Positions 1 to 64,000 of a DNA stretch of 64,000 nt are shown here, one piece after another (positions within the stretch are counted from its first letter, which is position 1; the number at the start of each line of letters is the position of its first letter). Position numbers and translations under genes: made by a program. Location: assembly GCF_002218065.1 (NCBI RefSeq), contig NZ_BDUB01000001.1, forward strand, positions 4,497,118 through 4,561,117, read 5' to 3'. The notes beneath the pieces are model-generated. The model searched no databases, was not told the origin of the DNA, and saw nothing but the letters and a program-made list of their open reading frames with translations. Source of the stretch: Nodularia sp. NIES-3585. Lineage in GTDB: Bacteria > Cyanobacteriota > Cyanobacteriia > Cyanobacteriales > Nostocaceae.

Positions 1-654
1 TTTTCCGTTGTGTTAAGAGTAAAGCTAACTCTCACAAGTTTGCCAGAAAATAATTTCACTTTTGGATTGTGGTTATTTGCTGGTTTGCTTCCCTGGATTG
101 CTTTTTCAGGTGGACTAATGCAATCTGCTAGTTCGGTGGTAGGACAGCCCAATTTGGTCAAGAAGGTAGTATTTCCCCTGGCTTTGTTACCCTTGGTGCC
201 AATTTTATCGACATTCATTGAAAGTTCTTTGGGTTTAATGGCGTTGATTTTATTTGTGGCAGTACAAGCTCATACTTTACATCCTACGTTGGCGCTGTTA
301 CCCTTAGTCTGGTTAACACAATTATTGTTAACAGCTGGTTTGGGTTATTTGGCGGCGGGATTAACGGTTTTTTTGCGTGATGTTCCGCAGACACTGGGAG
401 TAACTTTAAATATTTGGATGTATTTAACACCAATTATTTATCCTGCCTCAGCAATTCCCGAAGCATGGCGAAATTGGGTATTTTGGTTAAATCCGTTGAC
501 TGCGATCGCGGAGGTTTATCGTGATTTAATTTTAGTAGGGGATGTGCAGCATTGGGGAGAATGGGGAGTTGCAAGTGCGATCGCCTTGATGATATTTTGT
601 TTTGGTTTTACCGTTTATCAGCGTTTGCGTCCGGCTTTTGCTGATGTTTTATAG
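1..654 (+). CDS. ABC-2 type polysaccharide export permease (Wzm-like), 5' truncated by window edge
   Basis: Membrane subunit of an ABC exporter for lipid-linked polysaccharide, acting in the inner membrane. The frame is open from base 1, so the real start lies outside the window; the GTG at 10 is internal. The visible 217 codons hold several hydrophobic segments and family motifs: LLPWIAFSGGL, QPNLVKKVVFP, FLRDVPQTLG and the C-terminal NPLTAIAEVYRD. This matches the C-terminal three quarters of ABC-2 permeases of the O-antigen/teichoic-acid exporter family. The next gene is the matching ATPase, about 90 bp downstream on the same strand, which supports a Wzm/Wzt pair. The exported glycan cannot be told from sequence. 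Confidence 0.9.
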   Translation, partial: FSVVLRVKLTLTSLPENNFTFGLWLFAGLLPWIAFSGGLMQSASSVVGQPNLVKKVVFPLALLPLVPILSTFIESSLGLMALILFVAVQAHTLHPTLALLPLVWLTQLLLTAGLGYLAAGLTVFLRDVPQTLGVTLNIWMYLTPIIYPASAIPEAWRNWVFWLNPLTAIAEVYRDLILVGDVQHWGEWGVASAIALMIFCFGFTVYQRLRPAFADVL

Positions 655-746
655 CAAGTTTCACTACTCAAAGGTTCTTAAGTCAGCCAATGGTAATGTG
701 AAATATGCGGTCTATCATGATGTGCTGTTAGTGAGTGTAGATTGGT

Positions 747-2102
747 ATGGGTGAGGAGATTGCAATTTCACTGAAGAATATCTCAAAATGCTATAAGCGA
801 TATGCTCGCCCGGTAGATAGACTTAAAGAAATTTTGCTACCTGGAAAAAGTTACGCGCAAGAGTTTTGGGCATTAAAGGATATTAACTTAGAGGTTACTA
901 AGAGTGCAACTTTAGGAATTATTGGTCAAAACGGATCTGGTAAAAGTACACTACTACAAATTATTGCTGGTACGTTAACCCCGACAACAGGTGAAGTGTT
1001 TGTGAATGGGCGAGTTTCAGCTTTACTGGAACTTGGTAGTGGGTTTAATCCTGAATTTACCGGAAGGCAAAATGTATTTTTCAATGGTCAAATTTTAGGC
1101 TTAAATAGAGAAGAGATAGAAACTAAGTTTGATGCAATTGCTTCCTTTGCTGAAATTGGCAGTTTCATGGAAGAGCCAGTCAAAACATATTCTAGCGGTA
1201 TGTTTATTCGATTAGCATTTTCAGTAGCAATTAATGTTAATCCAGAAGTTTTGATTGTAGATGAATCATTAGCAGTAGGTGATGGCGTTTTCGTTCATCG
1301 ATGCATGGCTAAAATTAGAGCGTTTCAAGATTCTGGGGGAACAATTTTATTTGTATCCCATGATATAGGTGCAGTTTCCCGTCTTTGCTCAAAAGCATTA
1401 TGGATTAATCAAGGTTTAATTGTAGACTCTGGCAAGCCACCTGAAGTCTGTAAACACTATCAAGGATGGGTGCATGAAGAAGTAAATAAAAGGAATCAAC
1501 TAAATACTCTTCCAATAAATGAAAAGACAACTGAATTCACTCAAAAAGTAGAAATTGATTTTAGTAAAATTACACATAAACAATTAAACGCATTTACAAA
1601 TAAGCCCTATATAGCTTTGTCTGGTTTTGAAAGGTTTGGAACAGGAAGAGCAGAGATTATTGAAGTAGCATTACTTAATGTAAATAATGAGCCTCTGAAA
1701 TTAGCATATCCAGGTGATTTAATTAAAATTAGAGTTAGTACATTTATTCATGACACAATCAGAAAGCCAAATATTGGCATGGCTTTAGTTGACCGATTAC
1801 GTACTGTTCTAGCTGGATGGAGTACTGACCTTATAGATTTAAACTTTAGTAGCTACTGGTTATCCAAATCAGAAAAAGGTACAACAGTTATTGAGTTTGA
1901 AATAGTTTGGCCAAACTTAATTGGCGGTAGCTATGCCTTAGATATTGCGTTTGCCGATGGACCAAATGATAGTAATGAAATGCTCGATTGGATTCAAAAT
2001 GCGGCTATTATCCAATCGGCTACAAACGAAATTGTGCATGGATTATTCCAATTACCTAGTACAAAAGTAAGGCTATGTGAGGAATTGCTATGTACAGGTT
2101 AA
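747..2102 (+). CDS. Polysaccharide ABC exporter ATPase with C-terminal cargo-binding domain (Wzt-like)
   Basis: Energises export of a lipid-linked polysaccharide with the upstream permease. The N-terminal 240 residues are an ABC domain: Walker A GQNGSGKST near residue 60, a TYSSGM signature near 150, Walker B VLIVDES near 168, and the SHD switch histidine. Residues about 285-445 form an extra beta-rich domain of the Wzt C-terminal type. In E. coli O9a this domain binds the capped non-reducing end of the finished glycan. At 451 aa the length fits Wzt with this domain rather than a bare 250-aa TagH-like ATPase. It overlaps the next gene by 13 bp, so the two are probably cotranscribed. Which glycan is recognised is unknown. 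Confidence 0.93.
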   Translation: MGEEIAISLKNISKCYKRYARPVDRLKEILLPGKSYAQEFWALKDINLEVTKSATLGIIGQNGSGKSTLLQIIAGTLTPTTGEVFVNGRVSALLELGSGFNPEFTGRQNVFFNGQILGLNREEIETKFDAIASFAEIGSFMEEPVKTYSSGMFIRLAFSVAINVNPEVLIVDESLAVGDGVFVHRCMAKIRAFQDSGGTILFVSHDIGAVSRLCSKALWINQGLIVDSGKPPEVCKHYQGWVHEEVNKRNQLNTLPINEKTTEFTQKVEIDFSKITHKQLNAFTNKPYIALSGFERFGTGRAEIIEVALLNVNNEPLKLAYPGDLIKIRVSTFIHDTIRKPNIGMALVDRLRTVLAGWSTDLIDLNFSSYWLSKSEKGTTVIEFEIVWPNLIGGSYALDIAFADGPNDSNEMLDWIQNAAIIQSATNEIVHGLFQLPSTKVRLCEELLCTG

Positions 2103-2641
2103 TTGAGAAATTGATTAAGCCTCAATTAGAAAAATGGTTGAAATCCTACATTGACACTTATTTTACTGAATATATGTTTCAAGGTTTCTTTGATGAGCGC
2201 ATTAAAAAAGTTATCTTAACCCAATATTTAATTTTTGGTGATTCCCAAAGATTAACATTGTCATCGACTTGTGTTGTCAATAATGCCTTATTTAACTTGT
2301 CATCTGGAAATATCTCAGTTGGTGATTATGTTTTTTTTGGACATAATGTTAGTCTAATCACTGGAACTCATAATTATACAAAATTTGGATTGGAAAGAAT
2401 GCAAGACTTTCCTGACGAGGGAAATGATATATTCATTGATGAAGGTACTTGGGTAGCCAGTAATGTCACAATTATTGGACCTTGTAAGATTGGTAAGCAT
2501 TGCGTGATAGCCGCAGGTTCCGTAGTTAAAGGAGATATTCCCAGTTATCATATAGTTGCAGGAATTCCGGCTAAAACTATTAAGGAAATTGAGTCTCAAT
2601 TTCAATATAGCGATTCTCACCTCAATGAGGGACAGCAATAA
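2090..2641 (+). CDS. Hexapeptide-repeat acyltransferase (WbbJ/LbH family)
   Basis: Probable O- or N-acetyltransferase that decorates a sugar. The 183-aa protein shows left-handed beta-helix hexapeptide periodicity from about residue 65 to 165, the catalytic-type GTHNY histidine segment near residue 90, and the typical C-terminal VVKGDIPSYHIVAGIPAKTI signature. The ATG lies inside the end of the ABC ATPase gene (13-bp overlap), which indicates translational coupling. The last ten codons lie within a 118-bp repeat that recurs after the next gene, so the extreme C-terminus may have been replaced. Family is clear; acceptor and acyl group are not. Confidence 0.88.
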   Translation: MYRLIEKLIKPQLEKWLKSYIDTYFTEYMFQGFFDERIKKVILTQYLIFGDSQRLTLSSTCVVNNALFNLSSGNISVGDYVFFGHNVSLITGTHNYTKFGLERMQDFPDEGNDIFIDEGTWVASNVTIIGPCKIGKHCVIAAGSVVKGDIPSYHIVAGIPAKTIKEIESQFQYSDSHLNEGQQ

Positions 2642-2727
2642 TTATTCGACTACAGATGTAGGCGCGTTAGCAACTTCCTCCAGGTACACAGATAAATCCG
2701 TACTTCAGCAGATTAGGAAATCCTATA
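2610..2727 (+). repeat. Upstream copy of a ~120-bp direct repeat flanking the giant glycosyltransferase gene
   Basis: By eye this segment aligns with 7261-7384 in the same orientation. Shared blocks include CACCTCAATGAGG, AATTATTC, GTACA-AGATAAATC and CAGCA--TAGGAAA in the same order and with nearly the same spacing. The copy begins inside the end of the acetyltransferase gene and runs into the spacer. The shared core ACAGATAAATC also occurs in the repeats at 25121 and 28331, so this may belong to a wider family. Confidence 0.75.
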
Positions 2728-2868
2728 ACTAACGATATTGATATGTATGGTACAAGTTATATCGATACTGTACAATATTTTAATATAAAAAACAGCACAT
2801 AAATTTTATATACTTGTTCAATTTACACATATACAAATACAGAAACATTATCTGGTTGAGGTGAGAGG

Positions 2869-5800
2869 ATGAAATTGAGATATGTACAAGTTTTAGATGC
2901 ACTAGATTTTGGCGATGCCGTATCAAATCAAGTTATTAGACTTCATCAAAATTTGCTGACAAAAGGTGAAAATTCACAGATATTTAGTAAATATGCAGAC
3001 TATCGAGTGGAAAATTACCGACAACATATTGCCCAATTTTATATAGATGAACAGACCATAATATTACATCACTTTGCTGGTTACTCAGAAATAGCAGAAG
3101 AAATATGCTCTTTACGTGGCTACAAAATTCTTGTTTATCATAATATTACTCCGCATACATTTTTTGAAGAAGGAACGCAATTATATAAATTTTGTAACCA
3201 GGGCAGATATCAGCTAAAGCAGATTATCGGTAACTATAATTTAATTTTGGGAGATTCTATTTTTAATTGCTTAGAGGCAGAACAATTAGGAGCCAAGCTA
3301 GTCAAAGAACTCCCAATCATAGTGCCAGATGTTTCTGTGATACCCCTATCTGAAAAATTAGTGGAGAATCTACGAAGCAAAATTGATAAAGTTTGGCTGT
3401 TTGTAGGTAGAATAGCTCCTAATAAAAGACAAGACCTTTTAATAGAAATCTTTGCTCAATATATGAAGTTATATCCAGAAAAAAAACATCATTTATATTT
3501 AGTTGGTAAATATTTCGATGATGACACTTACTACAATCATATTTGCCAGAAAATCTATGGCTTAGGCATTGACAAGCAAGTTACTTTAACTGGAAAGGTT
3601 GAGGATGAAGAACTTCCTGCTTATTACAAAGCCGCAGATATATTTATTTGCATGAGTGAGCATGAAGGATTTTGTGTTCCTATTGTAGAAGCATTTAACC
3701 ATCAAATACCTGTAGTTGCTTATGCTGAAACAGCAGTGGCAAATACTATGGGCAAAAGTCATGGTGTTCTAAAAAGTCTTGATATAGAAACTGCTGTTCA
3801 AAAAATTCACTCGGTATTTACAGAATCTTGGTTTAAAGAAGAACTAATAAATCATGGGCTGAAACAAGCTAATCGTTTTACTTTTGAGGCTGTAGGCAAA
3901 CGTTTTGATGAAATTATAGATAAATTTATAATTTGTAAAAAGCAGGAATCCCCCTTACGTGTTTCAGTTGTTATTTGCACTTACAATCGCAGCGATTACC
4001 TCAAAAGATGCTTAAATTACCTCAAAGATCAAGATTATCCGCATTTTGAAGTCATAGTAGTCAATGGACCTTCAACGGACGATACTATGGAAATACTCAC
4101 AACTGAAAATAATATAAAGGTAGTTCAAAACCCGCTACGTAATCTTTCAGTTTCTCGAAACTTGGGTATTCAGCACGCTTCAGGAGAAATTGTAGCTTTT
4201 ATAGATGATGATGCGCTGCCTTATGATAATTGGCTTGTAGAAATTGTTAACCGTTACAATGAATTACCATGCAATATCGTAGGTGTAGGTGGTAGAACAT
4301 TTTTTGCTAATCAATTCCAATTTCAGTTTGAGTTTGGTATTATTGATAGTTTTGGTAATCATTTAGAAATTGCATACAATGATCCTAGAAAGAATAATTC
4401 TAAATATTATCGCCATCTCTTAGGGACTAATTGCTCTTTTCGTAAGGATGCATTACTTACCATAAATGGATTTGACGAGCAATATGATTATTACCTTGAT
4501 GAAACTGATCTAGCATTGAGGTTACAGGAAAATTTAGGTCTTATTGTTAATGCAAATCAAGCTTATGTAAGACATGAATTTGCACAAAGTCATAATAGAT
4601 TGGGAAAATATAATTTTAACTGGTTTGTTATTGGTAAAAATACTGCTTATTTTGGTTTAAAAAATAGCAAGGACTTTTCTATAGCTCAACGAGTATGGAT
4701 TACAGCTAAAAATATCCTACGAGATAGATGTTGGTCATTTTTTCTGGCTTGGCATCAAAGCGATTTAGGCTTTGAAGAAGCATTTTACTACTCTTATCGT
4801 ACAGTGTTAGGTGCTTTACGTGGTTATTATGATTCATGTTTTCCACGTAAGCTCGGACAGAATTTGAACTCTATAAATAAAGTTTTTCTTCCCTATCTTG
4901 GCAAAGAAGATCATATTTATGCAAAGGAAACAAACTCTTCAGTGCAAAAAATGCATATTTTAATCATTTCTCAAGAATTTCCTCCCAACTCTTTTGGTGG
5001 AATTGGGGCATACAATCAAACCCTTGCTAGGGAATTAATTCAGATGGGGCATGAAGTTACTGTTATCAGTCGTGGATTAAGAGACTGCACTCATGTGATT
5101 GGGTTGTTTACTCACATCGAAGTCGCTTCGGTAGGAAATTATGACGACTTACCCAATTATCCTATTCTTTCCAAAAACCTTAATTGGGCAAGGAAAGTAG
5201 CAGAAATAGCAAAAGAGGTGCATCGCACTCGTCCTATTAGCGTGATTGAATCTGCTCTTTGGGATTTTGAAGGATTAGGTATTTTAATGCTACGTCCTGA
5301 ATTTAAAGTGCCACTAATAGTCCGCTTAGTAACTCCACTGCTCGTGTCTATCAAGATGAATGGGTGGCAAATAAATGATGATTTCCAACTTTGTGCAGAA
5401 CTAGAAAAAGAATTGATTAGCTGTGCTGATATTGTTATTGGTATTAGTAATAGTATTAAAGATACTGTAGTATCAACCTATAATTTAATTCCTGATAATC
5501 GCTGGCTGGTTCAACCATTAGGCGTACAGCCTTGGCCTACCTACACAAATGTAACCAACTATGGCGAACTTCCCAAAGACCTCAAACGTGGTTCAACACA
5601 AATTCTTTTCATTGGTCGCCTAGAATCTCGTAAAGGAATTGATATATTTTTACAGGCTTTAACGCTGATTATGCCGAACAATCCTGACATATTTGTTTGG
5701 ATTGCAGGCAATGATATTGAAGGTTGGACAGAGAAAGCTAGTAAACTCTTCAATCGAGATGTGCTATCTCGCGTACAGTTTCTGGGTAAGGTTGACGAAG

Positions 5801-7254
5801 AACGGCGTGAATTACTTTACGCTAATTGCGATTTTCTAGTATTTCCGTCACGCTACGAATCTTTTGGGCTTGTACCCTTAGAAGCAATGGTCTACTGTAA
5901 GCCTGTTATAGGCGCTAGGTCTGCATCTATTCCAGAAGTGATTATAGATGGTGAGTGTGGGCTTCTTTTTGAACCTAATAACTACCAGAATTTGGCAGAA
6001 AAAATTTTACTGCTTGTTAATGATCAAACTCTTAAAAATCATTTGTCTCAAGGTGCTAAAAAAAGAGTAGAAGTTCTTTCAGCCAGAAATATGGCAAAAG
6101 CAAGCGTCAATATTTACCAATCATTGATGGATGATAATGCTGATTTTAAAGTATTACAACATCCAATCATTCAAAAAATTCTTACTGAAATTGCCGACAA
6201 TGAAAAGCAAATGCTTGATATAAAAGATCATGCTTTAAATAATCATGAAAAAATAAATCAAAAGAATATTTTAGACTTAAATAACTACAATGAACCTCCT
6301 AATAACTCTGCTTGGAGTGTGACTACACCCAGAATTATCAGATGGAGTTGGCTCAACTCTATTCTTAATAACTTCTTAGTACCAAAAATGGTAAAATTTA
6401 TTAATTCAGTTTTATTTGAATCAATGCAGAGGCAGACATATATAAACAAAATACTACTTAATAGTCATGAAAGCAATTTTAAGCAGCAAGAAATAGATAT
6501 ACTTAAAACACGCATGGATACATTTTCAAAAAGCATTGAAGAACTAAAAGATAGTCTTAATTATCAATTGAATATACTTCACGAAAGTATGATCAATGAA
6601 AAACAAAGTTTAGACAATTATTTTCAAGAAATCAAAGCTATTTCCAATAATATACAAAATTTAAATATTATTGAAAATGAGATGACTAGAAGCGAATTTA
6701 ATTATCAGTTCAAATCTCAAAATGTTCTCACTCCAGTCATAATCAACGCCGAAAAAATCAAAGAATATCAGAATAATTTACGGCTCAACCTTGGTTGCGG
6801 GAATAAACTGATGCCAAATTACATTAATATTGACCAGAGGCAGTTAAGTGGGGTAGATGTAATAGCTGAAATTATAAATTTACCTTTTGAAAAAGGCTCT
6901 GTATCTGAAATCTATTCTGCACATATTATTGAACATTTTACAGAATTTGAAGTCGTCAATCATATTTTACCTTATTGGTATCAATTAATAAAAAGTAATG
7001 GTAAACTCATTGTTATTTGCCCTGATGCAGAATCAATGATGATTGAATATGTGAAAGGTAACTTTCCTTGGGAAAATCTGAGAAAAGTAACTTATGGAGG
7101 ACAAGATTATCAAGGTAACTATCATTACAATATGTATAATCCAGCATCGTTGAGCCAAATCTTGTCCAGTTGTGGATTTAAAGATGTGACAATAGTAGAT
7201 AAAAAACGGGTTAATGGTTTATGTTACGAAATGGAAGTTCATGCTCTTAAATGA
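2869..7254 (+). CDS. Multidomain GT4-GT2-GT4-coiled coil-methyltransferase
   Basis: A 1461-residue cytoplasmic protein with four apparent catalytic domains. Residues 1-350 are a GT4 domain (VGRIAPNKRQ near 177; EX7E motif EHEGFCVPIVEA near 264). Residues about 363-640 are a GT2 (GT-A) domain starting VSVVICTYNR with the acidic site IDDDA near 444. Residues 694-1080 are a second GT4 domain starting MHILIISQEFPP, with IGRLESRKG near 914 and ESFGLVPLEA near 995. Residues about 1085-1290 are Asn/Lys-rich and helical, with a coiled-coil stretch around 1200-1275. Residues 1304-1461 are a class I SAM methyltransferase (LNLGCGN motif I, then a class-typical IIEHF motif). Position in a Wzm/Wzt locus points to export-polysaccharide synthesis, possibly with chain-length control and methyl capping; that role is inferred. 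The ATG is preceded by GAGGTGAGAGG. Confidence 0.9.
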   Translation: MKLRYVQVLDALDFGDAVSNQVIRLHQNLLTKGENSQIFSKYADYRVENYRQHIAQFYIDEQTIILHHFAGYSEIAEEICSLRGYKILVYHNITPHTFFEEGTQLYKFCNQGRYQLKQIIGNYNLILGDSIFNCLEAEQLGAKLVKELPIIVPDVSVIPLSEKLVENLRSKIDKVWLFVGRIAPNKRQDLLIEIFAQYMKLYPEKKHHLYLVGKYFDDDTYYNHICQKIYGLGIDKQVTLTGKVEDEELPAYYKAADIFICMSEHEGFCVPIVEAFNHQIPVVAYAETAVANTMGKSHGVLKSLDIETAVQKIHSVFTESWFKEELINHGLKQANRFTFEAVGKRFDEIIDKFIICKKQESPLRVSVVICTYNRSDYLKRCLNYLKDQDYPHFEVIVVNGPSTDDTMEILTTENNIKVVQNPLRNLSVSRNLGIQHASGEIVAFIDDDALPYDNWLVEIVNRYNELPCNIVGVGGRTFFANQFQFQFEFGIIDSFGNHLEIAYNDPRKNNSKYYRHLLGTNCSFRKDALLTINGFDEQYDYYLDETDLALRLQENLGLIVNANQAYVRHEFAQSHNRLGKYNFNWFVIGKNTAYFGLKNSKDFSIAQRVWITAKNILRDRCWSFFLAWHQSDLGFEEAFYYSYRTVLGALRGYYDSCFPRKLGQNLNSINKVFLPYLGKEDHIYAKETNSSVQKMHILIISQEFPPNSFGGIGAYNQTLARELIQMGHEVTVISRGLRDCTHVIGLFTHIEVASVGNYDDLPNYPILSKNLNWARKVAEIAKEVHRTRPISVIESALWDFEGLGILMLRPEFKVPLIVRLVTPLLVSIKMNGWQINDDFQLCAELEKELISCADIVIGISNSIKDTVVSTYNLIPDNRWLVQPLGVQPWPTYTNVTNYGELPKDLKRGSTQILFIGRLESRKGIDIFLQALTLIMPNNPDIFVWIAGNDIEGWTEKASKLFNRDVLSRVQFLGKVDEERRELLYANCDFLVFPSRYESFGLVPLEAMVYCKPVIGARSASIPEVIIDGECGLLFEPNNYQNLAEKILLLVNDQTLKNHLSQGAKKRVEVLSARNMAKASVNIYQSLMDDNADFKVLQHPIIQKILTEIADNEKQMLDIKDHALNNHEKINQKNILDLNNYNEPPNNSAWSVTTPRIIRWSWLNSILNNFLVPKMVKFINSVLFESMQRQTYINKILLNSHESNFKQQEIDILKTRMDTFSKSIEELKDSLNYQLNILHESMINEKQSLDNYFQEIKAISNNIQNLNIIENEMTRSEFNYQFKSQNVLTPVIINAEKIKEYQNNLRLNLGCGNKLMPNYINIDQRQLSGVDVIAEIINLPFEKGSVSEIYSAHIIEHFTEFEVVNHILPYWYQLIKSNGKLIVICPDAESMMIEYVKGNFPWENLRKVTYGGQDYQGNYHYNMYNPASLSQILSSCGFKDVTIVDKKRVNGLCYEMEVHALK

Positions 7255-7260
7255 TAATAT

Positions 7261-7384
7261 AACGATTGCACCTCAATGAGGTACATTAAGAATTATTCCT
7301 CCACAGACGTAGAAGATTTGAATTAGCGGCTTCCGGCAAGGTACATAGATAAATCTTTTCCTCAGCAAACTAGGAAACGCTATA
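7261..7384 (+). repeat. Downstream copy of the ~120-bp direct repeat flanking the giant glycosyltransferase gene
   Basis: Aligns with 2610-2727 in the same orientation (shared CACCTCAATGAGG, AATTATTC, AGATAAATC, TAGGAAA blocks). It starts a few bases after the stop codon of the giant gene. The two copies bracket that single gene. Roughly two thirds of positions match by eye, so the duplication is not recent. Confidence 0.75.
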
Positions 7385-7517
7385 TTATATATCCATAAAA
7401 ACATATATCCATAAAAACCTTAAAATTCACGAAAACTAGAACAATTATCTTTAAGTTAGTTTCCAAAAGTTTGTGGTTTACTGAAAATATCTCCGTAATA
7501 CTATCATAGATTAGCTG

Positions 7518-8492
7518 ATGACATCTAGAAAAGCCCTAATCACGGGACTAACTGGACAAGATGGTTCCTATCTCGCCGAAATCCTCCTAACCAAAGGTTA
7601 TCAAGTATTCGGACTAGTTCGCCGTTCCAGCACCAGCAACCTAGAACGGATTAGCCACCTTTCCCGCGATGTTCAAATTGTACCCGGTGACCTCCTAGAC
7701 CAATGTTCATTAATGGACGTAATTACAGACTCACAACCGGATGAAATCTATAATCTCGCTTCTCAAAGCTACGTCCCCCTTTCTTGGACTCAACCATCCC
7801 TCACGGCAGAATATACAGCCCTTGGTGTTTCCCGTCTTTTAGAATCAATTCGGCGCTGCAAACCTGATGCTAAATTTTACCAAGCCTCTAGTAGTGAGGT
7901 TTTTGGTCAACCGGACGAATCACCCCAAACTGAACGCACCGCTTTTCGTCCTCGTAATCCCTATGGTGTGGCTAAAGCTTACGCCCACTGGATGACTGTT
8001 AACTATCGGCAAAAATATAATATCTACGGCTGCTGTGGTATTACCTACACTCACGAATCTCCTCGACGAGGTACAGAATTTGTATTCCGCAAAATTACGT
8101 ATGCAGCAGCCCAAATCAAACTAGGTTTAGCAAATGAATTAAAATTAGGTAATTTAGATGCCTGTCGTGATTGGTGCTATGCCAAAGATGCTGTTTATGC
8201 CATGTGGCTAATGTTACAACAAGAGCAACCCGACGACTATATTATTGCTAGTGGTGAAACTCACTCGGTTAGAGAACTCGTTGAATGTGCTTTTAACTGC
8301 GTTGGTCTAAACTGGCAAGATTATGTTTCAGTTGACCCCGCATTTTACCGTCCTGATGAACCAGTGCAGTTAGTTGGTTCTGTGGATAAAATTAAAACTC
8401 AGTTAGGTTGGAAACCTCAATATTCTTTTGAGCAAATGGTTGAGTTAATGGTTAATTCTGACCTGAATAAATTAAGCAGTAAAGCTGGCTAA
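7518..8492 (+). CDS. gmd: GDP-mannose 4,6-dehydratase
   Basis: Converts GDP-D-mannose to GDP-4-keto-6-deoxy-D-mannose, the precursor of GDP-fucose, GDP-rhamnose and related deoxyhexoses. The 324-aa short-chain dehydrogenase/reductase begins with the family's nucleotide-binding loop TGLTGQDGSYLAE. It contains SSSEVFGQ with the catalytic Ser/Glu region, the active-site YGVAKAYAHW (Tyr-x3-Lys), and the Gmd-diagnostic HESPRRGTEFV-RKIT. It is slightly shorter than the ~370-aa enterobacterial enzyme, as is usual for compact bacterial Gmd. Its place among glycosyltransferases implies it supplies the donor sugar for the exported glycan. No partner reductase or epimerase is visible here. Confidence 0.88.
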   Translation: MTSRKALITGLTGQDGSYLAEILLTKGYQVFGLVRRSSTSNLERISHLSRDVQIVPGDLLDQCSLMDVITDSQPDEIYNLASQSYVPLSWTQPSLTAEYTALGVSRLLESIRRCKPDAKFYQASSSEVFGQPDESPQTERTAFRPRNPYGVAKAYAHWMTVNYRQKYNIYGCCGITYTHESPRRGTEFVFRKITYAAAQIKLGLANELKLGNLDACRDWCYAKDAVYAMWLMLQQEQPDDYIIASGETHSVRELVECAFNCVGLNWQDYVSVDPAFYRPDEPVQLVGSVDKIKTQLGWKPQYSFEQMVELMVNSDLNKLSSKAG

Positions 8493-8652
8493 TTGCTGAA
8501 TCACAGCTACATAAATTATTGAACATTTAAGAGATCAGGAAGGAATAAAAAATACTTAAAAACAAGTATTTCAAAATTTTGTGTCATGACATTTCCTATG
8601 TTCTCATGGGGAACATTTTTAAGCAAAATAACTTATAACTAGGGATTTTTTA

Positions 8653-9957
8653 ATGAGGATATTTATAGATTGTACTCATACGGCAAAACATAAATATAAA
8701 AATACTGGAATTCATCGGGTAGTTCGTGAACTTACATCTGAATTATCAAAAATAACTTTAGATAAACCTAATATCGAAATAGTTCCAGTTATGTTTGATA
8801 ATCACTTTATGCGTAGAGTGGTTAATCTTAATAGCCAAGAATATAACTATTTTACTAAAAACAATTTTTATGCTAATGCCATAATTAAAATTTTTAGAAA
8901 ATTGCAAATAGTTTTTTATAGGGTTAAAAATAGATTTTTAACTTTATTAATACCTATATTTGATGGGCTAACTTTAAATGTTAATAAAAAAAATGTTGTG
9001 CTTGAGTTTGAAAATTCGCCAATACAACCAGAAGATATTTATATAATAGCTGATGCTAATTGGGATTTACCTAAAACATACTACAGATTTTTACAAAACT
9101 TACGCAAAAATAAAGTTATTATTGTACTTATATCTTATGACCTGATACCAATAAAGTTTCCAGAATTTTCTTCCAAAAACTTTACTCAAGCTTTTACTCT
9201 ATTTTATCAAGAGTATTCTAGCTTATGTGATAAAGTGCTATGTATATCCAAAAATAGTGCTGAAGATTATAAAACTGCAATAAAAGACGGTATATTAGCT
9301 AATTCTAATCCTGATTTAATAGTGAAAAGCTTTCGTTTAGGATGTAACTATTCTTTTCATAATGTTTCACAAGATAGGAATGTGGAGGATAATGATTTCA
9401 AACCAGAATTCAGAGAAATTCCAAATAAACAATATATTTTGGTAGTGGGCAGTCTAGTACCTCATAAAAATATCAAAACTATTATATCCGCGTTTGATTT
9501 ATTATTAAGTTGCAATTATCAAAACATAAATTTAGTTTTTGCAGGTAATAAAGGTTGGCATTCAGAAACTGATAGTTTGATAGAATCTCATGAGATGTGC
9601 GGTAAATTCATACATATACTAGGCTCAGTTACCGATGTTCAGCTAAGAGTTCTCTATGAAAATTGCTATTGTTTAGTTCAAGCTTCTTTCTATGAAGGAT
9701 TTGGATTACCAGTTGTAGAAGCATTACAAAATCGTAAACCTGTTGTTGCTAGCAATGGCGGTTCTTTACCTGAAGTTGGTGGTGATTTCTGTATATATTT
9801 CGATCCTACTCAACCAATAGAACTATACCAAGCTTTACAAAAGCTACTTGATTCAGAAACTTACTACAATCATTTAGTAGATCGGATCACAAATGAGTAT
9901 AAACCATTTTTATGGAGGGAATCTGCTGAAGAGTTTCTTGATCATTTGTGTAATTAA
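8653..9957 (+). CDS. GT4 family glycosyltransferase
   Basis: A 434-aa GT-B fold enzyme that probably transfers a sugar from a nucleotide donor onto the growing polysaccharide. The donor-binding half starts near residue 258 with YILVVGSLVPHKN. The EX7E motif YEGFGLPVVEA lies near residue 350, followed by NGGSLPEVGGD. The N-terminal half is AT-rich and less conserved. The ATG follows a weak AGGGA box. About 160 bp separate it from gmd and 31 bp from the next GT4 gene, consistent with one transcription unit. Specificity is unknown. Confidence 0.88.
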   Translation: MRIFIDCTHTAKHKYKNTGIHRVVRELTSELSKITLDKPNIEIVPVMFDNHFMRRVVNLNSQEYNYFTKNNFYANAIIKIFRKLQIVFYRVKNRFLTLLIPIFDGLTLNVNKKNVVLEFENSPIQPEDIYIIADANWDLPKTYYRFLQNLRKNKVIIVLISYDLIPIKFPEFSSKNFTQAFTLFYQEYSSLCDKVLCISKNSAEDYKTAIKDGILANSNPDLIVKSFRLGCNYSFHNVSQDRNVEDNDFKPEFREIPNKQYILVVGSLVPHKNIKTIISAFDLLLSCNYQNINLVFAGNKGWHSETDSLIESHEMCGKFIHILGSVTDVQLRVLYENCYCLVQASFYEGFGLPVVEALQNRKPVVASNGGSLPEVGGDFCIYFDPTQPIELYQALQKLLDSETYYNHLVDRITNEYKPFLWRESAEEFLDHLCN

Positions 9958-9988
9958 ATTAATTAGCTTACTATAAAAAACTAGAAAA

Positions 9989-11059
9989 TTGTTAGTCAAT
10001 CTATCTTTTCTTTCCACAAAACCCACGGGTATATCGACTTACGCCTTAAATCTTCTCCCGAATCTAAAATTTTCCCAACTAACATTACTCACTTCGGAGA
10101 ATATTCCGAATTATGACTGTTACCCAATTCCATATAATTTAACACCAGACCAAGGTATAAAAGGTCATTTACGCCGCTTATTGTGGACACAGTTCCAGCT
10201 ACCACAAATCTATAAAAACCTAAAATCTAGGCTGTTATTTTCGCCTTTACCGGAAGCACCCCTTAATAGTAACTGTCGTTTTGTGGTCATGTCTCATGAC
10301 TTAATACCGTTGCGCTTTCCTAAACGCTTCTCGCCGCTAACACCTTACCATCGTTACTACATACCTCAAGTTCTCAAACAAGCGCAACACATAATTTGTA
10401 ACTCCCAAGCTACAGCGCAGGACATTATCGATTTTTACCAAATTCCCGCCAGCAAAATTACGTCCATTCCTCTGGCTTATAATCGCCAACATTTTAGACC
10501 CCTCAAAGAAAAATTGGTAGAAAATCGGCGTTATTTTCTTTACATTGGAAGACACGATCCCTATAAAAACCTCAACAGACTCATAGCGGCTTTTGCAGCG
10601 CTACCAAATAGGGGCGAATATGAACTATGGTTAGCAGGTCCCATTGATGCGCGTTATACTCCAACTTTAGAAACGCAGGTTGCAGAATTGGGAATAACTG
10701 AACAAGTAAAGTTTCTCAACTATGTATCTTATAGCGAATTACCTAAGATTATTAATGGTGCGATCGCTCTGGTTTTTCCGAGTCTCTGGGAAGGCTTCGG
10801 TTTCCCGGTTCTCGAAGCCATGGCTTGTGGGACTCCGGTAATTACCTCTAACCTGTCGTCTCTCCCAGAAGTGGCTGGTGATGCGGCGATTTTAATCAAT
10901 CCCTACAACATAGGAGAAATTACTGAGGCTATGCAGATTATAGCTGAGGATATGCAAGTGCGATCGCACCTTTCCACCCAAGGTATAAATAGAGCAAATC
11001 AATTCAGTTGGGAAAAAACAGGACTTGCTACTGTCGAAGTTTTATCACGCTATTTATGA
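9989..11059 (+). CDS. GT4 family glycosyltransferase (mannosyltransferase-like)
   Basis: Second stand-alone GT-B enzyme of the locus, 356 aa. The start is a TTG at 9989 in a window bounded by an upstream in-frame stop; no ATG is available before the conserved [18 protein letters not shown] segment. Conserved features are [15 protein letters not shown] near residue 187, the EX7E motif [18 protein letters not shown] near 263, and [14 protein letters not shown]. This profile resembles bacterial mannosyl- and rhamnosyltransferases, but donor and acceptor cannot be fixed. It is less AT-rich and contains HIP1 sites, unlike the preceding glycosyltransferase. Confidence 0.88.
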
Positions 11060-11552
11060 ATTTAGGCTCAGATAATCTAGCTCAAACCTGACTGAGAAGA
11101 AATACTTTTGCTTCCTAGTTAATATCAGATATTCTGAACACAGTCATTGCGCCCTAAATTCTCTTGTCAAGATTCTTTAAAGAACGTTTTTAGCCATTCC
11201 TGCCTCCTTCTGTATAGTTAATTTAAATAAATAAAACTTATATTTTGGCGGTAAATTTCACGGGCTGGAGTTTAGCTGCACATTTTTTCGCCATCGCTAT
11301 CAAATCCTTCTAATTACTACACATTTTCTCTTCATGTGTATATAATGCAAGCAAGTGCTTACATTTTGTTGTCAGAATTGCGTAAGTCCTAATCTATTTT
11401 GCGAGATTAACCACAGTCTAGAGAGTAATTACTAGATTTGACAAATTTTTAGATATCCCCACCAACTTACTCAAACAAGGTGACATATAGGATTTGACAA
11501 TCAAGAGTAGATTACAGAATTCTAAATCTGTCCATAACATAAGAAAATAAAT
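11060..11552. other. 493-bp spacer between polysaccharide locus and efflux genes
   Basis: No open frame with coding character on either strand. It is AT-rich, with a TATAAT hexamer at 11340 and a loose inverted repeat AAGCAAGTGCTT just after it, which could belong to the promoter of the efflux genes. No clear terminator was found. Confidence 0.4.
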
Positions 11553-13094
11553 ATGCTCAATTCTGAACCACCTGAATCTCAAGATGCTGCTGAAATTGAA
11601 CAGCAAGAGCAAAAATTTAAACCAACTCCAAAGCAACGTTGGCCGTTAATTCTAGGCATCGTCCTGTTAATTGCAGGTGGTGGCTTTGGCTGGCGCTGGT
11701 GGCAAAATAGCTTTGCGGGAAATGCACCTGGCGATACAGCAGCGGCTGGTCAACCAATGGGAATTCCTGTGAAGTTAGCCACTGTAGAAACTGGAACGAT
11801 AGAAGACAGTTCAGTAATTAGTGGCTTTTTAGACGCTCCTGGCTCAGTAGCAATCAAGCCAGAAATTGACGGGCGAATCAGTCAAATTTTATTTAAAGAA
11901 GGCGATCGCGTCCAGAAAGGGCAAGTTATAATTCGTCTGCAAAGTGACGATACCCAAGCCCGCCTACGACAAGCCAAAGCATCATTAGACCGAAGCCAAG
12001 CCCGACTTGCAGAACTCAAAGCAGGTACACGTCCCGAAGAAATTGCTCAAGGTAAAGCCAGATTAGCTCAAGCCGAAACTCGCCTGAAAAATGCCCAAGG
12101 TGGAGCGCGTCCCGAAGAAATTGCTCAGGCTAAAGCTCAAATTGAGGTAGCTAAATCCGATATGGAATTGGCACAGTCTAGAGGTAAGCGATACCAACAA
12201 TTAAGAACAGAAGGCGCTGTTTCCCAAGACCAATTAGAAGGATTTCTCGGAGAACAAAGAAGCGCTGAAGCTAGGCTGGAGGAAGCTCAAAGACGGCTCG
12301 ACCAACTCCGCAAAAGCAGAAGCTCTGATATTGATGAACTAGCGGCGGCTGTAGAACTAGAAAAGCAAAACCTCAGACAACTAGAGAATGGACCTCGCCT
12401 AGAAGAAATTGCCCAAGCCCGTTCTCAAGTTCTCGAAGCCGCCGCTCAAGTCCAGGTAGCCGAAGTTCAACAGAAATACACAACTGTTGTCGCGCCGCTG
12501 ACTGGTATTCTTGGTGATATCCCAGCGAAAGTGGGAGATTTTGTCAGCCAAGGAGACGAACTCACCACACTGAATCAAAATGACACTTTGGAATTGAATT
12601 TAGCTGTCCCTTTCAATGAAGCCGAAAGGTTGCGTGTGGGATTACCAGTACAAGTACTAGATGCTGAAGGCAAACCCGCCGCCACAGGTAAAGTAAGTTT
12701 TATCTCTCCTAATATCAGTATCAATACGCAGAATATTTTAGCTAAAGCAGCCTTTCCCAATACCAGGAACCAAATACTCAATCGCCTGAACGTACAAGCC
12801 AAAGTTATCTGGGATGAACGCCCAGGAATCTTAATTCCCACGGTCGCAATATCTCGCATGGGTGGACAGACATTTGTGTTTGTAGCCCAAGCGCCGACAG
12901 AATCCAAACCAGGAATGCCAAACTTGATAGCTCAACAAAAACCCGTGCAGTTGGGAGCCATTGAAGGCAATAATTATCAAGTTCTTGAAGGACTGGAAGC
13001 TGGTGAGAAAATCGTTGTTTCTGGCATTCTGAATCTCACCAATGGTGCGCCTATCATGCCAGCACCAGAAGGAATGGGTAATGGGAAACCCTAA
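11553..13094 (+). CDS. RND efflux membrane-fusion (periplasmic adaptor) protein
   Basis: Periplasmic adaptor linking an RND pump to an outer-membrane channel (HlyD/AcrA family), 513 aa. A single transmembrane anchor lies at about residues 30-46 (WPLILGIVLLIAGGGFGW). It is followed by a beta-barrel/lipoyl half motif (GRISQILFKEGDRVQKGQVI near 108), a long alpha-helical hairpin at about 130-300, and the second lipoyl half (VVAPLTGILGDIPAKVGDFV near 312). The hairpin contains three copies of a repeat with core RP/L-EEIAQ, each followed by a helix. The RND pump gene follows about 255 bp downstream. Substrates are unknown. Confidence 0.92.
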   Translation: MLNSEPPESQDAAEIEQQEQKFKPTPKQRWPLILGIVLLIAGGGFGWRWWQNSFAGNAPGDTAAAGQPMGIPVKLATVETGTIEDSSVISGFLDAPGSVAIKPEIDGRISQILFKEGDRVQKGQVIIRLQSDDTQARLRQAKASLDRSQARLAELKAGTRPEEIAQGKARLAQAETRLKNAQGGARPEEIAQAKAQIEVAKSDMELAQSRGKRYQQLRTEGAVSQDQLEGFLGEQRSAEARLEEAQRRLDQLRKSRSSDIDELAAAVELEKQNLRQLENGPRLEEIAQARSQVLEAAAQVQVAEVQQKYTTVVAPLTGILGDIPAKVGDFVSQGDELTTLNQNDTLELNLAVPFNEAERLRVGLPVQVLDAEGKPAATGKVSFISPNISINTQNILAKAAFPNTRNQILNRLNVQAKVIWDERPGILIPTVAISRMGGQTFVFVAQAPTESKPGMPNLIAQQKPVQLGAIEGNNYQVLEGLEAGEKIVVSGILNLTNGAPIMPAPEGMGNGKP

Positions 13095-13096
13095 TA

Positions 13097-13124
13097 GTAA
13101 TTCGTAATTCGTAATTCGTAATTG
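13097..13124 (+). repeat. STRR heptamer repeat (GTAATTC) x4
   Basis: Four head-to-tail copies of GTAATTC (the last ends in G), starting two bases after the stop codon of the adaptor gene. This is a short tandemly repeated repetitive sequence of the type common in heterocystous cyanobacteria. Confidence 0.9.
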
Positions 13125-13349
13125 AATAATTTTTGGTCTCATAATTTGAGATTGTATATCCTACAGCCCTTTGCTAATAAATGAAGTACACATATTAATA
13201 TTATGAATATTGTGTGTTGGTCATCTTGCCCACCTTTGTGTACCTCACTCAGATGAAATGTGCTGTAAATGGAAAAATCCCAATTTAAAATCCCAAATTG
13301 GTTGACTAATTCCTAACTACCAATTTCTGTTTACCCATTTCTCAAATCT

Positions 13350-16300
13350 ATGTTTATTGATTTCTTTATTAAACGGCCAGTTTTTGCGACAGTTTGTGCA
13401 TTTATTGTGCTGTTATTAGGATTGATTTGTCTTCCCACACTGCCCATCGCGCGTTTCCCAGATATTGCTCCCACTCAAATCAACGTCACCGCCAACTTTA
13501 GCGGAGCTAGTGCTGAGGATGTAGAAAGTGGTGTAACGAACATCTTGGAAAGGCAAATCAACGGCATTCAAGGTATCCGCTATATTACTTCTAGTAGTAG
13601 TAACGATGGCTCTACTAACATTACAGCTACCTTCGATTCATCCCGAAATTCTGATATTGCGGCTGTGGATGTGCAGAACCGCGTTTCCGTTGCCCAACCG
13701 CAACTTCCAGAAGCGGTACAACGCACGGGTGTTCGTGTCTCGAAGCAATCAAACAATATACTCTTAGGACTTGGTTTATTTGCTGAGAATGATGAATACG
13801 ACAATATATTTTTAAGTAACTATGCCGACCTTTATTTAGCAGATGCCTTAAAAAGAATCAAAGGTGTTGGTGATGTCAGAATCTTTGGCGAACGTCGTTA
13901 TGCAATGCGGCTATGGTTAGATCCAAATCGCCTTGGTAGTCGGGGGCTAACTACTGCGGATGTAGCCAATGCCCTAGCGGAACAAAACTTACAGGTCGGT
14001 GCAGGTAGCATTGGTCAAGAACCTGCTCCAGAAGGACAAAGATATCAAATTGATGTCCGGGCTGCTAGTAGATTAGTAGAACCATCAGAATTTGCCGAAA
14101 TTGTCCTGAAAACTAACGACGATGGCACATTAATCAAGCTTAAAGATGTTGGTAGAGCCGAACTAGGAGCCGAAAATTACAACTCATTTTTGCGATATCG
14201 CGCCAAAGATGCTGTAGGTTTAGGTATTTATCAGCTTCCTGGGAGTAACGCCTTAGATGTGGCGCGGGGAGTTAGGGAAGAAATGGCACGACTGGCTCCT
14301 AATTTTCCGCCGGGAGTACAGTATGAAGTAGCCTTTGACACCACCCGCTTTGTCGAAGAGTCGATGTCAGAAGTAGTCAAGACTCTAATTGCCGCAGTTA
14401 TACTGGTTGTGATTGTGATTTTTGTCTTCTTGCAAGACTGGCGAACGACTTTAATTCCCGCCTTGACTGTTCCTTTGTCTCTGATTGGGACATTTATTTT
14501 TGCCAGAATTTTTGACTTTTCCATTAATAGTTTGACCTTATTTGGTTTGACTTTAGCATCTGGGATGGTGGTAGACGACGCGATTGTTGTAGTTGAGCAG
14601 ATCAGCCGTTTTATCCAAGATAAAGGCATGAGTCCTCGCCGAGCCGCCAGTGAATCAATGGCTGAACTCTTTGGTGCCGTAATTGCTACTTCCTTGGTGT
14701 TGATGGCGGTATTTATCCCTGTGGCGTTTTTTCCGGGAACTACTGGCGCACTTTATCGGCAATTTGCCCTGACTATCGCCTTTTCTATTGTGATTTCTAC
14801 GTTTCTGGCGTTGACCCTGACACCTTCGTTGTGTGCCTTACTGCTACGTCCAGGACAGCAAACTACAGGTTGGTTGGGTCGGTTTTTTGATCGAGTTAAT
14901 CAGGTACTCGACTCGGTACAACGCAGCTATGAGCGATCGCTTCACTTTCTCATCCGCTTCAAAAACATTATCATTGGATTATTCATCGTCTCCTTGGGAA
15001 TGACGGCTTGGCTGTATATCTCAGTACCTACCGCCTTTCTCCCCGACGAAGACGAAGGCTTTTTCATCACACTCATCCAAGGGCCGCAAGGAGTTTCACT
15101 GCAATATACCAGTGATGTCATTGCCCAGGTAGAAAAACAAATCTTAGAAATTCCTGAAGTCGTGGGAACCTTCGCTGTTGGCGGCTTTAGTTTTAGTGGT
15201 AACACTGCAAATAACGGGATTATATTTACCACCTTAAAACCTTGGGGAGAACGCTCACGACCAGACCAATCAGTACAGGCGATTCTCGGTAAATTACGAG
15301 GGCAATTATTCGCCATTACCGAAGCCAGAGTCTTTCCTGTAAATCCACCACCTATTCAAGGATTGGGTAACTTTGGCGGCTTCGAGTTTCAACTCCAAGA
15401 CCAAAGAGGTAATAGTGGCTTAGAAAGTTTAGTCCAATCAATGGGTCAATTGCTTGGTCGCGCCAACCAAACACCAGGATTACAAGCTGTATTTAGCACT
15501 TTTGCCGCAGAAACACCACAATTGCTGGTAGAAGTAGACCGGAATCGAGCCAAATCATTGCAAGTTTCCATAGATGATATCTTCCGGACACTGCAAACAG
15601 CTTTGGGTTCTCAATATGTCAATGATTTCAATCTCCAGCAGCGTAATTATCGAGTTTATATCCAAGCTGACCAACAGTTTCGTTCTAACCCCAAAGATAT
15701 TGGTCAACTATCTGTGCGTTCTCAAACCAATCGCATGATTCCTTTGAGAAACTTAATTACAACGACTTCTGTTGTCGGGGCGCAAACGATTAATCACTAT
15801 AATCTATTTCGCTCCATTGCAATCAATGGTTCTGCCGCTCCCGGCTCTAGTTCTGGAAAAGCGATTCAGGCAATGGAAAACTTAGCTGAAGAAATTTTAC
15901 CCCCTAGTTTTGGTTATGAGTGGTCTGGAACCGCATTAGAAGAAATAGAATCTGGCGGTTTAGCCCCGATTATCTTTGGTTTAGGAATTGTCTTCGTCTT
16001 TTTAGTGCTAGCTGCTCAGTATGAGAACTATATAGACCCCTTAATTATCCTGTTATCAGTGCCTTTAGCAATTTTCGGCGCACTTGTAGCTCAATCAATG
16101 CGCGGTTTTCCTAATGATGTTTACTGTCAAATCGGTCTAGTCATGTTGATTGGTTTGGCGAGTAAGAATGCGATTTTGATTGTGGAATTTGCCAACCAAC
16201 TGCGCGATGAAGGGCTGTCTATTACTAAGGCGGCTGTAGAGGCTGCACAAGGGCGTTTACGCCCGATTTTGATGACAGCCTTTTCTACGCTTCTGGGTAT

Positions 16301-16535
16301 TTTTCCCTTAACTATTGCCACAGGTGCAGGTGCGGGAAGTCGTCTGTCTTTGGGAACTACTGTATTTGGCGGGATGTTAATTGCTACTTTTTTGAGTTTG
16401 TTTGTGGTGCCAATTTTGTATATTGTGATTAAAACGACTACAGCAAGTTTGTTTAAACCAAATCGCCATCAAATGGAACTGGATACAGGTTCAGATCGAA
16501 AAGCTGTTACATTCTTGTCAGAAAATGATGATTGA
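13350..16535 (+). CDS. RND efflux pump, AcrB/HAE1 family
   Basis: Proton-driven inner-membrane exporter, 1061 aa, the full length of the family. It opens with the typical first membrane helix (FIDFFIKRPVFATV). The TM4 proton-relay Asp pair is present in ASGMVVDDAIVVVEQ near residue 410, and the TM10 Lys in GLASKNAILIVEFANQ near 935. Two large periplasmic loops lie between TM1-2 and TM7-8. With the upstream adaptor it forms a two-gene efflux system; the outer-membrane channel (TolC-like) is not in the window. Presence of both relay elements argues for an active pump. Substrate class (drug versus solvent or lipid) cannot be told. Confidence 0.95.
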   Translation: MFIDFFIKRPVFATVCAFIVLLLGLICLPTLPIARFPDIAPTQINVTANFSGASAEDVESGVTNILERQINGIQGIRYITSSSSNDGSTNITATFDSSRNSDIAAVDVQNRVSVAQPQLPEAVQRTGVRVSKQSNNILLGLGLFAENDEYDNIFLSNYADLYLADALKRIKGVGDVRIFGERRYAMRLWLDPNRLGSRGLTTADVANALAEQNLQVGAGSIGQEPAPEGQRYQIDVRAASRLVEPSEFAEIVLKTNDDGTLIKLKDVGRAELGAENYNSFLRYRAKDAVGLGIYQLPGSNALDVARGVREEMARLAPNFPPGVQYEVAFDTTRFVEESMSEVVKTLIAAVILVVIVIFVFLQDWRTTLIPALTVPLSLIGTFIFARIFDFSINSLTLFGLTLASGMVVDDAIVVVEQISRFIQDKGMSPRRAASESMAELFGAVIATSLVLMAVFIPVAFFPGTTGALYRQFALTIAFSIVISTFLALTLTPSLCALLLRPGQQTTGWLGRFFDRVNQVLDSVQRSYERSLHFLIRFKNIIIGLFIVSLGMTAWLYISVPTAFLPDEDEGFFITLIQGPQGVSLQYTSDVIAQVEKQILEIPEVVGTFAVGGFSFSGNTANNGIIFTTLKPWGERSRPDQSVQAILGKLRGQLFAITEARVFPVNPPPIQGLGNFGGFEFQLQDQRGNSGLESLVQSMGQLLGRANQTPGLQAVFSTFAAETPQLLVEVDRNRAKSLQVSIDDIFRTLQTALGSQYVNDFNLQQRNYRVYIQADQQFRSNPKDIGQLSVRSQTNRMIPLRNLITTTSVVGAQTINHYNLFRSIAINGSAAPGSSSGKAIQAMENLAEEILPPSFGYEWSGTALEEIESGGLAPIIFGLGIVFVFLVLAAQYENYIDPLIILLSVPLAIFGALVAQSMRGFPNDVYCQIGLVMLIGLASKNAILIVEFANQLRDEGLSITKAAVEAAQGRLRPILMTAFSTLLGIFPLTIATGAGAGSRLSLGTTVFGGMLIATFLSLFVVPILYIVIKTTTASLFKPNRHQMELDTGSDRKAVTFLSENDD

Positions 16536-16594
16536 GTAATAGAGTTTTTTACCCATTTGCATCAGAAAATGTATCTACTTTGAGCCAGAAACTA

Positions 16595-16870
16595 ATGGAG
16601 ATATTTCAAGTTATCGAAGAAACCATCACAAAACCACCAATTCCCCACGAACCATACAAGCAATCATTGAAAGCTTGGGCGATGTATTGCTTACGGGACA
16701 AAGGGTTTAAAGTAGTTTATGCCCAAAATGCTGACTTTGCTGTGGAACCCAAGGGACAGCAAAAGATGTATTTTAAGGTTACCAATCATGCAGAAGATGT
16801 AGATAATTCTTGTGCCTGGATAGTTTGGGATAGTGCAACCAAAAGCGTTAGCCTGATTCGACCTCAATAG
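16595..16870 (+). CDS. Conserved small protein of unknown function
   Basis: A 91-aa protein if started at the ATG at 16595 (MEIFQVIEETITKPP). A TTG at 16532, overlapping the RND stop codon, would give 112 aa. It is soluble with no signal peptide and has a compact alpha/beta pattern with Trp/Cys-containing C-terminus (CAWIVWDSATKSVSLIRP). It looks like a conserved cyanobacterial hypothetical. Its position directly after the pump gene suggests cotranscription but does not show function. Confidence 0.6.
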   Translation: MEIFQVIEETITKPPIPHEPYKQSLKAWAMYCLRDKGFKVVYAQNADFAVEPKGQQKMYFKVTNHAEDVDNSCAWIVWDSATKSVSLIRPQ

Positions 16871-16881
16871 ACATCGGTTGA

Positions 16882-16992
16882 ATTTATAGCTGGGGAGTAG
16901 GGAGTAGGCAGTGGGGAGTGGGTTAAAACCAGAATGGTGTCTAAGTTTGATCATTCGTTTATGTCTTAACCTCCTTGGCGGTTGCTATAAAT
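16882..16992 (+). repeat. Dispersed ~110-bp MITE-like repeat, copy 1
   Basis: Bounded by ATTTATAGC at the left and GCTATAAAT at the right (perfect terminal inverted repeats). Inside are a G-rich GGGAGTA-type run, then GGTTAAAACC, GTGTCTAAGTTTGAT and CTTAACCTCCTTGGCGGTT. The same element occurs at 26399-26510 and, inverted, at 30523-30658. It encodes no credible protein. Confidence 0.85.
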
Positions 16993-17114
16993 ATGCATCT
17001 TTCAAAACCTTTGTAGGGATAATTCATCAGTTGTCCCTACATTTTTTATTATGTTTAGAAGTTGATCGAAGAAAGTATAAATTTTTTAGACAATCATCTG
17101 TAATGTGACACATC

Positions 17115-17139
17115 GTCCGTAGACTGATAGTCCATAGAC
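17115..17139 (+). promoter_or_regulatory. Controller-protein operator (C-box) of the restriction-modification remnant
   Basis: The core GACT-gat-AGTC (17122-17132) matches the classical C-box form GACT-N3-AGTC, and flanking GTC (17115) and GAC (17137) extend the symmetry. It ends 15 bp before the ATG of the HTH gene, where C proteins autoregulate their own promoter. Binding is inferred from sequence. Confidence 0.65.
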
Positions 17140-17154
17140 ATTCACAATCGGCAC

Positions 17155-17403
17155 ATGAATGAGTCGAAACAAAAGATTCTTTGTGCTTTGGGTTATCTAG
17201 TGAGGCAATACAGGACAGAACAGGGAATTTCACAAGAGGAGTTAGGACTACGCGCTAACTTAGACCGAACATACATATCCGGTGTGGAACGTGGAGTCAG
17301 AAACCCTTCCCTCACTGCTTTGGTAAGTCTTGCTAATGGCTTAGGCATTAGTGTTTCTATTCTTCTCAAAAATCTAGAAATAGAAGCCGATAAAATACAG
17401 TGA
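17155..17403 (+). CDS. XRE-family controller (C) protein of a restriction-modification system
   Basis: An 82-aa single-domain helix-turn-helix regulator. The HTH spans about residues 10-65 (ISQEELGLRANLDRTYISG, then ERGVRNPSLTALVSLAN), the usual C.protein/XRE pattern. It sits directly in front of an endonuclease-like gene and overlaps it by 4 bp (GTGA), the standard C-R arrangement, with a C-box operator upstream. In such systems the C protein delays endonuclease expression until the host DNA is methylated. Here the endonuclease and methyltransferase are both truncated, so the regulator is probably an orphan, though it looks intact. Confidence 0.85.
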   Translation: MNESKQKILCALGYLVRQYRTEQGISQEELGLRANLDRTYISGVERGVRNPSLTALVSLANGLGISVSILLKNLEIEADKIQ

Positions 17404-17861
17404 ACAACAAACAAAATTTCGGAGAAACAATTAGGACTCAATTTAAACAAGGCTCAACCCAATTGAGAGTTTTTGATTTGTTGTCAGATAAAAAATGGCA
17501 TTGTCGTGGACATGAAACAAAGGAAATTGGATCTGATCAGTATGCAGGTGGGGGTGGAATTCAAGGATTACAACGTGGAAACAAACAGCGACCTGGACTT
17601 GTTATTGAAACTGAAAGCAAATATTGTGAAATTTGCGGCAAGAAAACAAAGTGGGATCGTTGGACAGGTGAAATAAAATCAGCTAATTCGGCTGCTAATA
17701 TACCAGCTTCGTTAGTTAAAGGAATTCTCACAGTTTATTCATATATAGATATCATAGAACAATGTTTAGTCCACTCATGGTTAATCTCCGGTATGGGAGT
17801 GTATTCTGGTAAGTCAGAAATAGCTGACTCAATAGGTTTGTATTCTTCAACGTTTAATTGA
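17400..17861 (+). pseudogene. Type II restriction endonuclease fragment (3' part deleted)
   Basis: A GTG-started 153-codon frame overlapping the C gene by 4 bp. About 121 codons (to 17762) look like an original protein, with HCRGHE, GGGGIQGLQRG, a CEIC zinc-ribbon-like pair and KKTKWDRWTGEIKSAN. From about 17763 on, the frame simply reads the antisense strand of the methyltransferase gene, so the last ~32 residues are not native. Assignment as endonuclease rests on the C-R-M gene order; I do not recognise the specificity. The missing C-terminal half should make it inactive. Confidence 0.65.
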
Positions 17862-18574
17862 GATTTAGGATAAGGATTTGGCATTCCAAATCTATTAGCT
17901 ATAAAAATAGCTCTTGGTCGAATTTGTGGTACTCCATAAGCAGCAGATTCCAAAATTGCTACTGAAATATGAGGATAACCAATAGATTTAAAAGCTTCTA
18001 TAATTGCTGTTTTCACACTGCCTTTTTGGATGGTCAAAATACCTGGGACATTTTCCATCACTACATACCAAGGGCGTATTTCTGAAACTACACGCACAAA
18101 TTCATAAAATAACCTATTGCGAGGATCTTTAGGGTCACGTTTTCCGGCTACTGAAAATCCTTGACATGGTGGACCACCAACAACAATATTAACTTCAGGT
18201 GAGCCAATTTGTTGTAGCCAACTTTGAGCAGAAAACTGTTCAATATCTCCACAGAAGTGATGACATTGGGAGAAATTTTTTTTGTGAGTAGCAGAAGCAA
18301 TTGGGCTAATTTCTACACTAGCTAATGGTGTGAATCCAGCTTGGGATAACCCTTGTGTGATTCCCCCCGCACCACAAAATAGATCCACAAAAGTATATTT
18401 AGATAATAAACTTGGTGGAGAACTAATATCAATAAATTTCTTATATGAATCAGAGTTATCTTGATCTAGTTCGCGCTGAATACGCTGATAACGTCCTAAC
18501 TTTGGCTGCTTTTGCTTTTTGATAGGATTACGCTCATCCTCATATGGGAAAAGATCAAGTTGTGTTCCTTGCAT
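17735..18574 (-). pseudogene. DNA (cytosine-5-)-methyltransferase, C-terminally truncated
   Basis: A 279-codon frame with cytosine-5 methyltransferase motifs in order: motif I VDLFCGAGGITQGL, motif IV GGPPCQGFSVAG with the catalytic Cys, motif VI MENVPG, and motif VIII YGVPQIRPRAIFIANR. It ends soon after NHEWTKH, followed by eight non-homologous residues. The target-recognition domain and motifs IX-X, needed for specificity and cofactor-site closure, are missing; family members are usually 320-450 aa. The break coincides with the point where the converging endonuclease frame also loses homology (about 17762), so one deletion joined two 3'-truncated genes tail to tail. It is probably inactive. 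Confidence 0.85.
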
Positions 18575-18610
18575 TGGATGTTTGATATTAACCTCTGGCT
18601 AAGTGTGACA

Positions 18611-18624
18611 TATTGTCTACAATA
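18611..18624. promoter_or_regulatory. Palindrome upstream of the methyltransferase gene
   Basis: TATTGT-CT-ACAATA, about 37 bp before the methyltransferase start. A related TAGACAAT element lies near 17087 ahead of the C gene, so both could be parts of the same regulatory logic. This is a sequence observation; no binding protein is known. Confidence 0.35.
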
Positions 18625-18830
18625 GATCAAACATAACTGATCGTCAAAAGGAGGGGCTAGACCACTGAAAAACATCTATTCTTGTAAGTTTACTGTCCAA
18701 AATCCTGGAGATGATGACTGATAAAAATCATCACTTAGCAGCCAGTTGTGTGAGAAAGTGTCAAAATTGAATGAGTTTTGTAACCGCCACTTTATAGAGG
18801 GCGGATTTGAGATAAATTAAGTTGAAATTT

Positions 18831-19841
18831 ATGGGCAAGCAGCGTATTCTTTCTGGAGTTCAACCAACGGGTAATTACCATCTGGGTAACTACTTAGGAG
18901 CCATTCGCAACTGGGTAGAAGGTCAGAGCGAATACGATAATTACCTCTTTGTGGCTGATTTACACGCGATTACAGTCCCACACGACCCCAAACTGTTAGC
19001 GTCTAATACCTATACCCTGGTGGCGCTTTATCTGGCTTGTGGTCTGGATTTAAATCACTCTACTATTTTTGTGCAATCTCACGTCTCTGCCCACAGTGAA
19101 CTTACTTGGTTGTTTAATTGCATTACACCTTTAAACTGGTTGCAAGACATGATTCAGTTTAAGGAAAAGGCGATTAAACAGGGTGAAAATGTGAATGTTG
19201 GCTTGTTGGACTACCCTGTGCTGATGGCTGCTGATATTTTGCTGTATCAAGCTGATAAAGTGCCAGTAGGTGAAGACCAAAAGCAACATTTGGAATTGAC
19301 AAGAGATATTGTTAACAGATTTAATCATCAATTTGGTCAGCCTAAACAGCCCGTGATTAAGTTACCAGAGCCTTTAATTCGCAAGGAAGGCGCAAGGGTG
19401 ATGAGTTTGGCTGATGGTACGCGTAAAATGTCGAAGTCCGATCCTTCGGATTTAAGCCGGATTAGTTTACTAGACCCACCAGAGCAGATTCAATATAAGA
19501 TTAAGCGTTGTAAAACTGATCAGGTTCGGGGTTTGACTTTCGATGATCCGGAGCGTCCAGAGTGTAACAACTTGTTAAGTCTGTATATGCTGTTGTCTGG
19601 GAAGAAGAAGGAAGAGGTCGCAGCAGAATGTCAAGATATGGGTTGGGGACAATTTAAACCTTTGTTGACAGAAACAACAATTAATGCTTTAACGCCTATA
19701 CAGGAAAAATATCAGGCGGTGATGGCAGATAAAGCTTATCTAGACTCGGTTTTGCGGGAAGGACGGCAAAAAGCTGAGGCGATCGCCAATAAAACTCTGG
19801 CACAGGTAAAAACTGCTTTGGGCTACACTCTTCCCCTTTAA
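18831..19841 (+). CDS. trpS: Tryptophanyl-tRNA synthetase
   Basis: Charges tRNA-Trp with tryptophan in the cytoplasm. A 336-aa class I synthetase with the HIGH-type motif PTGNYHLGNYLG near residue 13, PVGEDQKQHLELTRDI of the tryptophan/ATP pocket, and the KMSKS loop (RKMSKSDPSD) near 203. I start at the ATG at 18831 rather than the TTG at 18822, since homologues begin M-x-K-x-RILSG. A CCGCC/GGCGG hairpin lies at 18784-18805 just upstream. Single gene with its own spacer, followed 59 bp later by the MetF-like gene. Confidence 0.96.
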   Translation: MGKQRILSGVQPTGNYHLGNYLGAIRNWVEGQSEYDNYLFVADLHAITVPHDPKLLASNTYTLVALYLACGLDLNHSTIFVQSHVSAHSELTWLFNCITPLNWLQDMIQFKEKAIKQGENVNVGLLDYPVLMAADILLYQADKVPVGEDQKQHLELTRDIVNRFNHQFGQPKQPVIKLPEPLIRKEGARVMSLADGTRKMSKSDPSDLSRISLLDPPEQIQYKIKRCKTDQVRGLTFDDPERPECNNLLSLYMLLSGKKKEEVAAECQDMGWGQFKPLLTETTINALTPIQEKYQAVMADKAYLDSVLREGRQKAEAIANKTLAQVKTALGYTLPL

Positions 19842-19900
19842 CGGTTTCGCTTTTAGGCGTAATTCGTTATAGCCTTTAAGGAAACAGAAATATTAAGGTT

Positions 19901-20830
19901 ATGCAGGATACCCAAAATCCCACAGTTTTAAATTCCTTTCGTCACGCCGCGCAAGCAGGCGAATTTTTAGTTACCGCCGAGGTAGCACCCCCAAAAGGGG
20001 TAAATGTCACACATATGATTTCAATGGCGGCGACCCTTAAGGGAAGGGTTCATGCCGTCAATATTACCGATGGTAGCCGCGCTGTATTGCGGATGTCTTC
20101 TTTAGTAGCCTCAGTGATTTTGTTACAAAATGGCATTGAACCAATTTGTCAGGTTGCTTGCCGCGATCGCAATAGAATTAGTTTACAAGCTGATTTGATG
20201 GGCTCTCATGCTTTGGGTATCCGCAACATTTTGGCTTTGACTGGTGATCCGGTGAAAGTTGGCGATCATCCCAATGCTAAAGCCGTGTTTGACTTGGAAT
20301 CTGTGCGCTTGCTGCAACTAATTCGGAAGCTGAATCAGGGAGTTGATTATAATGAAAAACCCTTTACAGATGGGGCGACTGATTTATTTGCTGGTGCGGC
20401 TGTAGATCCACAGTGTGCCAGTTGGTCAGGTTTGCAAAAGCGGTTTGAACGCAAAATTGAAGCCGGAGCGCAATTTTTCCAAAGCCAGATGATTACAGAT
20501 TTTGAGCGGCTAGAAAAGTTTATGGACACCGTAGCCGTTAATTATGAAAAACCAATTTTGGCAGGAATTTTTCTGTTGAAATCCGCAAAGAATGCTCAGT
20601 TTATTAATCGGTGTGTTCCAGGTGTAAATATTCCCCAGCACATTATTGAGCGATTGGCAAAAGCAAAAGATCCGCTGGAAGAAGGAATGAAAATTGCGGC
20701 TGAACAAGTACAGATTGCACGACAATTATGCCAAGGTGTCCACATGATGGCGGTGAAACGGGAAGATTTGATTACGCCAATTTTGAATTTGGCAGGAGTT
20801 CCAGCAGTTAATCAGGTGCTAGCCAAATAG
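19901..20830 (+). CDS. metF: Methylenetetrahydrofolate reductase family protein (MetF-like)
   Basis: Probable reductase of 5,10-methylenetetrahydrofolate to 5-methyltetrahydrofolate for methionine synthesis; a TIM-barrel flavoprotein family. The 309-aa protein shows VTAEVAPPKG at the first beta-strand (corresponding to the EFFPPK region of MetF), QVACRDRNR with the conserved Asp in the folate-binding segment, LALTGDPVKVGDH (the G-D-P phosphate/FAD motif), and FQSQMITDFERL near the folate site. Cyanobacterial proteins of this type are divergent from E. coli MetF, so the family is secure but exact activity is less so. Confidence 0.85.
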   Translation: MQDTQNPTVLNSFRHAAQAGEFLVTAEVAPPKGVNVTHMISMAATLKGRVHAVNITDGSRAVLRMSSLVASVILLQNGIEPICQVACRDRNRISLQADLMGSHALGIRNILALTGDPVKVGDHPNAKAVFDLESVRLLQLIRKLNQGVDYNEKPFTDGATDLFAGAAVDPQCASWSGLQKRFERKIEAGAQFFQSQMITDFERLEKFMDTVAVNYEKPILAGIFLLKSAKNAQFINRCVPGVNIPQHIIERLAKAKDPLEEGMKIAAEQVQIARQLCQGVHMMAVKREDLITPILNLAGVPAVNQVLAK

Positions 20831-20837
20831 AACAGCG

Positions 20838-20965
20838 ATACCTCCGGGGAAGCAAGCTACGCGGAGCGTCTTGTAAAGCCTGCGGCATAGTTATGCCCTA
20901 AGCGTAGCTTCTCGTAGAGAAGAGCGCGAAGCTATCGCATTACTCATCCGGGGTAGTGCGTAGCT
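20838..20965. repeat. Palindromic dispersed repeat cluster
   Basis: Spacer rich in AAGCTACGCG, GCGTAGCTT and CGCGAAGC words that pair with one another (for example GTAGCTTCTC-GTA-GAGAAG at 20903). Related words occur at 53320 and 54280. Typical of interspersed palindromic repeats in Nostoc-type genomes; no coding content. Confidence 0.6.
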
Positions 20966-21045
20966 TGCCAAACTGAGGCATTCCCCATTCTTTTTCAAGA
21001 TAAAAAATTAAAATAAATTAAGCAGCAAGGAAAACAATACAATTT

Positions 21046-22674
21046 ATGTCAACTGAAATGGAGACGGAACTGCATGAAGCAGTGGAACTTCGGCGCAATT
21101 TTGCAATTATTTCTCACCCTGACGCGGGTAAAACTACCCTCACAGAAAAATTACTTCTATACGGGGGTGCTATTCACGAAGCTGGGGCAGTTAAAGCCCG
21201 GAGGGCGCAGCGTAAAGCTACTTCAGACTGGATGGCAATGGAACAACAACGGGGAATTTCTATTACCTCGACAGTGTTGCAGTTTGCCTATCAAAATTGT
21301 CAAATAAATTTACTAGATACACCCGGACACCAAGATTTTAGTGAAGATACTTATCGTACATTAGCAGCAGCAGATAATGCGGTGATGCTGATTGACGTAG
21401 CTAAAGGTTTGGAACCCCAAACGCGGAAGTTATTTGAAGTCTGTAAGTTAAAAGGTCTGCCTATCTTTACATTTGTGAATAAACTCGACCGTCCAGGAAG
21501 AGAAGCACTGGAACTGCTGGATGAAATTGAGCAGGAATTAGGTTTGCAAACCTATGCAGTTAACTGGCCGATTGGTATGGGCGATCGCTTTAAAGGTGTA
21601 TTTGACCGCCATGAGCAAAAAATTCACTTATTTGAACGCAGCGCCCACGGTAGCCGCGAAGCCCGCGAGACGACTGTAGATTTAGGTGATGCCAAAATTG
21701 CCGAACTCCTAGAAGATGAGCTTTACCAGCAACTCAAAGATGATTTAGAACTTTTAGAAGGAGTTGGCCCAGAACTAGATTTGGACTTGGTACATCAAGG
21801 CAAAATGACTCCAGTCTTTTTTGGTAGCGCGATGACGAACTTTGGGGTAGAGTTATTCCTTAAGTACTTTCTCAAGTATGCCCTCAAACCAGGCGCGCAT
21901 AACAGCAGCGTGGGCGAAATTCCCCCCACTTATCCCGACTTTACTGGGTTTGTCTTCAAGCTGCAAGCAAATATGGACCCTAAGCACCGCGACCGTGTGG
22001 CATTTATCCGGGTTTGCACAGGAAAGTTTGAAAAAGATATGACAGTGAATCATGCACGTACTGGCAAAGTCGTCCGCCTGTCTCGCCCGCAAAAACTTTT
22101 TGCCCAGGAGAGGGAATCGATTGATACAGCTTATCCTGGCGATGTGATCGGTTTGAACAATCCGGGTGTTTTTGCGATTGGTGACACTATTTACACTGGA
22201 CAAAAGCTGGAATATGAAGGAATTCCCTATTTTTCGCCAGAACTGTTTGCCACTCTGAGAAACCCCAATCCTTCTAAATTCAAGCAATTTCAAAAAGGCA
22301 TTTCGGAATTGCGCGAAGAGGGTGCAGTGCAAATTATGTATTCAGCTGATGAAGCCAAACGTGAACCGATTATGGCCGCGGTGGGTCAGTTGCAATTTGA
22401 AGTGGTGCAGTTTCGTTTGCAGAACGAGTATGGTGTAGAAACCATTTTAGAGTTACTTCCTTACAGCGTCGCCCGTTGGGTTGAAGGTGGTTGGGAAGCT
22501 TTGAATAAAGTGGGACGGATCTTTAACACCACCACAGTCAAAGATAATATGGGACGGCCAGTTTTGCTGTTCCGTAATGAATGGAATTGCCAACAGTTAC
22601 AGGGAGATCATCCAGAGTTGAAGTTAAGCGCTATCGCCCCGGTGTATTCTGGTCAACAAATAGTGGAAGAATAA
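21046..22674 (+). CDS. prfC: Peptide chain release factor 3
   Basis: GTPase that recycles RF1/RF2 from the ribosome after peptide release. A 542-aa translational GTPase with G1 HPDAGKTT near residue 24, switch I RGISITS, G3 [13 protein letters not shown]4 NKLDRPGRE and G5 nearby. The RF3-specific [16 protein letters not shown] segment and the C-terminal [14 protein letters not shown] separate it from EF-G. Full family length (about 525-545 aa). The ATG at 21046 is used; MST-ME is followed at once by the conserved [13 protein letters not shown]. Confidence 0.96.
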
Positions 22675-22781
22675 TTCACTTGATGGGACTAACCGGGTGC
22701 TGTTGATGTCCACGGCATTCAAGATTCGCGCTTGTGTACCACCGTGGATCACTTAGTAGACATTGGAGTGCCAAAATTTCT

Positions 22782-25091
22782 ATGCATTCAGATGCCGAAC
22801 TGTCTTTGGAGGCCGGTTTAGTCGCCCTCAAACAAGAAAATTACCAAGTTGCGATCGCTAAACTTAGACCTGTTGCTAGTATTTCAGAAAATGCTACTGC
22901 TAACTTACAGGCACGGGTTGGTTTAGTGATGGCTTACGCACGGACTGGCCAAATCAGCAAGGCCACAGCCCTCTGTCATACTCTGACCCAGAGCCAGAAT
23001 ATACAAGTTAAAGAATGGGCTGAAGTTGCTCTCACACACTTGACAAAACGCAAAAAAAGTAGCAATGCTTCTCATAACTCTGCTACTAGATTGGTGGCTG
23101 TGGAGAATTCCCAAAACTCTCCGGCATCAAAACACAAACAAATTGATACAGTAGCAGAAACTACAAGCGATGGGCAAAGCCCCGCCTCCGGCGATCGCAA
23201 TTCATCGGCTGTGAAATCAGGTAGTTTGCGGAATACGGCTATACCATCCGTTGAGTACCGCGACACAATCATCGAAGAGAGTCCGGTGAGCATCTCCAGT
23301 AGTGTTTTCGACTCTACTAGCTATACACCCAGGAATTGGGGTGAACCACGTCCGGGACGATCATCGAGTATTTATTGGCGACAAGCAAAACGTGCCAAGG
23401 TATGGCAACCACTGCGTAAGCCTAAGTTAATTCCCTTGCGATTTCTAGCCGTTGGTACATTGGTGGCTGTGTTTTGGTTACTACGAGAAACAGTTAATTT
23501 AGTTACGGGATTTATTAACTCTGCATTAGTCAAACTACCATATCTAGAACCATTACAGTTCCTCTACCGCAACCCTACCCCATTTTTATTGATAGTTTTA
23601 TTCATGCTGATTGGACTATCACCCTGGTTACTAGATTGGCTATTAGCAGACTTTTATGGACAGCGAGAATTGTCTAAGGATGTGTTACATAGTCGTAGCC
23701 GGGAAACAGTGAGGGTACTACAACGTTACTGCCAACAGCGTCGCTGGCATTCACCCAAACTGCGAATTCTGCCCATAGCGGCACCAATGGCGCTGACTTA
23801 TGGGAATATGTCTCGTAACGCTCGAATTGTGGTTAGTCAGGGACTATTAGAGCAATTGGCGGATGATGAAATTGCTACTATCTACGCCACACAGTTAGGG
23901 CATATTGCCCACTGGGATTTTGTGGTGATGTCTCTGGTGTTGCTGGTGTCACTACCAATTCATCGGCTATATCAGCAAATATCAGCTTGGGGAAACAAGA
24001 AATCAGAGGGGATGTGGTACAGGCCAATAACCATTTTGGCTAGTGTTATTTATGGGTTTTGGTGTTTGTTGACGAGTGTTAGTTCATGGTTGTCGCACTT
24101 GCGGCTTTACTATAGCGATCGCCTCGCGTCCGAAATTACTGGTAATCCCAATGCTTTGACTCGGGCTTTGCTCAAAATTGCCATAGGAATTGCTGTTGAT
24201 ATCCAAAAATCAGAACAAACCAGTTGGCCTTTAGAAAGTTTAAATTTCTTAATCCCAGTGGGTTATCAGCAGAGTATTTCTTTGGGTAGTATTGCCGGTC
24301 AATTGTCTTTTGAATCTATCTTGACGTGGGATACTGTTCATCCCTATGGCCGCTGGTTTGCTATTAATAATAGCCATCCTTTAATAGGCGATCGCATCCA
24401 ACGTCTGAGTCAAATTGCCCGCCATTGGCATATAGATCCTGAACTACATCTAACTAACCAAGAAACTTTTCACGTCAAGCGTCAGTCCTTCTTATTACAA
24501 ATCGCACCCTTTTTGGGCATTCTCTTTGGTTTTGTGTTGGCGGGTCTGATTTGGCTGATCTGGCAAACTGCTTTCACTTTCAACCTGATAAATTTAAAGT
24601 GGATATACGAAGATTGGACTTTTGTCACAGGTTGCCTACTGATTGGCTTTAGCATCGGTATGGTGTTCCGAATGAATGCCTTTTTTCCAGATATCAAAAC
24701 CAATACTGTGCATAATGATCAAAGCCTGCCCAATCTTTTAGCTCATCCATCTGCTATTCCTATTGATAGCATTAGCGTGCAGCTTGTCGGTAAGCTATTA
24801 GGTCGCCGAGGTACTGGTAATTGCTTAGGACAGGATTTAATCTTACAGTCGGGCATAGGTCTAGTGAAGTTACACCACATTTCTTTAGGACAGTCAGTTA
24901 ATCCTCAAGATTTAATTGGTCGGCAAATTATAGTCACAGGCTGGTTCCGCCGGGGAGCAACACCTTGGATTGATATTCACACAGTCCAAACTCAAAGTGG
25001 TAAAACCATTTATAGTCCTCATTCTGTTTGGTCTACTGTTGTAGCTGTTGCTGCACAGGCTTGGGGTACATACATCTTTCTCACCGGCTAA
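22782..25091 (+). CDS. M48-like membrane protein with degenerate zinc site
   Basis: A 769-aa membrane protein if started at the ATG at 22782 (a GTG at 22734 would add 16 residues). Residues 1-90 are TPR-like helices, then a low-complexity linker, two membrane segments at about 215-245 and 265-290, an M48 peptidase-like domain at about 310-590 with two more hydrophobic pairs, and a C-terminal soluble part. The M48 motif HExxH reads TQLGH (near residue 365), so the first zinc His and catalytic Glu are absent. The downstream Glu ligand position reads LRLYYSD instead of SRxxEYxAD. It is therefore probably not an active protease. Homologous large fusions occur in cyanobacteria; role unknown. Confidence 0.75.
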   Translation: MHSDAELSLEAGLVALKQENYQVAIAKLRPVASISENATANLQARVGLVMAYARTGQISKATALCHTLTQSQNIQVKEWAEVALTHLTKRKKSSNASHNSATRLVAVENSQNSPASKHKQIDTVAETTSDGQSPASGDRNSSAVKSGSLRNTAIPSVEYRDTIIEESPVSISSSVFDSTSYTPRNWGEPRPGRSSSIYWRQAKRAKVWQPLRKPKLIPLRFLAVGTLVAVFWLLRETVNLVTGFINSALVKLPYLEPLQFLYRNPTPFLLIVLFMLIGLSPWLLDWLLADFYGQRELSKDVLHSRSRETVRVLQRYCQQRRWHSPKLRILPIAAPMALTYGNMSRNARIVVSQGLLEQLADDEIATIYATQLGHIAHWDFVVMSLVLLVSLPIHRLYQQISAWGNKKSEGMWYRPITILASVIYGFWCLLTSVSSWLSHLRLYYSDRLASEITGNPNALTRALLKIAIGIAVDIQKSEQTSWPLESLNFLIPVGYQQSISLGSIAGQLSFESILTWDTVHPYGRWFAINNSHPLIGDRIQRLSQIARHWHIDPELHLTNQETFHVKRQSFLLQIAPFLGILFGFVLAGLIWLIWQTAFTFNLINLKWIYEDWTFVTGCLLIGFSIGMVFRMNAFFPDIKTNTVHNDQSLPNLLAHPSAIPIDSISVQLVGKLLGRRGTGNCLGQDLILQSGIGLVKLHHISLGQSVNPQDLIGRQIIVTGWFRRGATPWIDIHTVQTQSGKTIYSPHSVWSTVVAVAAQAWGTYIFLTG

Positions 25092-25817
25092 CACCGTTAC
25101 GCGCCAGTCAAACAATTTGGGATTTTAGATTGATTCCACAGATAAATCTGGGGGCTTGTACCAATTCAGAAATTATAGGTCAAAAGTTATCCTCTTCTTT
25201 CTTGCTTCTTGCCCCCTGCTTCTTTTTTCACCAATGGAAATGTAAATAAAAGTTGCAATTTTTCTGAATGAGCGTTACATTTATTTACATAATCCCTCAC
25301 AATCGAATTAACTCAGCAATGTAGCTTAGTTATATAAAATTGGCTAATTTGTGCAAATCTATCCTGCCTATCCTCCATATACAGCCACAAATTCATCAGA
25401 TAATAGCTGGTGTTTGTTTCTGATAATCTTTCTTGAGAAAAAAATGTATTTTATGCTACGATATATAAATGCTATTGTTGAAAATGTCTGATCTGAACTA
25501 GCTACGTAGATAATACCGTGGTAATGTAAGGAATGGTATTTAATTCCGCGGGCAAGGTTATCAAAGAAGATATTTACAGCAAGCCAAGGCTTATAAATTT
25601 ACGATTCTTAGAATTAAGGTGGTATTAGCTAGGCGTTGTATGCGCTTTCGTATTAAACAAGCTTTATCCCAACGAAAAACTGTATTGTATAGGTTGGCAG
25701 TTTGGAGTAAAAAATTTGGTTTACGGCAGTCTTGGTCAATAGCATCTATTTAACAGCCAAAGCCAAGTGATTGTTTTCTTGCCTTGCCATGTTCGTTCAA
25801 CTCTGGAGGTATAGTTC
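25092..25817. other. 726-bp spacer: repeat plus long leader of the RNA-binding protein gene
   Basis: It begins with a dispersed repeat (25121-25184). It then holds AT-rich sequence and a 37-codon basic reading frame (25640-25753) of unproven status. Cyanobacterial RRM genes often have long, temperature-responsive 5' leaders, and this space would fit one. No conserved riboswitch was recognised. Confidence 0.4.
25121..25184 (+). repeat. Dispersed repeat R2, copy 1
   Basis: GATTTTAGATTGATTCCACA then GATAAATCTGGGGGCTTGTA. It matches 28317-28384 over about 60 bp with few differences. Both copies lie just downstream of protein genes. Confidence 0.8.
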
Positions 25818-26315
25818 ATGTCCGTTCGCCTATATATAGGCAATTTGCCAAAAGAAGAAATAGATCGTCAGGATCTACAAGCAGTTTTTGCCGAAGAAGG
25901 CGATGCTGTCACTACAAAACTAATTAAAGACCGCAAAACTGGTAAATGCCGTGGTTTTGGTTTTCTCACAGTCAACAATGACGAACAAGCTGATCAAATT
26001 ATTGAAAAGTATAGTGGTCAATTGTTCAAAGAGACTCCCATAAAGCTAGAGAAAGCATTACCTCGGACAAAAGGTGAGGAGGGTGAAGAACAGCCTCCTA
26101 AAGTAGCTAGTAGTACTACTACTAGTCATCCTGCGCCTACCATCCAAAAAGAAGGCGGTCGTCGTGAGAAAAGCGCTAAGAAGTCTCGGCGTGGCGGCGG
26201 TGGTGTCCGTGAAACCAGCACAAGCACTGACTCAGACACTATTCGTCCCGATCCACGTTGGGCTTCTGAATTAGAAAAGCTCAAGCAGATGCTAGCTGCA
26301 CAAACTACGAATTGA
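25818..26315 (+). CDS. RRM-domain RNA-binding protein
   Basis: A 165-aa protein with one RNA-recognition motif at residues 1-80: RNP2 LYIGNLP at residue 5 and RNP1 KCRGFGFLTV near residue 47. It thus belongs to the cyanobacterial Rbp family, which is often cold-induced. The C-terminal 80 residues form a basic, low-complexity tail with KKSRRGGGGVRE, longer than the short Gly-rich tail of classical RbpA proteins. The start is preceded by a good GGAGG box (25804-25808). A long leader upstream suggests post-transcriptional control. Confidence 0.92.
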   Translation: MSVRLYIGNLPKEEIDRQDLQAVFAEEGDAVTTKLIKDRKTGKCRGFGFLTVNNDEQADQIIEKYSGQLFKETPIKLEKALPRTKGEEGEEQPPKVASSTTTSHPAPTIQKEGGRREKSAKKSRRGGGGVRETSTSTDSDTIRPDPRWASELEKLKQMLAAQTTN

Positions 26316-26398
26316 GCCTGTGGGGATAGGAATTAAAACTTAAAAATTGCGGTTTCTAGGTTTTAATTCCCCATAATGCTCTGTTTTCCTAGTTAACC

Positions 26399-26510
26399 AA
26401 TTATAGCTGGGGAGTAGGGAGTAGGGAGTGGGGAGTGGGTTAAAACCCGAGTGGTGTCTAAGTTTGATTATCCGTTTATGTCTTAACCTCCTTGGCGGTT
26501 GCTATAAATT
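26399..26510 (+). repeat. Dispersed ~110-bp MITE-like repeat, copy 2
   Basis: Nearly identical to 16882-16992 in the same orientation, with the same ATTATAGC / GCTATAAAT ends and the GGGAGTA run. A few single-base differences (for example AACCCGAGTGG for AACCAGAATGG). Confidence 0.88.
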
Positions 26511-26759
26511 GTGATTCAGCAAATGTTGTTGGTGCTATGCCAACTTTTGGTTTAATTCTTTGATAAAACTTCGTGATATGCGGGAAACGAGCGTGTCTTT
26601 AGACCTGAGAGGGACGCGACTCACAGGATTTTCATCCCTGTGGTATTTATACTCAAGCATACAAAAGAGACGCTAACAAAATTCTGTATGCTAATGTTGG
26701 GCGAATTATTTGGAACAACCGTTTGAATCACTGTGACTTTAGTCCAGTCAGAGTCAATT

Positions 26760-26797
26760 ACCACCTCCAAGCCAGTTTTGGGGGTGGTTTGTTTTTA
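26760..26797 (+). terminator. Rho-independent terminator
   Basis: Stem ACCACC-t-CCAA (26760-26770) pairs with TTGG-g-GGTGGT (26778-26788), followed by TTGTTTTT. It is 445 bp after the RNA-binding protein stop codon, so it may end a separate short transcript from the segment just upstream. Confidence 0.75.
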
Positions 26798-27037
26798 TGA
26801 CAATTAAATCGCAGTTTATCTATCCCAATCATTAGATATCAATATAGTTATTCATGTATAAAGAAACTCCAACCAATTCCTGTGGAAATAACTATAGACC
26901 GGTTAGCCGACAGATTAAAATGTTTGACATAATTAAATTAAAATAAAATTTACTTAAATAAAGTTTCTAAATAGTTTAGTCAAGTTTGCGCGGCGAAACT
27001 TTGAGCATACATTCCTAGAATTAGCAACACACAAACT

Positions 27038-28309
27038 ATGAACGCTACTACCGACAAACGTATTGCCTTAATTTCTGTTCATGGAGACCCGATGATTGAA
27101 ATTGGTAAGGAAGAAGCTGGTGGACAAAATGTTTATGTGCGTAATGTGGGTGAAGCAATAGCACAGATAGGATGGCAAGTTGATATCTTTACCCGCAAAG
27201 TGAGTCTAGAGCAAGATACAATTGTTGAACTTAGTCAAAATTGTCGCACTATTCGTCTAGCCGCAGGCCCTGTAGAATTTGTGCCACGAGATGAGCTTTT
27301 GCAATATATGCCGGAATTTTTGGATAATTTTCTCCAATTCCAAGAAAAAAACAATATCACGTATCAGTTAGTTCACACAAACTACTGGCACTCTAGCTGG
27401 ATAGGAATGCAACTGAAGAAAATTCAAGGTACTCACCAGGTTCATACATACCACTCTTTAGGAGCAGTCAAGTACAATACAATAGAAAAAATTCCTCTGA
27501 TTGCCAGTCAGCGATTAGCCGTAGAAAAAGAGGTATTGGAGACAGCAGAATGCATTGTCGCCACAAGTCCCCAGGAACAGCAACATATGCGATCGCTCGT
27601 TTCCACAGAAGGTAATATAGAAATCATTCCCTGCGGTACAAATATTCGTCGGTTTGGTTCGGTTGAGCGTCAAGCAGCTAGATTAGATTTAGGAATTACT
27701 CCAGAGACTAAACTTGTATTGTATGTAGGACGTTTTGATCCACGCAAAGGAATAGAAACTTTGGTGCGCGCAGTCAACGAATCTCAGTTACGTGGCGATC
27801 GCAACCTAAAATTAATTATTGGTGGTGGGAGCATCCCAGGTAATAGTGACGGTATTGAACGCGATCGCATCGAGAATATAATCAACGAATTGGGTATGAG
27901 TGAATTTACCATCCTTCCGGGTCGCCTCAGTCAGGAAATATTGCCCACTTATTACGCTGCGGCTGATGTTTGCGTCGTTCCCAGTCACTATGAACCCTTT
28001 GGACTCGTGGCTATTGAAGCAATGGCTAGTGGTACACCTGTAGTTGCAAGTGATGTTGGTGGACTTCAGTTTACTGTAGTTCCCGAAGTCACAGGTTTGT
28101 TGGCTCCCCCACAAAATATAGCCGCCTTTGCAGCTGCTATCGACCGTATTTTATTAAATCCACAATGGCGAGCAGAATTAGGTCAGGCTGGCAGAAAACG
28201 CGTAGAAAATAAGTTTAGTTGGGATGGCGTAGCCACTCAGCTATGTGAACTTTACACTCAAATTTTGCAGCCATCGGTAAAAGAACCAGCATTAGTCAAA
28301 CAATTTTAG
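27038..28309 (+). CDS. GT4 glycosyltransferase, sucrose-phosphate synthase-like
   Basis: A 423-aa GT-B enzyme. The N-terminal ISVHGDPMIEIGKEEAGGQN segment matches the sugar-phosphate loop of sucrose synthase/SPS-type enzymes. HTNYWHSSWIG and HTYHSLGAVK are also typical of the sucrose-synthesis group. The donor half has YVGRFDPRKGIETL near residue 228 and the EX7E motif YEPFGLVAIEAMASGTPVVA near 324. Small SPS proteins of about 45 kDa without a phosphatase domain are known in Anabaena, so sucrose-6-phosphate synthesis (compatible solute, heterocyst carbon transport) is a plausible role, but a different UDP-sugar acceptor cannot be excluded. The stop codon lies inside a heptamer repeat. Confidence 0.82.
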   Translation: MNATTDKRIALISVHGDPMIEIGKEEAGGQNVYVRNVGEAIAQIGWQVDIFTRKVSLEQDTIVELSQNCRTIRLAAGPVEFVPRDELLQYMPEFLDNFLQFQEKNNITYQLVHTNYWHSSWIGMQLKKIQGTHQVHTYHSLGAVKYNTIEKIPLIASQRLAVEKEVLETAECIVATSPQEQQHMRSLVSTEGNIEIIPCGTNIRRFGSVERQAARLDLGITPETKLVLYVGRFDPRKGIETLVRAVNESQLRGDRNLKLIIGGGSIPGNSDGIERDRIENIINELGMSEFTILPGRLSQEILPTYYAAADVCVVPSHYEPFGLVAIEAMASGTPVVASDVGGLQFTVVPEVTGLLAPPQNIAAFAAAIDRILLNPQWRAELGQAGRKRVENKFSWDGVATQLCELYTQILQPSVKEPALVKQF

Positions 28310-28331
28310 ATTTTGGATTTTGGATTTTGGA
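28304..28331 (+). repeat. STRR heptamer repeat (TTTTGGA) x4
   Basis: One TTTTAGA unit followed by three TTTTGGA units, starting inside the last codons of the preceding gene. The TAG stop codon (28307-28309) is part of the first unit. It leads directly into dispersed repeat R2. Confidence 0.9.
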
Positions 28332-28384
28332 TTGATTCCACAGATAAATCAGAGGGCTTGTACTATTAAAGAACTATTGGTCAG
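28332..28384 (+). repeat. Dispersed repeat R2, copy 2
   Basis: TTGATTCCACAGATAAATCA then GAGGGCTTGTACTATTAAAG, matching 25121-25184. It directly follows the TTTTGGA heptamer array. Confidence 0.8.
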
Positions 28385-28405
28385 TAATACGTAACATTAA
28401 CTCTT

Positions 28406-30133
28406 GTGCAACCAGTTGACTATACTACTCTCACAGCTTCTTGTAGCGAACTACGCGCGCACTGGCTGCCATCTCGATTAGAACAAGTTTATCAGCGCGA
28501 TCGCTATACAATTGCTGTGGCATTACGCACGCTCAAACAAAGGGACTGGCTAGAGATTTCTTGGCATCCACAAGCGGCGCGGATTTGTATTGGCGAACCA
28601 CCACCACGCTTACCAGATACCTTCACCTTTAGCCAACAATTAGTACACCAATTAGGTGGTTTGGCGCTGGTGGATATTCAAGCGATCGCCCCTTGGGAGC
28701 GTGTTGTGGATTTGCAATTTGCTCGCCGTCCTGGAGAAGAGGCACTGTACCATATATATGTGGAAGTCATGGGCAAATACAGCAACGCCATCCTCACCGA
28801 TGCCAGTCAGATGATTATCACAGCGGCTCATCAAGTGGGTCAGCATCAGTCTAGCGTCCGTCCCATTCAAACCGGACAGCCTTATGAAACTCCACCAAAA
28901 CTCACAGGCCCTGTTCCCAGTTTGAATGAATCCCCAGAACGTTGGCAAGAACGAGTCAGCTTAGTACCAGGAGCAATCAAGCGCCAGTTATTAAAAAGTT
29001 ACAGCGGCTTGAGTTCTGCACTGGTAGAATCGATGATTGTAGCAGCGGATTTAGCCCCAGAAACTACCACCGATCACCTTAAACCCGAAGACTGGCAAAA
29101 ATTATTTGCCCGATTGCAAGAATGGCTACAAGCTTTGGAGTCAAGTAAATTTCAACCAGCTTGGACAGCAAATGGTTATACAGTCATGGGTTGGGGCGCA
29201 GTTGCACCAGAAAAAGACATCCAAACATTACTTAACAGATACTACACTGACGAGTTAAACCAGCAGGTATTTGCTCATTTACGGCATCAATTAAACCAGA
29301 AATTACAGAATATTTTAGTTAAATTACGTAATAAAGCTCAAACCTTCTCAGAACGCTTGCAGCAATCGGATCAAGCAGATGAATATCGGGCAAAAGCCGA
29401 CTTGTTGATGTCTAACCTGCAAAAATGGCAACCAGGAATGAAAGAAATTATTCTTCCTGATTTTGAGACAAATCAGCCCATTGCGATCGCTCTGCAACCA
29501 GATAAAAACGCTGTCCAAAATGCCCAACGCCTTTACAAACAACATCAAAAACTCAAACGCGCCCGTGCTGCTGTAGAACCGTTGCTTTTTGATGTAAAAT
29601 CAGAAATTAGCTATTTAGAACAAGTAGAAGCCGCGATAGCTCAGATAGAAAACTACCAAACAGTAGAAGATTTACAGGCTTTAGAAGAAATCCGCGACGA
29701 GTTAATTGGACAAAAATATTTAGAAGATCCAGGATACCGCAGCCGCAGTGCCAACGAAACAGCCGCGACAAACTTTCATCGCTACCGTACTCCTAATGGC
29801 TTTGAAGTTTTAATTGGTCGTAACAATCGCCAAAATGACCAATTGAGCTTTCGCGTAGCTGGAGATTATGATTTGTGGTTCCATGCTCAAGAAATTCCTG
29901 GAAGTCATTTGCTCATGCGTTTAGAACCCGGAGCAGTTCCAGAAGCAGCCGACTTACAATTTGTAGCTAATCTCGCCGCCTATTACAGTCGAGCGCGTCA
30001 GAGTGAGCAAGTACCAATAGTTTATACTCAGCCCAAGCACGTTTACAAACCCAAAGGAGCCAAGCCAGGTATTGCCATTTACAAACAAGAGCGTATCCTC
30101 TGGGGACAGCCGCAATTAGTCATTAGTCATTAG
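28406..30133 (+). CDS. rqcH: RqcH/NFACT-family ribosome quality-control protein
   Basis: A 575-aa NFACT protein that, by homology with RqcH/Rqc2, binds stalled large ribosomal subunits and promotes C-terminal tailing of nascent chains. The NFACT-N domain covers about residues 1-200 (VEVMGKYSNAILTD near 120). Helix-hairpin-helix and a coiled-coil region span about 290-445 (KAQTFSERL and onward). The NFACT-R domain lies at the C-terminus (RNNRQNDQLSFRVAGDYDLW, then FHAQEIPGSHLLMRLEPG). Older names are fibronectin-binding protein A/FbpA-like. The start is a GTG at 28406. The last residues and the stop codon are supplied by a heptamer repeat. Confidence 0.85.
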   Translation: MQPVDYTTLTASCSELRAHWLPSRLEQVYQRDRYTIAVALRTLKQRDWLEISWHPQAARICIGEPPPRLPDTFTFSQQLVHQLGGLALVDIQAIAPWERVVDLQFARRPGEEALYHIYVEVMGKYSNAILTDASQMIITAAHQVGQHQSSVRPIQTGQPYETPPKLTGPVPSLNESPERWQERVSLVPGAIKRQLLKSYSGLSSALVESMIVAADLAPETTTDHLKPEDWQKLFARLQEWLQALESSKFQPAWTANGYTVMGWGAVAPEKDIQTLLNRYYTDELNQQVFAHLRHQLNQKLQNILVKLRNKAQTFSERLQQSDQADEYRAKADLLMSNLQKWQPGMKEIILPDFETNQPIAIALQPDKNAVQNAQRLYKQHQKLKRARAAVEPLLFDVKSEISYLEQVEAAIAQIENYQTVEDLQALEEIRDELIGQKYLEDPGYRSRSANETAATNFHRYRTPNGFEVLIGRNNRQNDQLSFRVAGDYDLWFHAQEIPGSHLLMRLEPGAVPEAADLQFVANLAAYYSRARQSEQVPIVYTQPKHVYKPKGAKPGIAIYKQERILWGQPQLVISH

Positions 30134-30160
30134 TCATTAGTCATTGGTCATTGGTCATTG
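30115..30160 (+). repeat. STRR heptamer repeat (ATTAGTC/ATTGGTC), 6 units plus partial
   Basis: Four ATTAGTC units then two ATTGGTC units and a partial one. The array starts inside the rqcH reading frame and the gene's TAG (30131-30133) is one of its units. Confidence 0.92.
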
Positions 30161-30183
30161 GGAAGTTACCGTCTTCTCCCCCC

Positions 30184-30229
30184 TGCACGCTGCACGCTGC
30201 ACCCCTGCACCCTGCACCTGCACCCTGCC
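30184..30229 (+). repeat. STRR repeat (TGCACCC/TGCACGC)
   Basis: A C-rich imperfect heptamer array of TGCACGC and TGCACCC units following the ATTAGTC array. Confidence 0.8.
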
Positions 30230-30430
30230 TCCATCTCTACCTTATGGTATTTTTATTTATTCTCCAAGATAGAGGCTGCTTCTCTTCGGGTATATCTTTT
30301 TTTTGATAAATGTTTATAAAAAAACTGTGTGGACTGTTACAATCTTGTTAAGAAAGGTTGCCCGTTGATTTTGGGAACGCGCAATTTGGTTTTAACTCTA
30401 CTGAGAAGACAACGCGGAAAAACATATTTG

Positions 30431-30460
30431 AGACCAGCGGTGCAATGCTGGTCTTTTTTG
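30431..30460 (+). terminator. Rho-independent terminator
   Basis: Perfect 8-bp stem AGACCAGC / GCTGGTCT with an 8-nt loop followed by TTTTTTG. It lies about 300 bp after rqcH and may end a short transcript starting near 30350 (TACAAT hexamer at 30338). Confidence 0.8.
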
Positions 30461-30522
30461 TTTTATGTGAAAAACAGAAGACGCAAAAATCCTTTCTTAC
30501 GTCTCCTGGGGAAATTTCGTCA

Positions 30523-30658
30523 TATGGCAATCGCCAAGGAGGTTAAGACATAAACGGATAATCAAACTTAGACACCACTGGGGTTTTAACCCACTCCCCC
30601 GGTTACTGAGCGCAGTCGAAGTAACTCCCCACTCCCCACTCCCCACTCCCCAGCTATA
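30523..30658 (-). repeat. Dispersed ~110-bp MITE-like repeat, copy 3 (inverted, with internal insert)
   Basis: Inverted relative to copies 1 and 2. It carries the same core (reverse of CTTAACCTCCTTGGCG, TCTAAGTTTGAT) and ends in GCTATA one base before the stop codon of the porin gene. Its G/C-run is interrupted by a 25-bp unit at 30600-30624 with GTTAC/GTAAC ends that the other copies lack. Confidence 0.88.
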
Positions 30659-30659
30659 T

Positions 30660-32243
30660 CTAGAAATTAAATCTAGTTCTGAGCGCGCCAATCACAACAT
30701 TATCGTTGTCACTATCATGATTCGGGGATGTCAACCAGATGAGACCGGGAGTCACAGTAATGTTGTCAGTTAGCCTGTACTGGTAAAAAGCCTCAAGGTG
30801 ATAGGAAGTATCTCTATCTCTATTCACTCCTGCAATACTCGAACTTCTCACTTGAGGTTCTATCCCAGCAATAATCCCAGCTAGATTACCCTTTTTACCC
30901 AAGTCGGGAAAACCCAGTGTAACGGCATAATTCCAAATGTCAGCCTCTCCGCGATCGCCTGTTAAGCTGCGGCTGTTGGTGTATCCAGCCCAACCACCTA
31001 AGACCACTTTTTCACTGATACCGAGAGACGCTTGGACACCGTAAGAATTGCTGGAGAAGGGCGTATCCGCTGGTAAATCTTCTAAAGTCGCATTAGTGCT
31101 ACCACTGACTAGTGGCTGTCTGTAAGAGTTGATATAAGTTAAACCTAGCGCAATGCGATCGCTTGGTCTAATCGTCAGTTGTGCCAACGCACCGTAAGCA
31201 CCATTAAACAAACCATTTTGACCAGAGGGGTCATTAGCTGAACCACTCAAATACCCTAAGCTTATTCCTAAGCTATCACTAAACTGATGAGTGACTCCCA
31301 ACCCTGCACCATCCATCTGCTTATAAATTGGGTTGCGCGTACCAAAGGTAGACAAAGCACCAGTACTGCCATCGCCGTCAAATATATTAACTGTATCAGT
31401 TATGTCATCTGCTGCACCAGCATTGGCGATCGCGATTACCTGTGTTTTTTCACCCAGAGGAAACTCGTAAAACAGTGCATCTATTTCTGCATTGGTAGTA
31501 CCATCTTCACCAGCAAAGGCAAAACTACCCTCTGGTGTCCCAAGATTAGGGCCGAAAATATTATTAGCTTGGATTCTCGTAAACAGGGTATCTCTCCCTG
31601 TAAAACTGGTGACAAATTCAATCCGTGTTCGCGCTCCCAGAGTTGTATTCCTGTCTGTAATGTTTTGACCATTAACTCTGCTACCTCTCAAAACATCACT
31701 AATAACTGCGACGACTTCCCCTTGCAATTTGGTTGTAGTCGAAAACTGATTTGCTTCCAATTCAGATGTGCGTGCTTCTAGTGAATCCACGCGACCCCGT
31801 AAGGTTGCTATTTCTGCGGAAAACTCTGCTTGCAGTCTTTGTAATGTGGCTAAATCCTGTTGTGTCACCATATCGCTAGTAGCAGTAGCGATTAGTTCAT
31901 TCACCCGATCCAAACAAGCATTCAAACCAGCCGCAAATTCATATCGAGTCAACGCCCGATTACCGCGATAAGTGCTATTTGGATAGCCTGCAATACAACC
32001 GTAACGTTCTACCAACGATTGCAATGCTTGAAAAGCCCAATCAGTAGGTTGTACATCTGATAACTGAGAAACTGAGGTAATTTGTGCCATTACCTGATCT
32101 TTTATGAGGTTTTCAGCTTTGATCTCTGGATTATTTGTTGCTGATCTTGTGGGTATTTCCCCTGCATATACAGAAGTGCTAAAAAATAGCAGAGTACCGC
32201 CAAATACCGGACTAACAAGTAGATATTTCCATAATTCTCGCAT
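30660..32243 (-). CDS. SLH-domain OprB-type outer-membrane porin
   Basis: Outer-membrane diffusion channel, 527 aa when started at the ATG at 32243, which has a strong GTGAGGA ribosome site; TTG (32327) and ATG (32282) upstream would extend it. A signal peptide of about 24 residues (YLLVSPVFGGTLLFFSTSVYA) is followed by an SLH domain (VQPTDWAFQALQSLVERYGC, then RALTRYEFAAGLNACLDRVN). Next comes a coiled-coil region (ATLRGRVDSLEARTSELEAN), then a C-terminal 16-strand-type OprB barrel ending in RTRFNF with terminal Phe. This is the standard cyanobacterial porin layout. It is divergent from znuA across a shared 327-bp region with a Fur-family-like operator, so it may be metal-regulated. Confidence 0.92.
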   Translation of the reverse strand: MRELWKYLLVSPVFGGTLLFFSTSVYAGEIPTRSATNNPEIKAENLIKDQVMAQITSVSQLSDVQPTDWAFQALQSLVERYGCIAGYPNSTYRGNRALTRYEFAAGLNACLDRVNELIATATSDMVTQQDLATLQRLQAEFSAEIATLRGRVDSLEARTSELEANQFSTTTKLQGEVVAVISDVLRGSRVNGQNITDRNTTLGARTRIEFVTSFTGRDTLFTRIQANNIFGPNLGTPEGSFAFAGEDGTTNAEIDALFYEFPLGEKTQVIAIANAGAADDITDTVNIFDGDGSTGALSTFGTRNPIYKQMDGAGLGVTHQFSDSLGISLGYLSGSANDPSGQNGLFNGAYGALAQLTIRPSDRIALGLTYINSYRQPLVSGSTNATLEDLPADTPFSSNSYGVQASLGISEKVVLGGWAGYTNSRSLTGDRGEADIWNYAVTLGFPDLGKKGNLAGIIAGIEPQVRSSSIAGVNRDRDTSYHLEAFYQYRLTDNITVTPGLIWLTSPNHDSDNDNVVIGALRTRFNF

Positions 32244-32476
32244 TTTCTTCCTCACACTTTTCTGATAGTTGATTGCACTCATGCTGGGCGTTTTCGAGAA
32301 TACTTTTGCTGAAAAAGTATCTTCCAAATATTAACAGGAGTTTAAGGATTTTTCTCACACTAAAAGTCAAAAAGTTATCTTTTTTACTCCTGGCAGGAAT
32401 TCTCAGAGGTAATATTCGCTAAAAATTTAATAATTTAAGTTATTAATTATACGAGAATATTATAGCTGTATTGTGT

Positions 32477-32495
32477 GAGAATGATACTTATTCTA
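32477..32495. promoter_or_regulatory. Fur-family (Fur/Zur) operator-like sequence between porin and znuA
   Basis: GAGAAT-GATACT-t-ATTCTA fits the hexamer arrangement of a Fur box (GATAAT-GATAAT-c-ATTATC) at 14 of 18 positions. It also contains the symmetric arms AGAAT/ATTCT. It lies 76 bp before the znuA start and about 230 bp before the porin start. Zur binding is inferred from the znu context. Confidence 0.5.
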
Positions 32496-32570
32496 TAATA
32501 TAAAGCAAATTTAATTTGCAAGCAAAAATTGGACAAAAGCCAAGTAATGATTATTTTAGAGGGGAAAACC

Positions 32571-33602
32571 ATGATTTGGAATCGTTTAGCACAGAAAACA
32601 GGCAAAAAAACCAGCCGTGTCCTGCCTTTAATAGCTTTGTTGACGCTATCAGTTGCTTTTGGCTGTAACCAATCAAACACAGATATAGGAGAGACTTCAG
32701 AACAGACAACCCAAGTACAGGAAACAGCAGCGACTCCAGCCGCGACAGAAAAAGTTAAAGTTGTGGCAACAATTTTGCCAACCTATCTGTTTACTAAGGC
32801 TGTAGCTGGAGATGTAGCAGATGTAGCAATTCTTGTGCCACCCACTACGGATGTGCATGATTACCAATCAACACCAGATGATGTTAAAACGATTTCTACA
32901 GCCAGTATTTTAGTGAAAAATGGTTTGGGATTAGAGGAATTTCTAGACAGCACAATCAAAAATGCCGAAAATCCTAACTTGGTTAAAATTGATGCCAGTA
33001 AAGGGATTAAAACCTTAGATGAAATTTCCCCGGTTGATGAAACCTTAACAGAACATGGACATAGCCACGGACATGGACATGATCATGCTGATGGAAATCC
33101 TCACGTTTGGTTAGATCCAGTTTTAGCAAAACAGCAGGTAACAAATATTCGAGATGGATTAAGTGCTGCTGATCCTGCTAATAAAGCTACCTATCAAGCC
33201 AATGCTGCGGCTTATATTCAAGAATTAGACAATTTAGATCAAGAGTTTCAGCAAACTTTGCAAAAAACTCCTAACTGCACTTTTATCACCTTTCATGATG
33301 CCTTTCCATATTTAGCTCAACGCTATAATCTCAAACAAGTGGCTGTGGTACAACTTCCTGAAGACCAACTTTCGCCAGCAGAAGTGCAAAGGGCTGTCAA
33401 GGCTGTGAAACAGTATAATGCTAAAGCTTTATTTAGCGAACCTGGGGTAGATAATAAATTATTAACCAGTCTTGGTCAAGACTTGAATGTAACTGTGCGT
33501 AACTTGGATTCTTTAGAAACTGCTGGCGGCGATACAAATCCCCAGTATTATTTCCAAGCGATGAAGACTAACTTGCAAACTCTGGAGGCTGGGTGTAAGT
33601 AA
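32571..33602 (+). CDS. znuA: Zinc ABC transporter substrate-binding lipoprotein
   Basis: Captures Zn2+ in the periplasm for the ZnuBC importer. Using the ATG at 32571 (preceded by GAGGGG) gives 343 aa; a TTG at 32529 is less likely. The leader has a lipobox (LTLSVAFGC) near residue 31. The cluster A-I fold shows TTDVHDYQSTPDDV (first metal His), a His-rich loop EHGHSHGHGHDHADGNPHVW near 166 with the second His, FITFHDAFPYLA (third His), and a C-terminal conserved Asp region (NLDSLET). The His-rich loop is typical of zinc rather than manganese binding proteins. Confidence 0.93.
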   Translation: MIWNRLAQKTGKKTSRVLPLIALLTLSVAFGCNQSNTDIGETSEQTTQVQETAATPAATEKVKVVATILPTYLFTKAVAGDVADVAILVPPTTDVHDYQSTPDDVKTISTASILVKNGLGLEEFLDSTIKNAENPNLVKIDASKGIKTLDEISPVDETLTEHGHSHGHGHDHADGNPHVWLDPVLAKQQVTNIRDGLSAADPANKATYQANAAAYIQELDNLDQEFQQTLQKTPNCTFITFHDAFPYLAQRYNLKQVAVVQLPEDQLSPAEVQRAVKAVKQYNAKALFSEPGVDNKLLTSLGQDLNVTVRNLDSLETAGGDTNPQYYFQAMKTNLQTLEAGCK

Positions 33603-33684
33603 TTGGATCGACAAGATAGCGATACCTGATGATTGTTTGTCTTGATGTCTTTATCAATTAATAGTTACCAAGAATCCAGGATTA

Positions 33685-34455
33685 ATGACATCTCCCATTG
33701 TAAAGGTAGAAGGATTAAATGTATATCAAGGCAATTATTTGGCTGTGCGAGATGTTGCCTTTGAATTGTTACCAGGAACAGATACGGCTATTGTCGGCCC
33801 CAATGGGGCAGGAAAAAGTACTTTAGTGAAGGCGCTTTTAAATTTAATTCCTCACAGTGCTGGTAATATTGAAATCTTTGGTCGTCCAATTACCAAGTTG
33901 GGGAATTTGCGTCATCGCTTGGGTTATATGCCACAAAATTTTATTTTTGACCGCAGCTTTCCCATTTCTGTAGGCGAATTAGTCGGACTGGGATGGGCGA
34001 ATGAAAGCAAGAATCAGAATTTTCTCTTGTCCCAACTTTGGGAAAAAGATAGAAGAAAATCAGTAGCAATAGCAGAGGCTTTGCGACGAACCGATGCTTA
34101 TCATCTCAAGCACCAAGCGATTGGAACTCTTAGCGGTGGTCAACTGAAGCGGGTATTGCTGGCTTATTGTTTAGTTATTCCTCGGAAACTCTTGGTACTA
34201 GATGAAGCTTTTGCTGGCGTTGATGTCCAAGGTACAACAGATTTTTACGCTTTGTTAAATGAATTAAAGCGCGAAGAAGGTTGGACAGTGTTGCAAGTTT
34301 CCCATGATATTGATATGGTAAGCCGTCATTGCGATCGCGTTCTTTGCCTTAACCAAACTGTTGTTTGCACTGGTCAACCCGAAATTGCCCTTTCACCCCA
34401 AAACCTCTTAGCAACTTATGGTCTGGGATTTAGTCCTTACAAGCATCAACATTAA
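33685..34455 (+). CDS. znuC: Zinc ABC transporter ATP-binding protein
   Basis: Cytoplasmic ATPase of the zinc importer, 256 aa. Walker A GPNGAGKST near residue 38, Q-loop GYMPQNF, signature LSGGQLKRVLLA near 148, Walker B LLVLDEAFAGVD and the switch His in VSHDID are all present. It follows znuA by 82 bp on the same strand and is probably cotranscribed. Its permease partner znuB lies 625 bp further on, beyond an oppositely oriented regulator gene. Confidence 0.93.
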   Translation: MTSPIVKVEGLNVYQGNYLAVRDVAFELLPGTDTAIVGPNGAGKSTLVKALLNLIPHSAGNIEIFGRPITKLGNLRHRLGYMPQNFIFDRSFPISVGELVGLGWANESKNQNFLLSQLWEKDRRKSVAIAEALRRTDAYHLKHQAIGTLSGGQLKRVLLAYCLVIPRKLLVLDEAFAGVDVQGTTDFYALLNELKREEGWTVLQVSHDIDMVSRHCDRVLCLNQTVVCTGQPEIALSPQNLLATYGLGFSPYKHQH

Positions 34456-34489
34456 TACTTTCAAAATACCGTAATTAAAGGTTTGTAGT

Positions 34490-34535
34490 CAGGACTAAAG
34501 TCGTAAATTAAGGGCTAAAGCCCTTACTAACAGCT
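34490..34535. repeat. Palindromic repeat downstream of znuC
   Basis: Contains TAAGGGCTAAAGCCCTTA (34508-34525), a near-perfect palindrome with GGACTAAAG ahead of it. Such GGCTAAAGCC units are common dispersed repeats in cyanobacteria. Here it could also act as a bidirectional terminator between znuC and the convergent regulator gene. Confidence 0.55.
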
Positions 34536-34615
34536 AAATTACAATATTTTTATATTGCTTCACATAGTTAGGTTTATTCTCGCTAACTTACTTAAGCAAT
34601 ATTTTTTTATTTTCC

Positions 34616-34930
34616 TTATTCAGCAGGTTCATCTAAATGTTCAGCAACAGCCTGATAAAGGTGAAAAATATGATTATCGTGGAGGTGATAAAAAACATTA
34701 CGTCCTTGCTTACGATACCCAACTAATCGCATGACTCGCAAATTTCTTAGTTGATGAGAAACAGCAGATTCGCTCATATTTAGTAATCCGGCTAAATCAC
34801 TAACACATAGTTCTTTATTAGCCAAAAAAGAAAGAATTCGCAGGCGATTAGGGTCTCCTAAAAAGCTAAAAAATTCTGCCATCCGTTGAGCTTTTTCCGT
34901 GCTGAGAACTTGTCCTGCTAAATGTTGCAC
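34616..34930 (-). CDS. ArsR/SmtB-family zinc-responsive repressor
   Basis: A 104-aa winged-helix metal sensor. The HTH covers [20 protein letters not shown] (residues 42-61), followed by the wing [11 protein letters not shown]. The C-terminal alpha5 helix carries a complete SmtB-type zinc site, Asp-x-His-x10-His-x2-Glu ([17 protein letters not shown]). A Cys is also present in the alpha3N region (ELCVSDL). Zn2+ binding would release it from DNA. It is convergent with znuC and divergent from znuB, with a 149-bp AT-rich shared promoter region. Whether it controls znuB or an exporter elsewhere is not visible. Confidence 0.9.
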
Positions 34931-35079
34931 AATATCAATATCTATAGTAATCTATCTTAAATTATACTCAAGATTATACAGTTTTAAATTCGCATCTAAT
35001 TATAACAATTGTATTTTATTGACATTCTGATAATTTTGCCTGTGATCAATATAATAAGGCTCAAAAAAATATATAGCTT

Positions 35080-35973
35080 ATGTATTTATGCTCTGTTTGC
35101 CAGATCAACTTGCTAGCGATAGGCTACCCCCCTGCGGTGGCGATCGCCACTAACTTTGACTTTATAAATTTGTTACAATTTCCTTTCATGCAGCGCGCGA
35201 TCGCAGGTGCTGTGTTGATGGGCATACTAGGGGGATTACTTGGTAGTTTTGCCACATTACGCCAACTATCCTTTTTCAGCCATGCTGTGGGTCATGCAGC
35301 CTTAATCGGCGTAGTCTTAGGAGTATTGCTACAGTTAAACCCCACTTGGATGCTGCTACCTTTTACCTTAGTGTTTGGCGTAGTTGTCCTCTACTTCATC
35401 GATAAAACCGATTTAGCCAGCGATAGCGTTCTTAGTATAGTCTTATCAGGAGCATTAGCTGTTGGCGTAATCCTAACTAGCTTCGTTCCGGGTTATCGTG
35501 GCAATTTAATGAGAGTATTGTTCGGCGATATTTTGGCTATCGACAATACAGATTTAATTTTGACCTTACTTTTGCTGATCGCAAGTAGCATATTTTTATT
35601 TTCCACCCTGCAACAGCAAATTTTGTTGACCTTGAACCCTGATGTCGCCCAAGTACAAGGTGTTCCAGTTCAACTATATCGCTATGGCTTTATCATTTTA
35701 CTTTCCCTAGCTGTTGCCGTGGCGATTACAGCCGTCGGTGTTTTGCTGGTCAATGCCTTTCTGGTAATTCCCGCTTCCACCGCCAAGCTGATGAGTCATC
35801 ACTTTAACCGCTTTCTGGTTTTATCCATCATAGTCGGTTCTACCACAAGCCTGACTGGTATTATGGTTTCGGGACTTTTCAACCTAGCATCAGGCCCTAG
35901 CATTGTGCTTGTGCAGTTTTTGTTTTTTGTAACTGTTTTCCTTTGTGTGAAGTTGAAGTTCAAAGCAGGTTAA
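35080..35973 (+). CDS. znuB: Zinc ABC transporter permease
   Basis: Inner-membrane channel of the zinc importer, 297 aa as annotated. Seven or eight hydrophobic helices are visible. Conserved ABC-3 features include GGLLGSFATLRQLSFFSHAV near residue 50 and GVLLVNAFLVIPASTAKLMS near 222. The first 34 residues before MQRAIAGAV are not typical, so the real start may be further in (for example near 35137). It is separated from znuAC by the zinc-sensing regulator, which gives it its own promoter region. Confidence 0.9.
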   Translation: MYLCSVCQINLLAIGYPPAVAIATNFDFINLLQFPFMQRAIAGAVLMGILGGLLGSFATLRQLSFFSHAVGHAALIGVVLGVLLQLNPTWMLLPFTLVFGVVVLYFIDKTDLASDSVLSIVLSGALAVGVILTSFVPGYRGNLMRVLFGDILAIDNTDLILTLLLLIASSIFLFSTLQQQILLTLNPDVAQVQGVPVQLYRYGFIILLSLAVAVAITAVGVLLVNAFLVIPASTAKLMSHHFNRFLVLSIIVGSTTSLTGIMVSGLFNLASGPSIVLVQFLFFVTVFLCVKLKFKAG

Positions 35974-36050
35974 AGTTTTTTTCTTACACCTCTTGCCAAT
36001 CAATTATTGTTGTGCTACATTTATTAATCGTGGGTCAAATAAATACACCC

Positions 36051-36123
<73 letters not shown>

Positions 36124-36130
36124 TATGAAT

Positions 36131-36165
36131 AAAACCCTTGAAAACATTGATTTTCAGGGGTTTTT
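36131..36165 (+). terminator. Rho-independent terminator of tRNA-Phe
   Basis: Long stem AAAACCC-t-TGAAAA pairing with TTTTCA-g-GGGTTTT, followed by further T residues, beginning 8 bp after the tRNA. Confidence 0.85.
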
Positions 36166-36287
36166 AGTTTGTTATGACTGAAAGATAGAGAACTAATGTT
36201 CTAATTTTGAGAGAAGTTTTGGACATTTTTGATACCTTGAGGCAAAAAAGTGGTGTAAAGTAGGGGAGAATTACACCATTAATACAT

Positions 36288-37442
36288 ATGTACGGTGACA
36301 CTGCTACGGAACGAGGATCTAAGGGATCTGTGTCAATCATCAACTCTAATGGTCGATTACAGTTGAGATTTCACTATGGTGGTAGGCGCTATTATTTTTC
36401 CACCGGATGGGCTGATACTCCTAGTAGCCGCAAACTAGCAGAACTTAAAGCAGAGGAGGTTGAGAAAGACATCTTATGGGAAAGGTTTGACGAATCTTTA
36501 GAGAAATACAAGCCTAGATCGTCTCTAAGTACGGTTACACCACTTACACCAATTCAGAAACCAAAACCTGAATTAGACCAACTTTGGGACAAATATAGCC
36601 AGTTTAAGAAACATCAAGTCAGCCCTAGTACTTTCGCTAAAGACTTTACTAAACACCGAAATCACATTGCTAAGTTACCAACGCGATCGCTAGAAGAAGC
36701 ATCAGCCATTCGAGATCATCTTTTGGCGAATTTAACTCCTGATGCTGCGAAACGTTGCTTAACTCAGTTGAAAGCTTGTTGTAACTGGGCAATGTCAGAG
36801 GGATTAATTGATATTAACCCTTTTACGCCCATGAAAATCAAAGTACCCAAGGGTGTGACTGAAGAAAAAGATATAGAACCCTTCAGTAAAGAAGAAAGAG
36901 ATTTAATTATCCGGACTTTTGCTAGCGATCGCTACTACAGTCACTATACAAACTATGTGCGCTTCCTTTTCTTTACAGGGTGCAGACCATCTGAGGCCAT
37001 CGGATTGAAGTGGAAACACATTACTAAGAGTGTAATTCAATTTCGGGCATCGGTTGTTGTTTCTGAAAACGGCTTAGTTCTGAAGGAAGGGTTAAAAACA
37101 CAAACAAAGCGTGATTTCCCAATTAATTCGGAATTACAAGCTATCGTAGCTGAAATTCGGACGCAGGAACCTAATTCGGAAGCATTCGTTTTTACCAGTC
37201 CAACAGGTAAATTTATCGACCATCACAACTTTTCTAATCGTGCATGGAAGGCAATTTTAGCCAAATGTGGCGTTCCTTACCGCAAAAGCTACCAGACACG
37301 ACATACTTTTATTAGCTTGTGTGTAGAGTCACACATTAATAGCACAGCGATCAGCAGATGGACTGGAACCTCCGCCAAAATGATTGACAATCACTATGCT
37401 GCTACTAACTTTACAAACCTCAGACCACCAGAACTTGTTTAA
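36288..37442 (+). CDS. Tyrosine-type site-specific integrase
   Basis: A 384-aa recombinase of the phage/island integrase family. The N-terminal 60 residues resemble an AP2-like arm-binding domain (GRLQLRFHYGGRRYYFSTGW). A core-binding domain covers about 95-185, and the catalytic domain about 200-380. Catalytic residues visible are Arg in GCRPSEAIGLKW, Lys in LKTQTKRDFP, Arg/His in YQTRHTFISLC (first His of HxxRH replaced by Tyr), and the nucleophile Tyr in MIDNHYAATN. The usual LGH histidine reads WTGT. These two substitutions occur in related integrases, so activity is possible. Location 165 bp after tRNA-Phe fits tRNA-targeted integration. Confidence 0.9.
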   Translation: MYGDTATERGSKGSVSIINSNGRLQLRFHYGGRRYYFSTGWADTPSSRKLAELKAEEVEKDILWERFDESLEKYKPRSSLSTVTPLTPIQKPKPELDQLWDKYSQFKKHQVSPSTFAKDFTKHRNHIAKLPTRSLEEASAIRDHLLANLTPDAAKRCLTQLKACCNWAMSEGLIDINPFTPMKIKVPKGVTEEKDIEPFSKEERDLIIRTFASDRYYSHYTNYVRFLFFTGCRPSEAIGLKWKHITKSVIQFRASVVVSENGLVLKEGLKTQTKRDFPINSELQAIVAEIRTQEPNSEAFVFTSPTGKFIDHHNFSNRAWKAILAKCGVPYRKSYQTRHTFISLCVESHINSTAISRWTGTSAKMIDNHYAATNFTNLRPPELV

Positions 37443-37461
37443 ATTAATTGAATCGGTTTTT

Positions 37462-38688
37462 ATGATGATTATTAATAATTTCTACCCTATGATACAAGTT
37501 TTACCAGCAATTATTGGATTTTTAATCACTGGACTAATTATATTAAAAGTCGTATATTCTATTAAAATTCCTGAATATAACGAAAGTCCGCCAGGAATTA
37601 TAATTTCAAGTTTTATTTTTATAGCCTCTGGCTTTATTGTTCAGATTATTTATAGTCATTGGTCTTCAATTCAATGTTGGGCTAAAGATAACTCTAGCAT
37701 TTCTTTTATATTTATCATATTAGGTACTTTTTCAACTAATAGATTTTTAAAGAAATTAGCAGATGATAAAGAAAAGAGAGAAATAGCAGTTTTATTTAGA
37801 AACTCTATTGATGCACAAGTGAGATCATTACAATTTATTAAAACTTATTTATCATTTACTTCACCTAAAGAAGGCATTAATTACATACAAATATATAAAA
37901 ATGATATAAAAATGATATAAAAATGATCTTATTAATTCTAAATCTTATGATACAGCATTGAATAAAGTAGGTATTTATGATGAGAAAAATATTGATATAA
38001 TCTCCCAATACTCAATTCAATTACAACAATGCTTGAATTATCTTGAAAGGTTGTTAATTGAAATTGAATTGAATGAAGATATGAAAGTTAAGAGGACTTA
38101 TATTAATCAAACTAATTACCAACCTCAATATAAAAGAACCATAATAATTGTTAGAATTGTCATCATCACCACTTCCCTTCTTGGTATATTCACAAGTTAC
38201 TATTTATCAAAACGTTATTTGAATAAAAATTTAGAGAAATTGCAAAATCAATTTTTTGATGATTATGAAAAGATATTAGATAGTCTTAAAGAATTATTAA
38301 TTTTTAGCGATTACTATATAATGAATAAAGTTTTTTCTAGTGATTTATTGAATAAACTCAAATATATAAGAAATAATTTTCTTGAAACCAGTAATAATTT
38401 TAATGCCCACAAACGAAAGCCTATATATATAGACTTCTTATTAAAGAACTGGTTGCTGATTTTGATATAGATATTTACACTGGTAAAATTCTGCCAAAAG
38501 TCTATATCAGTGATGAAGAAGATATTGTAACATTTGGCGAATCACCAGAGGATGCGAAAAATAAATGTAATAGCATAATTGATTATTTAAAAAATAAGCA
38601 TCATTTGGAAGAAGAGATTGTAAATTACCTAAAAAAAGAAATGGAAAATTCTGATATAATCCCTGAAATTGTTTCTCCTTGGAACTAA
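37462..38688 (+). pseudogene. AT-rich membrane protein gene broken by two repeat-length changes
   Basis: Three consecutive frames together make one plausible protein of about 400 residues. Frame 1 (37462-37920) has two transmembrane helices (VLPAIIGFLITGLIILKVVY and FIFIASGFIVQIIY). Frame 2 (readable from about 37919 to 38470) has helical segments and a third membrane span (IIIVRIVIITTSLLGIF). Frame 3 (38431-38688) is an acidic soluble tail ending EIVSPWN. The first switch falls exactly in three perfect copies of an 11-bp unit; one copy would keep the frame open. The second falls in a (TA)5 run; (TA)4 would keep it open. I do not recognise the family. Alternatively the repeats make it phase-variable. 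Confidence 0.65.
37895..37927 (+). repeat. 11-bp tandem repeat x3 causing a frameshift
   Basis: Three perfect copies of ATAAAAATGAT. Reading into the first and out of the last in the same phase requires loss of two units (22 bp). Confidence 0.9.
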
Positions 38689-38733
38689 CTAATTGATTAA
38701 AAGTTGTAATTTTTAATCAGAAATCATATTAAA

Positions 38734-39015
38734 TTACGCACACAAAAATGATATCTTCTCAGCACAAAGTTTTAACATGAAACATAAATCCCACTTTCCG
38801 TAATTCATCTTGTAATACAATAAATGTTCAGATAACGATTGGACACAAAAGCAAACCACTATAGCCATTGCTAATGATAATAATGGTGAATGGAAGTTTC
38901 TATCGTTTCCATCGTGGGAGAAAGCTAGATAAGCTGTTAGTGCTGCTAAAAGTGAAGGTAAAGCAGCTGTTTTATATGATTGTGCAACTCTGCCTATACC
39001 ATGATTATTAATCAT
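38734..39015 (-). CDS. Hypothetical small membrane protein (doubtful)
   Basis: A 93-codon frame with one or two hydrophobic stretches (ALPSLLAALTAYLAF and PLLSLAMAIVVCFCVQSL). I do not recognise it. It lies in AT-rich DNA between the element remnant and the DUF3067 gene, and its start codon sits in a 15-bp palindrome (ATGATTA-t-TAATCAT, 39001-39015). No ribosome site is obvious. It could be a real island gene, a decayed one, or chance. Confidence 0.3.
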   Translation of the reverse strand: MINNHGIGRVAQSYKTAALPSLLAALTAYLAFSHDGNDRNFHSPLLSLAMAIVVCFCVQSLSEHLLYYKMNYGKWDLCFMLKLCAEKISFLCA

Positions 39016-39082
39016 GACATGGGTAAACTCTTGCTGAATAGCCTGAACATTTTTTCAGCCCGACTGGCGATCGCATCGCATC

Positions 39083-39391
39083 TCAAACAATCCATTCCGA
39101 GGCGCGTTCACCTAAATCCAGAGGAATACTCACAGCTTTACCCAGTCGGGGGCGATCGCGCGTTTGGGCAATAAATGTTTGCACTTGCACAACGCCACCC
39201 AAAGCCTGAAGATAATTAGCAATACTGTCAAGATGCTCTTGGTACTCTGCCTCACTCAAGGGAAAAGAAGCTTGCTCAAGATACTTCCACATCACTTGGA
39301 GAAATATCTTTCCCTTGGTGCGTCGGAACTGGACATCGTAAGAATAGCCCCATTTGTCAAGCAATAATTTGCGTAATTCCTGTCCTGTCAT
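39083..39391 (-). CDS. DUF3067 family protein
   Basis: A 102-aa soluble protein of the cyanobacterial/plastid DUF3067 family. The start MTGQELRKLLLDKWG and the core KGKIFLQVMWKYLEQASFPL, then EAEYQEHLDSIANYL, match what I recall of this family. I use the ATG at 39391; a TTG at 39403 would add four residues. It is divergent from petC. A perfect inverted repeat GTTACG-ttc-CGTAAC lies 37 bp upstream. No biochemical function is known to me. Confidence 0.8.
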   Translation of the reverse strand: MTGQELRKLLLDKWGYSYDVQFRRTKGKIFLQVMWKYLEQASFPLSEAEYQEHLDSIANYLQALGGVVQVQTFIAQTRDRPRLGKAVSIPLDLGERASEWIV

Positions 39392-39427
39392 AGCTTTTCT
39401 CAATTAGATTTTACATTTAGTTATGAT

Positions 39428-39442
39428 GTTACGTTCCGTAAC
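39428..39442. promoter_or_regulatory. Operator-like inverted repeat between DUF3067 and petC
   Basis: GTTACG-TTC-CGTAAC, perfect 6-bp arms with a 3-bp spacer, 37 bp ahead of the DUF3067 start and 179 bp ahead of petC. The binding factor is unknown. Confidence 0.35.
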
Positions 39443-39620
39443 TCAAGTATGATAGACATATAAAGAAATGTAATGCTAACAGAAGAGATGCTCAATATAT
39501 CTTGGAATAAAGAAAATTAGCATCGTTGTAGGCGTTAGCATTTCGACTCAAACAGGAGTTGCTCAACTACTGGTACTCTTGTAAGAATGCTTAACAAAAT
39601 ACACAAAGAGCGCGTAGAAT

Positions 39621-40160
39621 ATGGCTCAATTTTCTGAATCAATGGACGTGCCAGATATGAGCCGTCGTCAGTTCATGAATTTGCTGACTTTTGGGACTGT
39701 GACTGGTGTAGCTCTAGGTGCATTGTATCCCGTAGTCAATTACTTTATTCCACCTGCTAGCGGCGGCGCTGGTGGTGGGACAACAGCAAAAGATGAGCTG
39801 GGTAATGATGTGAGTGTGAGTGGCTTTCTAGCAAGCCACAACGTAGGCGATCGCGCTTTAGTTCAAGGACTCAAAGGCGACCCCACCTATATGGTCGTAG
39901 AAAGCAAAGAAGCAATTGGCGATTACGGCATTAATGCTATCTGTACACACTTAGGTTGTGTTGTTCCCTGGAATGTAGCAGAGAACAAGTTTAAATGTCC
40001 TTGTCACGGTTCCCAGTACGATGCAACTGGTAAGGTGGTCAGAGGCCCAGCACCTCTGTCTTTGGCTCTCGCACACACCCAAACCGAAAATGACAAAATC
40101 GTTTTGACCCCTTGGACTGAAACCGACTTCCGCACCAACGAAGATCCTTGGTGGTCTTAA
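39621..40160 (+). CDS. petC: Cytochrome b6f complex Rieske iron-sulfur subunit
   Basis: Transfers electrons from plastoquinol to cytochrome f in the thylakoid membrane. A 179-aa protein with an N-terminal twin-arginine-type segment SRRQFMN and one transmembrane anchor (about residues 22-45), then a Gly-rich hinge (SGGAGGGTT). The 2Fe-2S cluster boxes CTHLGCV (near 108) and CPCHGSQYD (near 126) supply the two Cys and two His ligands. It is followed by petA, the conserved cyanobacterial petCA operon. Confidence 0.97.
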
Positions 40161-40176
40161 TTAAGTGCTGAGATCC

Positions 40177-40238
40177 AGACGCGATCAATCTACAAGACGC
40201 GATCAATCTGCAAGACGCGATCAATCGCGTCTCTACAA
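40177..40238 (+). repeat. 18-bp tandem repeat (AGACGCGATCAATCTACA) in the petC-petA spacer
   Basis: Two full 18-bp units and a third that continues into GCGTCTCTACA, forming an inverted repeat with its own start. Related GAGACGCGAT-AATCGCGT units occur at 46621 and 47169. Confidence 0.85.
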
Positions 40239-40316
40239 GAGAGTGCTGAGTTTAGATGATAAGTCTTGACTAATGACCAATGACCAATTAACCAGAGAAT
40301 AGTTGTCCTTATAGAG

Positions 40317-41318
40317 ATGAGAAATGCCCGTACCACAGCGAGTCTAACTCGCACGGCTAGAGCAATTACAAAAACATTGCTCATAGCGATCGCTACTTTG
40401 ACATTCTACTTCACTAGCGATTTAGCCCTGCCTCAAAGCGCTGCTGCTTATCCCTTCTGGGCGCAACAAACCTATCCTGAAAGCCCCCGCGAACCGACGG
40501 GGCGCATTGTTTGCGCTAACTGTCATCTAGCAGCTAAACCAGCAGAAGTGGAAGTTCCCCAATCAGTACTACCTGATACTGTATTTAAAGCAGTGGTGAA
40601 AATCCCCTACGATACCAACATTCAACAAGTTGGTGCTGATGGTTCTAAAGTTGGGTTAAACGTCGGCGCTGTGTTGATGTTACCTGAAGGCTTCAAAATT
40701 GCCCCAGCAGACCGCATTTCTGAAGAACTCAAAGAAGAAGTAGGCGATGTTTACTTCCAACCTTACACTGAAGATAGCGATAATGTTCTTCTGGTTGGGC
40801 CTATACCCGGTGAACAGTATCAAGAAATTGTCTTCCCAGTTCTTTCTCCCAACCCCGCAACCGATAAAAATATTCACTTCGGTAAATATTCAGTTCACTT
40901 AGGTGCAAACCGGGGACGTGGACAAGTTTATCCTACTGGTGAAAAGAGCAATAATACCATTTACAATGCTTCCGCTACTGGCACAATTAGCAAGATTGCC
41001 AAAGAGGAAGATGAATATGGTAATGCTAAATATCTAGTAAATATCCAAACAGAATCTGGCGATACTACTATTGATACCATTCCCGCAGGACCAGAATTGA
41101 TTGTTTCTGAAGGACAATCTGTAACTGCTGGTTATGCTTTGACCAATAACCCCAATGTCGGTGGATTTGGTCAAAAAGATGTAGAAATTGTATTGCAAGA
41201 CTCAAGCCGAGTTCAAGGAATGATTGCCTTTGTTGCACTTGTAATGTTAGCTCAAATAATGCTTGTGCTGAAGAAGAAGCAAGTTGAAAAAGTTCAAGCT
41301 GCTGAACTTAATTTCTAA
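40317..41318 (+). CDS. petA: Cytochrome f
   Basis: Heme protein of the cytochrome b6f complex that passes electrons to plastocyanin or cytochrome c6. The 333-aa precursor has a signal peptide of about 44 residues ending SAAA; mature Tyr1 (YPFWAQQ) is the axial heme ligand and CANCH (near residue 65) binds heme c covalently. The C-terminus holds the single membrane anchor ([14 protein letters not shown]) and a basic stroma-side KKKQVEKVQ tail. It is second in the petCA operon after a repeat-rich 156-bp spacer, and is followed by a clear terminator. Confidence 0.97.
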
Positions 41319-41345
41319 ATTATTGGTTAAATCAATACTTTTGAG

Positions 41346-41371
41346 GACAGGCAAAACGCCTGTCTTTTTTT
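41346..41371 (+). terminator. Rho-independent terminator of petCA
   Basis: Perfect stem GACAGGC-aaaac-GCCTGTC followed by seven T residues, 28 bp after the petA stop codon. Confidence 0.92.
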
Positions 41372-41425
41372 ATAGTCCTAATCAATAAGTATAAACCCAG
41401 TTGCTTTGAGAAATCTGTTTCCAGG

Positions 41426-41443
41426 AAGTTGTAGCTACAACTT
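41426..41443. repeat. Perfect 18-bp palindrome
   Basis: AAGTTGTAGCTACAACTT is identical to its reverse complement. It lies in the 289-bp spacer between the convergent petA and esterase genes, so an operator role is not obvious; it may be a hairpin or an isolated repeat unit. Confidence 0.6.
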
Positions 41444-41607
41444 GTGATCTTTTAATCCACAGTTTTCGAGAAATTAACATCAATTTCAGTCAATCAATCT
41501 CAAAATAAATTACCTAAAATTATATTTTTACTTCTATTGGGACTTGCGATAGTGCAAGCGCTGACTTGTCAGTTCGCTCCCATCGTGTCAGACGCAAACT
41601 CAAACAA

Positions 41608-42351
41608 TTAATCAATAGTTAAAACTGAGGCAAGAAGGTCAGGACTAGACAGATGCGGGCAATGTCCAGAAACTAGCTCAATGGCATCGACTCCTAAACG
41701 CTGGCGTGCGGCGTAGCGTGACCATGCAGGAGATAGTATTCGGTCGTTGGTACAAACAATATATTTACGCTCAACCTTTGGCAAAGCTTTTAGAGGATTC
41801 ATTTCATAAATATATGCCATAGATTGTTGCAAACGACTTTTCGAGATTGCCCACTTTGCTACATCCGGTTGACAATCATTCAAGAAAAAATCCATTAATA
41901 CGCCTGTGTCTGAAAAATCTTTCCCTAGTGAAGCTGGTTCAAACATACCAGGCTCTGAATGAAATTGTTCGAGTTGACTTAAGTTGTTTGGCTGATAATT
42001 TAATGATTTGAGCGTATCAGAATCAAGAGAATGAGAAAATTGGTCGAGTGTACTGATTCCCGGATATGGGAGCAGCGCCGCCACAAACACTAGTTGACGC
42101 ACTTGTATTGCTTCTGCAACCAGGGGAATTATAGTACCAGCCATTGAGTGACCAACTAGCACAATATCATCATCAGTTTTTGGAAGCACTTGAATTACTG
42201 CATCCGCAAATTGGGATAAAGTAGCAGATGTATTTTCAATTGGCAAATCCATTGCTACAGTTTTATGACCCTGTGCTTCTAAGTAGGGAATTAGCAAATC
42301 CCAACACCAGCTGCCTTGGAAAGCACCGTGAACTAGACAAAAAAGACTCAT
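41608..42351 (-). CDS. Alpha/beta-hydrolase (esterase, hydroxynitrile lyase-like group)
   Basis: A 247-aa cytoplasmic hydrolase started at the ATG at 42351 (MSLFCLVHGAFQGSWCW). An upstream frame to 42414 lacks family similarity. The oxyanion segment LVHGAFQGSW, nucleophile elbow VGHSMAG (Ser near residue 79), the acid in CTNDRILSP and the catalytic His in SGHCPHLSSPDLL complete the triad. This pattern is that of the EstC/salicylate-esterase/hydroxynitrile-lyase branch. Substrate is unknown. Confidence 0.85.
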   Translation of the reverse strand: MSLFCLVHGAFQGSWCWDLLIPYLEAQGHKTVAMDLPIENTSATLSQFADAVIQVLPKTDDDIVLVGHSMAGTIIPLVAEAIQVRQLVFVAALLPYPGISTLDQFSHSLDSDTLKSLNYQPNNLSQLEQFHSEPGMFEPASLGKDFSDTGVLMDFFLNDCQPDVAKWAISKSRLQQSMAYIYEMNPLKALPKVERKYIVCTNDRILSPAWSRYAARQRLGVDAIELVSGHCPHLSSPDLLASVLTID

Positions 42352-42394
42352 ATCAATTGAATAGTTGTAATTATGGGGTGTAACATACCTCAAC

Positions 42395-42733
42395 TTGCCC
42401 CTAAACAACAACACTAACGCAACCCAGAAGGTGACTTTGACTCTGGAAACACCTTTGAAGGAGGATAAGTTATCTCAAGGTGGTGTGAGTTTTCGCAAGC
42501 CATCTCTAGATTTTCCGTTTTTTGGAGGTACAGTCAGATTGCGCTATGTTGATGACCAGGGACAAGACAAAACGCGCTATGTGCATCTATGGCATAGAAC
42601 GGCTCAAGTTTTAGAACCATTATTGCAAGTTACACTACCACCTTCAAATCAGCGCAACGTCCAGTTAGATTTGATTTATCCACCCGATTCCACACCGCCT
42701 CAAGTAGTGACGGTGAGAACTTTAGAAAAATAA
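42395..42733 (+). CDS. Conserved hypothetical protein
   Basis: A 112-aa frame from a TTG at 42395; a GTG at 42431 is an alternative start. It is soluble and beta-rich (VRLRYVDDQGQDKTRYVHLW, then VQLDLIYPPD). It looks like a conserved cyanobacterial protein of unknown function. It is divergent from the esterase with almost no spacer between the two frames, and convergent with the DUF4090 gene, whose stop is 6 bp away. Confidence 0.6.
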   Translation: MPLNNNTNATQKVTLTLETPLKEDKLSQGGVSFRKPSLDFPFFGGTVRLRYVDDQGQDKTRYVHLWHRTAQVLEPLLQVTLPPSNQRNVQLDLIYPPDSTPPQVVTVRTLEK

Positions 42734-42738
42734 GCATC

Positions 42739-43044
42739 TCATTTACCGCTGTAGAAAAAGGCAACTTCTTTCTCTTTTAGGGGTGCAAAACCTGCATCTA
42801 CAAGAAATTTATCGAGTTCTGCTTGAGGAATGTGTTTTGCGCCAATTCGCACAATGCGCGATCGCATGGTATTTGATACGCCACTACGCTGTCTGTTTCC
42901 CTCTAAAGCCATGACTTTGCTATACAGTTCTAGCTTTGCAGGCGGAATGGCAGAACCATCAAAATCAATTCCCTGAGCGATCGCTTCGTCGATAGCATCA
43001 GCACCCTTGGTTGTAGAATTTACTTCATTAGTTTCAGCAGGCAT
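42739..43044 (-). CDS. DUF4090 family protein
   Basis: A 101-aa soluble protein. TTKGADAIDEAIAQGIDFDG and RSGVSNTMRSRIVRIGAKHI are the signature segments I associate with the cyanobacterial family DUF4090. The C-terminus ends LKEKEVAFFYSGK. No enzymatic motif is visible. It ends 6 bp from the convergent gene at 42395-42733. Confidence 0.75.
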   Translation of the reverse strand: MPAETNEVNSTTKGADAIDEAIAQGIDFDGSAIPPAKLELYSKVMALEGNRQRSGVSNTMRSRIVRIGAKHIPQAELDKFLVDAGFAPLKEKEVAFFYSGK

Positions 43045-43104
43045 GGCAATTTATTCTCAACGCTATGGGTAGATTTTACCAGCCTTGTTGACATAATTCG
43101 CCGC

Positions 43105-43356
43105 TCATCCTTCTGGGCGTGTGATGGAACCGCCAACAAATGCTCCTAAAATTGTACCTGTCCATAATCCGGTTGTAGTACCTTGCCAAGTAGCTCCGGG
43201 CGTTACCCAAACATTACACATCATCTTTAAACCCCAAGCTTGATTTTGGCATTTCTGGTTATGCAGCATTGATGTCATTTGTCCACCGATGTAACCACCA
43301 AAAAATCCTGATGTTAAAGCTAAAAAGCTGCAAGTTAATAATCTGTTTTTAATCAT
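43105..43356 (-). CDS. Small Gly-rich membrane protein of unknown function
   Basis: An 83-aa protein with an N-terminal hydrophobic helix (LLTCSFLALTSGFFGGYIGG) and a C-terminal Gly/Thr-rich hydrophobic helix (TTTGLWTGTILGAFVGGSIT). Two Cys lie between them. The helices resemble glycine-zipper segments. It is on the same strand as the DUF4090 gene, 60 bp upstream of it. Function is unknown. Confidence 0.6.
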   Translation of the reverse strand: MIKNRLLTCSFLALTSGFFGGYIGGQMTSMLHNQKCQNQAWGLKMMCNVWVTPGATWQGTTTGLWTGTILGAFVGGSITRPEG

Positions 43357-43488
43357 GAGTTGAATTCAGCAATGAATGGTGGGTTAGCGTAGCGTAACCC
43401 ACCCTACTTTGAATATAAATAAATTTAGTTGCTCAGAACCCTTTTGGCAGGGGAATTCCAAATCCCCCCTGCTCCGCTGCCTCTTCGG

Positions 43489-46400
43489 TCAGCCTGTATT
43501 TCTCATCCCGGCTGCAATCCCGTTAATCGTTAACAATGCGCCTCGCAGTAACTCTCCTTTGCTGTAACGAGAATGAATCACGCCAGAAGTAGCCGTAATA
43601 TTTCGGGATTGGCGTAACCGTTTGAGTAGGGAAACTTGGATGAATCCTAAAGGTACAATTGTGCCGTTGCGTAACTGTACTGAACGTTGTAAGACGGGAT
43701 CGCCATCTAAAAGCCGACTGTGACCAGTGATTTTTAGCACTAAATCCCTGGTGAGATAGAATTCGTTGGCAATTTGTTGAAAAACTTTTTCTAGCCGCTC
43801 TTTATCTTCAGGATTCGAGAGTTCTTGAACATAGTGATGTGCCATTTGCATATCTACTTTGGCTAAGGTCATTTCTGCTTTGGAAATCACCATTTTGAAG
43901 AACGGCCATTTGATGTAAAAGTAGCGGAGCAATTTCAGGTGTTCTTCTGATTCTTCTTCCTCATTCAAGAATCCCTGTAAAGCTGTGCCGATGCCATACC
44001 AGGAAGGCAGCAAAAATCGGGTTTGTGTCCAGCTAAATACCCAAGGAATAGCTCGTAAACTGCTTAAATCTTTCTTTCCAGATGGTCGTCGCGCTGGACG
44101 AGAACTAATTTGTAACTGGCTAATTTCTTCAATGGGGGTAACTTGGTGAAAAAAGTCAATAAAATCTGGTTGCTCGTAAATTAAAGCGCGATAATGTTGA
44201 CGCGATCGCACTGCTAATTCTTCCATAATCTCATTCCAAGGTTCGATGTCATCAAAGCCGGTGCGTAATAAGCTAGCTTGGATTACCGCCGTGGTAATGG
44301 TTTCCAGATTATACAAAGCTAAATCCAGCAAGGAATATTTAGAAGCTAATACTTCCCCTTGTTCAGTAATCTTAATCCGCCCATTAATACTGTGTCCTGG
44401 TTGAGCCAAAATCGCCTCATAAGCTGGGCCGCCACCTCGTCCCACAGAACCGCCGCGTCCGTGGAAAATCCGCAAACTCAGACCATATCCTTCGGCGATT
44501 GTCTGGAGTGATTTTTGGGCTTTATGAATTTCCCAGTTGCTACTTAAAAAACCAGAGTCTTTATTGCTGTCAGAATACCCCAGCATGACTTCTTGTAAAT
44601 TAGGGGTGAGGGGAGAAGCTGTTGTAGGGGTAATCGGTAAGGAAGAACCTTGTTCTTTAATGGCTTTGAATGCTTCATAGCCACCTGCTAATAAAGCTCG
44701 ATATAGCGGGAGTTCAAATAACTGCCGCATGACGCTTCTGGAGCGTTGTAAGTCTTCTACCGTCTCAAATAAGGGAACTACTTGAATAGTCCCCACAGCG
44801 ATCGCTGGGTCAAAAAGTCGGGATTCTTTGGCTAAGAGCAAGACTTCCAAGACATCGCTCACTTCCCGGCACATACTAATAATGTAAGTTTGGCAGATGT
44901 TGACACCAAACTCTTGCTGTAGCGATCGCAAGATCCGAAAAGTTTCAATTACATCATTAGTTTTTTCCGAAAATGGCAATTCTGCTGGAATTAATGGCCG
45001 ACGGGTTTGCAGTTCCCCAGTTAGCCAAGCAACTCGCTGTTCTTCCGATAGCTGATTATAGGATTGGGGTAGGATTTGCAGATATTCCAGAATTTCATTG
45101 ATAGCATCAGAGTGTCGTGTTGATTCTTGGCGGATATCCAACTGAGTCAAGTTAAAGTCAAAAATTTCTACTTGACAAATCAGCGTTTCTAACTCCCGAC
45201 AGCTTAAACCAGTTTCGGTCAAGTTACGTTCAATTAACCGCAGTTCTGCCAAAAACTCCGACCCCGAACGATACATGGGGGAGTCTTCCTTGGTTGACTT
45301 TTCGCGGTTATACAAAGCTACATTGCGATCGCGCGTATTTTCCAACCGTCTCAGCACATAAGCCAATTTCAAGCGATAGGGTTCTTGGCGATAACGCAAC
45401 GCCAGTGCATCGTACACATCACCTAACTGCGACTGATCCATCTCTAAGGATTCCAGCAACTCTGGTAAGACATCGCTCCAGTGCATCGACACACTCAATA
45501 ATTCAATCAGCTGTTTCACTGATTTAATATATCTTTCCAAGACCATTTTGCGCTGATAGCAAGCTGTCTGCCAGGTAATTTCTGGTGTAACTGATGGGTT
45601 ACCATCGCGATCTGAACCTACCCAGGAACCAAAAGAGCAAAAGTTTTTATGCGGCGGTTCTAGCCAAGTAAATGTCTTGCCCAGAGCATATTTTAAGCGC
45701 TTATAGAGTTGAGGTATACCATCAAATAACACTTCTTGGAAATAATGTAAGGCATAATCTACTTCATCTAGCACCGTAGGTTTGAACTGGTGGAGTTCAT
45801 CTGTCCGCCACCACAGGCGAATTTCTTCGAGCAATTGTTCTCGCAAGTCTGCCGCTTCCCAGGGATATCCGCCCAGAGTGCTTTCAGTGCGGTTTTCCAC
45901 GATATCCAATTTTTGCAGCAGGTTCACTACCTGTCTTTGTTTATCGCGGATAGTGTGACGCACTATTTCGGTGGGGTGAGCTGTAAAAACCAAACGTACA
46001 TCCAGGTGTGAAATCAGGCGTTGAATTTGCTGTGGTGGCACATTCAGCTTGAATAAATGAGGAAACAAAGTCGCAAAAGTCCCTTTTTGTTTTCCCATTG
46101 ATTTGGTAACCCAATTTTTTGATATTAGGTCTATTTCCATGCCTTTGTTCACAGGAATGGCATCATCTTCATTTTGGTTGGAGGAGTAGGTGGCGTTTGA
46201 TAACCTCTCCTCCTGAATTACTGTTTCGGCTTCCCCCTCAGAATAGCGGGTTAATTGCTGACGTTGTTCATATTCCTGCTCTATGATGTTAATCAACTGG
46301 AAATACAATGCAAAGGCACGAGCTGCTCGAATTGCCTCATTGATGTTTAGTTGTTCAATTAACTTGACGGCAGATGCGGCTTGGTCGTTTGTTGCTTGTC

Positions 46401-46578
46401 CTTCTGGCGAACACAAATCGCGCAATTGCCGCAATAGATCCACCATCGTTTGACCACATTCTTGCCGGAGTACCGATTCCCACAATTCTTCTACTACTTG
46501 GAGCCGATGACGCAAAAATAATTCCGATGCAGGATAGAAATTCGCCGCATGAGACAAACTGTATAAAAGAGAACCCAT
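43489..46578 (-). CDS. ppc: Phosphoenolpyruvate carboxylase
   Basis: Fixes bicarbonate onto PEP to give oxaloacetate, feeding the incomplete TCA cycle and nitrogen assimilation. The 1029-aa length is typical of cyanobacterial PEPC. Catalytic segments visible are [20 protein letters not shown] near residue 205, [11 protein letters not shown] near 310, and [18 protein letters not shown] near 705. The C-terminus ends [10 protein letters not shown], the invariant tail. The plant regulatory N-terminal phosphorylation motif is absent, as expected. The start ATG (46578) is followed by [15 protein letters not shown]. Confidence 0.97.
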
Positions 46579-46620
46579 AATTTCTTTCTGCTCTTGTAAG
46601 CTGATGACTGTTTACATCCT

Positions 46621-46650
46621 AGAGACGCGATTAATCGCGTTTGTGCAAGA
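46621..46650. repeat. Dispersed GACGCGATTAATCGCGT repeat
   Basis: AGAGACGCGATTAATCGCGT then TTGTGCAAGA, an inverted repeat related to the 18-bp tandem units at 40177 and the unit at 47169. Confidence 0.75.
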
Positions 46651-46702
46651 CAATTAATTCTCAAGGTAAAACCATGAGTATTTTAGGTTTTAAATATATT
46701 TT

Positions 46703-46969
46703 TTAACCTCTTTCTCCGCCTCTGGCGCTTGTCTGCAAAGTGCTATCATCTACTGCCTCTGGGAACGGAAGAATCGGCAGGCGATCGCCTCGAAATAATT
46801 CTTCACTGGCTTGTCCCATAGATTCTAGGGCTTTTACTGTAGCCTTTTCTGTGGTCAGCAGCAGTAGTATAGACGCTGTACCTATTTGTAAGAGAAAAGA
46901 TTGGGGAATGCTAAACAAAGGCAAATTTAATCCGGAATTATCCCAGGATTTTGAGGTAGTAGGAGTCAT
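46703..46969 (-). CDS. Hypothetical protein, possibly single-span membrane
   Basis: An 88-aa frame from the ATG at 46969 (MTPTTSKSWDNSGLNLPLFS); the longer frame to 47107 starts in unlikely sequence. One hydrophobic stretch (FLLQIGTASILLLLT) is followed by an acidic, Pro-containing tail. It resembles small conserved cyanobacterial proteins near ppc, but I cannot name a family. Confidence 0.5.
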   Translation of the reverse strand: MTPTTSKSWDNSGLNLPLFSIPQSFLLQIGTASILLLLTTEKATVKALESMGQASEELFRGDRLPILPFPEAVDDSTLQTSARGGERG

Positions 46970-47168
46970 TGCTAATTTTTGGTTGTTGGCAAATGAGTAA
47001 AAAGAAACACGCGCATTCAACATCTGTGCGACTTCCAGGCCTACTTGTCTATTTTGTCTGATTTTGCAAGCCCACAAAGTAACAAAATTGTTAAAAAAAA
47101 ACGGCAAAGTGTGATAGACCTATGTTTCTAGTTTACAAGTACAGGCACTACCATTTCCAAGTCCTGCT

Positions 47169-47255
47169 TAGAGACGCGATGAATCCGTGCCTATGCAAAA
47201 AAGTGCTGAGTTCAGATTTTATTGACCAATGACCAATCACCAATAACCAATGACT
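47169..47255. repeat. Repeat cluster: GAGACGCGAT unit, AGTGCTGAG unit and GACCAAT heptamers
   Basis: GAGACGCGATGAATC is followed by AAGTGCTGAGTTCAGAT and an imperfect array of TGACCAA/TAACCAA heptamers. The same three elements in the same order occur at 40213-40290 in the petC-petA spacer. Confidence 0.75.
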
Positions 47256-47269
47256 AAAGTTAACTGCTC

Positions 47270-50200
47270 ATGAAAACAGTATTACTAGATAGTCACAAAT
47301 CACTAGTGCAGTGGGTAAGCCAAGCAACAGGAATCAACTCCTTTGGGGTAAAAGTCCGGTTGCGGGGAAATGACCTTCATATTCTTTGTGAAGGTTCAGA
47401 GCCTCCTCAACGCTGGCTTACGCTGTCTGACTTGCTTCACGCACTACAGCAAACAGATTTGGATCTTTTAACCAGTAACGAACAACCCTCAATATACCAA
47501 GTATTTGTCTATGGGCGGAAGAAAGGGGAATATCGACCCAAGTGGTGTCATCGAGTTTATTTAAATCAACTAGAAAGGCATCTAGAACAGGTACAGCAAG
47601 TCCTGGGAGACTCGGAAAAATCTGCTCCTGGTGGGTCACTGATTATCTCTAATGAAAGTTTGGCACGTCGGGGCGACCCCAATGCCATTGCCCGCTATCT
47701 CAGCCAAACTCTGAGTTTGTTAGGTGTGTCTGTACAAGTAAAAATCCAAGAGTATCAGCCAAAAGATCGCAATCAAGCGGTAGTTAATCGCCTGTTGATT
47801 TTTTGTCAGTCTAGCTATAGCCCCGATTCATCATTATTAGCTGAACCAGTAGCCCAGCAATTACGGGATTTGAAACTGGTCGGTTATCAAGATGCGGTGA
47901 TTATTTCTCAAGTAAGTGGTGAGACAGCATCTGATTGGCTGCTGAGAGTGGATCTGCGACCTCCAGAAATGATGCTCAAGGAATGGGCTAGGTGGGGAGA
48001 TGTCCAGGCGATCGCCAAGCTGTTACAGTCGATTTTGTCAGATTTAAAGGTGGCTATACAAGTTTCTCTCAAAGAATCAACCCTACATATCTTTTGTACA
48101 TCGGCTGATGATTCCTTAGAAACTACCCCAGCACCAGATAAAGCCCAATGTTTAGAGATAATTTCCCGTCATCTAGAAGCGATCGCTCCCCAAGGTATTC
48201 TCGCAGCCAGTATTTACGGACAAAAAACTTCAGATCAGCAACCAGCTTGGATTGACTGGTTAAATTTACCTGCTACAGAACATCCAGCCCTAGCCCCATT
48301 ACCCCTGGAGTTAGCCAGTGATGGTGATCAAGCCGCAATTATTTTTTTACTAGAGCGCTTACTCAATCCCGATCTAGATTGGCGTTTAAATACAGGTGGT
48401 ATTCGTGTCATGCTGCTACACAAAGGTGACTTGTTGCACGTTATGTGTGATGCACCCATTTGTCCAGCCCGCTCACAAGTAGCCCACAAAGTCACTCAGC
48501 TTTTGCGCCAGTTAAAAATGCCAAAGATTGCTGGAGTCAGAGTATACGGTCGCCGTGCTGGTAATCAGGAACCATCTTGGCATCATGGTGAAGATTTAAT
48601 CCCACGCCAACGTTTAGTTCCAGAAGCCACCCCAGAATTTGCGGCTACTTCGGAATATGTGAGTCAGCTTTTAACCACTGAATATCATGAACCAGTTTTA
48701 CGTCAGGATTTAACCTCAGAAGATGTTCAAAATTTTGTTACAGAAGTAGCACGACACTGGACAACAACTGCTGTCACCACTGCGAAAAAATGGCTGATAG
48801 AAACGCAGATATTTAGAGAAAGTGGTCAGTCAGTACCACAAAACCCTGATAGTCAACAGCTAAAGGTAGCTTTAGTTTGGGGTACGTTGGGTTTATTGCT
48901 GACTTTGCAAATTGATGGCATTTTGAATTATGTAATTACTCGCCCCACAGCAACTTCACCACAAGTAACGAGTGCTTCGCCCTCATCCTTTGAGCAGGAG
49001 GCATCATTAGAGCAGAATGAGAGAACAGCATTTTTTACTAGTCGGCCTGGAGAACAATCTCTTCAGAATCAAAAGGATGTCTTTAATGCGTCTGGATTCA
49101 CTCAAGATGATGATGGACAAGAGCAGATTTTAAGAGCTAGTCCACTCAAAGAAAGAGCCAACGCCGCAGCGATTTTATTAACAGCGCGATCGCGCATGGC
49201 GGGAGCTTCGGTAACGTCGATGCCCAGTTTCAACTCTCGCCAATTAAACGAACAATTAGCATTGTATAAACAGCGAGTTGCTAAAAACGGTAAAGCCGCA
49301 GATGTATTAATTATTGGTTCCTCCCGCGCCTTGAGAGGAATTGACCCCGTAGCACTTTCTCAGGCTTTAGCAACTCAGGGTTATGCCAATATTGACGTAT
49401 TTAACTTTGGAATTAACGGTGCTACAGCACAAGTTGTAGATTTAATTATTCGTCAGGTTTTAGAAACATCGGAACTACCAAAACTAATTCTTTGGGCAGA
49501 TGGTTCTCGTGCTTTCAATAGTAATCGCGAAGATATGACCTTTCAAGCGATCGCTGCATCAGAAGGTTACCAACAGGTATTGCAGAAACCATTCGCAGCT
49601 AAAAATAGTGATGATTTACTCCCCGGTTCAGGCAATACTCCTGATTCGCCTGAAGTAGTACAAAAACCAAATTACAACAGTTATCAAACCGTCAATGAGT
49701 GGTTAAATCAGACAGTATCTAGGGTTTTAATCAGCCACCAAAATCGTGACAAAATTCAAAGCTTACTGCATGAACAACTGCTGGCAATGCCATTAGTGAA
49801 ATACACTCAGGCTATAGCATCAGAGACACAATTAAATCCAGATAATTCAGAAATAGATATTAATCAACAGGCAGTAGATTTTGATGGATTCTTAGCTTTA
49901 GCTGTACGATTTAATCCTAGCGAACATTATCAAAAACATCCTCAAGTTGCTGGTAATTACGACAATGATTATAGATATTTTCAGATAGAAGGTGAACAAG
50001 ACGCTGCCTTTGAAAAAGTTTTACAATTTACCCAGTCCAGAAATATTTCTTTAGTGTTTGTTAATATGCCCTTGACCTCCGAATATTTAGATCCAGTCCG
50101 CACAAAATACGAGCAAGAATTTCAGCAACATATGTTATCCCTAGCAACTAATCCCAACTTTATATATAGAGACTTAAGCCAACTTTGGCCAAATAAGAAT

Positions 50201-50299
50201 GATTACTTTTCTGATCCCAGTCACCTCAACCGCTTTGGCGCATACGAAGTATCAAAAAAGTTAGCTAATGATCCAATGATTCCTTGGCCGACAAAGTAA
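47270..50299 (+). CDS. Large membrane protein with four N-terminal repeats and SGNH/DUF1574-like domain
   Basis: A 1009-aa protein. Residues 1-455 contain four imperfect repeats of about 105-115 aa; each has a helical GD-AI-x-L-L segment, a LHI/LLI-FC or LHVMC beta-strand and a V-YGR/GQ-x3-Q-P-x-W segment. One membrane span follows at about 532-556 (VALVWGTLGLLLTLQIDGIL). The C-terminal third (from about 675) is SGNH-hydrolase-like: VLIIGSSRALRGIDP near 677 (Ser block), FNFGINGATAQ, and the closing DPSHLNRFGAYE near 981 (Asp-His block). An MBOAT acyltransferase follows 198 bp downstream, as in AlgI/AlgJ-like pairs, so extracytoplasmic O-acetylation of a glycan is likely. The repeats are not recognised. 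Confidence 0.8.
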   Translation: MKTVLLDSHKSLVQWVSQATGINSFGVKVRLRGNDLHILCEGSEPPQRWLTLSDLLHALQQTDLDLLTSNEQPSIYQVFVYGRKKGEYRPKWCHRVYLNQLERHLEQVQQVLGDSEKSAPGGSLIISNESLARRGDPNAIARYLSQTLSLLGVSVQVKIQEYQPKDRNQAVVNRLLIFCQSSYSPDSSLLAEPVAQQLRDLKLVGYQDAVIISQVSGETASDWLLRVDLRPPEMMLKEWARWGDVQAIAKLLQSILSDLKVAIQVSLKESTLHIFCTSADDSLETTPAPDKAQCLEIISRHLEAIAPQGILAASIYGQKTSDQQPAWIDWLNLPATEHPALAPLPLELASDGDQAAIIFLLERLLNPDLDWRLNTGGIRVMLLHKGDLLHVMCDAPICPARSQVAHKVTQLLRQLKMPKIAGVRVYGRRAGNQEPSWHHGEDLIPRQRLVPEATPEFAATSEYVSQLLTTEYHEPVLRQDLTSEDVQNFVTEVARHWTTTAVTTAKKWLIETQIFRESGQSVPQNPDSQQLKVALVWGTLGLLLTLQIDGILNYVITRPTATSPQVTSASPSSFEQEASLEQNERTAFFTSRPGEQSLQNQKDVFNASGFTQDDDGQEQILRASPLKERANAAAILLTARSRMAGASVTSMPSFNSRQLNEQLALYKQRVAKNGKAADVLIIGSSRALRGIDPVALSQALATQGYANIDVFNFGINGATAQVVDLIIRQVLETSELPKLILWADGSRAFNSNREDMTFQAIAASEGYQQVLQKPFAAKNSDDLLPGSGNTPDSPEVVQKPNYNSYQTVNEWLNQTVSRVLISHQNRDKIQSLLHEQLLAMPLVKYTQAIASETQLNPDNSEIDINQQAVDFDGFLALAVRFNPSEHYQKHPQVAGNYDNDYRYFQIEGEQDAAFEKVLQFTQSRNISLVFVNMPLTSEYLDPVRTKYEQEFQQHMLSLATNPNFIYRDLSQLWPNKNDYFSDPSHLNRFGAYEVSKKLANDPMIPWPTK

Positions 50300-50361
50300 A
50301 GTGCCGAGCAGGGAGCAGGGTACAGACAGTTCAGTTAAACATTTCTTCCTGATCTTTCTTG

Positions 50362-50406
50362 ACTTTGCGTACTTTGCGTACTTTGCGGTTTGTTAAAAAA
50401 AGACCT
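50362..50406. repeat. Dispersed repeat with CTTTGCGTA heptamer-like units
   Basis: GACTTTGCGTACTTTGCGTA then CTTTGCGGTTTGTTAAAAA. The same element recurs at 54203-54242. Confidence 0.75.
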
Positions 50407-50497
50407 TAAAAAATAGTTGAGTTCCTTAACTGAACCGTCTTGGCAGCAGGGGTAAAAGATAGCGACTTTCCAACGATTAATAACTGATGACTAAAAT

Positions 50498-51997
50498 ATG
50501 AACTTTATATCAATTTTTTATGGATTATTTTTGCTGAGTGTACTGGGCATTTACTGGGCTGTAAATAACCAAAAATTACGGATGTGGACGTTGCTGATTG
50601 CTAGCCTTGTATTCTACAGTTCTTTGAATTTTCAGTACATTCCTTTATTATTGGTACTAACTTTAATTAACTTTCGTCTAGGTTTGGAGATTGGGAACAA
50701 TACCGCACACGGACAATATGCTGTTGACTGGAAACTTTCTAATGAAGATTGGCAATTTGCCCAAACAGACTGGAATCGTCGGCGGCTGAAGTTGTTGTGG
50801 CTGGGTGTAAGTTTAAATGTTTTATTGTTACTCAGCTTTAAATATCTGCCTGCTTTCTTAAAATATGTTTTGAATCTACAAATTAATTCGCCAGATGCTG
50901 CCTTTAATATAATTGCACCTTTGGGGATTTCATTTTTCACTTTTGAGTGTATTGCTTATCTAGTGGATGTCTATCGAGGTGCGCCAGCCACTAAAAATTT
51001 TCTCAAATTTGCTGCGTATAAATTATTCTTTGCTAAATTAATTTCTGGCCCAATTACTCGTTATCACAGCCTAGCGTCTCAATTCCAGACATCACACTTT
51101 CCCTCCACTGAGGAGGTGAGTGAGGCACTATGGTTAATTTCTAGGGGAGCAGTCAAAAAAGGTATTTTGGCAGATAATTTGGGAATTTTCGTGGATTTAT
51201 GTTTTGGTAATCTACAACGGGCGGGTAGCGCTGATTTATGGTTGGCTACATTTGCTTATGGTTTGCAGTTGTACTTGGATTTCAGTGGTTACGTAGACAT
51301 CGCCCGTGGGAGTGCGTTACTTTTCGGCTTAGTCTTACCTGAAAATTTTAACTTTCCCTATTTCAGCACCAGCATTGCTGAATTTTGGCGACGCTGGCAC
51401 ATGACTTTAGGCGATTGGTTACGAAACTATATCTATTTTCCTTTGGGTGGCTCGCGTCAAGGCTTGACTCGCACCTGCGGTAACTTATTTATTGTGATGC
51501 TAATCGCTGGAATTTGGCACGGTTCAGCCTGGGGTTTTATTCTTTGGGGTATACTCCACGGTTTAGCGTTGGGGGTGCATCGACTTACAGATGTGATGAG
51601 CGATCGCTTTGAAAATTTGGCAGATTTCTGGCAAAATCCTCTAGGTATAGTTGTGGCTTGGTTTTTAACCCAATTAATGGTTTTTACCTCTTGGATTTGG
51701 TTCCGCCTTCCCAACCCCCAGGATTCTTCTTGGGTAATTCAGCACCTCTGGGGTCATTCTGCCGATGCACAGTTTGTCCAAAAAGTTTACATAGAAGCTT
51801 TGAATATGAGCCAATATCAACTGACTTCGTTGCTGGTAATTTTAGCTGTACTTATGAGTATCATCTATGCGTTTAACACCAGATTGAAGTTAGATTTTAA
51901 CTGGCCTGTCAAGCTTGTCTTCGTACCGCTATGCCTCTATTCCGTATGGTTACTAGCTCCTGAAGGCAGCTTACCCTATATTTACTTTGATTTCTAA
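50498..51997 (+). CDS. MBOAT family O-acyltransferase (AlgI-like)
   Basis: A 499-aa polytopic inner-membrane protein that moves acyl groups, usually acetyl, across the membrane for polysaccharide modification. About ten hydrophobic segments are visible. Family signatures are PLGISFFTFECIAYLVDVYR near residue 147, FWRRWHMTLGDWLRNYIYFP near 295 and the catalytic His in GIWHGSAWGFILWG near 343. The SGNH-like partner gene lies directly upstream. The target glycan is not known; the export locus at 1-11 kb or a separate exopolysaccharide are both possible. Confidence 0.93.
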   Translation: MNFISIFYGLFLLSVLGIYWAVNNQKLRMWTLLIASLVFYSSLNFQYIPLLLVLTLINFRLGLEIGNNTAHGQYAVDWKLSNEDWQFAQTDWNRRRLKLLWLGVSLNVLLLLSFKYLPAFLKYVLNLQINSPDAAFNIIAPLGISFFTFECIAYLVDVYRGAPATKNFLKFAAYKLFFAKLISGPITRYHSLASQFQTSHFPSTEEVSEALWLISRGAVKKGILADNLGIFVDLCFGNLQRAGSADLWLATFAYGLQLYLDFSGYVDIARGSALLFGLVLPENFNFPYFSTSIAEFWRRWHMTLGDWLRNYIYFPLGGSRQGLTRTCGNLFIVMLIAGIWHGSAWGFILWGILHGLALGVHRLTDVMSDRFENLADFWQNPLGIVVAWFLTQLMVFTSWIWFRLPNPQDSSWVIQHLWGHSADAQFVQKVYIEALNMSQYQLTSLLVILAVLMSIIYAFNTRLKLDFNWPVKLVFVPLCLYSVWLLAPEGSLPYIYFDF

Positions 51998-52166
51998 CGG
52001 TTATCAACCTTAATATTTGGAGCTTTGCATAAGAAAATGTAATGTATTTAGCAAAATCAATAATAAAATTGGTAGTTTACTAAACGTAAATTCATGTTAA
52101 GTTTATTAGGACAGACAAGCAAACCGTGCGTCTGATTCATTAAAAAAACATATCGCAATCATAGAA

Positions 52167-53249
52167 ATGACTACTACCTTACAACAGCGTCAAAGCGCTA
52201 ACGTATGGGATCGCTTCTGCGAGTGGATCACCAGCACCGACAACCGCATTTACATCGGTTGGTTCGGCGTTCTCATGATCCCAACCCTACTAGCTGCTAC
52301 CACCTGCTTCATCATTGCATTCGTAGCTGCTCCTCCCGTAGACATCGACGGTATCCGCGAACCAGTAGCTGGTTCCTTGATTTACGGAAACAACATCATC
52401 TCCGGTGCAGTTGTTCCTTCTTCCAACGCTATCGGCTTGCACTTCTACCCCATCTGGGAAGCAGCTTCCTTAGATGAGTGGTTGTACAACGGCGGTCCTT
52501 ACCAATTGGTAATTTTCCACTTCTTAATCGGTTGCGCTTGCTACCTTGGTCGTCAGTGGGAACTATCTTACCGCTTGGGTATGCGTCCTTGGATCTGTGT
52601 AGCTTACTCTGCGCCTTTGGCATCTGCTACCGCAGTATTCTTAATCTACCCCATCGGACAAGGTTCATTCTCTGACGGTATGCCTTTGGGTATCTCCGGA
52701 ACCTTCAACTTCATGATCGTGTTCCAAGCAGAACATAACATCTTGATGCACCCCTTCCATATGTTGGGAGTAGCTGGTGTCTTCGGTGGTTCATTATTCT
52801 CCGCAATGCACGGTTCCTTGGTGACATCTTCCTTGGTACGTGAAACAACCGAAACCGAATCACAAAACTACGGTTACAAGTTCGGACAAGAAGAAGAAAC
52901 CTACAACATCGTTGCAGCCCACGGCTACTTCGGTCGGTTAATCTTCCAATACGCTTCCTTCAACAACAGCCGCTCACTTCACTTCTTCCTAGCTGCTTGG
53001 CCTGTAATCGGTATCTGGTTTACCGCTTTAGGTATCAGCACAATGGCGTTTAACTTGAACGGTTTCAACTTCAACCAATCAGTAATTGATTCTCAAGGTC
53101 GGGTTATCGCTACCTGGGCTGACGTAATCAACCGCGCTAACTTGGGTATGGAAGTAATGCACGAGCGTAACGCTCACAACTTCCCCCTAGACTTGGCTGC
53201 TGCTGATGTTGCTCCTGTTGCTTTAACAGCACCTGCTATCAACGGTTAA
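52167..53249 (+). CDS. psbA: Photosystem II D1 protein
   Basis: Reaction-centre subunit binding P680, pheophytin, QB and the Mn4CaO5 cluster. The 360-aa precursor is full length. Key residues are in place: Tyr161, Asp170, Glu189, His190, His198, His215, Ser264, His272, His332, Glu333, Asp342 and the processing site after Ala344 with a 16-residue tail. Position 130 is Gln (GRQWE), the form associated with standard-light D1:1 rather than the high-light Glu130 type. Codon use is strongly biased, as for a very highly expressed gene. A terminator follows. Confidence 0.99.
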
Positions 53250-53272
53250 TCTTCAAAGTTTAGCTGAATAAG

Positions 53273-53303
53273 AAACGCCTCTCAGAAATGGGGGGCGTTT
53301 TTT
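53273..53303 (+). terminator. Rho-independent terminator of psbA
   Basis: AAACGCC (53273-53279) pairs with GGCGTTT (53294-53300), with an inner CTC/GGG extension, followed by a T-run, 24 bp after the psbA stop codon. Confidence 0.85.
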
Positions 53304-53317
53304 ATGTTTGTTTCACG

Positions 53318-53390
53318 CATCAGCGAAGCGTTCGCGTAGCGTGCTGTAAGCTTTAGCACGAAGTGCGTTAGGCGCAGAGGCGCAGAGGAA
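53318..53390. repeat. Palindromic dispersed repeat cluster downstream of psbA
   Basis: GCGAAGCGTTCGCGTAGCG palindromic words followed by GGCGCAGAGGCGCAGAGG. A related arrangement lies on the other side of cobK at 54276-54336. Confidence 0.7.
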
Positions 53391-53401
53391 GAAATACCGA
53401 G

Positions 53402-54148
53402 TCACCGATGCAAGTGCTGTGATAGCCAGAGCAAAGCTTCATCTATATCTGTGGCTTGCGCTCCAGGAGGTACAGAGGGACGGTTCACGATTACAACTTT
53501 GAGTTGTAGTTCCCGTGCGGCGATAATCTTGGCATAAGTGGCATCACCACCGCTATTTTTACTGACGATGGTATCAATTTGATGATGAATCAGGATTTCC
53601 CTCTCATTATCGAGGTTAAAAGGACCGCGATCGCACAAAAAGATTCCTGGTGGGACTAAGGCCTGTGGCTCAGGCGGGTCAATCATCCGCATTAAAAACC
53701 AAATTTGATGCAAATGAGCAAAAGCACCGATTTCTTGCCTACCAATACTTAAAAAGACGCGTTTTGATTGATTTTCGAGAACATCGGCGGCAGTTTTTAT
53801 ACTATCAACTTTGAGCCAGCGATCGCCATTCACTTCTTGCCAAGGTTGGCGGATTAACTTCAGACGAGGTACTTTAACTTCCATCGCCGCATCAGCCGCA
53901 TTTAAAGCAATCTGAGTAGCAAAAGGATGAGTAGCATCAATCAACAAATCAATTTGCATCTGATGCAGATACTTCGCTAGTCCAGCCACACCACCAAAAC
54001 CGCCTATACGCAAATCGCCTAGTGGGATTGAAGGTTCACGGGTGCGACCGGCTAGAGATGAGATAGCCTCAATTCCCTGGATATTAGCAACTTTGGCAGC
54101 TAATTCTGCCGCTTCTCCGGTTCCACCCAGAATTAAAACTCGCATCAT
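53402..54148 (-). CDS. cobK: Cobalt-precorrin-6A reductase
   Basis: Reduces (cobalt-)precorrin-6A to 6B in corrin ring synthesis for cobalamin. A 248-aa NAD(P)H-dependent enzyme starting at the tandem ATGATG (54148) with the nucleotide-binding loop RVLILGGTGEAAELA. Further family segments are LLIDATHPFATQIALNAA near residue 84, FLSIGRQEIGAF near 140 and SKNSGGDATYAKIIAARELQ near 205. An upstream TTG at 54175 would add 9 residues. It sits between two repeat clusters, apart from other cobalamin genes in this window. Confidence 0.9.
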   Translation of the reverse strand: MMRVLILGGTGEAAELAAKVANIQGIEAISSLAGRTREPSIPLGDLRIGGFGGVAGLAKYLHQMQIDLLIDATHPFATQIALNAADAAMEVKVPRLKLIRQPWQEVNGDRWLKVDSIKTAADVLENQSKRVFLSIGRQEIGAFAHLHQIWFLMRMIDPPEPQALVPPGIFLCDRGPFNLDNEREILIHHQIDTIVSKNSGGDATYAKIIAARELQLKVVIVNRPSVPPGAQATDIDEALLWLSQHLHR

Positions 54149-54202
54149 TTGATTTTTTCTGGGTTCTGTATCCAAAGCAACAATAACTTTCTTCCCTTCT
54201 TC

Positions 54203-54336
54203 CTTTGTGTACTTTGCGCCCTTTGCGGTTCGTTAAAAATTAGAATTAGGCATTTCCCAGAAATAAATTCACGAAAGAGACGTTCGCGAAGCGTACTGGA
54301 AGCTCTACCACAGAGGCGCAGAGAACGCAGAGAAAT
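54203..54336. repeat. Repeat cluster between cobK and hemB
   Basis: CTTTGTGTACTTTGCGCCCT then TTGCGGTTCGTTAAAAATTAG (as at 50362), followed by ACGTTCGCGAAGCGTACTGG and CAGAGGCGCAGAGAACGCAG (as near 53320). Confidence 0.7.
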
Positions 54337-54349
54337 AAACAACAGAGGT

Positions 54350-55647
<1,298 letters not shown>

Positions 55648-55855
55648 AAAAATATTTTTTCCACACTCATACCTTCTAGATTCCCTTACTAATAGCTGCG
55701 TGAGAAGGTACAGATTTAGCCAATTTAGTCTGGTACAGTCGCAGCATTTCTAACTGTTATAGTCAAAATAAACGCAACTGTACTAGTTAAAGTCCAGAAA
55801 AATCCCTTATATTGCCTGTATTCTCCTGCTTTCGTCTTTAAGGAAGGGTAGCGCT

Positions 55856-57358
55856 GTGATTATTCCCCTAGATCGGCACTCACAAAACCCTATTTATCTG
55901 CAAATTCGCGATTATTTGAGTCGTTTAATTCAATCTGGCAAAATCACGGCTGAACAAAAACTGCCCTCAATTAGGGCTTTGTCCGAAAGTATTCAAGTCA
56001 ACAAATTGACTGTAATTGAAGCCTATAGTCTCCTAGAAGCCGATGGACTCATTCATGCTCGCCAAGGTTCAGGATATTTTGTTAACTCTTCCATTAGCCC
56101 TGGTTTTACCTTGCGCTCTCACTTCGCCCCAGCCCAAGAGGTAATAATTTCTGAAGGGGGAGGATCTTTTCTAGAACAATATACAGCTTCAATTCAGGCT
56201 CGACGGCAACGAGATATGATAGATTTCAGTTCAGGTTTTCCCCATAATCCTGGTTTAGCAAATCTCCAACGGGTTGCCAAACGTGCCTTAGCCAAAGCAG
56301 GAGATATCCTGTTTAAAGAAGACTTGCCTCAAGGACAACTTCTCCTACGACAGTTGATTGCTCAAATGTTAGTGCAAACAGGACTAGTAGTTTCTCCTGA
56401 AGAGATTATTATTACCACTGGTTCACAACAAGCATTATCTCTAGCAATGCAATATTATCTCCAACCAGGGGATTGGGCGATTGTGGAGACACCAACTTAT
56501 CATGGTGCATTGGGGATTCTGGAAAACTTGGGCGCTAAAGTCATCGGAATTCCCATGACTGCACAGGGAATGAATCTGGAATTACTAGAAGAATATCTCA
56601 ACAGTCACCGACCAAAATTAATCTACACCATCAGCACTTTACACAACCCCACAGGGATTACAACTAACCAGGAACATCGCCAAAAATTACTGGCATTAGC
56701 ACAACAGTATGAATGTCACATTTTGGAAGATAATGCTTACGAAGGGTTAAATTTTGAACCTGTTCCGGCTCCCATCAAAGCAAGCGATGATCGCCACAAT
56801 TTAGTTACCTACATAGGTACATTTTCTAAAACCCTGATGCCAGGATTAAGAGTAGGTTACATGGTGCTAACAGGTAAACATTATCAGCATTTAGTCAAGC
56901 AAAAATTACTCAATGACTTGCACGTTTCTACTGTATCTCAGGCAATAGTCAGCGAGTTTTTAGGTTCGGGACATTACCGCCGTCACCTGAGTCGTTTACG
57001 CACTAGCAATTTGCAAGGACGGAACATGATGCTGCAAGCCCTAGAACATTATTTCCCCGATGCGATCGCCTCCGGCACTGCGCTCCGCGCAATCGCCTGG
57101 ACTATTCCCAAAGGGGGTTTATTTTTGTGGATACATCTGCCGGAACATTTACCTATTCAGGCAATTTGTCGAGAAGCCTTATCCCATAATATCCTCGTTG
57201 CCAATGGATCTGTATTTTTTCCAGGCCGCGGTTATCAAGCCATGCGGTTGAACTTTTGCCACACACCAGCAGATATCGAGCAAGGAATTGAAATTCTCGG
57301 TAATCTGATTAAAAAATATTTGACGTTAAATCTGACTAGGGCAAAAATTTGTAGTTAA
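55856..57358 (+). CDS. MocR/PdxR-type GntR regulator with aminotransferase domain
   Basis: A 500-aa fusion. Residues 1-75 are a GntR winged helix (NPIYLQIRDYLSRLIQSGKI, then LPSIRALSESIQVNKLTVIE). Residues about 115-490 are a class I PLP fold. Visible PLP-site features are GSQQALSLAMQYYLQPGD near 180, HNPTG near 263, EDNAYE near 294, and the Schiff-base Lys in YIGTFSKTLMPGLRVGYM near 322. The GTG start is preceded by AAGGAAGGG. Proteins of this type are either regulators of B6, amino-acid or taurine genes, or true aminotransferases; the trigger is unknown. Confidence 0.92.
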   Translation: MIIPLDRHSQNPIYLQIRDYLSRLIQSGKITAEQKLPSIRALSESIQVNKLTVIEAYSLLEADGLIHARQGSGYFVNSSISPGFTLRSHFAPAQEVIISEGGGSFLEQYTASIQARRQRDMIDFSSGFPHNPGLANLQRVAKRALAKAGDILFKEDLPQGQLLLRQLIAQMLVQTGLVVSPEEIIITTGSQQALSLAMQYYLQPGDWAIVETPTYHGALGILENLGAKVIGIPMTAQGMNLELLEEYLNSHRPKLIYTISTLHNPTGITTNQEHRQKLLALAQQYECHILEDNAYEGLNFEPVPAPIKASDDRHNLVTYIGTFSKTLMPGLRVGYMVLTGKHYQHLVKQKLLNDLHVSTVSQAIVSEFLGSGHYRRHLSRLRTSNLQGRNMMLQALEHYFPDAIASGTALRAIAWTIPKGGLFLWIHLPEHLPIQAICREALSHNILVANGSVFFPGRGYQAMRLNFCHTPADIEQGIEILGNLIKKYLTLNLTRAKICS

Positions 57359-57396
57359 GGAACTTCCAAAAAAAGTAAACCCATAAACACAATAAA

Positions 57397-57420
57397 CCCC
57401 GCTACTACAGTACGGGGATC
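57397..57420. terminator. Bidirectional terminator between convergent genes
   Basis: CCCCG-ctactacagta-CGGGG stem between the MocR gene and the convergent beta-barrel gene, with A-rich sequence on its left and a short T-containing tract on its right. Confidence 0.6.
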
Positions 57421-57438
57421 AAAGTTATTGACAAATTC

Positions 57439-57936
57439 CTAAAATCTATAACCAACACCACCTTGCACAGAGATAGCTGCACCACCAGCACCGTCACGGT
57501 AGGCATCAAAAGCAATGATGGCGTTACCAAAAATCACAGTATTACTATTGGGGACAACGTAATCAACTCCTGGTTGTAAGGCAAAACTAATTTTGTTACC
57601 CACAGGAGAAGAACTATCACCACCAGCCAAGACCAAACCAGCGCCCAAGTAAGCATCAGTTTGCCAGTTGATAGGGACATCGTAAGAAACTGTAGGTACA
57701 ACTGCGGTATTCCTACCAACTAAAGCTTGAGCGCGGAAAGAAATTGGTGATTCTAGAAGCTTGTAACGAACAGCGACAACACCGCCAATTTGAATCCCGT
57801 CAGTCAGACCAACAGTTGGACCTACACCGACATAGCTACCATATGCTACCTGAGCCTGTGCTGGTTGAATAGTAATAGCTACACTCAAGACCGCGCCAGC
57901 TGCTAAAGCTGGAACCAAATAAGAAAGATACTTCAT
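57439..57936 (-). CDS. Small secreted beta-barrel-like outer-membrane protein
   Basis: A 165-aa protein from the ATG at 57936 (a GTG at 57951 would add five residues). The signal peptide ends near residue 29 (ITIQPAQAQ). The rest is strand-rich with alternating hydrophobic residues and Gly (VGVGPTVGLTDGIQIGGVVA, then ISVQGGVGYRF) and a terminal Phe, as in small outer-membrane barrels. No family name is recognised. Convergent with the MocR gene. Confidence 0.7.
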   Translation of the reverse strand: MKYLSYLVPALAAGAVLSVAITIQPAQAQVAYGSYVGVGPTVGLTDGIQIGGVVAVRYKLLESPISFRAQALVGRNTAVVPTVSYDVPINWQTDAYLGAGLVLAGGDSSSPVGNKISFALQPGVDYVVPNSNTVIFGNAIIAFDAYRDGAGGAAISVQGGVGYRF

Positions 57937-58020
57937 TACCGGAAACCTCACACATCTTGAATGTTATAAGTTCGTTTGAATACTTATATTATCGCTATTA
58001 CTGATTAATTAGGTGATAAT

Positions 58021-60204
58021 TTATCTCCGATTTATTACCCCACTCCCCAGTCCTACGGACGCACAACTTGAATGTAGACCGCCTTGGGTACAAATGTAAG
58101 CTATTTGTCTCTTATCTAAATTTTTGGCTTGAGAAAAATCAACTCCTTCAACAACAGCAGAAATTGAGCCTAAGTCTGGCATTTGGACAAATTGATCTTC
58201 GGCATTTTGTGGGACAGGAGCCAGAACTGTGCCTTGAAAATCGGCACCTGCGACATTTGCTCCCCGTAAATCAACAAAACTCAGGTCAGCATTTTGCAAA
58301 TTGGTATTTTCCAACTTGGCGGAACGCAAAACAGCACCAGTCAGTCGCGTGGCGCTGAGGTTGGCATTGCTGAGATTAGCCCGGTCTAAATAAGCTCCTG
58401 ATAAGTCTGCTCCTCGCCAATCAGTATTAGTTAAGTTGGCATAGGATAAATGTGTGCCGATGGCAATAACACGACTTAAACGCGCCGCATATAAGTTGGC
58501 TTCGTTGAATCTGGCATCACCTATGTCAGCCCCAGTTAAACTGGCTTTCTCTAGGAATGCACCCCGCAAATTTGCTCCTACTAACTGGGTACTGCTCAGA
58601 TCAGCGCCTATTAAACGTGCATGGGATAAATTAGCTCTGTTGAGGGTAGCGCGGCTTAAATCGCTACGGTTCATGATCACGCGACTAAGATTAGCATCGG
58701 TGAAATTAGCCTGTTTCATCTGAGCTTGGCTCAAATCCGCGATCGCATCGTCATAAGTATCCCAGCGTCCATCCGCACCAACTCCCCGAAAAATACTACC
58801 TTTAAAACTTGCTTGGTTAAGATTTGCCGATTTGAGGTTAATTCCCGACAAATCAATGTTATCTAAGACCAAGTTGAAAAATGAAGTTTCCGGAGTGCCG
58901 CTTTGACCTAATTCGGCAAGACTGAGATCAATATCTGCGATTTGAGTACTGTAGACGCTGAGAATTTTGTTGATTGTCTGCTGGTTAATATGTAACTGCT
59001 GTTGTCGCAATTCCCTTTCTGGAGATGCATCGCTACCCACAGACTTTAATTCACCTGCTAAAAACTGATTTTTGTTTTTTAATTCCGGGATAGCTGCGAG
59101 ACCGACACTTGCTAAAGCTTGTTGAATTGTACTTAGGAGGATGGGATTAGTTTCTTTAACCAGAAGGTCTGTGAGAAATTGGATGGACTGAGAATCATTA
59201 ATCCCACCCATGGCGAGAATGATACTTTGACGATCCTTGATAGTCGCACCAGAGTTAGGACTCAAGGTTTCTATCAGCGCCAGAAACTTTTGGCTATTGA
59301 TTTGCTTGGTTTCCCGCCGGGTTTGTTGAGTTTGGATATAGACTTGGGTGGCTACTAAAGTTCCCAGCACAGCAATCATGCTAACTAGGGCTACCACAAA
59401 CAAAGTCCGGCTGGGATTTTGCCGCATTTCTTGCCACAGGTTAGCGGTATTTGTGGTTTCCCCTGTGAACATGGACATTGAAACGGGGGCTAATTCCTCT
59501 ACTACCGGCGATCCCTGGGATTTATTACCCGGAGTAGAAGACGGCAAAGGACGAGTCGCATCTATTGTATATGTACCTGCTAACCAATCATGCAGTGCGC
59601 GACGACCTCGACGTGCAGGTAAGGCCACTCCTTCTCCCAGCACCATCAACACCGCCAAAAATGTAAACAATCCTAAATTGGGAAAGGCAAAACTGTAGCG
59701 CCAAAGAATGTAGGCGATAGAAACAGGTACAGTCCAGCGACCAACTCCTTCCCGCGCTACAACTGCGGCTAAACCCGCTGGTTTACCTACTTCGTTGACA
59801 ACGCGCACACCAAACTTGCGCTTGGGAATAGTACTACCTGTTTTGCCCAGCAAATATAATTGCCACCATGAAAGAGTCACAGGCGCTAACAAGGCGATGA
59901 TCCACAAAAAATTGGTCGGGGCGGCGACGTTGCGAATACCATAGCTTACAGGCAAAGCCAAAGGTCGAGCGATCGCTCTTTCTGTGACTACCAATACAGG
60001 ATGAAGTGGCACGCGGTTGAGATCGCTTCTAGAATTGGCATAGACACCAATCCCAAAGGGAACTAGTCCACTCACAACCACTAGGGTGATTTCAGTTGCC
60101 CATGCAGCCAAACGCCTGGTGTTTAAAGGCAATGAGTGGGCTGTTTCCGGCTTATTGGGCTGGCTAGATTGACTGGTATTTCTCCTCACAATTGGGGTCG
60201 CCAT
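58021..60204 (-). CDS. RDD-family membrane protein fused to pentapeptide repeats
   Basis: A 727-aa protein. Residues about 28-225 form an RDD domain: first helix with Arg (RRLAAWATEITLVVVSGLVP), a second with conserved residues, then KRKFGVRVVNEVGKPAGLAA and RRALHDWLAGTYTID near the end. A further membrane span lies near 277-295 (TLFVVALVSMIAVLGTLVA), followed by a helical region at about 305-430. From about 445 to 690 come some 25-30 A(D/N)Lxx pentapeptide repeats (for example ANLSHARLIGADL). The pentapeptide helix should face one side of the membrane. Function is unknown; the small membrane gene upstream on the same strand may be cotranscribed. Confidence 0.85.
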   Translation of the reverse strand: MATPIVRRNTSQSSQPNKPETAHSLPLNTRRLAAWATEITLVVVSGLVPFGIGVYANSRSDLNRVPLHPVLVVTERAIARPLALPVSYGIRNVAAPTNFLWIIALLAPVTLSWWQLYLLGKTGSTIPKRKFGVRVVNEVGKPAGLAAVVAREGVGRWTVPVSIAYILWRYSFAFPNLGLFTFLAVLMVLGEGVALPARRGRRALHDWLAGTYTIDATRPLPSSTPGNKSQGSPVVEELAPVSMSMFTGETTNTANLWQEMRQNPSRTLFVVALVSMIAVLGTLVATQVYIQTQQTRRETKQINSQKFLALIETLSPNSGATIKDRQSIILAMGGINDSQSIQFLTDLLVKETNPILLSTIQQALASVGLAAIPELKNKNQFLAGELKSVGSDASPERELRQQQLHINQQTINKILSVYSTQIADIDLSLAELGQSGTPETSFFNLVLDNIDLSGINLKSANLNQASFKGSIFRGVGADGRWDTYDDAIADLSQAQMKQANFTDANLSRVIMNRSDLSRATLNRANLSHARLIGADLSSTQLVGANLRGAFLEKASLTGADIGDARFNEANLYAARLSRVIAIGTHLSYANLTNTDWRGADLSGAYLDRANLSNANLSATRLTGAVLRSAKLENTNLQNADLSFVDLRGANVAGADFQGTVLAPVPQNAEDQFVQMPDLGSISAVVEGVDFSQAKNLDKRQIAYICTQGGLHSSCASVGLGSGVINRR

Positions 60205-60258
60205 TGCATAATTCCTTTGAATTTATTTTTAGGTGGCTCTCGGCACAGTTAAAATATA

Positions 60259-60603
60259 CTATTGCTTTTTTTGAAAGCTACCAGATACAAAAAATTTGTA
60301 CCCGAAATACACTAAGAATGCCAATACTGCCACACTGATCACAGATGCGACTAGTCTCATCACTGCTTGTAGCATGGCAAATCCCACTAGCACCCCCACA
60401 CCAGCAACTATCACTTTGGTGATCCCGTTCAAGTTCTCAAACCAAAGCTGCAATTTTGCTAAACGAGATTTCAATTTGAGAAATACAGACTGCGATTGCT
60501 GTGTATTTTCTGGTGGTTGTCCAAAATCTCCAGATGTAGAGTTCATTTGTGCCTCTAGATTTTGGAGACGACGTTGCAGGTCTTCATCAGGTTGCGGATT
60601 CAT
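60259..60603 (-). CDS. Hypothetical membrane protein with coiled-coil start
   Basis: A 114-aa protein with an N-terminal coiled-coil-like segment (DEDLQRRLQNLEAQMNS) and two adjacent hydrophobic helices (VIVAGVGVLVGFAMLQAVM and SVISVAVLAFLVYFGYKFF). It lies 54 bp upstream of the RDD-pentapeptide gene on the same strand, suggesting a two-gene operon. Family not recognised. Confidence 0.65.
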   Translation of the reverse strand: MNPQPDEDLQRRLQNLEAQMNSTSGDFGQPPENTQQSQSVFLKLKSRLAKLQLWFENLNGITKVIVAGVGVLVGFAMLQAVMRLVASVISVAVLAFLVYFGYKFFVSGSFQKKQ

Positions 60604-60803
60604 CTATTTTTTCACCTTGACACTAAGTCACTAGTTCCACAACAAACCTACCAAATCCTGGAAATTATTTTCTAGCGAGTGTAGAAGAGAAAATATAAAA
60701 ATTCATACAAAACACGGAGGAACATAGAATAGTTCTGAATCGTCTCTAAATTCAGACTGTTTAAATAAATATCGCTGAATAAATAGTCGGGGCATGAATA
60801 ATT

Positions 60804-61247
60804 ATGAAGGTTTTTAGGCTGCTTACAGTCGTTCCCGCAGCTTTGGTAATGAGTTTAACTCTAACTGAGGCTAATTTGGCTCAAGTACCACCGCTGCAAA
60901 TTCAACCCAATTCCAAATCAGAACCACTTATTTTAAATGGCACATCAGGAGGAGAAGTTGCCAGTAATTGCGGCAATATTGCTAATACACCCAATCAAAT
61001 TATCCAGTTAACCAAGCCACTGCCTTACTTACGCTTAACAGTTGAGAGTGCTGGAGAGCCTACACTGCGAATTGACGGGCCTGGCGGCAGTTTTTGTGTG
61101 TTGTCAGATAATTACTCTGAAAGCAATCCAGAAATTACTGGTTATTATATGCCAGGAGAATACAAAGTATACGTAGGTGAGTTATCTCAGAATCAGTATA
61201 ACTATACCCTCTCAATTTCGCAACAAAAGCAGCCGACGAGCAAGTAG
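60804..61247 (+). CDS. Secreted protein of unknown function
   Basis: A 147-aa protein with a signal peptide of about 27 residues (LLTVVPAALVMSLTLTEANLA). The mature part is beta-rich with two Cys (ASNCGNIA, GSFCVLSD) that could form a disulfide, and has YYMPGEYKVYVGELSQNQYN near the C-terminus. This pattern resembles small beta-sandwich domains that bind other envelope components. Function is not assignable. Confidence 0.7.
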   Translation: MKVFRLLTVVPAALVMSLTLTEANLAQVPPLQIQPNSKSEPLILNGTSGGEVASNCGNIANTPNQIIQLTKPLPYLRLTVESAGEPTLRIDGPGGSFCVLSDNYSESNPEITGYYMPGEYKVYVGELSQNQYNYTLSISQQKQPTSK

Positions 61248-61273
61248 TAGCTGTGGGTAGAAATGGCAATTAG

Positions 61274-64000
61274 CTAATTTTTCCTAATTATATGGTGCAA
61301 GCTATTTAATAAATCTGGCGCTGTGTAGGGCTTGGCAATAACTAGCCCGACAGCAGTGTGATCTGCATTTGCCAAAGCCTCGTTTGGGTTAATGCCGCTA
61401 CAAGCAATGATTTTTACCTGTGGATTCATTTTTTGTAAGGTGCGAATGGCGGTGATACCATCCATTTCCGGCATCATGATATCGATTAAAACAGCACTGA
61501 TCTGCTTTTTGTGCTGGGCATAAAGTGCGATCGCTTCAATGCCATTACTGGCTATGAGAGTTTTATAATTGTATTTTTCCAGGACAATTTTCGCAATTTC
61601 CCGAATTTCAGCTTCGTCATCCACAAATAAAATTAGTTCTCCCTGTCCGGGAAATATTTCTAAATTATTTATATCTAGCGATTGGGTGACTTCCACCGCA
61701 GGTAAGAATATCTGAAATTTACTACCTTGATCGACTGTGCTAGATACAGTCACAAACCCACCGTGGCTTTTGACAATTCCCAACACAGTTGAAAGCCCCA
61801 ATCCCGTACCTTGTCCGACTTCTTTGGTGGTGAAGAATGGATCAAAAATTTTATCTAATATTTCCGGTGGGATGCCCATTCCCGTATCCGCGACAGTCAT
61901 CATAATATAAGGGCCAACTTTGGCATCAAGATTCATTTGGGCATAAGCTTCATCAACAAACATATTTTTTGTAGAGATTGTGAGCATACCACCTTCTGGC
62001 ATCGCATCACGGGCATTAACTACGAGGTTCATTAGCACTTGATGTAGTTGTGTCGCATCTCCAGAAACAGCCCACAGTTCTTCTGGTATAGTGATGGCAA
62101 ACTCAATAGACCTGGGAAATGTTTGTTTGGCTATCTGAGTAATTTCTGCAATCAGATGTTTGAGTTGAACTATCGTCCGCTCGCCTTTAAATCCTCGCGC
62201 AAATGACAAAACTTGTTTAACTAAAGCCGCGCCTCGGATGGTGTTGTTTTCAATAATTTGGAGTAAGTTTTGATAATTTTCTTTGTCTTGAGCGAATCTG
62301 ACCTGTAGCAGTTGAGATGCTGCCAAAATAGGTGTTAAAATATTATTTAAGTCGTGAGCTATGCCACCCGCTAGAGTTCCAAGGCTTTCCAATCGTTGAG
62401 CGCGGAAAAACTGCTGTGCGAGTTTTTTCTGTTCTGTAATGTCAGTGTCAACAGAAAGAATAGACTTCGGTTTTCCTACTGTGTCATACATCAGCGTCCA
62501 ACGGCTTTCTACGCAAATTTCTTTGCCAGATTTAGTCACTTTACGTAACTCACCCTGCCATGAGCCAGATTCAATCACAGCCTTAACGCAGGCTTTGAGT
62601 TGTGACGAATTATTTTTGCAAAAAAGTTCCTGGGGGTCTTTGCCTAAAGCCTCTGCGGCGCGCCAACCATATATATGCTCTGCACCTTGATTCCAAAATA
62701 AGATTTTGCTGTCAAAATCTCGAACTAAAATCGCATCAGTGGCAATATCTAGTAAGGCTGCTTGCTCGCTAATTTTTTCTTGTGCTTGTTTGCGAGCGCT
62801 AATGTCAGAAAAAGAAGCGATGACGGCATAAGGAACAGGATCATTCTCGTGAAACAAGGGTTGAGAATTAATGGAAATCCAAGTTAGTTTTCCATTGGGC
62901 TGATAAATTCCCATGACCACATTTGAGCAGGGTTGACCTGTGTGTAAGGTGACCACTGATGGATGCATTTCACCAGGAAAGGGAGAACCATCTTCTTTGA
63001 TAGTCTTCCAGCCAGTATCATCAGAGGTGTGCGTGAACATTTCGTCTAAACTCCGCCCCAAAATTCTTTCAGCACTGGCATTACAGGCAGCTATACTACC
63101 ATTAGCGTTGTGTAGAATGATGCCTTCTTGCATGGCAGCAACGACTGAACGATAACGTTCTTCGCTGGCTTTTAGTGCTGCTTCTGCCTGTTTGCGTTCG
63201 CGTAGCGCTGCTTGCAGATCGCCGATGCAGCGAGTTGTACCAATCAATCGGATTGGCTGACCTAGTTCGTTACAAAATACTTTACCGTTTCCACTTAGCC
63301 AATTAATATTCCCATCGGGTAAAACCACCCGAAATTCACTTTTATATTCAGTTTTTTCCTGAATACTGCGAGCTATCACCGCACACAAATCTTCCCGATC
63401 TTCAGGATGAACTAACTGCAAAAATTCTTCCATGCCTTCAGAACCAGCAATACTGGGCAAACCATAGAGGAGCGCCATATTGGCAGAGCATATTACTTGA
63501 TTAGTGCGGATGTCCCAGTCCCAAATGCCCATTTTAGTAGCTTCTAGGGCTAAAGTTAGTCGCGCCTCACTCTCGCGGAGTGATTCTTCTATTTGCTTGC
63601 GTTCGGTGATATCTCTACCAACCCCCAGAAATTCCAAAACTTCCCCGGCTTCATTCTCAATTGCTGTCACCTTCCATTGCACCCAGCGGATACCGTTAGC
63701 TGTATATAGACGTTGCTCATCAGTGATCAAGTCATGAGGTGGTGTTTTCAACTTGCTCATATTTTCTGTAATTTGAGGCAAATCATCTGGATGGAAAAAC
63801 TGAAAAACCCACTCACCAAGTAGTTCCTCCAATTGCTGACCCAATGCTTGGCAAGCTACTGTATTCGCAAAGGTCAGCCGTTCCTGCAAATCTATGCGAA
63901 TCATCAAGTCGGTTTGAGTTTCCACTAGCTGACGATAAAGTTTCTCGCTTTGACGCAATGAATCTTCGGCACGTTGGCGTTCAGCAATTTCCTGTTGTAA
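61274..64000 (-). CDS. Multi-PAS hybrid histidine kinase with C-terminal receiver, 5' truncated by window edge
   Basis: Sensor kinase reading at least four PAS domains. The frame is open through base 64000 (EIAERQRAEDS precedes LRQSEKLYRQ), so the N-terminus lies outside and the TTG at 63958 is internal. Visible order: four PAS/PAC units, HisKA with the phospho-His in GTLAGGIAHDLNNILTPIL, HATPase with DTGMGIPPEILDKIFDPFF and GTGLGLS, then a receiver with acidic DDE and phospho-Asp in AVLIDIMMPEMDG and the conserved Lys in VIAKPYTAPDL. All catalytic residues seem intact. No transmembrane span is visible in this part. Signal and downstream regulator are unknown. Confidence 0.93.
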   Translation of the reverse strand, partial: LQQEIAERQRAEDSLRQSEKLYRQLVETQTDLMIRIDLQERLTFANTVACQALGQQLEELLGEWVFQFFHPDDLPQITENMSKLKTPPHDLITDEQRLYTANGIRWVQWKVTAIENEAGEVLEFLGVGRDITERKQIEESLRESEARLTLALEATKMGIWDWDIRTNQVICSANMALLYGLPSIAGSEGMEEFLQLVHPEDREDLCAVIARSIQEKTEYKSEFRVVLPDGNINWLSGNGKVFCNELGQPIRLIGTTRCIGDLQAALRERKQAEAALKASEERYRSVVAAMQEGIILHNANGSIAACNASAERILGRSLDEMFTHTSDDTGWKTIKEDGSPFPGEMHPSVVTLHTGQPCSNVVMGIYQPNGKLTWISINSQPLFHENDPVPYAVIASFSDISARKQAQEKISEQAALLDIATDAILVRDFDSKILFWNQGAEHIYGWRAAEALGKDPQELFCKNNSSQLKACVKAVIESGSWQGELRKVTKSGKEICVESRWTLMYDTVGKPKSILSVDTDITEQKKLAQQFFRAQRLESLGTLAGGIAHDLNNILTPILAASQLLQVRFAQDKENYQNLLQIIENNTIRGAALVKQVLSFARGFKGERTIVQLKHLIAEITQIAKQTFPRSIEFAITIPEELWAVSGDATQLHQVLMNLVVNARDAMPEGGMLTISTKNMFVDEAYAQMNLDAKVGPYIMMTVADTGMGIPPEILDKIFDPFFTTKEVGQGTGLGLSTVLGIVKSHGGFVTVSSTVDQGSKFQIFLPAVEVTQSLDINNLEIFPGQGELILFVDDEAEIREIAKIVLEKYNYKTLIASNGIEAIALYAQHKKQISAVLIDIMMPEMDGITAIRTLQKMNPQVKIIACSGINPNEALANADHTAVGLVIAKPYTAPDLLNSLHHIIRKN

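Follow-up and report, generated by a model that had tools for sequence, protein, structure and literature searches.

What is known of how an exporter senses a finished polymer comes from a small number of enterobacterial systems and from Aquifex. In Escherichia coli O8/O9a, the sections of two reports on which we draw describe WbdD acting with WbdA to methylate or phosphomethylate the chain terminus, a rod about 200 A long, chain length shifting with the length of the rod, and a Wzt with a cargo domain (PMC5082667, PMC3482155). One-chain arrangements are also described. In the part of the source cited here, WbbB of Klebsiella pneumoniae O12 and Raoultella carries polymerase glycosyltransferases (GTs), a coiled-coil ruler and a terminator on a single chain, in a system whose ABC transporter takes only terminated chains; the same part of the source describes ORF6 of Klebsiella pneumoniae O7, a single chain made up of a methyltransferase, a coil and a pair of GT modules, and reports cyanobacterial orthologues of its N-terminal part (PMC11231755). 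WsaE of Geobacillus stearothermophilus, encoded beside Wzm/Wzt, joins a methyltransferase to two rhamnosyltransferases and yields a methyl cap; its methylation in vitro was independent of chain length, and the sections drawn on here show no ruler (PMC2943079).

The window (the whole stretch of 64,000 nucleotides analysed here) contains a locus of this general kind, with all genes on the forward strand. A first-pass annotation had proposed that polymerisation, length measurement and methyl capping are joined there in one polypeptide, in a Wzm/Wzt setting. Open reading frames, Pfam matches and motifs confirm its core observation, a single 1461-aa chain (2869..7254) with GT4, GT2 and GT4 modules, an anchor-like segment, a coil-like spacer and a methyltransferase domain. 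The wzm permease and the cargo-domain wzt are indeed nearby, although the window holds only the 3' part of wzm (1..654; ABC2_membrane E 3.8e-17), the whole 285-aa gene (locus L009, 9797-10654) starting 204 bases upstream. The 451-aa Wzt (747..2102; ABC_tran, Wzt_C) combines an ATPase with a C-terminal cargo-binding domain. Between it and the fusion lies a gene that the annotation did not mention, a 183-aa hexapeptide acyltransferase (2090..2641; Hexapep E 4.2e-10, WbbJ/WcaF-like but below cut-off) whose start overlaps the end of wzt. Beyond the fusion there is a GDP-mannose 4,6-dehydratase-like gene (7518..8492; GDP_Man_Dehyd E 2.4e-121, TIGR01472 389.7 bits against a cut-off of 415), with a putative role in donor supply, followed by two separate GT4 genes. 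The first (8653..9957; Glycos_transf_1 E 1.4e-28) has a counterpart 3' of the fusion at three of the orthologous loci (the same gene start in L043, L044 and L046, where the contig end cuts the gene), while the second (9989..11059; Glycos_transf_1 E 8.7e-36) is conserved at the locus in genomes of the same genus, with matches of 657-687 bits in L113-L116.

We compared the fusion across six complete orthologous loci, our own included, and found that a wzt gene adjoins it in all six. The expectation that this Wzt carries a cargo domain held in five of them; the Wzt at the Chrysosporum locus is without one. Nothing in the plasmid collection matched at E 1e-40. GT4 module a (residues 1-355, 2869..3933; Glycos_transf_1 E 4.7e-23 when residues 1-364 were searched alone) has an EX7E motif at 266-274, the GT2 module (about residues 364-600, 3958..4668; Glycos_transf_2 E 1e-28) has FIDDD at 444, with DDD at 446-448, and GT4 module b (residues 691-1090, 4939..6138; best Glycos_transf_1 stretch 907-1066) has a second EX7E at 997-1005. 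Among the orthologues, module a spans 354-355 residues, module b 400 and the methyltransferase 192-196; the GT2 module has 330-337 residues in five and 381 in one, and the linker 48-62. In two relatives of the GT4-GT2-GT4 part, both proteobacterial, the chain stops with neither a coil nor a methyltransferase, which shows that the polymerase can do without them.

On the far side of the coil from the methyltransferase sits an aromatic and basic amphipathic segment (residues 1151-1195, 6319..6453), 45 residues long in all six orthologues and 63% identical between pairs, for which we suggest a putative membrane role. Outside the fusion, a search for this segment returned nothing better than E 4.7e-4 in 291 genomes of the phylum and E 8.3e-4 in 208 genomes of the family; six weak matches in longer frames were inspected and are unrelated proteins.

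The methyltransferase domain (residues 1290-1461, 6736..7251; class I, SAM-dependent, by Methyltransf_11 and profile matches) gives a weak signal. The whole-protein Pfam search gave no methyltransferase match up to E 0.01, and residues 1305-1461 searched alone reached Methyltransf_11 at E 6e-4 and 20.8 bits, against a cut-off of 21.2; a profile of the domain matches methyltransferase chains, with a best E of 7.8e-7. The SAM site that the earlier proposal depended on is present: LNLGCG at 1306 and D1322 are kept, and LGCG is invariant in all 13 aligned sequences, ours included. Codon comparison shows purifying selection on the domain, with dN/dS of 0.06-0.22 for the nine of 15 orthologue pairs that allowed a calculation. 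It is C-terminal in six of six orthologues. Neither Pfam nor the orthologue comparison revealed a kinase domain beside it or any further domain between it and the coil; with no kinase domain and with Trp as the lid residue, we rejected a methylphosphate cap for this system.

The spacer between anchor-like segment and methyltransferase (residues 1196-1268, 73 aa, 6454..6672) is the putative ruler. It contains no proline or glycine, and its hydrophobic periodicity peaks at 3.60 (10 of 1000 shuffles did as well; 3.55 with other segment bounds). COILS-like scoring gives a best score of 1.51 in the spacer and places the coil at 1199-1275; by the same scoring, the best values elsewhere are 1.14 in residues 1-1090, 1.31 in 1091-1150, 1.14 in the anchor-like segment and 1.42 in 1269-1461. 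The coil prediction for this spacer is modest. Its period lies between 3.55 and 3.64, closer to 18/5 than to the 7/2 of a 3.5-residue coil. In separate terminators, the repeat units are of 14 residues, or two heptads (an earlier assignment of 11-residue units was dropped), and the period is 3.45-3.55 in 82 of 95 coils, these coils having been detected with a heptad matrix that itself favours a heptad-like period.

Length is where the spacer stands out. Of the conserved modules it varies most, with 73 (our own), 143, 72, 144, 165 (Nostocales LEGE 12452) and 137 residues in the six orthologues, and in two of these the coil contains in-frame tandem repeats (21 bp x 4.1 and 33 bp x 4.3). A coil that ranges from 72 to 165 residues while the GT4 modules, the anchor-like segment and the methyltransferase hold their lengths is what a ruler predicts.

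These features are consistent with a model that we consider fairly probable, in which the 1461-aa protein both polymerises and terminates an O-antigen-like surface polysaccharide exported by an ABC transporter. The three GT modules would extend a lipid-linked glycan at the membrane, as their families and the locus suggest, and the conserved amphipathic segment would hold the protein chain there. The helical spacer, probably an oligomeric rod, would keep the C-terminal methyltransferase away from the membrane, so that only a glycan long enough to reach it would be methylated, whereupon growth would stop. The neighbouring acyltransferase, to judge from its pairing with the Wzt type across the family, probably places an acyl group on that end or close to it. 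By homology, the C-terminal domain of Wzt would then bind the modified end, and Wzm/Wzt would export the chain bearing it. Our literature search found no biochemical data on these proteins.

Set against the published systems, the fusion is not new in kind: WbbB and O7 ORF6, as described in the part of the source cited above, share with it the presence of GTs, a coil and a terminator (putative in our protein) on one polypeptide, with the coil in between. What differs is the arrangement. As far as the cited sections go, the WbbB terminator is an N-terminal Kdo transferase, whereas our candidate is a C-terminal methyltransferase; O7 ORF6 has an N-terminal methyltransferase and kinase, giving a methylphosphate cap, and GT2 modules only, in reversed order relative to the Nodularia protein, which has no further domain between coil and methyltransferase. 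WsaE likewise has its methyltransferase at the N-terminus, and in E. coli O8/O9a polymerase and terminator are separate proteins, with the cap enzymes of WbdD N-terminal, whereas here they are fused. By module order, our fusion is a variant of the one-chain polymerase-terminators running the opposite way, with the putative cap enzyme last. The module order and the Wzm/Wzt setting partly support the original proposal of three functions on one chain.

To place the fusion among its neighbours we surveyed the same chromosomal locus in the 111 of 208 family genomes that have this Wzm. These contain 112 loci (G414 has two); two without Wzt and two with a Wzt cut by a contig end were dropped, leaving 108 loci in 107 genomes. 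At least 120 residues follow the ATPase domain in 107 of the 108 loci with a readable Wzt, and a methyltransferase-coil protein is present in 84 and absent by the criteria used in 24. Other one-chain forms occur at the locus, and we therefore rejected the idea of a unique fusion. In 11 of 11 fused chains the coil lies between methyltransferase and GT, and a twelfth, G478 (methyltransferase 1-212, coil 235-386, GT from 617 by Pfam), follows the same rule. The coil is therefore in the middle in all 12, whichever the N-to-C direction; that the order polymerase-coil-cap is kept even in proteins running opposite ways is as the ruler model expects. Among the other forms, G528 looks like the Klebsiella O7 type.

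The first alternative is that the methyltransferase modifies repeat units throughout the chain, the spacer being only a flexible linker and chain length being set by other means. In our counter-check, relatives of the methyltransferase far from Wzm/Wzt were stand-alone as well as fused; in cyanobacteria such fusions to GTs do occur, so joining a methyltransferase to GTs does not by itself prove capping, and the spacer is poorly conserved, with 28% pair identity and dN/dS of 0.39-0.65 in the computable pairs. A mere linker fits less well with the coil lying between cap enzyme and GTs in every fused chain at the locus, with a helical periodicity kept in the spacers of all six orthologues, and with a Wzt type that follows the cap genes and keeps its methyl-stacking Trp. 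We regard decoration as unlikely.

The cargo domain of Wzt gives a pointer to the cap. Wzt_C (PF14524) follows the ATPase at residues 295-435 (E 2.5e-23, 83.1 bits, cut-off 30.4), and the best PDB relatives of the protein are 8dku and 7k2t, the latter being the Aquifex WzmWzt, in which Trp362 of Wzt stacks on the 3-O-methyl group of the methyl cap (PMC9445017). The two cargo domains belong to the same family and both have Trp at the methyl-stacking position: Trp415 of our Wzt (codon TGG, 1989..1991) aligns with Aquifex Trp362, the chain numbering in the alignment running one higher than in the paper (PMC9445017). Aquifex His350 and the trap-loop residues Asp354 and His355, which touch the end of the glycan there, correspond to Ala, Asn and Asp in our Wzt, so a difference in the capped sugar or in its surroundings is probable. 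All 11 family loci with our Wzt_C type have Trp at the stacking site, and the Pseudanabaenaceae Wzt, whose Wzt_C is 48% identical to ours, has a DW motif aligned there. The residue is Arg, as in E. coli O9a, in loci with a sulfotransferase-like or methyltransferase-kinase-like cap enzyme, and in most Wzt_C clusters (106 Wzt were clustered, leaving out the second G414 copy and one short Wzt) it follows the predicted cap chemistry. Methyl capping, often with acylation, is likely.

Does Wzt then change together with the cap genes? After 22 unclassified loci ('other') were left out of the 106, nearest neighbours by Wzt_C gave the right cap-gene class for 81 of 84 and Wzm for 36 of 84. The ATPase part of Wzt did about as well (79 of 84), and its correlation with the methyltransferase, given Wzm, is 0.57 in the 84 loci having a methyltransferase-coil protein, which were used for all correlations. 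Since the ATPase part predicts the class too, some of the pairing could be due to physical linkage, and in its full form this explanation has Wzt and the adjacent cap genes co-varying as neighbours on one recombining segment, with no recognition of the cap by Wzt_C. It accounts less readily for other results: given Wzm and the ATPase part, Wzt_C retains a partial correlation of 0.26 with the methyltransferase (0 of 999 permutations as high), against 0.06 with the GTs when the methyltransferase is also given (19 of 999); the polymerases just downstream differ within our own Wzt type; and the stacking residue tracks predicted cap chemistry in most clusters. Linkage without recognition seems improbable to us. 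The pattern suggests that Wzt has been exchanged together with the cap enzyme, which would enable the export pump to recognise the cap.

The acyltransferase deserves separate mention. It is the first gene after wzt in all 11 family loci of our Wzt_C type (a count that leaves out four weaker hits, G544, G108 and G498 of 240-243 aa and G429 of 163 aa), yet their methyltransferases are not all of one family (three fused MTa, eight separate MTc), so the recognised end in those loci is probably acylated too. That the acyl group is the true terminator and export tag, with the methyltransferase acting earlier or as an accessory, is very unlikely: by Pfam the acyltransferase chain does not include a ruler, in all of the 11 loci a coil protein ends in a methyltransferase and Wzt has the stacking Trp, and two of the six fusion loci, Chrysosporum and Pseudanabaenaceae, have no hexapeptide match at E 1e-3, despite the 48% identity of the latter's Wzt_C to ours.

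Returning to the ruler and methyl-cap model, the survey hints at something more general. For example, G002 and G014 are 95% identical over the 1188 residues of anchor and GTs, but their cap domains are of different families and their Wzt_C only 25% identical; a near-identical polymerase carries a methyltransferase in one species and a sulfotransferase-like domain in another, G014 being a putative sulfotransferase-coil-polymerase protein. Tentatively, and with somewhat more doubt than belief, we read the locus as a plug-in capping system in which the distal coil enzyme is swapped, Wzt is swapped alongside, and one cargo-domain residue reads the cap chemistry. The interchangeable enzymes would be a methyltransferase, a methyltransferase-kinase, a sulfotransferase with its own APS kinase gene, or a GT2 with an aminotransferase and an N-acyl- or N-formyltransferase; in the code, Trp would stand for methyl, Arg for an anionic cap (sulfate or methylphosphate) and Phe for an acylated amino sugar. 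If so, the sulfate-capped chains made by the G014 protein would represent a kind of terminator that our literature search did not find. At a single chromosomal site in cyanobacteria, coil length, cap enzyme and the cargo domain that goes with it vary naturally, which makes both the ruler model and a readable cap code directly testable; if the code is true, cap chemistry would be predictable from sequence.

The locus begins at the window start with the 3' part of a wzm permease gene (285 aa in full, beginning 204 bases upstream) and continues on the forward strand with wzt (747 to 2102), a hexapeptide acyltransferase gene that begins before wzt ends (2090 to 2641), and the gene for a 1,461-aa fusion protein (2869 to 7254); further genes on this strand in the window encode a GDP-mannose dehydratase-like protein and two GT4s. 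As the first-pass annotation proposed, glycosyltransferases (GTs), spacer and methyltransferase share one chain, in the same locus as Wzm and a Wzt that ends in a cargo domain (Wzt_C, E 2.5e-23). Its placement of the fusion next to Wzm/Wzt holds, except that the acyltransferase gene separates wzt from the fusion. The modules are GT4 (residues 1 to 355), GT2 (364 to 600) and GT4 (691 to 1090), followed by a linker of low conservation, a 45-residue amphipathic segment of aromatic and basic character (the putative anchor), a 73-residue helical spacer (the putative ruler) and the methyltransferase. On motif inspection the GT catalytic motifs are intact, as is the SAM motif that the proposed methyl capping calls for. 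The methyltransferase matches Pfam weakly (E 6e-4), and a profile of 12 sequences, five orthologues and seven relatives, matched PDB methyltransferase chains (best E 7.8e-7). Downstream of the cluster, HlyD-like and RND-type efflux genes can be read from the sequence (window 11553 to 16535); such genes also follow the cluster in Chrysosporum (L044) and were not found in about 19 kb of the same-genus loci L113 to L116.

The whole fusion is rare, being found in 5 of 217 family genomes, our own included (E <= 1e-100); with the GT part as query, our genome stood alone among 386 sampled across the phylum (E <= 1e-90). Combining the family search with named contigs gave six complete orthologues (our own, Cyanomargarita, Chrysosporum, Calothrix, Nostocales LEGE 12452 and a Pseudanabaenaceae MAG), and each of the six sits beside a wzt gene, the neighbourhood that the proposal led us to expect. 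The wzm in the Calothrix stretch is part of a second wzm/wzt pair further along. A seventh orthologue, from Leptolyngbyaceae (L048), is cut near a contig end; two wzt genes whose cargo domains differ (1394 to 2548 and 8971 to 10242) lie upstream of it. Length hardly varies across the six for the GT4 modules, the anchor and the methyltransferase; GT2 has 330 to 337 residues in five and 381 in one, and the linker has 48 to 62, while the spacer has 73 residues in our strain, 143 in Cyanomargarita, 72 in Chrysosporum, 144 in Calothrix, 165 in LEGE 12452 and 137 in Pseudanabaenaceae. Mean pair identity is 63 to 70% for the GTs, 63% for anchor and methyltransferase, and 28% for the spacer. Every spacer shows a helical hydrophobic periodicity of 3.60 to 3.64, equalled by 0 to 12 of 1,000 shuffles. 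Tandem repeats of 21 bp and 33 bp occur in one spacer each, and none was found in our own. Methyltransferase dN/dS is 0.06 to 0.22 in the nine of 15 orthologue pairs that were computable, six pairs giving no value. Three orthologous loci have, directly after the fusion, an additional methyltransferase of 256 aa (L043, 12719 to 13489; L045, 12695 to 13465; L046, 12751 to 13521); the corresponding place in the window holds none.

Some relatives count against the capping model. The cargo domain expected beside the fusion is present at five of the six loci but absent in Chrysosporum, whose adjoining Wzt has 243 aa and whose sole Wzt_C match lies on a different contig. Within the stretches examined, no hexapeptide match was found at the Chrysosporum and Pseudanabaenaceae loci (2 of 6). 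The GT4-GT2-GT4 part has two proteobacterial homologues, in Cupriavidus and Sphingomonas (38% identity), and both lack the coil and the methyltransferase; the ABC-ATPase-like genes near them encode 217 and 219 aa, which leaves no room for Wzt_C, and by sequence the neighbours read as capsule-export-like. Matches to this methyltransferase family occur in 62 of the 386 genomes, many as short frames of about 200 aa. Since some lie inside large GT proteins with no match to our Wzm and Wzt in the stretches examined, joining a GT to a methyltransferase is not diagnostic on its own.

Four same-genus genomes lack the fusion (E <= 1e-60) and keep the frame of ArsA-like gene, Wzm, Wzt, Gmd and GT4 around a different cassette; we therefore chose Wzm as survey bait. 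It was found in 111 of 208 family genomes, giving 108 loci with a readable Wzt from 107 genomes, which were annotated by profiles seeded from those loci (MTa to MTg are labels of this analysis). At least 120 residues follow the Wzt ATPase domain in 107 of the 108, and a methyltransferase-coil protein lies within eight genes in 84. Eleven of the methyltransferase-coil chains also carry GTs, and in all 11 the coil separates these from the methyltransferase; in a twelfth (G478) the GT is seen by Pfam alone. Nine of these twelve chains, which are not independent because they are related to one another, run methyltransferase-coil-GT, the reverse of our type, and six of the nine have an SKFW-kind anchor motif flagged after the coil. 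The ruler model predicts just this, one topology whichever way the chain runs. Two genomes, G001 and G004, each have one chain with methyltransferase and GT but no coil of 40 residues, and a separate methyltransferase-coil protein at the same locus. Their loci (L113 and L116) are very similar in Wzt type and terminator, with the anchor motif 42 residues (3 x 14) further along in G004; a single genus thereby offers two natural variants of putative ruler length.

Clusters of Wzt_C (single linkage, 45% identity) correspond to what is encoded after wzt: a hexapeptide acyltransferase in 11/11 of our own type, a double methyltransferase in 18/18 of another, a 225-aa methyltransferase in 10/11, an aminotransferase in 6/6, preceded by an N-acyl-type hexapeptide protein or N-formyltransferase, and an APS kinase in 2/2. 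The aminotransferase cluster (cluster 5; L122, L149, L152, L161, L166, L201), where a GT2-coil protein comes next, likely makes an amino-sugar cap, with acyl and formyl variants sharing one Wzt type. In the coil proteins of cluster 7 (L125, L126, L210) Pfam recognises little of the N-terminal domain. That Wzt travels with the cap genes shows most clearly in G002 versus G014: their anchors and GTs share 95% identity over 1,188 residues, yet G002 has a methyltransferase as cap domain, G014 has a sulfotransferase accompanied by an APS kinase gene, and the two Wzt_C are 25% identical. In G014 (L118, 10795 to 16150) the APS kinase gene follows wzt and precedes a sulfotransferase-coil-GT4-GT2-GT4 protein; in G328 (L213) it precedes a similar N-terminal part running into the contig end. 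This protein is likely a sulfate-capping terminator.

The pairing of Wzt with cap genes may reflect linkage. By nearest neighbour, cap class was correct in 81/84 for Wzt_C, 79/84 for the ATPase part and 36/84 for Wzm, and with neighbours restricted to Wzm identity below 0.85, in 78/84, 79/84 and 9/84. The ATPase part predicts as well as Wzt_C, which leaves room for linkage; in the Aquifex protein, however, the ATPase-domain residue Tyr233 also contacts glycan (PMC9445017).

The same source describes Trp362 of the Aquifex cargo domain as stacking on the methyl cap, and Leu in its place as essentially abolishing LPS binding (PMC9445017). We read the aligned residue in 106 loci, whose effective number is about sixteen because each cluster is one lineage. 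It is Trp in 66/66 loci of six methyltransferase-cap clusters (our own type, 11/11, among them), Tyr in 18/18 of the double-methyltransferase cluster, Cys in 2/2 of another methyltransferase cluster, and Phe in 6/6 of the amino-sugar cluster; Arg stands there in 2/2 of the sulfotransferase cluster and 2/2 of a cluster whose methyltransferase protein has what looks like a kinase motif. Ten loci in five clusters without an assigned cap have Ile, Leu, Lys, Met or Trp; cluster 7 has Lys in 3/3. The structure 5HNO, which we take to be the Kdo-reading O12 cargo domain, has Gln there with Arg adjacent and fits less well. In 2R5O, the solved E. coli O9a cargo domain (PMC6286764), the residue is Arg, and the O9a cap is given as methylphosphate (PMC3482155). 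It is possible that the residue at this position reads the cap.

The one-chain principle is already published for WbbB and O7 ORF6 (PMC11231755); WsaE is likewise one chain, but without a ruler (PMC2943079). Among the matches listed in open-licence literature (titles and abstract openings), we found no C-terminal methyltransferase version, no sulfotransferase ruler protein and no lid-residue code, which is weak evidence of absence because some of the listings give just the best matches and the sources are open-licence ones.

For our strain, Trp415 of Wzt supports methyl-cap reading, and methylphosphate is an unlikely cap. Within our Wzt type the methyltransferase family varies (3 MTa fused, 8 MTc separate; our own is 23 to 31% identical to four MTc members), whereas the acyltransferase is constant; loci outside the family can lack it. 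We conclude that methylation of the exported end is probable, and that in our strain its acylation is probable too.
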